The notes under the pieces are model-generated. The model was not told where the DNA came from. It searched no databases and saw nothing but the letters and a program-made list of their open reading frames with translations. From positions 5,477,810 through 5,541,809 of the forward strand of contig CM041197.1 of the NCBI GenBank assembly GCA_023078555.1: 64,000 bases of DNA, written 5' to 3'. The translations under genes and the position numbers were made by a program. Shown here piece by piece: positions 1-64,000 of this stretch (the stretch's first letter is position 1; each line of letters opens with the position of its first letter). Source of the DNA: Ulva prolifera (lineage: Eukaryota; Chlorophyta; Ulvophyceae; Ulvales; Ulvaceae).

Positions 1-176
1 CTCCGTCGATGTTGGACGCGTCGATGTTTTCGTTGAGCTTCCGAGAAGCTCGGCCTTTGCGTCACCGAACTCCTTATGGACACGGTCCGGGACCTACGTG
101 GAGGGCCTGGGCCGAGCGGTGTGGTGGGTGGCGGCGGGGGCCTCGGTATAATGGCGGGGTGGCAGAAGAAAGTGCG

Positions 177-255
177 GTTGGGCGGGCTGGGCCGGGGTGG
201 GATGGGCTGGGGTGGGTTGGGTTGGGGCGGGTTGGGCTGGGGCGGGCTGTGGGGC
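177..255 (+). repeat. G-rich imperfect short tandem repeat
   Basis: Runs of two to four G separated by single T, C or CT units are repeated for about 80 bp, as imperfect units of the type GGGTTGGGCT and GGGGCGGGCT. The plus strand has many closely spaced G-runs, so intramolecular G-quadruplex formation is possible. The tract is low-complexity and explains the glycine/tryptophan-rich and proline-rich open frames on its two strands. Confidence 0.75.
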
Positions 256-303
256 CAGCTGTGCGGCGGGCCGCATGCAGTGACCTGACTTCAGTCTCCA
301 GTT

Positions 304-546
304 CTACCCTCCCGCACATATATTAGTCTTGTTGGTCTTGGTGGAACCGAATATGCCACCGTGAGAGCACTGCCAATACCCAGCATCGATTTGGTGCAGC
401 GTCGCAGTACGCAGCCTAGGCCCGTCGCAATGAATGCCTCGGATGTGGTTAAACAGGCTTGCATGTGTGGTGAGACTTCTCCCGAATTCGGAATATGGAC
501 ACTTAAAGCTCATACGCAGGGACTCGTTCCACTCAGAGCGGATACA
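304..546 (-). pseudogene. Degenerate C2H2 zinc-finger-like fragment
   Basis: On the minus strand an open frame runs from just after an in-frame TAG near 550 down to 304. It reads like two C2H2 fingers that have each lost one cysteine. Finger 1 has CPYSEF where a C-x4-C pair is expected, then 12 residues, then H-x4-H (NHIRGIH). A single TTC-to-TGC change would supply the second cysteine. Finger 2 has WQCSHG where CSHC is expected, again one base away, and no clear histidine pair follows. Such fingers occur in host regulators and in ORFs of some retrotransposons. I cannot tell which this came from, and chance resemblance is possible. Confidence 0.33.
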
Positions 547-802
547 CTAACGGTGCAGCCTGACGGGCTGTTGAAGCGGCCAGACATCACGAAAACAAAA
601 AGCAAACACAAAGCGCTTTAAAAGAATCAAATCTGCAGTTCACTGGAGACTACTCCGCAGGATTGCCAATGGGATTGCCGCACAACGGCACGCGGGCAGC
701 GAGCGGCCCGCGCCGACATAACAAATGCACAGCCCAACGGGTCACTGAGAAGTTCAGGCGAAACGGGAACAGATATCTAAGTCTTGCAAAATGGCAAGGC
801 TG

Positions 803-3340
803 CATGACATAGATGTGTGTGACTGTAGTGCACGTCCGTTAAAGCGCAACCGGCTTCCCTGTCACCTAGTAGTTGAAAAGTTCACAGGCGCTGAATATGT
901 AATGTATTGGCTCATCGAGAAAAGATTTTCCACGCGTCGAAGTTGAGTGCTTTAATACAACACACTCTACACAAGCCATAGGCATGTGTGATCTGTGCGC
1001 ACGTCCGTTAGAGCGCAACCAGCTTCACAGTCACCTAGAAGTTGAAAAGTTCACAGGCGCTGAATATGTAATGTATTGGCTCATCGAGAAAAGATTTTCC
1101 ACACGTCGGAGTTGAGTGCTTTACTACAACACACTCTACACAAGCCATAGGCGTGTGTGACCTTTGCGCACGTCCGTTAAAGCGCAACCGGCTTCCCTGT
1201 CACCTAGTAGTTGAAAAGTTCACAGGCGCTGTATATGGCATGCAATTACTCAGCGAGAAAAGATTTTCCACACGTCGAAGATGAGTGATTTACTACAACA
1301 CACTTAACACAAGACATAGGCGTGTGTGACCTTTGCGCACGTCCGTTAGAGCGCAACCGGCTTCACAGTCACCTAGAAGTTGAAAAGTTCACAGGCGCTG
1401 AATATGTAATGTATTGGCTCATCGAGAAAAGATTTTCCACGCGTCGAAGTTGAGTGCTTTAATACAACACACTCTACACAAGCCATAGGCATGTGTGATC
1501 TGTGCGCACGTCTGTTAGAGCGCAACCGGCTTCCCTGTCACCTAGTAGTTGAAAAGTTCACAGGCGCTGTATATGGCATGCAATTACTCAGCGAGAAGAG
1601 AAGTCGACACATTGGATCAGAGCGCTACTCTAGAACACACTTATCACAAGACATAGGTGTGTGTGACCTTTGCGCACGTCCGTTAAGAGCAACATGCTTC
1701 CCTGTCACCTTGAAGTTGAAAAGTTCACAGGCGCTGAATATGTAATGTATTGGCTCATCGAGAAAAGATTTTCCACACGTCGAAGATGAGTGCTTTACTA
1801 CAACACACTGAACACAAGACATAGGCGTGTGTGACCTTTGCGCACGTCCGTTAAAGCGCAACCGGCTTCCCTTTCACCTAGTAGTTGAAAAGTTTGCAGG
1901 CGCTGGATATTGCATGCATTGGCTCAACGAGAAGAGAATTCGACACGTTGGATTAGAGTGCTACTCTAGAACATACTCTACACATGACATAGATGTTTGT
2001 GACCTTTGCGCACGTCCGTTGACGAGCAACCGGCTTCCCTGTCACCTAGTAGTTGAAAAGTTCGCAGGCGCTGGATATTGCATGCATTGGCTCAACGAGA
2101 AGAGAATTCGACATGTTGGATTAAAGTGCTACTGTAGAACACACTCTACACATGACATAGATGTGTGTGACTGTAGCGCACGTCCGTAAAAGCGCAACCG
2201 GCTTCCCTGTCACCTAGAAGTTGAAAAGTTCACAGGCGCTGAATATGTAATGTATTGGCTCATCGAGAAAAGATTTTCCATGCGTCGAAGTTGAGTGCTT
2301 TAATACAACACACTCTACACAAGCCATAGGCATGTGTGATCTTTGCGCACGTCCATTAGAGCGCAACCGGCTTCACAGTCACCTAGTAGTTAAAAAGTTC
2401 ACAGGCGCTGAATATGTAATGTATTGGCTCATCGAGAAAAGATTTTCCACACGTCGAAGTTGAGTGCTTCACTACAACACACTCTACACATGACATAGGT
2501 GTGTGTGACCTTTGCGCACGTCCGTTAAAGCGCAACCGGCTTCCCTGTCACCTACTAGTTGAGAAGTTCACAGGCGCTGTATATGGCTTGCAATTACTCA
2601 GCGAGAGGAGAAGTCGACACATTGGATCAGAGCGCTACTCTAGAACACACTTATCACAAGACATAGGTGTGTTTGACCTTTGCGCACGTCCGTTGACGAG
2701 CAACCGGCTTCCTTGTCACCTAGTAGTTGAAAAGTTCATAGGCGATAGATATGGCATGCATTGGCTCAACGAGAAGAGAATTCGACATGTTGGATTAAAG
2801 TGCTATTGTAGAACACACTCTACACATGACATAGATGTGTGTGACTGTAGCGCACGTCCGTTAGAGCGCAACCGGCTTCATAGTCACCTAGAAGTTGAAA
2901 AGTTCACAGGCGCTGAATATGTAATGTATTGGCTCATCGAGAAAAGATTTTCCACACGTCGAAGTTGAGTGCTTCACTGCAACACACTCTACACATGACA
3001 TAGGTGTGTGTGACCTTTGCGCACGTCCGTAAAAGCGCAACCGGCTTCCCTGTCACCTAAAAGTTGAGAAGTTCACAGGCGCTGTATATGGCATGCAATT
3101 ACTCAGCGAGAAGAGAAGTCGACACATTGGATCAGAGCGCTACTCTAGGACACACTTATCACAAGACATAGGCGTGTGTGACCTTTGCGCACGTCCGTTA
3201 AAGCGCAACCGGCTTCCCTGTCACCTAGTAGTTGAAAAGTTCACAGGCGCTGGATATGTAATGTATTGTCTCATCGAGAAAAGATTTTCCACACGTCGAA
3301 GTTGAGTGCTTTACTGCAACAGACTCTACACATGACATAG
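803..3340. repeat. Diverged edge of the satellite array
   Basis: The first fifteen or so monomers differ from each other more than those further in. Left-half variants seen mostly here include gactgtagcgcacgtcc, cgttagagcgcaaccgg and gttgacgagcaaccgg. Right halves include a form intermediate between a and b (ggattaaagtgctactgtag and relatives near 2110-2160 and 2790-2830). Frequent stops or alternative bases break the open frames common elsewhere. This is the expected look of an array edge where homogenisation by unequal exchange is weak. Confidence 0.75.
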
Positions 3341-6300
3341 GTGTGTGTGACCTTTGCGCACGTCCGTTAAAGCGCAACCGGCTTCCCCGTCACCTAGTAG
3401 TTGAAAAGTTCACAGGCGCTGTATATGGCATGCATTTACTCAGCGAGAAGAGAATTCGACACATTGGATCAGAGCGCTACTCTAGAACACACTTATCACA
3501 AGACATAGGTGTGTGTGACCTTTGCGCACGTCCGTTAAGAGCAACATGCTTCCCTGTCACCTTGAAGTTGAAAAGTTCACAGGTGCTGGATATGTAATGT
3601 ATTGGCTCATCGAGAAAAGATTTTCCACACGTCGAAGTTGAGTGCTTTACTGCAACAGACTCTACACATGACATAGGTGTGTGTGACCTTTGCGCACGTC
3701 CGTTAAAGCGCAACCGGCTTCCCCGTCACCTAGTAGTTGAAAAGTTCACAGGCGCTGTATATGGCATGCATTTACTCAGCGAGAAGAGAATTCGACACAT
3801 TGGATCAGAGCGCTACTCTAGAACACACTTATCACAAGACATAGGTGTGTGTGACCTTTGCGCACGTCCGTTAAGAGCAACATGCTTCCCTATCACCTTG
3901 AAGTTGAAAAGTTCACAGGCGCTGAATATGTAATGTATTGGCTCATCGAGAAAAGATTTTCCACACGTCGAAGTTGAGTGCTTTACTACAACACACTCTA
4001 CACAAGCCATAGGCGTGTGTGACCTTTGCGCACGTCCGTTAGAGCGCAACCGGCTTCATAGTCACCTTGAAGTTGAAAAGTTCACAGGCGCTGAATATGT
4101 AATGTATTGGCTCATCGAGGAAAGATTTTCCACACGTCGAAGTTGAGTGCTTCACTACAACACACTCTACACATGCCATAGGTGTTTGTGACCTTTGCGC
4201 ACGTCCGTAAAAGCGCAACCGGCTTCCCTGTCACCTTGAAGTTGAAAAGTTCACAGGTGCTGGATATGTAATGTATTGGCTCATCGAGAAATGATTTTCC
4301 ACACGTCGAAGTTGAGTGCTTCACTACACCACACTCTTCACATGACATAGGTGTGTGTGACCTTTGCGCACGTCCGTTAAGAGCAACATGCTTCCCTGTC
4401 ACCTAGTAGTTGAAAAGTTCACAGGCGCTGTATATGGCATGCATTTACTCAGCGTGAAGAGAATTTGACACATTGGATCAGAGCGCTACTCTAGAACACA
4501 CTTATCACAAGAATTATGTGTGTATGACCTTTGCGCACGTCCGTTAAGAGCAACATGCTTCCCTGTCACCTTGAAGTTGAAAAGTTCACAGGTGCTGAAT
4601 ATGTAATGTATTGGCTCATCGAGAAATGATTTTCCACACGTCGAAGTTGAGTGCTTCACTACAACACACTCTTCACATGACATAGGTGTGTGTGACCTTT
4701 GCGCACGTCCGTTAAGAGCAACATGCTTCCCTGTCACCTTGAAGTTGAAAAGTTCACAGGTGCTGAATATGTAATGTATTGGCTCATCGAGAAATGATTT
4801 TTCACACGTCGAAGTTAAGTGCTTTACTACAACACACTCTACACATGACATAGGTGTGTGTGACCTTTGCGCACGTCCGTTAAAGCGCAACCGGCGTCCC
4901 TGTCACCTAGTAGTTGAAAAGTTCACAGGTGCTGGATATGTAATGTATTGGCTCATCGAGAAAAGATTTTCCACACGTCGAAGTTGAGTGCTTCACTACA
5001 ACACACTCTACACATGCCATAGGTGTTTGTGACCTTTGCGCACGTCCGTAAAAGCGCAACCGGCTTCCCTGTCACCTTGAAGTTGAAAAGTTCACAGGTG
5101 CTGGATATGTAATGTATTGGCTCATCGAGAAATGATTTTCCACACGTCGAAGTTGAGTGCTTCACTACACCACACTCTTCACATGACATAGGTGTGTGTG
5201 ACCTTTGCGCACGTCCGTTAAGAGCAACATGCTTCCCTGTCACCTAGTAGTTGAAAAGTTCACAGGCGCTGTATATGGCATGCATTTACTCAGCGTGAAG
5301 AGAATTTGACACATTGGATCAGAGCGCTACTCTAGAACACACTTATCACAAGAATTATGTGTGTATGACCTTTGCGCACGTCCGTTAAGAGCAACATGCT
5401 TCCCTGTCACCTTGAAGTTGAAAAGTTCACAGGTGCTGAATATGTAATGTATTGGCTCATCGAGAAATGATTTTCCACACGTCGAAGTTGAGTGCTTCAC
5501 TACAACATACTCTTCACATGACATAGGTGTGTGTGACCTTTGCGCACGTCCGTTAAGAGCAACATGCTTCCCTGTCACCTTGAAGTTGAAAAGTTCACAG
5601 GTGCTGAATATGTAATGTATTGGCTCATCGAGACAAGATTTTCCACACGTCAAAGTTGAGTGCTTTACTACAACACACTCTTCACATGACATAGGTGTGT
5701 GTGACCTTTGCGCACGTCCGTTAAGAGCAACATGCTTCCCTGTCACCTTGAAGTTGAAAAGTTCACAGGTGCTGAATATGTAATGTATTGGCTCATCGAG
5801 AAATGATTTTTCACACGTCGAAGTTAAGTGCTTTACTACAACACACTCTACACATGACATAGGTGTGTGTGACCTTTGCGCACGTCCGTTAAAGCGCAAC
5901 CGGCGTCCCTGTCACCTAGTAGTTGAAAAGTTCACAGGTGCTGGATATGTAATGTATTGGCTCATCGAGAAAAGATTTTCCACACGTCGAAGTTGAGTGC
6001 TTTACTACAACACACTCTTCACATGACATAGGTGTGTGTGACCTTTGCGCACGTCCGTTAAGAGCAACATGCTTCCCTGTCACCTTGAAGTTGAAAAGTT
6101 CACAGGTGCTGAATATGTAATGTATTGGCTCATCGAGAAAAGATTTTCCACACGTCGAAGTTGAGTGCTTCACTACAACACACTCTTCACATGACATAGG
6201 TGTGTGTGACCTTTGCGCACGTCCGTTAAGAGCAACATGCTTCCCTGTCACCTTGAAGTTGAAAAGTTCACAGGTGCTGGATATGTAATGTATTGTCTCA

Positions 6301-6424
6301 TCGAGAAAAGATTTTCCACACGTCGAAGTTGAGTGCTTTACTGCAACAGACTCTACACATGACATAGGTGTGTGTGACCTTTGCGCACGTCCGTTAAAGC
6401 GCAACCGGCTTCCCCGTCACCTAG

Positions 6425-9400
6425 TAGTTGAAAAGTTCACAGGCGCTGTATATGGCATGCATTTACTCAGCGAGAAGAGAATTCGACACATTGGATCAGA
6501 GCGCTACTCTAGAACACACTTATCACAAGACATAGGTGTGTGTGACCTTTGCGCACGTCCGTTAAGAGCAACATGCTTCCCTGTCACCTTGAAGTTGAAA
6601 AGTTCACAGGTGCTGGATATGTAATGTATTGGCTCATCGAGAAAAGATTTTCCACACGTCGAAGTTGAGTGCTTTACTGCAACAGACTCTACACATGACA
6701 TAGGTGTGTGTGACCTTTGCGCACGTCCGTTAAAGCGCAACCGGCTTCCCCGTCACCTAGTAGTTGAAAAGTTCACAGGCGCTGTATATGGCATGCATTT
6801 ACTCAGCGAGAAGAGAATTCGACACATTGGATCAGAGCGCTACTCTAGAACACACTTATCACAAGACATAGGTGTGTGTGACCTTTGCGCACGTCCGTTA
6901 AGAGCAACATGCTTCCCTATCACCTTGAAGTTGAAAAGTTCACAGGCGCTGAATATGTAATGTATTGGCTCATCGAGAAAAGATTTTCCACACGTCGAAG
7001 TTGAGTGCTTTACTACAACACACTCTACACAAGCCATAGGCGTGTGTGACCTTTGCGCACGTCCGTTAGAGCGCAACCGGCTTCATAGTCACCTTGAAGT
7101 TGAAAAGTTCACAGGCGCTGAATATGTAATGTATTGGCTCATCGAGGAAAATTTTTCCACACGTCGAAGTTGAGTGCTTCACTACAACACACTCTACACA
7201 TGCCATAGGTGTTTGTGACCTTTGCGCACGTCCGTAAAAGCGCAACCGGCTTCCCTGTCACCTTGAAGTTGAAAAGTTCACAGGTGCTGGATATGTAATG
7301 TATTGGCTCATCGAGAAATGATTTTCCACACGTCGAAGTTGAGTGCTTCACTACACCACACTCTTCACATGACATAGGTGTGTGTGACCTTTGCGCACGT
7401 CCGTTAAGAGCAACATGCTTCCCTGTCACCTAGTAGTTGAAAAGTTCACAGGCGCTGTATATGGCATGCATTTACTCAGCGTGAAGAGAATTCGACACAT
7501 TGGATCAGAGCGCTACTCTAGAACACACTTATCACAAGAATTATGTGTGTATGACCTTTGCGCACGTCCGTTAAGAGCAACATGCTTCCCTGTCACCTTG
7601 AAGTTGAAAAGTTCACAGGTGCTGAATATGTAATGTATTGGCTCATCGAGACAAGATTTTCCACACGTCAAAGTTGAGTGCTTTACTACAACACACTCTT
7701 CACATGACATAGGTGTGTGTGACCTTTGCGCACGTCCGTTAAGAGCAACATGCTTCCCTGTCACCTTGAAGTTGAAAAGTACACAGGTGCTGAATATGTA
7801 ATGTATTGGCTCATCGAGAAATGATTTTTCACACGTCGAAGTTAAGTGCTTTACTACAACACACTCTACACATGACATAGGTGTGTGTGACCTTTGCGCA
7901 CGTCCGTTAAAGCGCAACCGGCGTCCCTGTCACCTAGTAGTTGAAAAGTTCACAGGTGCTGGATATGTAATGTATTGGCTCATCGAGAAAAGATTTTCCA
8001 CACGTCGAAGTTGAGTGCTTTACTACAACACACTCTTCACATGACATAGGTGTGTGTGACCTTTGCGCACGTCCGTTAAGAGCAACATGCTTCCCTGTCA
8101 CCTTGAAGTTGAAAAGTTCACAGGTGCTGAATATGTAATGTATTGGCTCATCGAGAAATGATTTTCCACACGTCGAAGTTGAGTGCTTCACTACACCACA
8201 CTCTTCACATGACATAGGTGTGTGTGACCTTTGCGCACGTCCGTTAAGAGCAACATGCTTCCCTGTCACCTAGTAGTTGAAAAGTTCACAGGCGCTGTAT
8301 ATGGCATGCATTTACTCAGCGAGAAGAGAATTCGACACATTGGATCAGAGCGCTACTCTAGAACACACTTATCACAAGACATAGGTGTGTGTGACCTTTG
8401 CGCACGTCCGTTCAGAGCAACATGCTTCCCTGTCACCTTGAAGTTGAAAAGTTCACAGGTGCTGGATATGTAATGTATTGGCTCATCGAGAAAAGATTTT
8501 CCACACGTCGAAGTTGAGTGCTTTACTGCAACAGACTCTACACATGACATAGGTGTGTGTGACCTTTGCGCACGTCCGTTAAAGCGCAACCGGCTTCCCC
8601 GTCACCTAGTAGTTGAAAAGTTCACAGGCGCTGTATATGGCATGCATTTACTCAGCGAGAAGAGAATTCGACACATTGGATCAGAGCGCTACTCTAGAAC
8701 ACACTTATCACAAGACATAGGTGTGTGTGACCTTTGCGCACGTCCGTTAAGAGCAACATGCTTCCCTATCACCTTGAAGTTGAAAAGTTCACAGGCGCTG
8801 AATATGTAATGTATTGGCTCATCGAGAAAAGATTTTCCACACGTCGAAGTTGAGTGCTTTACTACAACACACTCTACACAAGCCATAGGCGTGTGTGACC
8901 TTTGCGCACGTCCGTTAGAGCGCAACCGGCTTCATAGTCACCTTGAAGTTGAAAAGTTCACAGGCGCTGAATATGTAATGTATTGGCTCATCGAGGAAAA
9001 TTTTTCCACACGTCGAAGTTGAGTGCTTCACTACAACACACTCTACACATGCCATAGGTGTTTGTGACCTTTGCGCACGTCCGTAAAAGCGCAACCGGCT
9101 TCCCTGTCACCTTGAAGTTGAAAAGTTCACAGGTGCTGGATATGTAATGTATTGGCTCATCGAGAAATGATTTTCCACACGTCGAAGTTGAGTGCTTCAC
9201 TACACCACACTCTTCACATGACATAGGTGTGTGTGACCTTTGCGCACGTCCGTTAAGAGCAACATGCTTCCCTGTCACCTAGTAGTTGAAAAGTTCACAG
9301 GCGCTGTATATGGCATGCATTTACTCAGCGTGAAGAGAATTCGACACATTGGATCAGAGCGCTACTCTAGAACACACTTATCACAAGAATTATGTGTGTA

Positions 9401-10000
9401 TGACCTTTGCGCACGTCCGTTAAGAGCAACATGCTTCCCTGTCACCTTGAAGTTGAAAAGTTCACAGGTGCTGAATATGTAATGTATTGGCTCATCGAGA
9501 CAAGATTTTCCACACGTCAAAGTTGAGTGCTTTACTACAACACACTCTTCACATGACATAGGTGTGTGTGACCTTTGCGCACGTCCGTTAAGAGCAACAT
9601 GCTTCCCTGTCACCTTGAAGTTGAAAAGTACACAGGTGCTGAATATGTAATGTATTGGCTCATCGAGAAATGATTTTTCACACGTCGAAGTTAAGTGCTT
9701 TACTACAACACACTCTACACATGACATAGGTGTGTGTGACCTTTGCGCACGTCCGTTAAAGCGCAACCGGCGTCCCTGTCACCTAGTAGTTGAAAAGTTC
9801 ACAGGTGCTGGATATGTAATGTATTGGCTCATCGAGAAAAGATTTTCCACACGTCGAAGTTGAGTGCTTTACTACAACACACTCTTCACATGACATAGGT
9901 GTGTGTGACCTTTGCGCACGTCCGTTAAGAGCAACATGCTTCCCTGTCACCTTGAAGTTGAAAAGTTCACAGGTGCTGAATATGTAATGTATTGGCTCAT
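6425..10000. repeat. Tandem higher-order unit of 1849 bp (two copies)
   Basis: The stretch of about 6425-8150 recurs at about 8274-10000 with a constant offset of 1849 bp (11 monomers plus 1 bp). The same order of a and b monomers is kept, along with private variants such as the gaggaaaatttttcc stretch at about 7144 and 8993 and the aaagtacacagg variant at about 7777 and 9626. Single-base differences such as ccgttcagag at about 8408 show that the copies have begun to diverge. Confidence 0.85.
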
Positions 10001-10092
10001 CGAGAAAAGATTTTCCACACGTCGAAGTTGAGTGCTTCACTACAACACACTCTTCACATGATATAGGTGTGTGTGACCTTTGCGCACGTCCG

Positions 10093-13000
10093 TTAAAGCG
10101 CAACCGGGTTCCCTGTCACCTTGAAGTTGAAAAGTTCACAAGTGCTGGATATGTAATGTATTGGCTCATCGAGAAATGATTTTCCACACGTCGAAGTTGA
10201 GTGCTTCACTACACCACACTCTTCACATGACATAGGTGTGTGTGACCTTTGCGCACGTCCGTTAAGAGCAACATGCTTCCCTGTCACCTAGTAGTTGAAA
10301 AGTTCACAGGCGCTGTATATGGCATGCATTTACTCAGCGAGAAGAGAATTCGACACATTGGATCAGAGCGCTACTCTAGAACACACTGATCACAAGAAAT
10401 ATGTGTGTATGACCTTTGCGCACGTCCGTTAAGAGCAACATGCTTCCCTGTCACCTTGAAGTTGAAAAGTTCACAGGTGCTGAATATGTAATGTATTGGC
10501 TCATCGAGAAAAGATTTTCCACACGTCGAAGTTGAGTGCTTCACTACAACACACTCTACACATGCCATAGGTGTTTGTGACCTTTGCGCACGTCCGTAAA
10601 AGCGCAACCGGCTTCCCTGTCACCTTGAAGTTGAAAAGTTCACAGGTGCTTGATATGTAATGTATTGGCTCATCGAGAAATGATTTTCCACACGTCGAAG
10701 TTGAGTGCTTCACTACACCACACTCTTCACATGACATAGGTGTGTGTGACCTTTGCGCACGTCCGTTAAGAGCAACATGCTTCCCTGTCACCTAGTAGTT
10801 GAAAAGTTCACAGGCGCTGTATATGGCATGCATTTACTCAGCGTGAAGAGAATTCGACACATTGGATCAGAGCGCTACTCTAGAACACACTTATCACAAG
10901 AATTATGTGTGTATGACCTTTGCGCACGTCCGTTAAGAGCAACATGCTTCCCTGTCACCTTGAAGTTGAAAAGTTCACAGGTGCTGAATATGTAATGTAT
11001 TGGCTCATCGAGAAATGATTTTCCACACGTCGAAGTTGAGTGCTTCACTACAACACACTCTTCACATGACATAGGTGTGTGTGACCTTTGCGCACGTCCG
11101 TTAAGAGCAACATGCTTCCCTGTCACCTTGAAGTTGAAAAGTTCACAGGTGCTGAATATGTAATGTATTGGCTCATCGAGACAAGATTTTCCACACGTCA
11201 AAGTTGAGTGCTTTACTACAACACACTCTTCACATGACATAGGTGTGTGTGACCTTTGCGCACGTCCGTTAAGAGCAACATGCTTCCCGGTCACCTTGAA
11301 GTTGAAAAGTTCACAGGTGCTGAATATGTAATGTATTGGCTCATCGAGAAATGATTTTTCACACGTCGAAGTTAAGTGCTTTACTACAACACACTTTACA
11401 CATGACATAGGTGTGTGTGACCTTTGCGCACGTCCGTTAAAGCGCAACCGGCGTCCCTGTCACCTAGTAGTTGAAAAGTTCACAGGTGCTGGATATGTAA
11501 TGTATTGGCTCGTCGAGAAAAGATTTTCCACACGTCGAAGTTGAGTGCTTTACTACAACACACTCTTCACATGACATAGGTGTGTGTGACCTTTGCGCAC
11601 GTCCGTTAAGAGCAACATGCTTCCCTGTCACCTTGAAGTTGAAAAGTTCACAGGTGCTGAATATGTAATGTATTGGCTCATCGAGAAAAGATTTCCCACA
11701 CGTCGAAGTTGAGTGCTTCACTACAACACACTCTTCGCATGATATAGGTGTGTGTGACCTTTGCGCACGTCCGTTAAAGCGCAACCGGGTTCCCTGTCAC
11801 CTTGAAGTTGAAAAGTTCACAGGTGCTGGATATGTAATGTATTGGCTCATCGAGAAATGATTTTCCACACGTCGAAGTTGAGTGCTTCACTACACCACAC
11901 TCTTCACATGACATAGGTGTGTGTGACCTTTGCGCACGTCCGTTAAGAGCAACATGCTTCCCTGTCACCTAGTAGTTGAAAAGTTCACAGGCGCTGTATA
12001 TGTAATGTATTGGCTCATCGAGAAATGATTTTCCACACGTCGAAGTTGAGTGCTTCACTACAACACACTCTTCACATGACATAGGTGTGTGTGACCTTTG
12101 CGCACGTCCGTTAAGAGCAACATGCTTCCCTGTCACCTTGAAGTTGAAAAGTTCACAGGTGCTGAATATGTAATGTATTGGCTCATCGAGAAATGATTTT
12201 TCACACGTCGAAGTTAAGTGCTTTACTACAACACACTCTACACATGACATAGGTGTGTGTGACCTTTGCGCACGTCCGTTAAAGCGCAACCGGCGTCCCT
12301 GTCACCTAGAAGTTGAAAAGTTCACAAGTGCTGGATATGTAATGTATTGGCTCATCGAGAAATGATTTTTCACACGTCGAAGTTAAGTGCTTTACTACAA
12401 CACACTCTACACATGACATAGGTGTGTGTGACCTTTGCGCACGTCCGTTAAAGCGCAACCGGCGTCCCTGTCACCTAGTAGTTGAAAAGTTCACAGGTGC
12501 TGGATATGTAATGTATTGGCTCATCGAGAAAAGATTTTCCACACGTCGAAGTTGAGTGCTTTACTACAACACACTCTTCACATGACATAGGTGTGTGTGA
12601 CCTTTGCGCACGTCCGTTAAGAGCAACATGCTTCCCTGTCACCTTGAAGTTGAAAAGTTCACAGGTGCTGAATATGTAATGTATTGGCTCATCGAGAAAA
12701 GATTTTCCACACGTCGAAGTTGAGTGCTTCACTACAACACACTCTTCACATGATATAGGTGTGTGTGACCTTTGCGCACGTCCGTTAAAGCGCAACCGGG
12801 TTCCCTGTCACCTTGAAGTTGAAAAGTTCACAAGTGCTGGATATGTAATGTATTGGCTCATCGAGAAATGATTTTCCACACGTCGAAGTTGAGTGCTTCA
12901 CTACACCACACTCTTCACATGACATAGGTGTGTGTGACCTTTGCGCACGTCCGTTAAGAGCAACATGCTTCCCTGTCACCTAGTAGTTGAAAAGTTCACA

Positions 13001-14155
13001 GGCGCTGTATATGGCATGCATTTACTCAGCGAGAAGAGAATTCGACACATTGGATCAGAGCGCTACTCTAGAACACACTGATCACAAGAAATATGTGTGT
13101 ATGACCTTTGCGCACGTCCGTTAAGAGCAACATGCTTCCCTGTCACCTTGAAGTTGAAAAGTTCACAGGTGCTGAATATGTAATGTATTGGCTCATCGAG
13201 AAAAGATTTTCCACACGTCGAAGTTGAGTGCTTCACTACAACACACTCTACACATGCCATAGGTGTTTGTGACCTTTGCGCACGTCCGTAAAAGCGCAAC
13301 CGGCTTCCCTGTCACCTTGAAGTTGAAAAGTTCACAGGTGCTGGATATGTAATGTATTGGCTCATCGAGAAATGATTTTCCACACGTCGAAGTTGAGTGC
13401 TTCACTACACCACACTCTTCACATGACATAGGTGTGTGTGACCTTTGCGCACGTCCGTTAAGAGCAACATGCTTCCCTGTCACCTAGTAGTTGAAAAGTT
13501 CACAGGCGCTGTATATGGCATGCATTTACTCAGCGAGAAGAGAATTCGACACATTGGATCAGAGCGCTACTCTAGAACACACTGATCACAAGAAATATGT
13601 GTGTATGACCTTTGCGCACGTCCGTTAAGAGCAACATGCTTCCCTGTCACCTTGAAGTTGAAAAGTTCACAGGTGCTGAATATGTAATGTATTGGCTCAT
13701 CGAGAAAAGATTTTCCACACGTCGAAGTTGAGTGCTTCACTACAACACACTCTTCACATGACATAGGTGTGTGTGACCTTTGCGCACGTCCGTTAAGAGC
13801 AACATGCTTCCCTGTCACCTTGAAGTTGAAAAGTTCACAGGTGCTGAATATGTAATGTATTGGCTCATCGAGAAAAGATTTTCCACACGTCGAAGTTGAG
13901 TGCTTCACTACAACACACTCTTCACATGATATAGGTGTGTGTGACCTTTGCGCACGTCCGTTAAAGCGCAACCGGGTTCCCTGTCACCTTGAAGTTGAAA
14001 AGTTCACAAGTGCTGGATATGTAATGTATTGGCTCATCGAGAAATGATTTTCCACACGTCGAAGTTGAGTGCTTCACTACACCACACTCTTCACATGACA
14101 TAGGTGTGTGTGACCTTTGCGCACGTCCGTTAAGAGCAACATGCTTCCCTGTCAC
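10093..14155. repeat. Nested higher-order duplications (1011, 1176 and 2692 bp offsets)
   Basis: Segments repeat at several offsets. About 10093-10780 matches 12785-13480 (offset 2692). About 11464-11970 matches 12475-12980 (offset 1011). About 12785-12980 matches 13961-14155 (offset 1176, exactly seven monomers). Shared private variants include tcacaagtgctggat and actgatcacaagaaatatg. The overlapping offsets indicate successive unequal exchanges rather than one duplication. Confidence 0.75.
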
Positions 14156-15100
14156 CTAGTAGTTGAAAAGTTCACAGGCGCTGTATATGGCATGCATTTA
14201 CTCAGCGAGAAGAGAATTCGACACATTGGATCAGAGCGCTACTCTAGAACACACTGATCACAAGAAATATGTGTGTATGACCTTTGCGCACGTCCGTTAA
14301 GAGCAACATGCTTCCCTGTCACCTTGAAGTTGAAAAGTTCACAGGTGCTGAATATGTAATGTATTGGCTCATCGAGAAATGATTTTCCACACGTCGAAGT
14401 TGAGTGCTTTACTGCAACAGACTCTACACATGACATAGGTGTGTGTGACCTTTGCGCACGTCCGTTAAGAGCAACATGCTTCCCTGTCACCTTGAAGTTG
14501 AAAAGTTCACAGGTGCTGAATATGTAATGTATTGGCTCATCGAGAAAAGATTTTCCACACGTCGAAGTTGAGTGCTTCACTACAACACACTCTTCACATG
14601 ATATAGGTGTGTGTGACCTTTGCGCACGTCCGTTAAAGCGCAACCGGGTTCCCTGTCACCTTGAAGTTGAAAAGTTCACAGGTGCTGAATATGTAATGTA
14701 TTGGCTCATCGAGAAAAGATTTTCCACACGTCGAAGTTGAGTGCTTCACTACAACACACTCTTCACATGACATAGGTGTGTGTGACCTTTGCGCACGTCC
14801 GTTAAGAGCAACATGCTTCCCTGTCACCTTGAAGTTGAAAAGTTCACAGGTGCTGAATATGTAATGTATTGGCTCATCGAGAAAAGATTTTCCACACGTC
14901 GAAGTTGAGTGCTTCACTACAACACACTCTTTACATGACATAGGTGTGTGTGACCTTTGCGCACGTCCGTTAAGAGCAACATGCTTCCCTGTCACCTTGA
15001 AGTTGAAAAGTTCACAGGTGCTGAATATGTAATGTATTGGCTCATCGAGAAATGATTTTCCACACGTCGAAGTTGAGTGCTTCACTACACCACACTCTTC

Positions 15101-15104
15101 ACAT
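15101..15104 (+). repeat. Target-site duplication, left copy (acat)
   Basis: The satellite motif cttcacat stops here and the mobile insertion starts with ctgtccctc. The same four bases recur immediately after the insertion at 20767-20770, where the satellite resumes as acatgacatagg. The uninterrupted site cttcacatgacatagg has acat only once. Confidence 0.8.
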
Positions 15105-15741
15105 CTGTCCCTCTGAATTACAGTAGCCGTGTGAAGGCCGACTTTGAGAGAGAGTGATTGATTACTGTGTGAGATACATGGCCACCTGGCGGCAAAAAGC
15201 GGCAGCCAATACGGTTGATTTGTGACTGTGAAAGGCTGGAGCCTTGAAGTTGAGGCATGTTTTGTGTGTTTGTGCCAAAGGTGAGGTCCAAAATGGCCTA
15301 TTGAGCCTCAGCAAGAAACTGCTGGGCACTCATGCCCGCCACGATTGCGCCCACTGCACTTGTCTGATAATTTCAGGCGGTTGTGGCGCTGCAGCAATGT
15401 CGGTTCTGGGATGTGCAGCCTCTGCCAACACCACCAGCATATGTGTTTCATGTCCTGTCAATCGGCACATTTATCACCTCGCATCCCCAATTCCCGTGAT
15501 CCCATCAATTCATCTCTCATCTCCGTGCGCATGCTGTCTGATCGCTCATTCGTTACGCGAAAAGTTACAGACGCATCTCCAGATCTCAACTAAGGCAGCA
15601 GTCATTTCCGTGAAATCCATCGCAGCTGATCTCGCGCCGAGCTGAATATTTCTGCGCTCTGTGCGATTGAGCGGAGTTTCGGCGTGCGGCATGATGCATG
15701 GATGCTGACGCATGGACAGCTAATGTGATTCGAACCGACTG
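15105..15741 (+). repeat. Left 637-bp terminal direct repeat
   Basis: It matches 20130-20766 at a constant offset of 5025 with no difference that I can see by eye. It starts ctgtccctctgaattacag and ends gattcgaaccgactg. The two ends form an imperfect inverted repeat: 15 of 22 positions match when the end is reverse-complemented. It contains short open frames (15244-15645 and 15345-15593) with no family I recognise. A donor-like caaag/gtgagg near 15279 and an acceptor-like atttcag near 15375 could mark a 5' UTR intron. It probably carries the element's promoter or end-processing signals, but no promoter motif is clear. Confidence 0.9.
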
Positions 15742-15907
15742 AAGGAGCCAAGTTGGCCTGCACGCTTAGGATTCAAATGGGCATGCGGACGAGTCACAAC
15801 TACTCGTACATACTTTGTGATGAACCAGTGGCCGTCTGATCGTGCCTGGATGCATCTAAAGCACTACTCTTGCGCTGTGTGATGCCGGTCGGTGTCACAC
15901 GTCCAGA
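15742..15907 (+). promoter_or_regulatory. Leader between terminal repeat and gene
   Basis: These 166 bp separate the left terminal repeat from the predicted start codon. There is no TATA box or other motif I can name. An in-frame TAA at 15857-15859 precedes the ATG at 15908, so the coding frame does not extend upstream without another exon. The stretch is presumed to be 5' UTR or promoter by position only. Confidence 0.3.
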
Positions 15908-18900
15908 ATGGAAGGTGAGATGCAGCACTCCGCGGTTCCGTGCATATGAGAATTGATAATTTCGAACCAAACCCAGATCCGCTCGGCTACATGTTGCTGA
16001 CCCGTGACGCTGCCCGCAGGGACTTGCGGGAGCTACTTCCGCTTGTCCGTCGAGCAGAGGCTGTTGCTGTCTTTCGAGTACGTGCGTTCTCTCAGTAATG
16101 CAAACTTGGTTCAGCTCTGTATCGATGGTTCTGTAACGCGAGAGGAGGGGGAGAAGGTGACCTACGGCCCAGTTGAGGCCAACTTCGAAGCACTCAACAG
16201 ACTGCTGCGCACTTCAGAGAGTGCGTACACAGCATCAGCGAGAGCCCGGAAGGCGAGAAACTTCCTGCATCATAATGCACCCAAGAAACGCATGCAACCA
16301 GATGGTGCCGCAGTCCCATGTGCATCAGATCAAATTGCCAACAGCTCGGCAGCCAAGCCAGAATATGTCAGAGACCGCGCGTCCCTGATCAAGCACGCAT
16401 CAACGTACGCTCTGTATGTGTGCACTGTGTCCGTGGGTGGCGTGCGTCTTGGTGTCCTCACAATGCCAATGCCATGCTTGCAGGCAAGCGAAGCACCTTG
16501 TGACCACAGGGTCAGTACTGCCTCTGCCCCCACATCAGCCTGGAGAGAAAGCAAGCCAGCACTTCCCGCTCCTCCAAAACGTCCGATTATTCCTTCTGGA
16601 GGGCAGAAGCGAAGGAGGTATTGAGTGTTTGCCATTCAGGAGCTTGGAGCAGGCAGCCAAGTACAGCCCAATCATCGAGGAAGCAATGGTGGCCTTGAAT
16701 GTCAAGACACATGCATCCTTGTGGTCTAATCTGCGAACGGCTTTTCCTGGCCTGAAGAAAACAGCTCTGAACGTGAAGGGCACAAGAGAAGCAGGGCAAG
16801 CAAGGAAAGCAGCAAGGCGTATTCTGGGGAGAGAGCCTATGTACTTCAATCCCAAGATCCACCAGGGCCACCCCCTCACCAGGAGGGTGATGGACCCAGC
16901 GTACGAGTACACCTTCACATGGCAACAAGTACAACGGAATGTGTTCTTGGATGGTGGGAAAGTTGATCCTCAAGCATGGGTGAAGTCTCAGAAGGGCATT
17001 ACTCAGCTCGGCGCAGCGCGTACCCCCATCTGCTACAACCTACTGATGAAAACGGTGAGTGACACCACTGCCTGCTGCTGCTGCTCACCGTTGACACATT
17101 GTTTTCATGATGCAGCCATGGTGCAGGTTGGCATGGCCCCAAAAGTCATGTTCTACATCTTTGCCTCAGCGGTGACAGGGACCCTTCTGGTCACTGCTGC
17201 CAACGGCAGCAAGGCAGCGGACAGCGTGCAAGCTGGGCTGCAACGTTGGACAGACAAGATTGATGATGAGACCAAGCTGGCCATCATGAAGATGCATTAC
17301 GGCTCGAGCGAGAAAGCTGTCCAGAAATTCAGGAAGGCCTCTCCACAGGAGGCTGCCAAGATCTTCCCTGTGGACCAGAGTGAGCTTGTCCCGCAGAAGT
17401 TCACAGATGAGGGTTTCCTGGTATGAATTACACTAGGCCTTTAATCATATGCTCTATCTCGTACAGTTGATCTGGTATTGACTGGCTCAGATCAATTCGA
17501 AACAATCTTACACCACATCGACTGAGCTTGTTCTCTTTCAAAGTGTCATGCTTTCGGTTGCGAGCATTTTTGTGGCTACGTCCGTCCACTTCCACAGCTA
17601 CAAGCATGCTGTTGCACAAGACAAACAATACATCGAGGTGAAAAGCAGGGCCACCTCTCTTACTTACACCATGGGCCTTCATGCCGAAGGAGGGCAGAAC
17701 GGCTGCATCAACATCAACATGGCACACTATTTGTATAACTTGTCTAACGACACAGTCATGCTGCGTGGTCTGATGCCCTGGCCTATGCAATGAACACAGT
17801 GGGGGGACCCCGCGGCGCCATTGAGCATGCAAACATGAGCAACTAGTATACTGTGTGATCACTACCGTCTTAGTTATCAGCTTGTGCACTGCGTCCCTGA
17901 CTTGACTGGCCTTGTGGCAACTGCACGTGATAGACACAATGAAGTCACACACCATGAAGTGTATGCAATGCTTGGGTGCAACACTGCAGAGAGGCAGCTG
18001 CAGTCAACAGCACACATCCATGAACAGTCTGAGTATGCAATGCTTGGGTGCAACACTGCAGAGGCAGCTGCAGTCAACAGCACACATCCATGAACAGTCT
18101 GAGTATGCAATGCTTGTGTGCAACACTGCAGAGAGGCAGCTGCAGTCAACAGCACACATCCATGAACAGTCTGAGTATGCAATGCTTATGTGCAACACTG
18201 CAGAGAGGCAGCTGCAGTCAACAGCACACATCCATGAACAGTCTGAGTATGCAATGCTTGGGTGCAACACTGCAGAGAGGCAGCTGCAGTCAACAGCACA
18301 CATCCATGAACAGTCTGAGTATGCAATGCTTGGGTGCAACACTGCAGAGGCAGCTGCAGTCAACAGCACACATCCATGAACAGTCTGAGTATGCAATGCT
18401 TGTGTGCAACACTGCAGAGAGGCAGCTGCAGTCAACAGCACACATCCATGAACAGTCTGAGTATGCAATGCTTATGTGCAACACTGCAGAGAGGCAGCTG
18501 CAGTCAACAGCACACATCCATGAACAGTCTGAGTATGCAATGCTTGGGTGCAACACTGCAGAGAGGCAGCTGCAGTCAACAGCACACATCCATGAACAGT
18601 CTGAGTATGCAATGCTTGGGTGCAACACTGCAGAGAGGCAGCTGCAGTCAACAGCACACATCCATGAACAGTCTGAGTATGCAATGCTTGTGTGCAACAC
18701 TGCAGGGAGGCAGCTGCAGTCAACAGCACACATCCATGAACAGTCTGAGTATGCAATGCTTGTGTGCAACACTGCAGAGAGGCAGCTGGACTCAATACAG
18801 CACACAGAAGGTGCATGGACCTTACCTGTGTTCAGTGATGCACTCCATATTACACTCTTGACTCCCTCTTTCTCCACATACATCTTGGGATGCCTGCATT

Positions 18901-20041
18901 GAAGACTCAGACTTAGTGGTGTTTGCAGAACAGTGCAAAGTCGAAAGCAGGCAACATGATCGCACGGGCGATCAACGGAACAGAGTACAAGATGATGATG
19001 CTGTTCTACGTGCTGCCGTGGTGCATCAAGCGATGGCTCGGTATGCAGTTGGGCGACCCAGGCTCAAGAGAGGTGTGGGACCAAAAATGCAAGGAGTACT
19101 ACGACTGCATGTCAGACGAAGTGAGCATCACATGGCACAGTATTCATGTGCCCTTTGGCCTGAGCCAGGACAATGCCCCGATTCATCACGGAGCTGCCAT
19201 CGCGATGCTCACTCCGCGAGTGACACCGATCGAGGAGTACAGCACCATCCTGACTGCCGCCGAGCAGCAGCTGGGAATCACGATCCCCAGCGTGGCTGAA
19301 TCTTTCGACAAGTACAAAGACAAGCTGCTGGCAGCAAAGCGCAGATTGCCTGCCGGCGACGCACACGGCAGGCAGAACGCAGACGCGGAACTGCAAGCCT
19401 TGCGCCGCGCAAGAAAGCGAGCGGTCAAGTCACCCAAGTTTCAATTCCTTACGGACGTCAAGTTCGAAAGGTACAAGCAGGCACAGACGAAGCATGCACA
19501 AGCGATTCACGACGACATGCTGGCAGACTACTTCCGAGCTGCAAATGCTGATGATGGCGCACCATGGGAGGCTGTTTTCCGAAGGGAGATGGCCTTCAAC
19601 GACCCCCGGCGATGGTTGTGCTTGGTCGGCGAGCAGTTCCTGCCGCTCGGAAATACGACTCCGGACCTGCACCAGCCAGCCGAGATGCAGGTCGGCACAT
19701 ATAAAGGTGTAGCGAGAGCCTGGACTCTAGATCAGCCCCCAGACTCCCAGGCTTTGCTGCTCTCGAAGAGCTACGACGAAGTCATGCACTTGGAATGCGA
19801 AAAGAGGAACGAAGCAGGCGACGACGGCGCACCTCCCAAGAATCAGAGTTCTATCACAAAGTCTACCAGGCGCCTTTACATCACCGCGCAGATTGTGGCT
19901 GCGGACGCGGGCGAGAAGTTCAAGCCGTTGCTGCCACCCGGATACTACGAAGACAGGGGAGGGCATCCAACAGAATGGAGGCATGGAAATTTCGAAGTTG
20001 TGGGTTCGGGTGGGAAGTTTCCGGAGGCAAAATGGTCATGA
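15908..20041 (+). CDS. Spliced DDE-transposase-like protein, 789 aa
   Basis: Proposed exons are 15908-15914, 16020-16404, 16484-17054, 17127-17420 and 18929-20041. Introns are 105, 79, 72 and 1508 bp; all are GT-AG with acceptors ending GCAG, and the frame holds through every junction (2370 nt). The start is the ATG of a tiny first exon (ATG GAA G). The second exon has no in-frame ATG near its own beginning, and a TAA lies upstream of 15908. Residues about 170-240 are basic and could be a helix-turn-helix. Tc1/mariner/IS630-type landmarks follow in order: W277 with VFLD at D287, the PKVMFYIFAS-x3-GTLLV strand pair (about 326-342), QDNAPIHH with D500, and TPDLHQPAEM with E671 followed by GTYK. 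The spacers D287-D500 and D500-E671 are far longer than the family norm (about 90 and 34), so this is a diverged member or a look-alike. It would act as a nuclear DNA-strand-transfer enzyme. No inactivating change is seen. Confidence 0.6.
17428..17955 (-). CDS. PD-(D/E)XK nuclease-like protein (DUF559/Vsr/RAP-like fold)
   Basis: A 175-residue minus-strand frame lies inside the last intron of the transposase-like gene. Its C-terminal half reads like a restriction-endonuclease-fold core. D108 sits in a beta strand (FHLDVLF), followed by the strand LVAVEVDG carrying E122 and D124, then H128. After these comes a basic helix with R and K residues (RNRKHDTLKENKL) and a CGVRLFRID strand. That order (D, ExD-G-x2-H, helix, G-x-R-x2-R) is typical of DUF559-, Vsr- and RAP-type domains, which act on DNA or RNA. 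The N-terminal 80 residues are cysteine/histidine-rich and unfamiliar; the true start may lie further in, or an exon may be missing. It ends in TAA at 17428. It could be a second element-encoded enzyme or a captured host fragment. No promoter is visible. Confidence 0.5.
   Translation of the reverse strand: MVCDFIVSITCSCHKASQVRDAVHKLITKTVVITQYTSCSCLHAQWRRGVPPLCSLHRPGHQTTQHDCVVRQVIQIVCHVDVDAAVLPSFGMKAHGVSKRGGPAFHLDVLFVLCNSMLVAVEVDGRSHKNARNRKHDTLKENKLSRCGVRLFRIDLSQSIPDQLYEIEHMIKGLV
17962..18789 (+). repeat. 72-bp minisatellite, about 11.5 copies
   Basis: The unit tatgcaatgcttgggtgc... through gaacagtctgag is repeated head to tail. Most units are 72 bp; two are 70 bp, lacking one AG in gcagagaggcag. 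The base after ctt varies as ggg, gtg or atg in a fixed order, which gives a higher-order period of four units (286 bp). The second and sixth units are the 70-bp form. Each unit has two CTGCAG sites around a CAGCTG core. The repeat lies within the long intron, so it should not be translated, although 72 bp is a multiple of three and leaves open frames on both strands. Confidence 0.92.
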
Positions 20042-20129
20042 TAGACTCTTGCTTTTACCATCCGCTAGTGTTACGTCACGCTCGTTCCCCCTACGCCACC
20101 AATGGCTCAGCAGGTCACATAAATGCCTT
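20042..20129 (+). other. 3' flank of the transposase-like gene
   Basis: These 88 bp lie between the gene's TGA and the right terminal repeat. There is no polypurine tract next to the repeat and no clear polyadenylation signal beyond a cataaatg stretch near 20118. The transcript probably ends in the right terminal repeat. Confidence 0.4.
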
Positions 20130-20766
20130 CTGTCCCTCTGAATTACAGTAGCCGTGTGAAGGCCGACTTTGAGAGAGAGTGATTGATTACTGTGTGAGAT
20201 ACATGGCCACCTGGCGGCAAAAAGCGGCAGCCAATACGGTTGATTTGTGACTGTGAAAGGCTGGAGCCTTGAAGTTGAGGCATGTTTTGTGTGTTTGTGC
20301 CAAAGGTGAGGTCCAAAATGGCCTATTGAGCCTCAGCAAGAAACTGCTGGGCACTCATGCCCGCCACGATTGCGCCCACTGCACTTGTCTGATAATTTCA
20401 GGCGGTTGTGGCGCTGCAGCAATGTCGGTTCTGGGATGTGCAGCCTCTGCCAACACCACCAGCATATGTGTTTCATGTCCTGTCAATCGGCACATTTATC
20501 ACCTCGCATCCCCAATTCCCGTGATCCCATCAATTCATCTCTCATCTCCGTGCGCATGCTGTCTGATCGCTCATTCGTTACGCGAAAAGTTACAGACGCA
20601 TCTCCAGATCTCAACTAAGGCAGCAGTCATTTCCGTGAAATCCATCGCAGCTGATCTCGCGCCGAGCTGAATATTTCTGCGCTCTGTGCGATTGAGCGGA
20701 GTTTCGGCGTGCGGCATGATGCATGGATGCTGACGCATGGACAGCTAATGTGATTCGAACCGACTG
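20130..20766 (+). repeat. Right 637-bp terminal direct repeat
   Basis: This is the second copy of 15105-15741 at offset 5025, identical as far as I can read. It is preceded by aaatgcctt, which differs from the satellite flank, and followed by acatgacatagg, where the satellite resumes. Its inner flank lacks the acat duplication. That shows the two repeats belong to one insertion and are not two independent solo insertions. Confidence 0.9.
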
Positions 20767-20770
20767 ACAT
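20767..20770 (+). repeat. Target-site duplication, right copy (acat)
   Basis: This is the second acat, immediately after the element's end (ccgactg). Deleting the element plus one acat restores the ordinary satellite motif cttcacatgacatagg in phase. Confidence 0.8.
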
Positions 20771-22489
20771 GACATAGGTGTGTGTGACCTTTGCGCACGT
20801 CCGTTAAGAGCAACATGCTTCCCTGTCACCTTGAAGTTGAAAAGTTCACAGGTGCTGAATATGTAATGTATTGGCTCATCGAGAAATGATTTTCCACACG
20901 TCGAAGTTGAGTGCTTCACTACACCACACTCTTCACAAGAAATATGTGTGTATGACCTTTGCGCACGTCCGTTAAGAGCAACATGCTTCCCTGTCACCTT
21001 GAAGTTGAAAAGTTCACAGGTGCTGAATATGTAATGTATTGGCTCATCGAGAAAAGATTTTCCACACGTCGAAGTTGAGTGCTTCACTACAACACACTCT
21101 TCACATGACATAGGTGTGTGTGACCTTTGCGCACGTCCGTTAAGAGCAACATGCTTCCCTGTCACCTTGAAGTTGAAAAGTTCACAGGCGCTGTATATGG
21201 CATGCATTTGCTCAGCGTGAAGAGAATTCGACACATTGGATCAGAGCGCTACTCTAGAACACACTCTTCACATGACATAGGTGTGTGTGACCTTTGCGCA
21301 CGTCCGTTAAGAGCAACATGCTTCCCTGTCACCTTGAAGTTGAAAAGTTCACAGGTGCTGGATATGTAATGTATTGGCTCATCGAGAAATGATTTTCCAC
21401 ACGTCGAAGTTGAGTGCTTCACTACACCACACTCTTCACATGACATAGGTGTGTGTGACCTTTGCGCACGTCCGTTAAGAGCAACATGCTTCCCTGTCAC
21501 CTAGTAGTTGAAAAGTTCACAGGCGCTGTATATGGCATGCATTTACTCAGCGTGAAGAGAATTCGACACATTGGATCAGAGCGCTACTCTAGAACACACT
21601 TATCACAAGAATTATGTGTGTATGACCTTTGCGCACGTCCGTTAAGAGCAACATGCTTCCCTGTCACCTTGAAGTTGAAAAGTTCTCAGGTGCTGAATAT
21701 GTAATGTATTGGCTCATCGAGAAATGATTTTCCACACGTCGAAGTTGAGTGCTTCACTACAACACACTCTTCACATGACATATGTGTGTGTGACCTTTGC
21801 GCACGTCCGTTAAGAGCAACATGCTTCCCTGTCACCTTGAAGTTGAAAAGTTCACAGGTGCTGAATATGTAATGTATTGGCTCATCGAGACAAGATCTTC
21901 CACACGTCAAAGTTGAGTGCTTTACTACAACACACTCTTCACATGACATAGGTGTGTGTGACCTTTGCGCACGTCCGTTAAGAGCAACATGCTTCCCTGT
22001 CACCTTGAAGTTGAAAAGTTCACAGGTGCTGAATATGTAATGTATTGGCTCATCGAGAAATGATTTTTCACACGTCGAAGTTGAGTGCTTTACTACAACA
22101 CACTTAACACAAGATATAGGTGTGTGTGACCTTTGCGCACGTCCGTTAAGAGCAACATGCTTCCCTGTCACCTTGAAGTTGAAAAGTTCACAGGTGCTGA
22201 ATATGTAATGTATTGGCTCATCAAGAAATGATTTTCCACACGTCGAAGTTGAGTGCTTCACTACACCACACTCTTCACATGACATAGGTGTGTGTGACCT
22301 TTGCGCACGTCCGTTAAGAGCAACATGCTTCCCTGTCACCTTGAAGTTGAAAAGTTCACAGGTGCTGAATATGTAATGTATTGGCTCATCGAGAAATGAT
22401 TTTTCACACGTCGAAGTTAAGTGCTTTACTACAACACACTCTACACATGACATAGGTGTGTGTGACCTTTGCGCACGTCCGTTAAAGCG

Positions 22490-23130
22490 CAACCGGGTTC
22501 CCTGTCACCTTGAAGTTGAAAAGTTCACAGGTGCTGAATATGTAATGTATTGGCTCATCGAGAAAAGATTTTCCACACGTCGAAGTTGAGTGCTTCACTA
22601 CAACACACTCTTCACATGACATAGGTGTGTGTGACCTTTGCGCACGTCCGTTAAGAGCAACATGCTTCCCTGTCACCTTGAAGTTGAAAAGTTCACAGGT
22701 GCTGAATATGTAATGTATTGGCTCATCGAGAAAAGATTTTCCACACGTCGAAGTTGAGTGCTTCACTACAACACACTCTTTACATGACATAGGTGTGTGT
22801 GACCTTTGCGCACGTCCGTTAAGAGCAACATGCTTCCCTGTCACCTTGAAGTTGAAAAGTTCACAGGTGCTGAATATGTAATGTATTGGCTCATCGAGAA
22901 ATGATTTTCCACACGTCGAAGTTGAGTGCTTCACTACACCACACTCTTCACATGACATAGGTGTGTGTGACCTTTGCGCACGTCCGTTAAGAGCAACATG
23001 CTTCCCTGTCACCTTGAAGTTGAAAAGTTCACAGGTGCTGAATATGTAATGTATTGGCTCATCGAGAAATGATTTTCCACACGTCGAAGTTGAGTGCTTC
23101 ACTACACCACACTCTTCACAAGAAATATGT
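22490..23130. repeat. Empty-site paralogue of the insertion locus
   Basis: Monomers here match those flanking the mobile insertion. About 14640-15104 aligns at offset 7849, including the private variant ctctttacatgacatag (14932 and 22781). The right flank from 20771 aligns at offset 2183 up to the unusual cttcacaagaaatatg hybrid (20933 and 23116). The uninterrupted site cttcacatgacatagg is at 22946-22961. The insertion therefore postdates the duplication, or else it was lost precisely from this copy. Confidence 0.8.
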
Positions 23131-26100
23131 GTGTATGACCTTTGCGCACGTCCGTTAAGAGCAACATGCTTCCCTGTCACCTTGAAGTTGAAAAGTTCAC
23201 AGGCGCTGTATATGGCATGCATTTACTCAGCGTGAAGAGAATTCGACACATTGGATCAGAGCGCTACTCTAGAACACACTTATCACAAGACATATGTGTG
23301 TGTGACCTTTGCGCACGTCCGTTAAGAGCAACATGTTTCCCTGTCACCTTGAAGTTGAAAAGTTCACAGGTGCTGGATATGTAATGTATTGGCTCATCGA
23401 GAAATGATTTTCCACACGTCGAAGTTGAGTGCTTTACTGCAACAGACTCTACACATGACATAGGTGTGTGTGACCTTTGCGCACGTCCGTTAAGAGCAAC
23501 ATGCTTCCCTGTCACCTTGAAGTTGAAAAGTTCACAGGTGCTGAATATGTAATGTATTGGCTCATCGAGAAATGATTTTTCACACGTCGAAGTTGAGTGC
23601 TTTACTACAACACACTTAACACAAGATATAGGTGTGTGTGACCTTTGCGCACGTCCGTTAAGAGCAACATGCTTCCCTGTCACCTTGAAGTTGAAAAGTT
23701 CACAGGTGCTGAATATGTAATGTATTGGCTCATCAAGAAATGATTTTCCACACGTCGAAGTTGAGTGCTTCACTACACCACACTCTTCACATGACATAGG
23801 TGTGTGTGACCTTTGCGCACGTCCGTTAAGAGCAACATGCTTCCCGGTCACCTAGTAGTTGAAAAGTTCACAGGCGCTGTATATGGCATGCATTTACTCA
23901 GCGAGAAGAGAATTCGACACATTGGATCAGAGCGCTACTCTAGAACACACTGATCACAAGAAATATGTGTGTATGACCTTTGCGCACGTCCGTTAAGAGC
24001 AACATGCTTCCCTGTCACCTTGAAGTTGAAAAGTTCACAGGTGCTGGATATGTAATGTATTGGCTCATCGAGAAAAGATTTTCCACACGTCGAAGTTGAG
24101 TGCTTCACTACAACACACTCTTCACATGACATAGGTGTGTGTGACCTTTGCGCACGTCCGTTAAAGCGCAACCGGCTTCCCCGTCACCTAGTAGTTGAAA
24201 AGTTCACAGGCGCTGTATATGGCATGCATTTACTCAGCGAGAAGAGAATTCGACACATTGGATCAGAGCGCTACTCTAGAACACACTTATCACAAGACAT
24301 AGGTGTGTGTGACCTTTGCGCACGTCCGTTAAGAGCAACATGCTTCCCTGTCACCTTGAAGTTGAAAAGTTCACAGGTGCTGGATATGTAATGTATTGGC
24401 TCATCGAGAAATGATTTTCCACACGTCGAAGTTGAGTGCTTCACTACACCACACTCTTCACATGACATAGGTGTGTGTGACCTTTGCGCACGTCCGTTAA
24501 AGCGCAACCGGCTTCCCCGTCACCTAGTAGTTGAAAAGTTCACAGGCGCTGTATATGGCATGCATTTACTCAGCGTGAAGAGAATTCGACACATTGGATC
24601 AGAGCGCTACTCTAGAACACACTTATCACAAGACATATGTGTGTGTGACCTTTGCGCACGTCCGTTAAGAGCAACATGTTTCCCTGTCACCTTGAAGTTG
24701 AAAAGTTCACAGGTGCTGGATATGTAATGTATTGGCTCATCGAGAAATGATTTTCCACACGTCGAAGTTGAGTGCTTTACTGCAACAGACTCTACACATG
24801 ACATAGGTGTGTGTGACCTTTGCGCACGTCCGTTAAGAGCAACATGCTTCCCTGTCACCTTGAAGTTGAAAAGTTCACAGGTGCTGGATATGTAATGTAT
24901 TGGCTCATCGAGAAAAGATTTTCCACACGTCGAAGTTGAGTGCTTTACTGCAACAGACTCTACACATGACATAGGTGTGTGTGACCTTTGCGCACGTCCG
25001 TTAAAGCGCAACCGGCTTCCCCGTCACCTAGTAGTTGAAAAGTTCACAGGCGCTGTATATGGCATGCATTTACTCAGCGAGAAGAGAATTCGACACATTG
25101 GATCAGAGCGCTACTCTAGAACACACTTATCACAAGACATAGGTGTGTGTGACCTTTGCGCACGTCCGTTAAGAGCAACATGCTTCCCTGTCACCTTGAA
25201 GTTGAAAAGTTCACAGGTGCTGGATATGTAATGTATTGGCTCATCGAGAAATGATTTTCCACACGTCGAAGTTGAGTGCTTCACTACACCACACTCTTCA
25301 CATGACATAGGTGTGTGTGACCTTTGCGCACGTCCGTTAAGAGCAACATGCTTCCCTGTCACCTAGTAGTTGAAAAGTTCACAGGCGCTGTATATGGCAT
25401 GCATTTACTCAGCGTGAAGAGAATTCGACACATTGGATCAGAGCGCTACTCTAGAACACACTTATCACAAGAATTATGTGTGTATGACCTTTGCGCACGT
25501 CCGTTAAGAGCAACATGCTTCCCTGTCACCTTGAAGTTGAAAAGTTCTCAGGTGCTGAATATGTAATGTATTGGCTCATCGAGAAATGATTTTCCACACG
25601 TCGAAGTTGAGTGCTTCACTACAACACACTCTTCACATGACATATGTGTGTGTGACCTTTGCGCACGTCCGTTAAGAGCAACATGCTTCCCTGTCACCTT
25701 GAAGTTGAAAAGTTCACAGGTGCTGAATATGTAATGTATTGGCTCATCGAGACAAGATCTTCCACACGTCAAAGTTGAGTGCTTTACTACAACACACTCT
25801 TCACATGACATAGGTGTGTGTGACCTTTGCGCACGGCCGTTAAGAGCAACATGCTTCCCTGTCACCTTGAAGTTGAAAAGTTCACAGGTGCTGAATATGT
25901 AATGTATTGGCTCATCGAGAAAAGATTTTCCACACGTCGAAGTTGAGTGCTTCACTACAACACACTCTTCACATGATATAGGTGTGTGTGACCTTTGCGC
26001 ACGTCCGTTAAAGCGCAACCGGGTTCCCTGTCACCTTGAAGTTGAAAAGTTCACAAGTGCTGGATATGTAATGTATTGGCTCATCGAGAAATGATTTTCC

Positions 26101-27289
26101 ACACGTCGAAGTTGAGTGCTTCACTACACCACACTCTTCACATGACATAGGTGTGTGTGACCTTTGCGCACGTCCGTTAAGAGCAACATGCTTCCCTGTC
26201 ACCTAGTAGTTGAAAAGTTCACAGGCGCTGTATATGGCATGCATTTACTCAGCGAGAAGAGAATTCGACACATTGGATCAGAGCGCTACTCTAGAACACA
26301 CTGATCACAAGAAATATGTGTGTATGACCTTTGCGCACGTCCGTTAAGAGCAACATGCTTCCCTGTCACCTTGAAGTTGAAAAGTTCACAGGTGCTGAAT
26401 ATGTAATGTATTGGCTCATCGAGAAAAGATTTTCCACACGTCGAAGTTGAGTGCTTCACTACAACACACTCTTCACATGACATAGGTGTGTGTGACCTTT
26501 GCGCACGTCCGTTAAGAGCAACATGCTTCCCTGTCACCTTGAAGTTGAAAAGTTCACAGGTGCTGAATATGTAATGTATTGGCTCATCGAGAAATGATTT
26601 TCCACACGTCGAAGTTGAGTGCTTTACTGCAACAGACTCTACACATGACATAGGTGTGTGTGACCTTTGCGCACGTCCGTTAAAGCGCAACCGGCTTCCC
26701 CGTCACCTAGTAGTTGAAAAGTTCACAGGTGCTGGATATGTAATGTATTGGCTCATCGAGAAAAGATTTTCCACACGTCGAAGTTGAGTGCTTTACTGCA
26801 ACAGACTCTACACATGACATAGGTGTGTGTGACCTTTGCGCACGACCGTTAAGAGCAACATGCTTCCCTGTCACCTAGTAGTTGAAAAGTTCACAGGCGC
26901 TGTATATGGCATGCATTTACTCAGCGAGAAGAGAATTCGACACATTGGATCAGAGCGCTACTCTAGAACACACTGATCACAAGAAATATGTGTGTATGAC
27001 CTTTGCGCACGTCCGTTAAGAGCAACATGCTTCCCTGTCACCTTGAAGTTGAAAAGTTCACAGGTGCTGAATATGTAATGTATTGGCTCATCGAGAAAAG
27101 ATTTTCCACACGTCGAAGTTGAGTGCTTCACTACAACACACTCTTCACATGACATAGGTGTGTGTGACCTTTGCGCACGTCCGTTAAGAGCAACATGCTT
27201 CCCTGTCACCTTGAAGTTGAAAAGTTCACAGGTGCTGAATATGTAATGTATTGGCTCATCGAGAAATGATTTTTCACACGTCGAAGTTG

Positions 27290-30200
27290 AGTGCTTTACT
27301 ACAACACACTTAACACAAGAAATGTATTGGCTCATCGAGAAAAGATTTTCCACACGTCGAAGTTGAGTGCTTCACTGCAACAGACTCTACACATGACATA
27401 GGTGTGTGTGACCTTTGCGCACGTCCGTTAAGAGCAACATGCTTCCCTGTCACCTTGAAGTTGAAAAGTTCACAGGTGCTGAATATGTAATGTATTGGCT
27501 CATCGAGAAAAGATTTTCCACACGTCGAAGTTGAGTGCTTCACTACAACACACTCTTCACATGACATAGGTGTGTGTGACCTTTGCGCACGTCTGTTAAG
27601 AGCAACATGCTTCCCTGTCACCTTGAAGTTGAAAAGTTCACAGGTGCTGAATATGTAATGTATTGGCTCATCGAGAAATGATTTTCCACACGTCGAAGTT
27701 GAGTGCTTCACTACAACACACTCTTCACATGACATAGGTGTGTGTGACCTTTGCGCACGTCCGTTAAGAGCAACATGCTTCCCTGTCACCTTGAAGTTGA
27801 AAAGTTCACAGGTGCTAAATATGTAATGTATTGGCTCATCGAGAAATGATTTTTCACACGTCGAAGTTGAGTGCTTCACTACAACACACTCTACACATGA
27901 CATAGGTGTGTGTGACCTTTGCGCACGTCCGTTAAAGCGCAACCGGCGTCCCTGTCACCTAGTAGTTGAAAAGTTCACAGGCGCTGTATATGGCATGCAT
28001 TTACTCAGCGTGAAGAGAATTCGACACATTGGATCAGAGCGCTACTCTAGAACACACTTTTCACAAGACATATGTGTGTGTGACCTTTGCGCACGTCCGT
28101 TAAGAGCAACATGTTTCCCTGTCACCTTGAAGTTGAAAAGTTCACAGGTGCTGAATATGTAATGTATTGGCTCATCGAGAAATGATTTTTCACACGTCGA
28201 AGTTGAGTGCTTTACTACAACACACTTAACACAAGATATAGGTGTGTGTGACCTTTGCGCACGTCCGTTAAAGTGCAACCGGGTTCCCTGTCACCTAAAA
28301 GTTAAAAAGTTCACAGGTGCTGGATATGTAATGTATTGGCTCATCGAGAAAAGATTTTCCAGGCGTCGAAGTTGAGTGCTTCACTACAACACACTCTTCA
28401 CATGACATAGGTGTGTGTGACCTTTGCGCACGTCCGTTAAAGCGCAACCGGCTTCCCCGTCACCTAGTAGTTGAAAAGTTCACAGGTGCTGGATATGTAA
28501 TGTATTGGCTCATCGAGAAAAGATTTTCCACACGTCGAAGTTGAGTGCTTTACTGCAACAGACTCTACACATGACATAGGTGTGTGTGACCTTTGCGCAC
28601 GTCCGTTAAAGCGCAACCGGCTTCCCCGTCACCTAGTAGTTGAAAAGTTCACAGGCGCTGTATATGGCATGCATTTACTCATCGAGAAGAGAATTCGACA
28701 CATTGGATCAGAGCGCTACTCTAGAACACACTTATCACAAGAAATATGTGTGTATGACCTTTGCGCACGTCCGTTAAGAGCAACATGCTTCCCTGTCACC
28801 TTGAAGTTGAAAAGTTCACAGGTGCTGAATATGTAATGTATTGGCTCATCGAGAAATGATTTTTCACACGTCGAAGTTGAGTGCTTTACTACAACACACT
28901 TAACACAAGAAATGTATTGGCTCATCGAGAAAAGATTTTCCACACGTCGAAGTTGAGTGCTTCACTGCAACAGACTCTACACATGACATAGGTGTGTGTG
29001 ACCTTTGCGCACGTCCGTTAAGAGCAACATGCTTCCCTGTCACCTTGAAGTTGAAAAGTTCACAGGTGCTGAATATGTAATGTATTGGCTCATCGAGAAA
29101 AGATTTTCCACACGTCGAAGTTGAGTGCTTCACTACAACACACTCTTCACATGACATAGGTGTGTGTGACCTTTGCGCACGTCTGTTAAGAGCAACATGC
29201 TTCCCTGTCACCTTGAAGTTGAAAAGTTCACAGGTGCTGAATATGTAATGTATTGGCTCATCGAGAAATGATTTTCCACACGTCGAAGTTGAGTGCTTCA
29301 CTACAACACACTCTTCACATGACATAGGTGTGTGTGACCTTTGCGCACGTCCGTTAAGAGCAACATGCTTCCCTGTCACCTTGAAGTTGAAAAGTTCACA
29401 GGTGCTAAATATGTAATGTATTGGCTCATCGAGAAATGATTTTTCACACGTCGAAGTTGAGTGCTTCACTACAACACACTCTACACATGACATAGGTGTG
29501 TGTGACCTTTGCGCACGTCCGTTAAAGCGCAACCGGCGTCCCTGTCACCTAGTAGTTGAAAAGTTCACAGGCGCTGTATATGGCATGCATTTACTCAGCG
29601 TGAAGAGAATTCGACACATTGGATCAGAGCGCTACTCTAGAACACACTTTTCACAAGACATATGTGTGTGTGACCTTTGCGCACGTCCGTTAAGAGCAAC
29701 ATGTTTCCCTGTCACCTTGAAGTTGAAAAGTTCACAGGTGCTGAATATGTAATGTATTGGCTCATCGAGAAATGATTTTTCACACGTCGAAGTTGAGTGC
29801 TTTACTACAACACACTTAACACAAGATATAGGTGTGTGTGACCTTTGCGCACGTCCGTTAAAGTGCAACCGGGTTCCCTGTCACCTAAAAGTTAAAAAGT
29901 TCACAGGTGCTGGATATGTAATGTATTGGCTCATCGAGAAAAGATTTTCCAGGCGTCGAAGTTGAGTGCTTCACTACAACACACTCTTCACATGACATAG
30001 GTGTGTGTGACCTTTTTTGCGCACGTCCGTTAAAGCGCAACCGGCTTCCCCGTCACCTAGTAGTTGAAAAGTTCACAGGTGCTGGATATGTAATGTATTG
30101 GCTCATCGAGAAAAGATTTTCCACACGTCGAAGTTGAGTGCTTTACTGCAACAGACTCTACACATGACATAGGTGTGTGTGACCTTTGCGCACGTCCGTT

Positions 30201-30480
30201 AAAGCGCAACCGGCTTCCCCGTCACCTAGTAGTTGAAAAGTTCACAGGCGCTGTATATGGCATGCATTTACTCATCGAGAAGAGAATTCGACACATTGGA
30301 TCAGAGCGCTACTCTAGAACACACTTATCACAAGAAATATGTGTGTATGACCTTTGCGCACGTCCGTTAAGAGCGACATACTTCCCTGTCACCTTGAAGT
30401 TGAAAAGTTCACAGGTGCTGAATATGTAATGTATTGGCTCATCGAGAAAAGATTTTCCACACGTCGAAGTTGAGTGCTTT
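27290..30480. repeat. 1590-bp tandem duplication with truncated-monomer junction
   Basis: About 27290-28880 recurs at about 28880-30470 with offset 1590, which is not a multiple of 168. Both copies contain the same truncated monomer junction (taacacaagaaatgtattgg at about 27310 and 28900), where roughly half a monomer is missing. Both also carry private variants such as cacgtctgttaag and ttccaggcgtcg. The second copy has three extra T in gaccttttttgcgc at about 30011. Confidence 0.88.
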
Positions 30481-33400
30481 TTATACAACACACTTAACAC
30501 AAGATATAGGTGTGTGTGACCTTTGCGCACGTCCGATAAAGTGCAACCGGGTTCCCTGTCACCTAAAAGTTAAAAAGTTCACAGGTGCTGGATATGTAAT
30601 GTATTGGCTCATCGAGAAAAGATTTTCCACACGTCGAAGTTGAGTGCTTCACTACAACACACTCTTCACATGACATAGGTGTGTGTGACCTTTGCGCACG
30701 TCCGTTAAGAGCAACATGCTTCCCTGTCACCTTGAAGTTGAAAAGTTCACAGGTGCTGAATATGTAATGTATTGGCTCATCGAGAAAAGATTTTCCACAC
30801 GTCGAAGTTGAGTGCTTCACTTCAACACACTCTTCACATGACATAGGTGTGTGTGACCTTTGCGCACGTCCGTTAAGAGCAACATGCTTCCCTGTCACCT
30901 TGAAGTTGAAAAGTTCACAGGCGCTGTATATGGCATGCATTTGCTCAGCGTGAAGAGAATTCGACACATTGGATCAGAGCGCTACTCTAGAACACACTCT
31001 TCACATGACATAGGTGTGTGTGACCTTTGCGCACGTCCGTTAAGAGCAACATGCTTCCCTGTCACCTTGAAGTTGAAAAGTTCACAGGTGCTGAATATGT
31101 AATGTATTGGCTCATCGAGAAAAGATTTTCCACACGTCGAAGTAGAGTGCTTCACTACAACACACTCTTCACATGACATAGGTGTGTGTGACCTTTGCGC
31201 ACGTCCGTTAAAGCGCAACCGGCTTCCCCGTCACCTAGTAGTTGAAAAGTTCACAGGTGCTGGATATGTAATGTATTGGCTCATCGAGAAAAGATTTTCC
31301 ACACGTCGAAGTTGAGTGCTTTACTGCAACAGACTCTACACATGACATAGGTGTGTGTGACCTTTGCGCACGTCCGTTAAAGCGCAACCGGCTTCCCCGT
31401 CACCTAGTAGTTGAAAAGTTCACAGGCGCTGTATATGGCATGCATTTACTCATCGAGAAGAGAATTCGACACATTGGATCAGAGCGCTACTCTAGAACAC
31501 ACTTATCACAAGAAATATGTGTGTATGACCTTTGCGCACGTCCGTTAAGAGCAACATGCTTCCCTGTCACCTTGAAGTTGAAAAGTTCACAGGTGCTGAA
31601 TATGTAATGTATTGGCTCATCGAGAAATGATTTTTCACACGTCGAAGTTGAGTGCTTTACTACAACACACTTAACACAAGATATAGGTGTGTGTGACCTT
31701 TGCGCACGTCCGATAAAGTGCAACCGGGTTCCCTGTCACCTAAAAGTTAAAAAGTTCACAGGTGCTGGATATGTAATGTATTGGCTCATCGAGAAAAGAT
31801 TTTCCACACGTCGAAGTTGAGTGCTTCACTACAACACACTCTTCACATGACATAGGTGTGTGTGACCTTTGCGCACGTCCGTTAAGAGCAACATGCTTCC
31901 CTGTCACCTTGAAGTTGAAAAGTTCACAGGTGCTGAATATGTAATGTATTGGCTCATCGAGAAAAGATTTTCCACACGTCGAAGTTGAGTGCTTCACTAC
32001 AACACACTCTTCACATGACATAGGTGTGTGTGACCTTTGCGCACGTCCGTTAAGAGCAACATGCTTCCCTGTCACCTTGAAGTTGAAAAGTTCACAGGTG
32101 CTGAATATGTAATGTATTGGCTCATCGAGAAAAGATTTTCCACACGTCGAAGTTGAGTGCTTCACTACAACACACTCTTCACATGACATAGGTGTGTGTG
32201 ACCTTTGCGCACGTCTGTTAAGAGCAACATGCTTCCCTGTCACCTTGAAGTTGAAAAGTTCACAGGTGCTGAATATGTAATGTATTGGCTCATCGAGAAA
32301 TGATTTTCCACACGTCGAAGTTGAGTGCTTCACTACACCACACTCTTCACATGACATATGTGTGTGTGACCTTTGCGCACGTCCGTTAAGAGCAACATGT
32401 TTCCCTGTCACCTTGAAGTTGAAAAGTTCACAGGTGCTGGATATGTAATGTATTGGCTCATCGAGAAATGATTTTCCACACGTCGAAGTTGAGTGCTTTA
32501 CTACAACACACTCTTCACATGACATAGGTGTGTGTGACCTTTGCGCACGTCCGATAAAGTGCAACCGGGTTCCCTGTCACCTAAAAGTTAAAAAGTTCAC
32601 AGGTGCTGGATATGTAATGTATTGGCTCATCGAGAAAATATTTTCCACACGTCGAAGTTGAGTGCTTCACTACAACACACTCTTCACATGACATAGGTGT
32701 GTGTGACCTTTGCGCACGTCCGTTAAAGTGCAACCGGGTTCCCTGTCACCTAAAAGTTAAAAAGTTCACAGGTGCTGGATATGTAATGTATTGGCTCATC
32801 GAGAAATGATTTTCCACACGTCGAAGTTGAGTGCTTCACTACAACACACTCTTCACATGACATAGGTGTGTGTGACCTTTGCGCACGTCCGTTAAGAGCA
32901 ACATGCTTCCCTGTCACCTTGAAGTTGAAAAGTTCACAGGTGCTGAATATGTAATGGATTGGCTCATCGAGAAAAGATTTTCCACACGTCGAAGTTGAGT
33001 GCTTCACTACAACACACTCTTCACATGACATAGGTGTGTGTGACCTTTGCGCACGTCCGTTAAGAGCAACATGCTTCCCTGTCACCTTGAAGTTGAAAAG
33101 TTCACAGGTGCTGAATATGTAATGTATTGGCTCATCGAGAAAAGATTTTCCACACGTCGAAGTTGAGTGCTTCACTACAACACACTCTTCACATGACATA
33201 GGTGTGTGTGACCTTTGCGCACGTCCGTTAAGAGCAACATGCTTCCCTGTCACCTTGAAGTTGAAAAGTTCACAGGTGCTGAATATGTAATGTATTGGCT
33301 CATCGAGAAAAGATTTTCCACACGTCGAAGTTGAGTGCTTCACTACAACACACTCTTCACATGACATAGGTGTGTGTGACCTTTGCGCACGTCTGTTAAG

Positions 33401-33599
33401 AGCAACATGCTTCCCTGTCACCTTGAAGTTGAAAAGTTCACAGGTGCTGAATATGTAATGTATTGGCTCATCGAGAAATGATTTTCCACACGTCGAAGTT
33501 GAGTGCTTCACTACACCACACTCTTCACATGACATATGTGTGTGTGACCTTTGCGCACGTCCGTTAAGAGCAACATGTTTCCCTGTCACCTTGAAGTTG

Positions 33600-36500
33600 A
33601 AAAGTTCACAGGTGCTAAATATGTAATGTATTGGCTCATCGAGAAAAGATTTTCCACACGTCGAAGTTGAGTGCTTCACTACAACACACTCTACACATGA
33701 CATATGTGTGTGTGACCTTTGCGCACGTCCGTTAAAGCGCAACCGGCGTCCCTGTCACCTAGTAGTTGAAAAGTTCACAGGCGCTGTATATGGCATGCAT
33801 TTACTCAGCGTGAAGAGAATTCGACACATTGGATCAGAGCGCTACTCTAGAACACACTTTTCACAAGACATATGTGTGTGTGACCTTTGCGCACGTCCGT
33901 TAAGAGCAACATGTTTCCCTGTCACCTTGAAGTTGAAAAGTTCACAGGTGCTGAATATGTAATGTATTGGCTCATCGAGAAATGATTTTTCACACGTCGA
34001 AGTTGAGTGCTTTACTACAACACACTTAACACAAGATATAGGTGTGTGTGACCTTTGCGCACGTCCGTTAAAGTGCAACCGGGTTCCCTGTCACCTAAAA
34101 GTTAAAAAGTTCACAGGTGCTGGATATGTAATGTATTGGCTCATCGAGAAAAGATTTTCCAGGCGTCGAAGTTGAGTGCTTCACTACAACACACTCTTCA
34201 CATGACATAGGTGTGTGTGACCTTTGCGCACGTCCGTTAAGAGCAACATGCTTCCCTGTCACCTTGAAGTTGAAAAGTTCACAGGTGCTGAGTATGTAAT
34301 GTATTGGCTCATCGAGAAAAGATTTTCCACACGTCGAAGTTGAGTGCTTCACTACAACACACTCTTCACATGACATAGGTGTGTGTGACCTTTGCGCACG
34401 TCCGTTAAGAGCAACATGCTTCCCTGTCACCTTGAAGTTGAAAAGTACACAGGCGCTGTATATGGCATGCATTTACTCAGCGTGAAGAGAATTCGACACA
34501 TTGGATCAGAGCGCTACTCTAGAACACACTTTTCACAAGACATATGTGTGTGTGACCTTTGCGCACGTCCGTTAAGAGCAACATGTTTCCCTGTCACCTT
34601 GAAGTTGAAAAGTTCACAGGTGCTGAATATGTAATGTATTGGCTCATCGAGAAAAGATTTTCCACACGTCGAAGTTGAGTGCTTCACTACAACACACTCT
34701 TCACATGACATAGGTGTGTGTGACCTTTGCGCACGTCCGTTAAAGCGCAACCGGCTTCCCCGTCACCTAGTAGTTGAAAAGTTCACAGGTGCTGGATATG
34801 TAATGTATTGGCTCATCGAGAAAGGATTTTCCACACGTCGAAGTTGAGTGCTTTACTGCAACAGACTCTACACATGACATAGGTGTGTGTGACCTTTGCG
34901 CACGTCCGTTAAAGCGCAACCGGCTTCCCCGTCACCTAGTAGTTGAAAAGTTCACAGGCGCTGTATATGGCATGCATTTACTCATCGAGAAGAGAATTCG
35001 ACACATTGGATCAGAGCGCTACTCTAGAACACACTTATCACAAGAAATATGTGTGTATGACCTTTGCGCACGTCCGTTAAGAGCAACATGTTTCCCTGTC
35101 ACCTTGAAGTTGAAAAGTTCACAGGTGCTGAATATGTAATGTATTGGCTCATCGAGAAATGATTTTTCACACGTCGAAGTTGAGTGCTTTACTACAACAC
35201 ACTTAACACAAGATATAGGTGTGTGTGACCTTTGCGCACGTCCGTTAAAGTGCAACCGGGTTCCCTGTCACCTAAAAGTTAAAAAGTTCACAGGTGCTGG
35301 ATATGTAATGTATTGGCTCATCGAGAAAAGATTTTCCACACGTCGAAGTTGAGTGCTTCACTACAACACACTCTTCACATGACATAGGTGTGTGTGACCT
35401 TTGCGCACGTCCGTTAAGAGCAACATGCTTCCCTGTCACCTTGAAGTTGAAAAGTTCACAGGTGCTGAATATGTAATGGATTGGCTCATCGAGAAAAGAT
35501 TTTCCACACGTCGAAGTTGAGTGCTTCACTACAACACACTCTTCACATGACATAGGTGTGTGTGACCTTTGCGCACGTCCGTTAAGAGCAACATGCTTCC
35601 CTGTCACCTTGAAGTTGAAAAGTTCACAGGTGCTAAATATGTAATGTATTGGCTCATCGAGAAATGATTTTTCACACGTCGAAGTTGAGTGCTTCACTAC
35701 AACACACTCTACACATGACATAGGTGTGTGTGACCTTTGCGCACGTCCGTTAAAGCGCAACCGGCGTCCCTGTCACCTAGTAGTTGAAAAGTTCACAGGC
35801 GCTGTATATGGCATGCATTTACTCAGCGTGAAGAGAATTCGACACATTGGATCAGAGCGCTACTCTAGAACACACTTTTCACAAGACATATGTGTGTGTG
35901 ACCTTTGCGCACGTCCGTTAAGAGCAACATGTTTCCCTGTCACCTTGAAGTTGAAAAGTTCACAGGTGCTGAATATGTAATGTATTGGCTCATCGAGAAA
36001 TGATTTTTCACACGTCGAAGTTGAGTGCTTTACTACAACACACTTATTTCAAGATATAGGTGTGTGTGACCTTTGCGCACGTCCGTTAAAGTGCAACCGG
36101 GTTCCCTGTCACCTAAAAGTTAAAAAGTTCACAGGTGCTGGATATGTAATGTATTGGCTCATCGAGAAAAGATTTTCCAGGCGTCGAAGTTGAGTGCTTC
36201 ACTACAACACACTCTTCACATGACATAGGTGTGTGTGACCTTTGCGCACGTCCGTTAAGAGCAACATGCTTCCCTGTCACCTTGAAGTTGAAAAGTTCAC
36301 AGGTGCTGAGTATGTAATGTATTGGCTCATCGAGAAAAGATTTTCCACACGTCGAAGTTGAGTGCTTCACTACAACACACTCTTCACATGACATAGGTGT
36401 GTGTGACCTTTGCGCACGTCCGTTAAGAGCAACATGCTTCCCTGTCACCTTGAAGTTGAAAAGTTCACAGGCGCTGTATATGGCATGCATTTACTCAGCG

Positions 36501-37000
36501 TGAAGAGAATTCGACACATTGGATCAGAGCGCTACTCTAGAACACACTTTTCACAAGACATATGTGTGTGTGACCTTTGCGCACGTCCGTTAAGAGCAAC
36601 ATGTTTCCCTGTCACCTTGAAGTTGAAAAGTTCACAGGTGCTGAATATGTAATGTATTGGCTCATCGAGAAAAGATTTTCCACACGTCGAAGTTGAGTGC
36701 TTCACTACAACACACTCTTCACATGACATAGGTGTGTGTGACCTTTGCGCACGTCCGTTAAAGCGCAACCGGCTTCCCCGTCACCTAGTAGTTGAAAAGT
36801 TCACAGGTGCTGGATATGTAATGTATTGGCTCATCGAGAAAGGATTTTCCACACGTCGAAGTTGAGTGCTTTACTGCAACAGACTCTACACATGACATAG
36901 GTGTGTGTGACCTTTGCGCACGTCCGTTAAAGCGCAACCGGCTTCCCCGTCACCTAGTAGTTGAAAAGTTCACAGGCGCTGTATATGGCATGCATTTACT
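33600..37000. repeat. 2018-bp tandem higher-order duplication
   Basis: About 33600-35000 matches 35620-37000 at offset 2018 (12 monomers plus 2 bp). Shared private variants include ttccaggcgtcgaag (34158 and 36176), gctgagtatgtaatg (34287 and 36305) and gagaaaggattttcc (34819 and 36837). The ttccaggcg variant also links this block to the 1590-bp duplication upstream. Confidence 0.8.
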
Positions 37001-39435
37001 CAGCGTGAAGAGAATTCGACACATTGGATCAGAGCGCTACTCTAGAACACACTTTTCACAAGACATATGTGTGTGTGACCTTTGCGCACGTCCGTTAAGA
37101 GCAACATGTTTCCCTGTCACCTTGAAGTTGAAAAGTTCACAGGTGCTGAATATGTAATGTATTGGCTCATCGAGAAATGATTTTTCACACGTCGAAGTTG
37201 AGTGCTTTACTACAACACACTTAACACAAGATATAGGTGTGTGTGACCTTTGCGCACGTCTGTTAAAGTGCAACCGGGTTCCCTGTCACCTAAAAGTTAA
37301 AAAGTTCACAGGTGCTGGATATGTAATGTATTGGCTCATCGAGAAAAGATTTTCCACACGTCGAAGTTGAGTGCTTCACTACAACACACTCTTCACATGA
37401 CATAGGTGTGTGTGACCTTTGCGCACGTCCGTTAAGAGCAACATGCTTCCCTGTCACCTTGAAGTTGAAAAGTTCACAGGTGCTGAATATGTAATGTATT
37501 GGCTCATCGAGAAAAGATTTTCCACACGTCGAAGTTGAGTGCTTCACTACAACACACTCTTCACATGACATAGGTGTGTGTGACCTTTGCGCACGTCCGT
37601 TAAAGCGCAACCGGCTTCCTCGTCACCTAGTAGTTGAAAAGTTCACAGGTGCTGGATATGTAATGTATTGGCTCATCGAGAAAAGATTTTCCACACGTCG
37701 AAGTTGAGTGCTTTACTGCAACAGACTCTACACATGACATAGGTGTGTGTGACCTTTGCGCACGTCCGTTAAAGCGCAACCGGCTTCCCCGTCACCTAGT
37801 AGTTGAAAAGTTCACAGGCGCTGTATATGGCATGCATTTACTCATCGAGAAGAGAATTCGACACATTGGATCAGAGCGCTACTCTAGAACACAATATCAC
37901 AAGAAATATGTGTGTATGACCTTTGCGCACGTCCGTTAAGAGCAACATGCTTCCCTGTCACCTTGAAGTTGAAAAGTTCACAGGTGCTGAATATGTAATG
38001 TATTGGCTCATCGAGAAATGATTTTTCACACGTCGAAGTTAAGTGCTTTACTACAACACACTTATTTCAAGATATAGGTGTGTGTGACCTTTGCGCACGT
38101 CCGATAAAGTGCAACCGGGTTCCCTGTCACCTAAAAGTTAAAAAGTTCACAGGTGCTGGATATGTAATGTATTGGCTCATCGAGAAAAGATTTTCCACAC
38201 GTCGAAGTTGAGTGCTTCACTACAACACACTCTTCACATGACATAGGTGTGTGTGACCTTTGCGCACGTCCGTTAAGAGCAACATGCTTCCCTGTCACCT
38301 TGAAGTTGAAAAGTTCACAGGTGCTGAATATGTAATGTATTGGCTCATCGAGAAAAGATTTTCCACACGTCGAAGTTGAGTGCTTCACTACAACACACTA
38401 TTCACATGACATAGGTGTGTGTGACCTTTGCGCACGTCCGTTAAGAGCAACATGCTTCCCTGTCACCTTGAAGTTGAAAAGTTCACAGGTGCTGAATATG
38501 TAATGTATTGGCTCATCGGGAAAAGATTTTCCACACGTCGAAGTTGAGTGCTTTACTACAACACACTCTTCACATGACATAGGTGTGTGTGACCTTCGCG
38601 CACGTCCGTTAAGAGCAACATGCTTCCCTGTCACCTTGAAGTTGAAAAGTTCACAGGTGCTGAATATGTAATGTATTGGCTCATCGAGAAATGATTTTTC
38701 ACACGTCGAAGTTGAGTGCTTTATTACAACACACTTAACACAAGATATAGGTGTGTGTGACCTTTGCGCACGTCCGTTAAAGCGCAACCGGGTTCCCTGT
38801 CACCTTGAAGTTGAAAAGTTCACAGGTGCTGGATATGTAATGTATTGGCTCATCGAGAAATGATTTTCCACACGTCGAAGTTGAGTGCTTCACTACACCA
38901 CACTCTTCACATGACATAGGTGTGTGTGACCTTTGCGCACGTCCGTTAAGAGCAACATGCTTCCCTGTCACCTAGTAGTTGAAAAGTTCACAGGCGCTGT
39001 ATATGGCATGCATTTACTCAGCGTGAAGAGAATTCGACACATTGGATCAGAGCGCTACTCTAGAACACACTTATCACAAGACATATGTGTGTGTGACCTT
39101 TGCGCACGTCCGTTAAGAGCAACATGTTTCCCTGTCACCTTGAAGTTGAAAAGTTCACAGGTGCTGAATATGTAATGTATTGGCTCATCGAGAAATGATT
39201 TTTCACACGTCGAAGTTGAGTGCTTCACTACAACACACTCTTCACATGACATAGGTGTGTGTGACCTTTGCGCACGTCCGTTAAGAGCAACATGCTTCCC
39301 TGTCACCTTGAAGTTGAAAAGTTCACAGGTGCTGAATATGTAATGTATTGGCTCATCGAGACAAGATTTTCCACACGTCAAAGTTGAGTGCTTTACTACA
39401 ACACACTCTACACATGACATAGGTGTGTGTGACCT

Positions 39436-42420
39436 TTGCGCACGTCCGTTAAGAGCAACATGCTTCCCTGTCACCTAGTAGTTGAAAAGTTCACAGGCGC
39501 TGTATATGGCATGCATTTACTCAGCGTGAAGAGAATTCGACACATTGGATCAGAGCGCTACTCTAGAACACACTTATCACAAGACATATGTGTGTGTGAC
39601 CTTTGCGCACGTCCGTTAAGAGCAACATGTTTCCCTGTCACCTTGAAGTTAAAAGGTTCACAGGTGCTGAATATGTAATGTATTGGCTCATCGAGAAATG
39701 ATTTTTCACACGTCGAAGTTGAGTGCTTTACTACAACACACTTAACACAAGATATAGGTGTGTGTGACCTTTGCGCACGTCCGTTAAGAGCAACATGCTT
39801 CCCTGTCACCTTGAAGTTGAAAAGTTCACAGGTGCTGAATATGTAATGTATTGGCTCATCGAGACAAGATTTTCCACACGTCAAAGTTGAGTGCTTTACT
39901 ACAACACACTCTTCACATGACATAGGTGTGTGTGACCTTTGCGCACGTCCGTTAAGAGCAACATGCTTCCCTGTCACCTTGAAGTTGAAAAGTTCACAGG
40001 TGCTAAATATGTAATGTATTGGCTCATCGAGAAATGATTTTTCACACGTCGAAGTTGAGTGCTTCACTACAACACACTCTTCACATGACATAGGTGTGTG
40101 TGACCTTTGCGCACGTCCGTTAAGAGCAACATGCTTCCCTGTCACCTTGAAGTTGAAAAGTTCACAGGTGCTGAATATGTAATGTATTGGCTCATCGAGA
40201 CAAGATTTTCCACACGTCAAAGTTGAGTGCTTTACTACAACACACTCTACACATGACATAGGTGTGTGTGACCTTTGCGCACGTCCGTTAAGAGCAACAT
40301 GCTTCCCTGTCACCTAGTAGTTGAAAAGTTCACAGGCGCTGTATATGGCATGCATTTACTCAGCGTGAAGAGAATTCGACACATTGGATCAGAGCGCTAC
40401 TCTAGAACACACTTGTCACAAGACATATGTGTGTGTGACCTTTGCGCACGTCCGTTAAGAGCAACATGTTTCCCTGTCACCTTGAAGTTAAAAGGTTCAC
40501 AGGTGCTGAATATGTAATGTATTGGCTCATCGAGAAATGATTTTTCACACGTCGAAGTTGAGTGCTTTACTACAACACACTTAACACAAGATATAGGTGT
40601 GTGTGACCTTTGCGCACGTCCGTTAAGAGCAACATGCTTCCCTGTCACCTTGAAGTTGAAAAGTTCACAGGTGCTGAATATGTAATGTATTGGCTCATCG
40701 AGACAAGATTTTCCACACGTCAAAGTTGAGTGCTTTACTACAACACACTCTTCACATGACATAGGTGTGTGTGACCTTTGCGCACGTCCGTTAAGAGCAA
40801 CATGCTTCCCTGTCACCTTGAAGTTGAAAAGTTCACAGGTGCTAAATATGTAATGTATTGGCTCATCGAGAAATGATTTTTCACACGTCGAAGTTGAGTG
40901 CTTCACTACAACACACTCTACACATGACATAGGTGTGTGTGACCTTTGCGCACGTCCGTTAAAGCGCAACCGGCGTCCCTGTCACCTAGTAGTTGAAAAG
41001 TTCACAGGCGCTGTATATGGCATGCATTTACTCAGCGTGAAGAGAATTCGACACATTGGATCAGAGCGCTACTCTAGAACACACTTTTCACAAGACATAT
41101 GTGTGTGTGACCTTTGCGCACGTCCGTTAAGAGCAACATGTTTCCCTGTCACCTTGAAGTTAAAAAGTTCACAGGTGCTGGATATGTAATGTATTGGCTC
41201 ATCGAGAAAAGATTTTCCACACGTCGAAGTTGAGTGCTTCACTACAACACACTCTTCACATGACATAGGTGTGTGTGACCTTTGCGCACGTCCGTTAAGA
41301 GCAACATGCTTCCCTGTCACCTTGAAGTTGAAAAGTTCACAGGTGCTGAATATGTAATGTATTGGCTCATCGAGAAATTATTTTTCACACGTCGAAGTTG
41401 AGTGCTTTACTACAACACACTTAACACAAGATATAGGTGTGTGTGACCTTTGCGCACGTCCGTTAAAGTGCAACCGGGTTCCCTGTCACCTAAAAGTCAA
41501 AAAGTTCACAGGTGCTGGATATGTAATGTATTGGCTCATCGAGAAAAGATTTTCCACACGTCGAAGTTGAGTGCTTCACTACAACACACTCTTCACATGA
41601 CATAGGTGTGTGTGACCTTTGCGCACGTCCGTTAAGAGCAACATGCTTCCCTGTCACCTTGAAGTTGAAAAGTTCACAGGTGCTGAATATGTAATGTATT
41701 GGCTCATCGAGAAAAGATTTTCCACACGTCGAAGTTGAGTGCTTCACTACAACACACTCTTCACATGACATAGGTGTGTGTGACCTTTGCGCACGTCCGT
41801 TAAGAGCAACATGCTTCCCTGTCACCTTGAAGTTGAAAAGTTCACAGGTGCTGAATATGTAATGTATTGGCTCATCGAGAAAAGATTTTCCACACGTCGA
41901 AGTTGAGTGCTTTACTACAACACACTCTTCACATGACATAGGTGTGTGTGACCTTTGCGCACGTCCGTTAAGAGCAACATGCTTCCCTGTCACCTTGAAC
42001 TTGAAAAGTTCACAGGTGCTGAATATGTAATGTATTGGCTCATCGAGACAAGATTTTCCACACGTCAAAGTTGAGTGCTTTACTACAACACACTCTACAC
42101 ATGACATAGGTGTGTGTGACCTTTGCGCACGTCCGTTAAGAGCAACATGCTTCCCTGTCACCTAGTAGTTGAAAAGTTCACAGGCGCTGTATATGGCATG
42201 CATTTACTCAGCGTGAAGAGAATTCGACACATTGGATCAGAGCGCTACTCTAGAACACACTTATCACAAGACATATGTGTGTGTGACCTTTGCGCACGTC
42301 CGTTAAGAGCAACATGTTTCCCTGTCACCTTGAAGTTAAAAGGTTCACAGGTGCTGAATATGTAATGTATTGGCTCATCGAGAAATGATTTTTCACACGT
42401 CGAAGTTGAGTGCTTTACTA
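39436..42420. repeat. Repeated 839-bp and 1849-bp units
   Basis: The private variant gaagttaaaaggttcac appears at about 39647, 40486 and 42331 (offsets 839 and 1845-1849). Each is preceded by the same a-type monomer with x or y left halves and followed by acttaacacaagatatagg. This marks copies of a five-monomer unit, with a longer expanded version to its right. Confidence 0.7.
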
Positions 42421-45157
42421 CAACACACTTAACACAAGATATAGGTGTGTGTGACCTTTGCGCACGTCCGTTAAGAGCAACATGCTTCCCTGTCACCTTG
42501 AAGTTGAAAAGTTCACAGGTGCTGAATATGTAATGTATTGGCTCATCGAGAAATGATTTTTCACACGTCGAAGTTGAGTGCTTCACTACAACACACTCTT
42601 CACATGACATAGGTGTGTGTGACCTTTGCGCACGTCCGTTAAGAGCAACATGCTTCCCTGTCACCTTGAAGTTGAAAAGTTCACAGGTGCTGAATATGTA
42701 ATGTATTGGCTCATCGAGACAAGATTTTCCACACGTCAAAGTTGAGTGCTTTACTACAACACACTCTTCACATGACATAGGTGTGTGTGACCTTTGCGCA
42801 CGTCCGTTAAGAGCAACATGCTTCCCTGTCACCTTGAAGTTGAAAAGTTCACAGGTGCTAAATATGTAATGTATTGGCTCATCGAGAAATGATTTTTCAC
42901 ACGTCGAAGTTGAGTGCTTCACTACAACACACTCTACACATGACATAGGTGTGTGTGACCTTTGCGCACGTCCGTTAAGAGCAACATGCTTCCCTGTCAC
43001 CTTGAAGTTGAAAAGTTCACAGGTGCTGAGTATGTAATGTATTGGCTCATCGAGAAAAGATTTTCCACACGTCGAAGTTGAGTGCTTCACTACAACACAC
43101 TCTTCACATGACATAGGTGTGTGTGACCTTTGCGCACGTCCGTTAAGAGCAACATGCTTCCCTGTCACCTTGAAGTTGAAAAGTTCACAGGTGCTGAATA
43201 TGTAATGTATTGGCTCATCGAGAAAGGATTTTCCACACGTCGAAGTTGAGTGCTTTACTGCAACAGACTCTACACATGACATAGGTGTGTGTGACCTTTG
43301 CGCACGTCCGTTAAAGCGCAACCGGCTTCCCCGTCACCTAGTAGTTGAAAAGTTCACAGGCGCTGTATATGGCATGCATTTACTCAGCGTGAAGAGAATT
43401 CGACACATTGGATCAGAGCGCTACTCTACAACACACTCTACACATGACATAGGTGTGTGTGACCTTTGCGCACGTCCGTTAAGAGCAACATGCTTCCCTG
43501 TCACCTTGAAGTTGAAAAGTTCACAGGTGCTGAGTATGTAATGTATTGGCTCATCGAGAAAAGATTTTCCACACGTCGAAGTTGAGTGCTTCACTACAAC
43601 ACACTCTTCACATGACATAGGTGTGTGTGACCTTTGCGCACGTCCGTTAAGAGCAACATGCTTCCCTGTCACCTTGAAGTTGAAAAGTTCACAGGTGCTG
43701 AATATGTAATGTATTGGCTCATCGAGAAAGGATTTTCCACACGTCGAAGTTGAGTGCTTTACTGCAACAGACTCTACACATGACATAGGTGTGTGTGACC
43801 TTTGCGCACGTCCGTTAAAGCGCAACCGGCTTCCCCGTCACCTAGTAGTTGAAAAGTTCACAGGCGCTGTATATGGCATGCATTTACTCATCGAGAAGAG
43901 AATTCGACACATTGGAACAGAGCGCTCCTCTAGAACACACTTATCACAAGACATAGGTGTGTGTGACCTTTGCGCACGTCCGTTAAGAGCAACATGTTTC
44001 CCTGTCACCTTGAAGTTGAAAAGTTCACAGGTGCTGGATATGTAATGTATTGGCTCATCGAGAAATGATTTTCCACACGTCGAAGTTGAGTGCTTCACTA
44101 CACCACACTCTTCACATGACATAGGTGTGTGTGACCTTTGCGCACGTCCGTTAAGAGCAACATGCTTCCCTTTCACCTAGTAGTTGAAAAGTTCACAGGC
44201 GCTGTATATGGCATGCATTTACTCAGCGTGAAGAGAATTCGACACATTGGATCAGAGCGCTACTCTAGAACACACTTATCACAAGACATATGTGTGTGTG
44301 ACCTTTGCGCACGTCCGTTAAGAGCAACATGTTTCCCTATCACCTTGAAGTTGAAAAGTTCACAGGTGCTGGATATGTAATGTATTGGCTCATCGAGAAA
44401 TGATTTTCCACACGTCGAAGTTGAGTGCTTCACTACACCACACTCTTCACATGACATAGGTGTGTGTGACCTTTGCGCACGTCCGTTAAGAGCAACATGC
44501 TTCCCTGTCACCTTGAAGTTGAAAAGTTCACAGGTGCTGAATATGTAATGTATTGGCTCATCGAGAAATGATTTTCCACACGTTGAAGTTGAGTGCTTCA
44601 CTACACCACACTCTTCACATGACATAGGTGTGTGTGACCTTTGCGCACGTCCGTTAAGAGCAACATGCTTCCCTGTCACCTTGAAGTTGAAAAGTTCACA
44701 GGTGCTAAATATGTAATGTATTGGCTCATCGAGAAATGATTTTTCACACGTCGAAGTTGAGTGCTTCACTACAACACACTCTACACATGACATAGGTGTG
44801 TGTGACCTTTGCGCACGTCCGTTAAAGCGCAACCGGCGTCCCTGTCACCTAGTAGTTGAAAAGTTCACAGGCGCTGCATATGGCATGCATTTACTCAGCG
44901 TGAAGAGAATTCGACACATTGGATCAGAGCGCTACTCTAGAACACACTTTTCACAAGACATATGTGTGTGTGACCTTTGCGCACGTCCGTTAAGAGCAAC
45001 ATGTTTCCGTGTCACCTTGAAGTTGAAAAGTTCACAGGTGCTAGATATGTAATGTATTGGCTCATCGAGAAATGATTTTTCACACGTCGAAGTTGAGTGC
45101 TTTACTACAACACACTTAACACAGGATATAGGTGTGTGTGACCTTTGCGCACGTCCG

Positions 45158-48100
45158 TTAAAGCGCAACCGGGTTCCCTGTCACCTTGAAGTTGAAAAGT
45201 TCACAGGTGCTGGATATGTAATGTATTGGCTCATCGAGAAATGATTTTCCACACGTCGAAGTTGAGTGCTTCACTACACCACACTCTTCACATGACATAG
45301 GTGTGTGTGACCTTTGCGCACGTCCGTTAAGAGCAACATGCTTCCCTGTCACCTAGTAGTTGAAAAGTTCACAGGCGCTGTATATGGCATGCATTTACTC
45401 AGCGTGAAGAGAATTCGACACATTGGATCAGAGCGCTACTCTAGAACACACTTATCACAAGACATATGTGTGTGTGACCTTTGCGCACGTCCGTTAAGAG
45501 CAACATGTTTCCCTGTCACCTTGAAGTTGAAAAGTTCACAGGTGCTGGATATGTAATGTATTGGCTCATCGAGAAATGATTTTCCACACGTCGAAGTTGA
45601 GTGCTTCACTACACCACACTCTTCACATGACATAGGTGTGTGTGACCTTTGCGCACGTCCGTTAAGAGCAACATGCTTCCCTGTCACCTAGTAGTTGAAA
45701 AGTTCACAGGCGCTATATATGGCATGCATTTACTCAGCGTGAAGAGAATTCGACACATTGGATCAGAGCGCTACTCTAGAACACACTTATCACAAGACAT
45801 ATGTGTGTGTGACCTTTGCGCACGTCCGTTAAGAGCAACATGTTTCCCTGTCACCTTGAAGTTGAAAAGTTCACAGGTGCTGGATATGTAATGTATTGGC
45901 TCATCGAGAAATGATTTTCCACACGTCGAAGTTGAGTGCTTCACTACACCACACTCTTCACATGACATAGGTGTGTGTGACCTTTGCGCACGTCCGTTAA
46001 GAGCAACATGCTTCCCTGTCACCTAGTAGTTGAAAAGTTCACAGGCGCTGAATATGTAATGTATTGGCTCATCGAGAAAAGATTTTCCACACGTCGAAGT
46101 TGAGTGCTTCACTACAACACACTCTTCACATGACATAGGTGTGTGTGACCTTTGCGCACGTCCGTTAAGAGCAACATGCTTCCCTGTCACCTTGAAGTTG
46201 AAAAGTTCACAGGTGCTGAATATGTAATGTATTGGCTCATCGAGAAAAGATTTTCCACACGTCGAAGTTGAGTGCTTTACTACAACACACTCTTCACATG
46301 ACATAGGTGTGTGTGACCTTTGCGCACGTCCGTTAAGAGCAACATGCTTCCCTGTCACCTTGAAGTTGAAAAGTTCACAGGTGCTGAATATGTAATGTAT
46401 TGGCTCATCGAGACAAGATTTTCCACACGTCAAAGTTGAGTGCTTTACTACAACACACTCTTCACATGACATAGGTGTGTGTGACCTTTGCGCACGTCCG
46501 TTAAGAGCAACATGCTTCCCTGTCACCTTGAAGTTGAAAAGTTCACAGGTGCTAGATATGTAATGTATTGGCTCATCGAGAAATGATTTTTCACACGTCG
46601 AAGTTGAGTGCTTTACTACAACACACTTAACACAAGATATAGGTGTGTGTGACCTTTGCGCACGTCCGTTAAAGCGCAACCGGGTTCCCTGTCACCTTGA
46701 AGTTGAAAAGTTCACAGGTGCTGGATATGTAATGTATTGGCTCATCGAGAAATGATTTTCCACACGTCGAAGTTGAGTGCTTCACTACACCACACTCTTC
46801 ACATGACATAGGTGTGTGTGACCTTTGCGCACGTCCGTTAAGAGCAACATGCTTCCCTGTCACCTAGTAGTTGAAAAGTTCACAGGCGCTGTATATGGCA
46901 TGCATTTACTCAGCGTGAAGAGAATTCGACACATTGGATCAGAGCGCTACTCTAGAACACACTTATCACAAGACATATGTGTGTGTGACCTTTGCGCACG
47001 TCCGTTAAGAGCAACATGTTTCCCTGTCACCTTGAAGTTGAAAAGTTCACAGGTGCTGGATATGTAATGTATTGGCTCATCGAGAAAAGATTTTCCACAC
47101 GTCGAAGTTGAGTGCTTCACTACAACACACTCTTCACATGACATAGGTGTGTGTGACCTTTGCGCACGTCCGTTAAGAGCAACATGCTTCCCTGTCACCT
47201 TGAAGTTGAAAAGTTCACAGGTGCTGAATATGTAATGTATTGGCTCATCGAGAAAAGATTTTCCACACGTCGAAGTTGAGTGCTTCACTACAACACACTC
47301 TTCACATGACATAGGTGTGTGTGACCTTTGCGCACGTCCGTTAAGAGCAACATGCTTCCCTGTCACCTTGAAGTTGAAAAGTTCACAGGTGCTGAATATG
47401 TAATGTATTGGCTCATCGAGAAAAGATTTTCCACACGTCGAAGTTGAGTGCTTTACTACAACACACTCTTCACATGACATAGGTGTGTGTGACCTTTGCG
47501 CACGTCCGTTAAGAGCAACATGCTTCCCTGTCACCTTGAAGTTGAAAAGTTCACAGGTGCTGAATATGTAATGTATTGGCTCATCGAGACAAGATTTTCC
47601 ACACGTCAAAGTTGAGTGCTTTACTACAACACACTCTTCACATGACATAGGTGTGTGTGACCTTTGCGCACGTCCGTTAAGAGCAACATGCTTCCCTGTC
47701 ACCTTGAAGTTGAAAAGTTCACAGGTGCTAGATATGTAATGTATTGGCTCATCGAGAAATGATTTTTCACACGTCGAAGTTGAGTGCTTTACTACAACAC
47801 ACTTAACACAAGATATAGGTGTGTGTGACCTTTGCGCACGTCCGTTAAAGCGCAACCGGGTTCCCTGTCACCTTGAAGTTGAAAAGTTCACAGGTGCTGG
47901 ATATGTAATGTATTGGCTCATCGAGAAATGATTTTCCACACGTCGAAGTTGAGTGCTTCACTACACCACACTCTTCACATGACATAGGTGTGTGTGACCT
48001 TTGCGCACGTCCGTTAAGAGCAACATGCTTCCCTGTCACCTAGTAGTTGAAAAGTTCACAGGCGCTGTATATGGCATGCATTTACTCAGCGTGAAGAGAA

Positions 48101-50600
48101 TTCGACACATTGGATCAGAGCGCTACTCTAGAACACACTTATCACAAGACATATGTGTGTGTGACCTTTGCGCACGTCCGTTAAGAGCAACATGTTTCCC
48201 TGTCACCTTGAAGTTGAAAAGTTCACAGGTGAGCAACATGCTTCCCTGTCACCTTGAAGTTGAAAAGTTCACAGGTGCTGAATATGTAATGTATTGGCTC
48301 ATCGAGAAAAGATTTTCCACACGTCGAAGTTGAGTGCTTTACTACAACACACTCTTCACATGACATAGGTGTGTGTGACCTTTGCGCACGTCCGTTAAGA
48401 GCAACATGCTTCCCTGTCACCTTGAAGTTGAAAAGTTCACAGGTGCTGAATATGTAATGTATTGGCTCATCGAGAAAAGATTTTCCACACGTCGAAGTTG
48501 AGTGCTTCACTACAACACACTCTTCACATGACATAGGTGTGTGTGACCTTTGCGCACGTCCGTTAAGAGCAACATGCTTCCCTGTCACCTTGAAGTTGAA
48601 AAGTTCACAGGTGCTGAATATGTAATGTATTGGCTCATCGAGAAAAGATTTTCCACACGTCGAAGTTGAGTGCTTTACTACAACACACTCTTCACATGAC
48701 ATAGGTGTGTGTGACCTTTGCGCACGTCCGTTAAGAGCAACATGCTTCCCTGTCACCTTGAAGTTGAAAAGTTCACAGGTGCTAGATATGTAATGTATTG
48801 GCTCATCGAGAAATGATTTTTCACACGTCGAAGTTGAGTGCTTTACTACAACACACTTAACACAAGATATAGGTGTGTGTGACCTTTGCGCACGTCCGTT
48901 AAAGCGCAACCGGGTTCCCTGTCACCTTGAAGTTGAAAAGTTCACAGGTGCTGGATATGTAATGTATTGGCTCATCGAGAAATGATTTTCCACACGTCGA
49001 AGTTGAGTGCTTCACTACACCACACTCTTCACATGACATAGGTGTGTGTGACCTTTGCGCACGTCCGTTAAGAGCAACATGCTTCCCTGTCACCTAGTAG
49101 TTGAAAAGTTCACAGGCGCTGTATATGGCATGCATTTACTCAGCGTGAAGAGAATTCGACACATTGGATCAGAGCGCTACTCTAGAACACACTTATCACA
49201 AGACATATGTGTGTGTGACCTTTGCGCACGTCCGTTAAGAGCAACATGTTTCCCTGTCACCTTGAAGTTGAAAAGTTCACAGGTGCTGGATATGTAATGT
49301 ATTGGCTCATCGAGAAAAGATTTTCCACACGTCGAAGTTGAGTGCTTCACTACAACACACTCTTCACATGACATAGGTGTGTGTGACCTTTGCGCACGTC
49401 CGTTAAGAGCAACATGCTTCCCTGTCACCTTGAAGTTGAAAAGTTCACAGGTGCTGAATATGTAATGTATTGGCTCATCGAGAAAAGATTTTCCACACGT
49501 CGAAGTTGAGTGCTTCACTACAACACACTCTTCACATGACATAGGTGTGTGTGACCTTTGCGCACGTCCGTTAAGAGCAACATGCTTCCCTGTCACCTAG
49601 TAGTTGAAAAGTTCACAGGCGCTGTATATGGCATGCATTTACTCAGCGTGAAGAGAATTCGACACATTGGATCAGAGCGCTACTCTAGAACACACTTATC
49701 ACAAGACATATGTGTGTGTGACCTTTGCGCACGTCCGTTAAGAGCAACATGTTTCCCTGTCACCTTGAAGTTGAAAAGTTCACAGGTGCTGGATATGTAA
49801 TGTATTGGCTCATCGAGAAATGATTTTCCACACGTCGAAGTTGAGTGCTTCACTACACCACACTCTTCACATGACATAGGTGTGTGTGACCTTTGCGCAC
49901 GTCCGTTAAGAGCAACATGCTTCCCTGTCACCTAGTAGTTGAAAAGTTCACAGGCGCTGTATATGGCATGCATTTACTCAGCGTGAAGAGAATTCGACAC
50001 ATTGGATCAGAGCGCTACTCTAGAACACACTTATCACAAGACATATGTGTGTGTGACCTTTGCGCACGTCCGTTAAGAGCAACATGTTTCCCTGTCACCT
50101 TGAAGTTGAAAAGTTCACAGGTGCTGGATATGTAATGTATTGGCTCATCGAGAAATGATTTTCCACACGTCGAAGTTGAGTGCTTCACTACACCACACTC
50201 TTCACATGACATAGGTGTGTGTGACCTTTGCGCACGTCCGTTAAGAGCAACATGCTTCCCTGTCACCTAGTAGTTGAAAAGTTCACAGGCGCTGTATATG
50301 GCATGCATTTACTCAGCGTGAAGAGAATTCGACACATTGGATCAGAGCGCTACTCTAGAACACACTTATCACAAGACATATGTGTGTGTGACCTTTGCGC
50401 ACGTCCGTTAAGAGCAACATGTTTCCCTGTCACCTTGAAGTTGAAAAGTTCACAGGTGCTAGATATGTAATGTATTGGCTCATCGAGAAAAGATTTTCCA
50501 CACGTCGAAGTTGAGTGCTTTACTGCAACAGACTCTACACATGACATAGGTGTGTGTGACCTTTGCGCACGTCCGTTAAAGCGCAACCGGCTTCCCCGTC
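45158..50600. repeat. Higher-order units of 1511, 1176, 1054 and 335 bp
   Basis: The marker cgcaaccgggttccctgtcacc occurs at about 45167, 46677, 47854 and 48908, giving unit lengths of about 1511, 1176 and 1054 bp. The 1054-bp unit contains a 120-bp deletion at about 48231. Between 49558 and 50470 the order is a strict a-b dimer of 335 bp repeated almost perfectly (starts near 49558, 49893 and 50228). Confidence 0.75.
48184..48250. repeat. 120-bp deletion junction within a monomer
   Basis: The motif gagcaacatg occurs at about 48184 and again 48 bp later, instead of the usual 168. The sequence joins tcacaggt directly to gagcaacatgcttcc, removing the whole right half and part of the next left half. 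It also creates a hybrid frame on each strand. Confidence 0.85.
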
Positions 50601-52244
50601 ACCTAGTAGTTGAAAAGTTCACAGGCGCTGTATATGGCATGCATTTACTCATCGAGAAGAGAATTCGACACATTGGATCAGAGCACTCCTCTAGAACACA
50701 CTTATCACAAGAAATATGAGTGTATGACCTTTGCGCACGTCCGTTAAGAGCAACATGCTTCCCTGTCACCTTGAAGTTGAAAAGTTCACAGGTGCTGAAT
50801 ATGTAATGTATTGGCTCATCGAGAGATGATTTTTCACACGTCGAAGTTGAGTGCTTTACTACAACACACTTAACACAAGATATAGGTGTGTGTGACCTTT
50901 GCGCACGTCCGTTAAAGTGCAACCGGGTTCCCTGTCACCTAAAAGTTAAAAAGTTCACAGGTGCTGGATATGTAATGTATTGGCTCATCGAGAAAAGATT
51001 TTCCACACGTCGAAGTTGAGTGCTTCACTACAACACACTCTTCACATGACATAGGTGTGTGTGACCTTTGCGCACGTCCGTTAAGAGCAACATGCTTCCC
51101 TGTCACCTTGAAGTTGAAAAGTTCACAGGTGCTGAATATGTAATGTATTGGCTCATCGAGAAATGATTTTTCACACGTCGAAGTTGAGTGCTTCACTACA
51201 ACACACTCTTCACATGACATAGGTGTGTGTGACCTTTGCGCACGTCCGTTAAGAGCAACATGCTTCCCTGTCACCTTGAAGTTGAAAAGTTCACAGGTGC
51301 TGAATATGTAATGTATTGGCTCATCGAGAAAAGATTTTCCACACGTCGAAGTTGAGTGCTTTACTACAACACACTCTTCACATGACATAGGTGTGTGTGA
51401 CCTTTGCGCACGTCCGTTAAGAGCAACATGCTTCCCTGTCACCTTGAAGTTGAAAAGTTCACAGGTGCTAAATATGTAATGTATTGGCTCATCGAGAAAT
51501 GATTTTTCACACGTCGAAGTTGAGTGCTTCACTACAACACACTCTTCACATGACATAGGTGTGTGTGACCTTTGCGCACGTCCGTTAAGAGCAACATGCT
51601 TCCCTGTCACCTTGAAGTTGAAAAGTTCACAGGTGCTGAATATGTAATGTATTGGCTCATCGAGAAATGATTTTTCACACGTCGAAGTTGAGTGCTTCAC
51701 TACAACACACTCTTCACATGACATAGGTGTGTGTGACCTTTGCGCACGTCCGTTAAGAGCAACATGCTTCCCTGTCACCTTGAAGTTGAAAAGTTCACAG
51801 GTGCTGAATATGTAATGTATTGGCTCATCGAGACAAGATTTTCCACACGTCAAAGTTGAGTGCTTTACTACAACACACTCTTAACATGACATAGGTGTGT
51901 GTGACCTTTGCGCACGTCCGTTAAGAGCAACATGCTTCCCTGTCACCTTGAAGTTGAAAAGTTCACAGGTGCTAAATATGTAATGTATTGGCTCATCGAG
52001 AAATGATTTTTCACACGTCGAAGTTGAGTGCTTCACTACAACACACTCTACACATGACATAGGTGTGTGTGACCTTTGCGCACGTCCGTTAAAGCGCAAC
52101 CGGGTTCCCTGTCACCTTGAAGTTGAAAAGTTCACAGGTGCTGGATATGTAATGTATTGGCTCATCGAGAAATGATTTTCCACACGTCGAAGTTGAGTGC
52201 TTCACTACACCACACTCTTCACATGACATAGGTGTGTGTGACCT

Positions 52245-55200
52245 TTGCGCACGTCCGTTAAGAGCAACATGCTTCCCTGTCACCTAGTAGTTGAAAAGTT
52301 CACAGGCGCTGTATATGGCATGCATTTACTCAGCGTGAAGAGAATTCGACACATTGGATCAGAGCGCTACTCTAGAACACACTTATCACAAGACATATGT
52401 GTGTGTGACCTTTGCGCACGTCCGTTAAGAGCAACATGTTTCCCTGTCACCTTGAAGTTGAAAAGTTCACAGGTGCTGAATATGTAATGTATTGGCTCAT
52501 CGAGAAATGATTTTTCACACGTCGAAGTTGAGTGCTTTACTGCAACAGACTCTACACATGACATAGGTGTGTGTGACCTTTGCGCACGTCCGTTAAAGCG
52601 CAACCGGCTTCCCCGTCACCTAGTAGTTGAAAAGTTCACAGGCGCTGTATATGGCATGCATTTACTCATCGAGAAGAGAATTCGACACATTGGATCAGAG
52701 CGCTCCTCTAGAACACACTTATCACAAGATATATGTGTGTATGACCTTTGCGCACGTCCGTTAAGAGCAACATGCTTCCCTGTCACCTTGAAGTTGAAAA
52801 GTTCACAGGTGCTGAATATGTAATGTATTGGCTCATCGAGAAATGATTTTTCACACGTCGAAGTTGAGTGCTTTACTACAACACACTTAACACAAGATAT
52901 ATGTGTGTATGACCTTTGCGCACGTCCGTTAAGAGCAACATGCTTCCCTGTCACCTTGAAGTTGAAAAGTTCACAGGTGCTGAATATGTAATGTATTGGC
53001 TCATCGAGAAATGATTTTTCACACGTCGAAGTTGAGTGCTTTACTACAACACACTTAACACAAGATATAGGTGTGTGTGACCTTTGCGCACGTCCGTTAA
53101 AGTGCAACCGGGTTCCCTGTCACCTTGAAGTTGAAAAGTTCACAGGTGCTGAATATGTAATGTATTGGCTCATCGAGAAAAGATTTTCCACACGTCGAAG
53201 TTGAGTGCTTCACTACAACACACTCTTCACATGACATAGGTGTGTGTGACCTTTGCGCACGTCCGTTAAGAGCAACATGCTTCCCTGTCACCTAGTAGTT
53301 GAAAAGTTCACAGGCGCTGTATATGGCATGCATTTACTCAGCGTGAAGAGAATTCGACACATTGGATCAGAGCGCTACTCTAGAACACACTTATCACAAG
53401 ACATATGTGTGTGTGACCTTTGCGCACGTCCGTTAAGAGCAACATGTTTCCCTGTCACCTTGAAGTTGAAAAGTTCACAGGTGCTGAATATGTAATGTAT
53501 TGGCTCATCGAGAAATGATTTTTCACACGTCGAAGTTGAGTGCTTTACTGCAACAGACTCTACACATGACATAGGTGTGTGTGACCTTTGCGCACGTCCG
53601 TTAAAGCGCAACCGGCTTCCCCGTCACCTAGTAGTTGAAAAGTTCACAGGCGCTGTATATGGCATGCATTTACTCATCGAGAAGAGAATTCGACACATTG
53701 GATCAGAGCGCTCCTCTAGAACACACTTATCACAAGATATATGTGTGTATGACCTTTGCGCACGTCCGTTAAGAGCAACATGCTTCCCTGTCACCTTGAA
53801 GTTGAAAAGTTCACAGGTGCTGAATATGTAATGTATTGGCTCATCGAGAAATGATTTTTCACACGTCGAAGTTGAGTGCTTTACTACAACACACTTAACA
53901 CAAGATATAGGTGTGTGTGACCTTTGCGCACGTCCGTTAAAGTGCAACCGGGTTCCCTGTCACCTAAAAGTTAAAAAGTTCACAGGTGCTGGATATGTAA
54001 TGTATTGGCTCATCGAGAAAAGATTTTCCACACGTCGAAGTTGAGTGCTTCACTACAACACACTCTTCACATGACATAGGTGTGTGTGACCTTTGCGCAC
54101 GTCCGTTAAGAGCAACATGCTTCCCTGTCACCTTGAAGTTGAAAAGTTCACAGGTGCTGAATATGTAATGTATTGGCTCATCGAGAAAAGATTTTCCACA
54201 CGTCGAAGTTGAGTGCTTCACTACAACACACTCTTCACATGACATAGGTGTGTGTGACCTTTGCGCACGTCCGTTAAGAGCAACATGCTTCCCTGTCACC
54301 TTTAAGTTGAAAAGTTCACAGGTGCTGAATATGTAATGTATTGGCTCATCGAGAAATGATTTTTCACACGTCGAAGATGAGTGCTTCACTACAACACACT
54401 CTTCACATGACATAGGTGTGTGTGACCTTTGCGCACGTCCGTTAAGAGCAACATGCTTCCCTGTCACCTTGAAGTTGAAAAGTTCACAGGTGCTGAATAT
54501 GTAATGTATTGGCTCATCGAGAAATGATTTTTCACACGTCGAAGTTGAGTGCTTTACTGCAACAGACTCTACACATGACATAGGTGTGTGTGACCTTTGC
54601 GCACGTCCGTTAAAGCGCAACCGGCTTCCCCGTCACCTAGTAGTTGAAAAGTTCACAGGCGCTGTATATGGCATGCATTTACTCATCGAGAAGAGAATTC
54701 GACACATTGGATCAGAGCGCTCCTCTAGAACACACTTATCACAAGATATATGTGTGTATGACCTTTGCGCACGTCCGTTAAGAGCAACATGCTTCCCTGT
54801 CACCTTGAAGTTGAAAAGTTCACAGGTGCTGAATATGTAATGTATTGGCTCATCGAGAAATGATTTTTCACACGTCGAAGTTGAGTGCTTTACTACAACA
54901 CACTTAACACAAGATATAGGTGTGTGTGACCTTTGCGCACGTCCGTTAAAGTGCAACCGGGTTCCCTGTCACCTAAAAGTTAAAAAGTTCACAGGTGCTG
55001 GATATGTAATGTATTGGCTCATCGAGAAAAGATTTTCCACACGTCGAAGTTGAGTGCTTCACTACAACACACTCTTCACATGACATAGGTGTGTGTGACC
55101 TTTGCGCACGTCCGTTAAGAGCAACATGCTTCCCTGTCACCTAGTAGTTGAAAAGTTCACAGGCGCTGTATATGGCATGCATTTACTCAGCGTGAAGAGA

Positions 55201-58200
55201 ATTCGACACATTGGATCAGAGCGCTACTCTAGAACACACTTATCACAAGACATATGTGTGTGTGACCTTTGCGCACGTCCGTTAAGAGCAACATGTTTCC
55301 CTGTCACCTTGAAGTTGAAAAGTTCACAGGTGCTGAATATGTAATGTATTGGCTCATCGAGAAATGATTTTTCACACGTCGAAGTTGAGTGCTTTACTGC
55401 AACAGACTCTACACATGACATAGGTGTGTGTGACCTTTGCGCACGTCCGTTAAAGCGCAACCGGCTTCCCCGTCACCTAGTAGTTGAAAAGTTCACAGGC
55501 GCTGTATATGGCATGCATTTACTCATCGAGAAGAGAATTCGACACATTGGATCAGAGCGCTCCTCTAGAACACACTTATCACAAGATATATGTGTGTATG
55601 ACCTTTGCGCACGTCCGTTAAGAGCAACATGCTTCCCTGTCACCTTTAAGTTGAAAAGTTCACAGGTGCTGAATATGTAATGTATTGGCTCATCGAGAAA
55701 TGATTTTCACACGTCGAAGATGAGTGCTTCACTACAACACACTCTTCACATGACATAGGTGTGTGTGACCTTTGCGCACGTCCGTTAAGAGCAACATGCT
55801 TCCCTGTCACCTTGAAGTTGAAAAGTTCACAGGTGCTGAATATGTAATGTATTGGCTCATCGAGACAAGATTTTCCACACGTCAAAGTTGAGTGCTTTAC
55901 TACAACACACTCTTAACATGACATAGGTGTGTGTGACCTTTGCGCACGTCCGTTAAGAGCAACATGCTTCCCTGTCACCTTGAAGTTGAAAAGTTCACAG
56001 GTGCTAAATATGTAATGTATTGGCTCATCGAGAAATGATTTTTCACACGTCGAAGTTGAGTGCTTCACTACAACACACTCTACACATGACATAGGTGTGT
56101 GTGACCTTTGCGCACGTCCGTTAAAGCGCAACCGGCGTCCCTGTCACCTAGTAGTTGAAAAGTTCACAGGCGCTGTATATGGCATGCATTTACTCAGCGT
56201 GAAGAGAATTCGACACATTGGATCAGAGCGCTACTCTAGAACACACTTTTCACAAGACATATGTGTGTGTGACCTTTGCGCACGTCCGTTAAGAGCAACA
56301 TGTTTCCCTGTCACCTTGAAGTTGAAAAGTTCACAGGTGCTAGATATGTAATGTATTGGCTCATCGAGAAATGGTTTTTCACACGTCGAAGTTGAGTGCT
56401 TTACTACAACACACTTAACACAAGATATAGGTGTGTGTGACCTTTGCGCACGTCCGTTAAAGCACAACCGGGTTCCCTGTCACCTTGAAGTTGAAAAGTT
56501 CACAGGTGCTGGATATGTAATGTATTGGCTCATCGAGAAATGATTTTCCACACGTCGAAGTTGAGTGCTTCACTACACCACACTCTTCACATGACATAGG
56601 TGTGTGTGACCTTTGCGCACGTCCGTTAAGAGCAACATGCTTCCCTGTCACCTAGTAGTTGAAAAGTTCACAGGCGCTGTATTTGGCATGCATTTACTCA
56701 GCGTGAAGAGAATTCGACACATTGGATCAGAGCGCTACTCTAGAACACACTTATCACAAGACATATGTGTGTGTGACCTTTGCGCACGTCCGTTAAGAGC
56801 AACATGTTTCCCTGTCACCTTGAAGTTGAAAAGTTCACAGGTGCTGAATATGTAATGTATTGGCTCATCGAGAAATGATTTTTCACACGTCGAAGTTGAG
56901 TGCTTTACTGCAACAGACTCTACACATGACATAGGTGTGTGTGACCTTTGCGCACGTCCGTTAAAGCGCAACCGGCTTCCCCGTCACCTAGTAGTTGAAA
57001 AGTTCACAGGCGCTGTATATGGCATGCATTTACTCATCGAGAAGAGAATTCGACACATTGGATCAGAGCGCTCCTCTAGAACACACTTATCACAAGATAT
57101 ATGTGTGTATGACCTTTGCGCACGTCCGTTAAGAGCAACATGCTTCCCTGTCACCTTGAAGTTGAAAAGTTCACAGGTGCTGAATATGTAATGTATTGGC
57201 TCATCGAGAAATGATTTTTCACACGTCGAAGTTGAGTGCTTTACTACAACACACTTAACACAAGATATAGGTGTGTGTGACCTTTGCGCACGTCCGTTAA
57301 AGTGCAACCGGGTTCCCTGTCACCTAAAAGTTAAAAAGTTCACAGGTGCTGGATATGTAATGTATTGGCTCATCGGGAAAAGATTTTCCACACGTCGAAG
57401 TTGAGTGCTTCACTACAACACACTCTTCACATGACATAGGTGTGTGTGACCTTTGCGCACGTCCGTTAAGAGCAACATGCTTCCCTGTCACCTTGAAGTT
57501 GAAAAGTTCACAGGTGCTGAATATGTAATGTATTGGCTCATCGAGACAAGATTTTCCACACGTCAAAGTTGAGTGCTTTACTACAACACACTCTTAACAT
57601 GACATAGGTGTGTGTGACCTTTGCGCACGTCCGTTAAGAGCAACATGCTTCCCTGTCACCTTGAAGTTGAAAAGTTCACAGGTGCTAAATATGTAATGTA
57701 TTGGCTCATCGAGAAATGATTTTTCACACGTCGAAGTTGAGTGCTTCACTACCTACAACACACTCTACACATGACATAGGTGTGTGTGACCTTTGCGCAC
57801 GTCCGTTAAAGCGCAACCGGCGTCCCTGTCACCTAGTAGTTGAAAAGTTCACAGGCGCTGTATATGGCATGCATTTACTCAGCGTGAAGAGAATTCGACA
57901 CATTGGATCAGAGCGCTACTCTAGAACACACTTTTCACAAGACATATGTGTGTGTGACCTTTGCGCACGTCCGTTAAGAGCAACATGTTTCCCTGTCACC
58001 TTGAAGTTGAAAAGTTCACAGGTGCTAGATATGTAATGTATTGGCTCATCGAGAAATGGTTTTTCACACGTCGAAGTTGAGTGCTTTACTACAACACACT
58101 TAACACAAGATAAAGGTGTGTGTGACCTTTGCGCACGTCCGTTAAAGCGCAACCGGGTTCCCTGTCACCTTGAAGTTGAAAAGTTCACAGGTGCTGGATA

Positions 58201-61200
58201 TGTAATGTATTGGCTCATCGAGAAATGATTTTCCACACGTCGAAGTTGAGTGCTTCACTACACCACACTCTTCACATGACATAGGTGTGTGTGACCTTTG
58301 CGCACGTCCGTTAAGAGCAACATGCTTCCCTGTCACCTAGTAGTTGAAAAGTTCACAGGCGCTGTATATGGCATGCATTTACTCAGCGTGAAGAGAATTC
58401 GACACATTGGATCAGAGCGCTACTCTAGAACACACTTATCACAAGACATATGTGTGTGTGACCTTTGCGCACGTCCGTTAAGAGCAACATGTTTCCCTGT
58501 CACCTTGAAGTTGAAAAGTTCACAGGTGCTGAATATGTAATGTATTGGCTCATCGAGAAATGATTTTTCACACGTCGAAGTTGAGTGCTTTACTGCAACA
58601 GACTCTACACATGACATAGGTGTGTGTGACCTTTGCGCACGTCCGTTAAAGCGCAACCGGCTTCCCCGTCACCTAGTAGTTGAAAAGTTCACAGGCGCTG
58701 TATATGGCATGCATTTACTCATCGAGAAGAGAATTCGACACATTGGATCAGAGCGCTCCTCTAGAACACACTTATCACAAGATATATGTGTGTATGACCT
58801 TTGCGCACATCCGTTAAGAGCAACATGCTTCCCTGTCACCTTGAAGTTGAAAAGTTCACAGGTGCTGAATATGTAATGTATTGGCTCATCGAGAAATGAT
58901 TTTTCACACGTCGAAGTTGAGTGCTTTACTACAACACACTTAACACAAGATATAGGTGTGTGTGACCTTTGCGCACGTCCGTTAAAGTGCAACCGTGTTC
59001 CCTGTCACCTAAAAGTTAAAAAGTTCACAGGTGCTGGATATGTAATGTATTGGCTCATCGAGAAAAGATTTTCCACACGTCGAAGTTGAGTGCTTCACTA
59101 CAACACACTCTTCACATGACATAGGTGTGTGTGACCTTTGCGCACGTCCGTTAAGAGCAACATGCTTCCCTGTCACCTTGAAGTTGAAAAGTTCACAGGT
59201 GCTGAATATGTAATGTATTGGCTCATCGAGACAAGATTTTCCACACGTCAAAGTTGAGTGCTTTACTACAACACACTCTTAACATGACATAGGTGTGTGT
59301 GACCTTTGCGCACGTCCGTTAAGAGCAACATGCTTCCCTGTCACCTTGAAGTTGAAAAGTTCACAGGTGCTAAATATGTAATGTATTGGCTCATCGAGAA
59401 ATGATTTTTCACACGTCGAAGTTGAGTGCTTCACTACAACACACTCTACACATGACATAGGTGTGTGTGACCTTTGCGCACGTCCGTTAAAGCGCAACCG
59501 GCGTCCCTGTCACCTAGTAGTTGAAAAGTTCACAGGCGCTGTATATGGCATGCATTTACTCAGCGTGAAGAGAATTCGACACATTGGATCAGAGCGCTAC
59601 TCTAGAACACACTTTTCACAAGACATATGTGTGTGTGACCTTTGCGCACGTCCGTTAAGAGCAACATGTTTCCCTGTCACCTTGAAGTTGAAAAGTTAAC
59701 AGGTGCTAGATATGTAATGTATTGGCTCATCGAGAAATGGTTTTTCACACGTCGAAGTTGAGTGCTTTACTACAACACACTTAACACAAGATATAGGTGT
59801 GTATGACCTTTGCGCACGTCCGTTAAAGCGCAACCGGGTTCCCTGTCACCTTGAAGTTGAAAAGTTCACAGGTGCTGGATATGTAATGTATTGGCTCATC
59901 GAGAAATGATTTTCCACACGTCGAAGTTGAGTGCTTCACTACACCACACTCTTCACATGACATAGGTGTGTGTGACCTTTGCGCACGTCCGTTAAGAGCA
60001 ACATGCTTCCCTGTCACCTAGTAGTTGAAAAGTTCACAGGCGCTGTATATGGCATGCATTTACTCAGCGTGAAGAGAATTCGACACATTGGATCAGAGCG
60101 CTACTCTAGAACACACTTATCACAAGACATATGTGTGTGTGACCTTTGCGCACGTCCGTTAAGAGCAACATGTTTCCCTGTCACCTTGAAGTTGAAAAGT
60201 TCACAGGTGCTGAATATGTAATGTATTGGCTCATCGAGAAATGATTTTTCACACGTCGAAGTTGAGTGCTTTACTGCAACAGACTCTACACATGACATAG
60301 GTGTGTGTGACCTTTGCGCACGTCCGTTAAAGCGCAACCGGCTTCCCCGTCACCTAGTAGTTGAAAAGTTCACAGGCGCTGTATATGGCATGCATTTACT
60401 CATCGAGAAGAGAATTCGACACATTGGATCAGAGCGCTCCTCTAGAACACACTTATCACAAGATATATGTGTGTATGAGCTTTGCGCACGTCCGTTAAGA
60501 GCAACATGCTTCCCTGTCACCTTGAAGTTGAAAAGTTCACAGGTGCTGAATATGTAATGTATTGGCTCATCGAGAAATGATTTTTCACACGTCGAAGTTG
60601 AGTGCTTTACTACAACACACTTAACACAAGATATAGGTGTGTGTGACCTTTGCGCACGTCCGTTAAAGTGCAACCGGGTTCCCTGTCACCTAAAAGTTAA
60701 AAAGTTCACAGGTGCTGGATATGTAATGTATTGGCTCATCGAGAAAAGATTTTCCACACGTCGAAGTTGAGTGCTTCACTACAACACACTCTTCACATGA
60801 CATAGGTGTGTGTGACCTTTGCGCACGTCCGTTAAGAGCAACATGCTTCCCTGTCACCTTGAAGTTGAAAAGTTCACAGGTGCTGAATATGTAATGTATT
60901 GGCTCATCGAGAAAAGATTTTCCACACGTCGAAGTTGAGTGCTTCACTACAACACACTCTTCACATGACATAGGTGTGTGTGACCTTTGCGCACGTCCGT
61001 TAAGAGCAACATGCTTCCCTGTCACCTTGAAGTTGAAAAGTTCACAGGTGCTGAATATGTAATGTATTGGCTCATCGAGAAATGATTTTTCACACGTCGA
61101 AGTTGAGTGCTTCACTACAACACACTCTTCACATGACATAGGTGTGTGTGACCTTTGCGTACGTCCGTTAAGAGCAACATGCTTCCCTGTCACCTTGAAG

Positions 61201-63003
61201 TTGAAAAGTTCACAGGTGCTGAATATGTAATGTATTGGCTCATCGAGACAAGATTTTCCACACGTCAAAGTTGAGTGCTTTACTACAACACACTCTTAAC
61301 ATGACATAGGTGTGTGTGACCTTTGCGCACGTCCGTTAAGAGCAACATGCTTCCCTGTCACCTTGAAGTTGAAAAGTTCACAGGTGCTAAATATGTAATG
61401 TATTGGCTCATCGAGAAATGATTTTCCACACGTCGAAGTTGAGTGCTTCACTACAACACGCTCTACACATGACATAGGTGTGTGTGACCTTTGCGCACGT
61501 CCGTTAAAGCGCAACCGGCGTCCCTGTCACCTAGTAGTTGAAAAGTTCACAGGCGCTGTATATGGCATGCATTTACTCAGCGTGAAGAGAATTCGACACA
61601 TTGGATCAGAGCGCTACTCTAGAACACACTTTTCACAAGACATATGTGTGTGTGACCTTTGCGCACGTCCGTTAAGACCAACATGTTTCCCTGTCACCTT
61701 GAAGTTGAAAAGTTCACAGGTGCTAGATATGTAATGTATTGGCTCATCGAGAAATGGTTTTTCACACGTCGAAGTTGAGTGCTTTACTACAACACACTTA
61801 ACACAAGATATAGGTGTGTGTGACCTTTGCGCACGTCCGTTAAAGCGCAACCGGGTTCCCTGTCACCTTGAAGTTGAAAAGTTCACAGGTGCTGGATATG
61901 TAATGTATTGGCTCATCGAGAAATGATTTTCCACACGTCGAAGTTGAGTGCTTCACTACACCACACTCTTCACATGACATAGGTGTGTGTGACCTTTGCG
62001 CACGTCCGTTAAGAGCAACATGCTTCCCTGTCACCTAGTAGTTGAAAAGTTCACAGGCGCTGTATATGGCATGCATTTACTCAGCGTGAAGAGAATTCGA
62101 CACATTGGATCAGAGCGCTACTCTAGAACACACTTATCACAAGACATATGTGTGTGTGACCTTTGCGCACGTCCGTTAAGAGCAACATGTTTCCCTGTCA
62201 CCTTGAAGTTGAAAAGTTCACAGGTGCTGAATATGTAATGTATTGGCTCATCGAGAAATGATTTTCCACACGTCGAAGTTGAGTGCTTCACTACACCACA
62301 CTCTTCACATGACATAGGTGTGTGTGACCTTTGCGCACGTCCGTTAAGAGCAACATGCTTCCCTGTCACCTTGAAGTTGAAAAGTTCACAGGTGCTGAAT
62401 ATGTAATGTATTGGCTCATCGAGACATGATTTTTCACACGTCGAAGTTGAGTGCTTCACTACAACACACTCTTCACATGACATAGGTGTGTGTGACCTTT
62501 GCGCACGTCCGTTAAGAGCAACATGCTTCCCTGTCACCTTGAAGTTGAAAAGTTCACAGGTGCTGAATATGTAATGTATTGGCTCATCGAGAAATGATTT
62601 TTCACACGTCGAAGTTGAGTGCTTCACTACAACACACTCTTCACATGACATAGGTGTGTGTGACCTTTGCGCACGTCCGTTAAGAGCAACATGCTTCCCT
62701 GTCACCTTGAAGTTGAAAAGTTCACAGGTGCTGAATATGTAATGTATTGGCTCATCGAGACACGATTTTCCACACGTCAAAGTTGAGTGCTTTACTACAA
62801 CACACTCTTCACATGACATAGGTGTGTGTGACCTTTGCGCACGTCCGTTAAGAGCAACATGCTTCCCTGTCACCTTGAAGTTGAAAAGTTCACAGGTGCT
62901 GGATATGTAATGTATTGGCTCATCGAGAAATGATTTTCCACACGTCGAAGTTGAGTGCTTCACTACACCACACTCATCACATGACATAGGTGTGTGTGAC
63001 CTT
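52245..63003. repeat. Most regular higher-order array (about 10-monomer unit)
   Basis: A recognisable unit starts at about 52245, 53253, 55102, 56613, 58298, 59979 and 61996. Lengths are 1008, 1849, 1511, 1685, 1681 and 2017 bp, which is 6, 11, 9, 10, 10 and 12 monomers. In the 10-monomer form, a-type monomers sit at positions 0, 2 and 7. Other forms differ mainly in the number of b monomers in the last two intervals. The 1685-bp copy has a 4-bp insertion (actacctacaac at about 57750). This is the classic pattern of unequal exchange within a homogenised core. Confidence 0.85.
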
Positions 63004-64000
63004 TGCGCACGTCCGTTAAGAGCAACATGCTTCCCTGTCACCTAGTAGTTGAAAAGTTCACAGGCGCTGTATATGGCATGCATTTACTCAGCGTGAAGAG
63101 AATTCGACACATTGGATCAGAGCGCTACTCTAGAACACACTTATCACAAGACATATGTGTGTGTGACCTTTGCGCACGTCCGTTAAGAGCAACATGTTTC
63201 CCTGTCACCTTGAAGTTGAAAAGTTCACAGGTGCTAGATATGTAATGTATTGGCTCATCGAGAAATGGTTTTTCACACGTCGAAGTTGAGTGCTTTACTA
63301 CAACACACTTAACACAAGATATAGGTGTGTGTGACCTTTGCGCACGTCCGTTAAAGCGCAACCGGGTTCCCTGTCACCTTGAAGTTGAAAAGTTCACAGG
63401 TGCTGGATATGTAATGTATTGGCTCATCGAGAAATGATTTTCCACACGTCGAAGTTGAGTGCTTCACTACACCACACTCTTCACATGACATAGGTGTGTG
63501 TGACCTTTGCGCACGTCCGTTAAGAGCAACATGCTTCCCTGTCACCTAGTAGTTCAAAAGTTCACAGGCGCTGTATATGGCATGCATTTACTCAGCGTGA
63601 AGAGAATTCGACACATTGGATCAGAGCGCTACTCTAGAACACACTTATCACAAGACATATGTGTGTGTGACCTTTGCGCACGTCCGTTAAGAGCAACATG
63701 TTTCCCTGTCACCTTGAAGTTGAAAAGTTCACAGGTGCTGAATATGTAATGTATTGGCTCATCGAGAAATGATTTTCCACACGTCGAAGTTGAGTGCTTC
63801 ACTACACCACACTCTTCACATGACATAGGTGTGTGTGACCTTTGCGCACGTCCGTTAAGAGCAACATGCTTCCCTGTCACCTTGAAGTTGAAAAGTTCAC
63901 AGGTGCTGAATATGTAATGTATTGGCTCATCGAGAAATGATTTTTCACACGTCGAAGTTGAGTGCTTCACTACAACACACTCTTCACATGACATAGGTGT

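Follow-up and report, generated by a model that had tools for sequence, protein, structure and literature searches.

The question raised by this locus is what kind of mobile element carries an intron-containing, transposase-like gene between two long direct repeats. The window, by which we mean the whole stretch of 64,000 nucleotides of Ulva prolifera DNA that was analysed, contains such an element at positions 15105–20766. An earlier note on this DNA had concluded that no standard transposon class fits and had suggested a new superfamily of DNA transposons that bear long direct repeats, an LTR retrotransposon with an antisense gene or a captured host gene. The interpretation that we favour, with a probability of about 0.87, is that of a composite-like class II (DNA) transposon in which each repeat of about 637 bp by itself makes up a full pair of transposon ends. 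The outer parts of the element, the family of which is referred to here as W, are as follows.

15101..15104, no strand: target site duplication ACAT, left (from flank comparison; empty site rebuilt)
15105..15741, plus strand: left long terminal direct repeat (LTDR) of 637 bp; its inverted termini, CTGTCCCTCTGAATTACAGTAGCCGT / CAGTCGGTTCGAATCACATTAGCTGT, are imperfect (18/26)
15742..20129, plus strand: internal region (INT), 4388 bp, 5' end AAGG, 3' end CCTT
20130..20766, plus strand: right LTDR, 637 bp, identical in sequence to the left LTDR
20767..20770, no strand: target site duplication ACAT, right (same basis as the left)

The two LTDRs show no differences (637/637), as the earlier note had claimed, and its 4-bp target duplication is also borne out: when one ACAT is removed, the flanks form a dimer of a 168-bp satellite that matches another part of the same array at 336 of 336 positions. 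Three full-length W loci were found and, because all of them terminate at exactly the same bases, the boundaries are not due to chance. The identity of the repeats within a copy is not peculiar to the window. In the copy at C1:11222518 the repeats are identical to each other and both differ from those of the window at the same 10 sites.

The same plan is found elsewhere in the 88.9 Mb genome in three further diverged families, designated C3, C4 and F3, with repeats of 670, 670 and 687 bp, respectively. Its light-harvesting genes, for which one protein was compared, indicate that the host is probably an alga with chlorophylls a and b. The C3 repeat pair is identical over 670 bp and the C4 pair has two differences in 670 bp. 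Insertions take the form of single repeats (solos), of repeat–INT–repeat units and, in one case from the W family, of a multimer in which six repeats and five internal regions lie within one GTGG duplication. A search with the W repeat gave 114 candidates, and the 40 that were scored included the three full-length loci and 30 single or broken repeats. An exact 4-bp duplication borders 21 of the 22 W single repeats that align to both ends, a count that excludes eight copies in which one end did not align. The coincidence of repeats and boundaries in other copies, on which the earlier note had made its reading depend, is found both in these single repeats and at the full-length loci. The corresponding fractions for well-matching, chosen copies are 7/8 for C3 and 5/6 for F3, and with the three families pooled 33 of the 36 single repeats tested have an exact duplication and three do not. 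Exact duplications are likewise present at eight of the nine full-length loci examined in the four families (ACAT, GTGG at the array and GATT for W; TCAC, TTAG, GCTC, ATAT and TCGC for the others), the ninth being a C4 locus with flanks CATT/ATTG and no exact duplication. The duplications are varied 4-mers.

Every repeat carries inverted termini of its own. These match at 18/26 positions in W, 8/10 in a W subfamily, 23/29 in C3, 20/29 in C4 and 20/31 in F3; random internal pairs score as high in 2, 29, 0, 0 and 10 cases per 20000, respectively. The repeats begin with CT and end with TG in all four families. The earlier note had overlooked these termini within the 637-bp repeats, and also the antisense nuclease gene described below.

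The contents of the internal region are as follows.

15908..20041, plus strand: DDE-transposase-like gene, five exons (predicted from the DNA; coordinates include the stop codon), 789 amino acids
15908-15914, 16020-16404, 16484-17054, 17127-17420 and 18929-20041, plus strand: exons 1–5, with GT..AG introns
16950..16952, plus strand: codon of Asp287, proposed catalytic residue 1 (motif NVFLDGGK)
17421..18928, plus strand: intron 4, 1508 bp, containing the nested nuclease gene and the minisatellite
17428..17955, minus strand: PD-(D/E)XK-type nuclease gene, DUF2726 / REase_MTES_1575 (open frame 17428-18003, first ATG at 17955)
17961..18806, no strand: minisatellite with a 72-bp unit in 11.8 copies, separating the nuclease start from exon 5
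19169..19171, plus strand: codon of Asp500, proposed catalytic residue 2 (motif SQDNAPIH)
19682..19684, plus strand: codon of Glu671, proposed catalytic residue 3 (motif TPDLHQPAE)

The five-exon gene of the earlier note was recovered with the same number of codons, and its exons probably join in frame as proposed. Of the predicted introns, intron 3 inspires the least confidence, since its length of 72 nt is a multiple of three and it is free of stop codons. The intron places match by eye among W, C3 and C4, and these three families share a tiny first exon, ATGGAnG. An alternative model of 799 codons with a different exon 1 was dropped after comparison with C3 and C4. The exon-5 proteins of C3 and C4 are 35–37% identical to that of W.

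The predicted product looks DDE-like, as the earlier note had proposed, with Asp287, Asp500 and Glu671 as the putative catalytic residues. In the alignment of the four families the Asp and His of the second motif are invariant, as are the Pro, Asp, His and Glu of the third; the context of the first Asp, compared by eye, is F-[LM]-D-A in C3 and C4 and WWVDA in F3. The spacer between Asp500 and Glu671 is 170 residues. No Pfam family matched the whole W protein, or the last exons of C3, C4 and F3, at E ≤ 10; no NCBIfam model matched the W protein at E ≤ 1 and no PDB chain matched it convincingly, the NCBIfam search and one PDB search having been run with the N-terminus of the 799-codon version and Pfam having been rerun with the 789-residue protein. 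Neither Pfam nor NCBIfam, then, places it in a non-transposase host family, a possibility that the earlier note had raised. Searches for relatives confirmed none in viral contigs (31 and 18 pattern stretches) or in prokaryote genomes (29 pattern stretches); no phage relative of W exon 5 was found, nor any plasmid relative, apart from one chance match (E = 0.9) with C3 exon 5 as the query. The DDE_3 matches in the host belong to a separate mariner-like gene, which lies within a complex tandem array. Profile comparison (hhalign) of the W protein with this host mariner-like protein aligned the DNAPIH region only (28 columns, P = 0.045, probability 1.2%).

The nuclease gene of W matches Pfam DUF2726 at 1e-8 (35.4 bits; cut-off 24.7). 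Matches to DUF2726 or MTES_1575 were obtained in all four families, being above the Pfam cut-off for W only, and PHROGs gives the W nuclease a weak HNH label (E = 0.032). The frame lies antisense within intron 4 in W, C3 and C4, and in F3 it is antisense and upstream of the last exon. In the nuclease gene, divergence is highest at third codon positions. Plasmid DUF2726 proteins resemble the W nuclease at E = 0.7 only.

Several features of the element are those of an LTR retrotransposon: long direct repeats that are identical within a copy, as expected from reverse transcription, and solos, 4-bp duplications and tandem copies that share a repeat. If such an element, or a non-autonomous derivative of one, were transcribed from the minus strand, the transposase-like gene would be antisense and would keep its introns, as the earlier note had suggested. 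We nevertheless reject this explanation as very improbable. The repeats have inverted termini of their own and run from CT to TG rather than from TG to CA, and the gene that keeps its introns is here in the sense orientation. Reverse transcriptase, by which the earlier note proposed to recognize an LTR element among full-length relatives, has no match among the scanned frames of the four families, including 10 further frames of W and 10 of C3, C4 and F3; for the latter 10, Pfam gave only matches below the cut-off, mostly to a minisatellite frame. Inspection by eye alone of the sequences adjoining the repeats in W and C3 revealed no obvious primer-binding site on either strand and no polypurine tract. 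Identical long direct repeats, even when accompanied by 4-bp duplications and solos, are not enough to identify a retrotransposon, and annotation pipelines could misfile copies such as these as LTR elements. The capture of a host gene between two unrelated repeats, also suggested in the earlier note, would account for the failure of any transposase profile to recognize the W protein. We regard it as having almost no probability because the gene is multicopy and, in each of the four families with examined ends, stands between repeats of this kind despite differences in their sequence. The inverted termini in each repeat, the 4-bp duplications, the forms of insertion and the antisense nuclease in four families together lead us to a composite-like DNA transposon and not a retroelement, which bears out the DNA-transposon part of the first suggestion made in the earlier note.

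In the mechanism that we propose for this transposon, the transposase-like protein encoded in the internal region would bind the repeat termini, catalyse transposition and insert whatever stands between a left and a right end, with 4-bp staggered joins. Since both ends are present in every repeat, the mobile unit may be one repeat, a repeat–INT–repeat unit or a longer multimer, and a single repeat would then be able to move alone. By analogy with the model put forward for KolobokP (see below), the antisense nuclease would cut inside the repeats and so provoke unequal exchange or gene conversion, which would build multimers, keep repeat pairs identical and leave solos. Ordinary unequal crossing-over without the nuclease also fits the multimer and the identical pairs. 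It could be, too, that the repeats never move alone, that all solos are recombination products of repeat–INT–repeat units and that the nuclease is a passenger. Recombination between two repeats leaves a solo within the original duplication, exactly as seen. For single repeats no footprint of excision came to light, save that one junction of repeat and INT has lost 3 bp. This is a serious possibility, although we incline away from it: single or broken repeats outnumber full-length loci by 30 to 3 among the scored W copies, each repeat contains both ends and the antisense place of the nuclease is kept in four families.

The architecture is not without precedent, contrary to the view that no standard class fits. 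KolobokP, described by Kojima & Bao (2022; PMC9587614), comprises animal DNA transposons of the Kolobok superfamily with long terminal direct repeats of about 450 or 660 bp, solos, multimers and 3–5-bp duplications. According to that account, the repeats have short inverted termini of their own, the termini are 5'-RR..YY-3' and, besides a DDD/E transposase, there is a nuclease of the His-Me finger type, encoded downstream of it on the complementary strand; its authors regard KolobokP as unlike other DNA transposons and describe the nuclease model as awaiting experimental validation. The Ulva elements share the internal region between long direct repeats with inverted termini (637, 670, 670 and 687 bp), the solos and multimers within short duplications (here of 4 bp, in 33/36 solos, and with a six-repeat multimer) and the nuclease on the complementary strand. 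They differ in that their termini are CT..TG in all four families, their nuclease is of the PD-(D/E)XK type (DUF2726/MTES_1575) and, in W, lies inside intron 4, and their host is an alga, whereas the hosts given for KolobokP in PMC9587614 are only animals.

The coincidence with PMC9587614 in architecture, in a repeat length near 660 bp, in duplication length and in the antisense nuclease could indicate a diverged Kolobok member that is sister to KolobokP, the shared layout being inherited and the His-Me nuclease having been exchanged for a PD-(D/E)XK one, which is already present in another Kolobok lineage (PMC9587614). F3 also has two strings between the second Asp and the Glu, DTRH and DGCH, that resemble the C/DxxH of the Kolobok transposase; zinc fingers are reported for most Kolobok lineages. 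We consider this origin rather unlikely. The ends are CT..TG and not RR..YY, a scan for motifs alone found no C/DxxH in this interval in W, C3 or C4, and no CxxC, CxxH or zinc finger was seen anywhere in the W protein; the interval contains one or two cysteines in W, C3, C4 and F3. The DNAPxH and PDLHxxxE motifs recall IS630-Tc1-mariner instead (see below), and in all likelihood this lineage falls outside Kolobok. Our searches of the open-licence PMC literature turned up no DDE transposon with direct terminal repeats other than KolobokP. We lean, with some caution, towards a new eukaryotic superfamily of DDE transposons, of algal occurrence, that would have arrived independently at the KolobokP plan of solo-competent repeats, a transposase and an antisense nuclease that cuts double strands. 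If this is true, one layout is shared by transposases of two unrelated kinds and by nucleases of two unrelated folds, which would make the nuclease a working part and not a passenger, with a part in the composite life cycle through homogenization of the repeats and gain of copies by induced unequal exchange. A second lineage with other transposase motifs, another nuclease and a protist host provides an independent comparison for KolobokP, and the features common to both (the length of the repeats, the inverted termini that each of them bears, the antisense nuclease and the multimers) likely reflect what the mechanism needs.

Members of the IS630-Tc1-mariner group have DNAxxH around the second Asp and a third motif resembling PDLxxxxE, which the DNAPxH and PDLHxxxE motifs of the Ulva proteins recall. 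The W protein gave no DDE_3/ITm or helix–turn–helix match in Pfam. The 4-bp duplications provide a further likeness to Sailor, a long-spacer IS630-Tc1-mariner superfamily described as having spacers of 78–111 residues and TATA duplications (PMC8533490). The Ulva elements differ in their spacer (170 residues in W), in duplications that are varied rather than TA or TATA, in their direct terminal repeats, in their introns and in the presence of a second gene. As in bacterial composite transposons and IS26-type pseudo-composites, as presented in PMC9587614, two end-units with their own termini flank a cargo that moves with them, but here the transposase-like gene lies in the interior and not in the flanking units.

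The element (window 15105–20766) comprises two direct repeats and an interior of 4388 bp holding a gene on each strand, arranged as follows.

15101–15104 and 20767–20770: target duplication ACAT, either side of the element
15105–15741: left direct repeat, 637 bp
20130–20766: right direct repeat, 637 bp, identical to the left
15908–15914, 16020–16404, 16484–17054, 17127–17420 and 18929–20041, + strand: exons of the sense gene, 789 codons
17428–18003, − strand: frame of the antisense gene (first ATG 17955; 191 codons), inside intron 4

The identical repeats, the 4 bp duplication and five exons joining in frame had been claimed in the earlier note and are borne out, all four introns being GT..AG (intron 3 is the least certain); the antisense gene in intron 4 had been overlooked. 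When joined with one ACAT, the flanks form a satellite dimer that matches another array site at 336 of 336 positions, and the insertion was therefore precise. The surrounding 168 bp satellite array, traced by TRF from about 803 to the window end (about 57 kb within 803–64000, excluding the element), is possibly centromeric.

The host genome comprises 88.9 Mb in 44 contigs, the window being C2:5477810–5541809 (prefixes to coordinates denote contigs); its light-harvesting genes gave 38 matches, the best of which lies closest, among PDB entries, to chlorophyll a/b proteins. The genome search proposed in the earlier note did find further copies. With the 637 bp repeat there were 114 candidates; 40 were scored, and ten of these fall in three full-length loci of the window family (W).

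Window 15105–20766: window copy
C1:11222518–11228099: full-length locus
C1:11878945–11904899: array of six repeats and five interiors within one duplication, GTGG

The remaining 30 hits consist of solitary or broken repeats, among them the right-hand repeat that belongs to a degenerate copy at C3:3850255. Exact 4 bp duplications bound 21 of the 22 that align to both ends, against a chance expectation of about 0.1. Both repeats at C1:11222518 carry the same ten differences from those of the window. The five array interiors differ from the window interior by one or two substitutions in the first 2219 bp (one, rearranged in the nuclease region, was compared over only 1911 bp of this part) and in minisatellite length, while their last 1300 bp show no substitution at all, a pattern that fits recent unequal exchange. 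A frame adjoining a degenerate W-type copy (locus L053, 3–593; C3:3845667) resembles, by eye, the end of a Ty1/copia polyprotein.

Searches with the exons of the window gene reached three diverged families, here called C3, C4 and F3.

C3:6451556–6458431: C3 copy; exon 5 identity 35%; 670 bp repeats, mutually identical; duplications TCAC
Contig C5: copy nearly identical to the C3 copy; duplications TTAG
C4:6540502–6546210: C4 copy; exon 5 identity 37%; 670 bp repeats with two differences; flanks CATT and ATTG, unequal
F3 family, three copies: exon 5 identity 23%; 687 bp repeats; duplications GCTC, ATAT and TCGC

In the C5 copy, some 19 kb of foreign sequence interrupts the right repeat (C5:8836379–8856244), whose two parts overlap by six bases; a later insertion is the probable cause. 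Among solo repeats picked from well-matching copies, exact 4 bp duplications flank seven of eight in the C3 family and five of six in F3. At C1:4345378–4346748 two F3 repeats lie head to tail without an interior, with one CTG common to both at the junction and outer duplications CTTC, which looks like a joined-ends product. A W-subfamily solo with duplication ATGG (C9:2025400–2028100, locus L032) sits inside an old C3-type repeat, to which its joined flanks align across 248 columns (74%; 11 gaps). A non-autonomous C3-type copy (C6:5552700–5556200, locus L112) retains a left repeat and an interior without the C3 stretch containing most of exon 2, exons 3–4 and the terminal part of the nuclease frame; three bases (AAG) are absent at its repeat–interior junction, which is akin to the junction microdeletions reported for the animal KolobokP transposons (Kojima & Bao, 2022; PMC9587614).

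Of the explanations raised by the earlier note, that of a DNA transposon is right. The start of each repeat resembles the reverse complement of its own end (W, 18/26; C3, 23/29; C4, 20/29; F3, 20/31; W subfamily, 8/10), scores equalled by 2, 0, 0, 10 and 29 random internal pairs, respectively, per 20 000 trials; each repeat is thus a pair of transposon ends. LTR retrotransposons end in TG..CA, whereas these repeats end in CT..TG, and LTR repeats have no such inverted termini beyond TG..CA according to PMC9587614. C3 and C4 have the same 7-base exon 1, ATGGAnG with a donor directly after it, and by eye the remaining junctions of W, C3 and C4 lie at matching places, although the end of exon 3 in C3 is disturbed by a 10 bp repeat. 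The introns therefore probably predate the split of these families and have survived transposition ever since, evidence against a spliced sense RNA intermediate.

The profile search suggested in the earlier note gave no Pfam match for the 789-aa protein, whether to a host family or to a transposase; there was likewise no NCBIfam match and no convincing PDB match. Its designation as a DDE transposase therefore rests on motifs, position and behaviour, from which we infer it. Asp287 (FLDGG), Asp500 (QDNAPIH) and Glu671 (TPDLHQPAE) are conserved in all four families, and DNAPIH and PDLHxxxE recall IS630–Tc1–mariner; against one host mariner-like protein the DNAPIH region alone aligned (P = 0.045). 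A mariner-like transposase gene of 369 aa (DDE_3 just under cut-off) recurs every 5954–5956 bp at C2:6494433–6514099 (loci L106 and L107), in a complex tandem array with sub-repeats of about 700 bp, and also occurs at C2:6883511 and C9:3145173.

The antisense frame matches DUF2726 (1e-8; 35.4 bits, cut-off 24.7), REase_MTES_1575 (6.6e-7, under that model's cut-off) and DUF559 (0.0023); PHROGs labels it weakly as HNH (0.032). It contains E-V-D-G-x-x-H (E-V-Q-G in F3), which we take to be the PD-(D/E)XK motif of such nucleases. The other three families have antisense homologues too, which occupy the same place in C3 and C4 but precede the last exon in F3, all with Pfam matches under cut-offs. 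Between C3 and C4 the differences at codon positions 1, 2 and 3 are 30, 29 and 48%, as expected of coding sequence. A presumed intron of each family also contains a minisatellite (window 17961–18806; the C3 copy; locus L050, 712–1288; locus L108, 1094–2370; units of 72, 153, 131 and 317 bp); that of F3 lies in an earlier intron, and that of the window begins 6 bp beyond the nuclease ATG.

The inserted unit, bounded by 4 bp duplications where its outer repeats end, can be a lone repeat, a three-part unit or a multimer, and within a copy the two repeats agree with each other yet differ from those of other copies. We propose that the putative transposase would recognize the inverted termini within each repeat and could therefore pair any left end with any right end. 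The nuclease may cut within the repeats and set off unequal exchange or conversion, which would homogenize repeat pairs and build multimers; solos may instead arise by recombination alone. Nuclease cutting within repeats, leading to unequal exchange or conversion, is the published KolobokP model (PMC9587614).

Among other systems, the Sailor paper (PMC8533490) documents long spacers and 4 bp duplications in the IS630–Tc1–mariner group, and the term 'direct repeat' is absent from its text. IS481EU shares the 4 bp duplications but has TGT..ACA ends (PMC10045372). KolobokP (PMC9587614) shares the architecture of the element, including repeats of about 660 bp and an antisense nuclease. The earlier view that no class fits was therefore too strong, since there is one architectural precedent. 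KolobokP termini are RR..YY, however, and not CT..TG; its transposase has C/DxxH and zinc fingers, which motif scanning did not reveal here (the F3 protein has two C/DxxH-like strings); and its nuclease is His-Me, a class other than that indicated by the DUF2726 match. For these reasons we do not file the element under KolobokP, although it works like one. What is likely to be new is that the KolobokP architecture arose a second time, probably independently, with a different transposase and a different nuclease.
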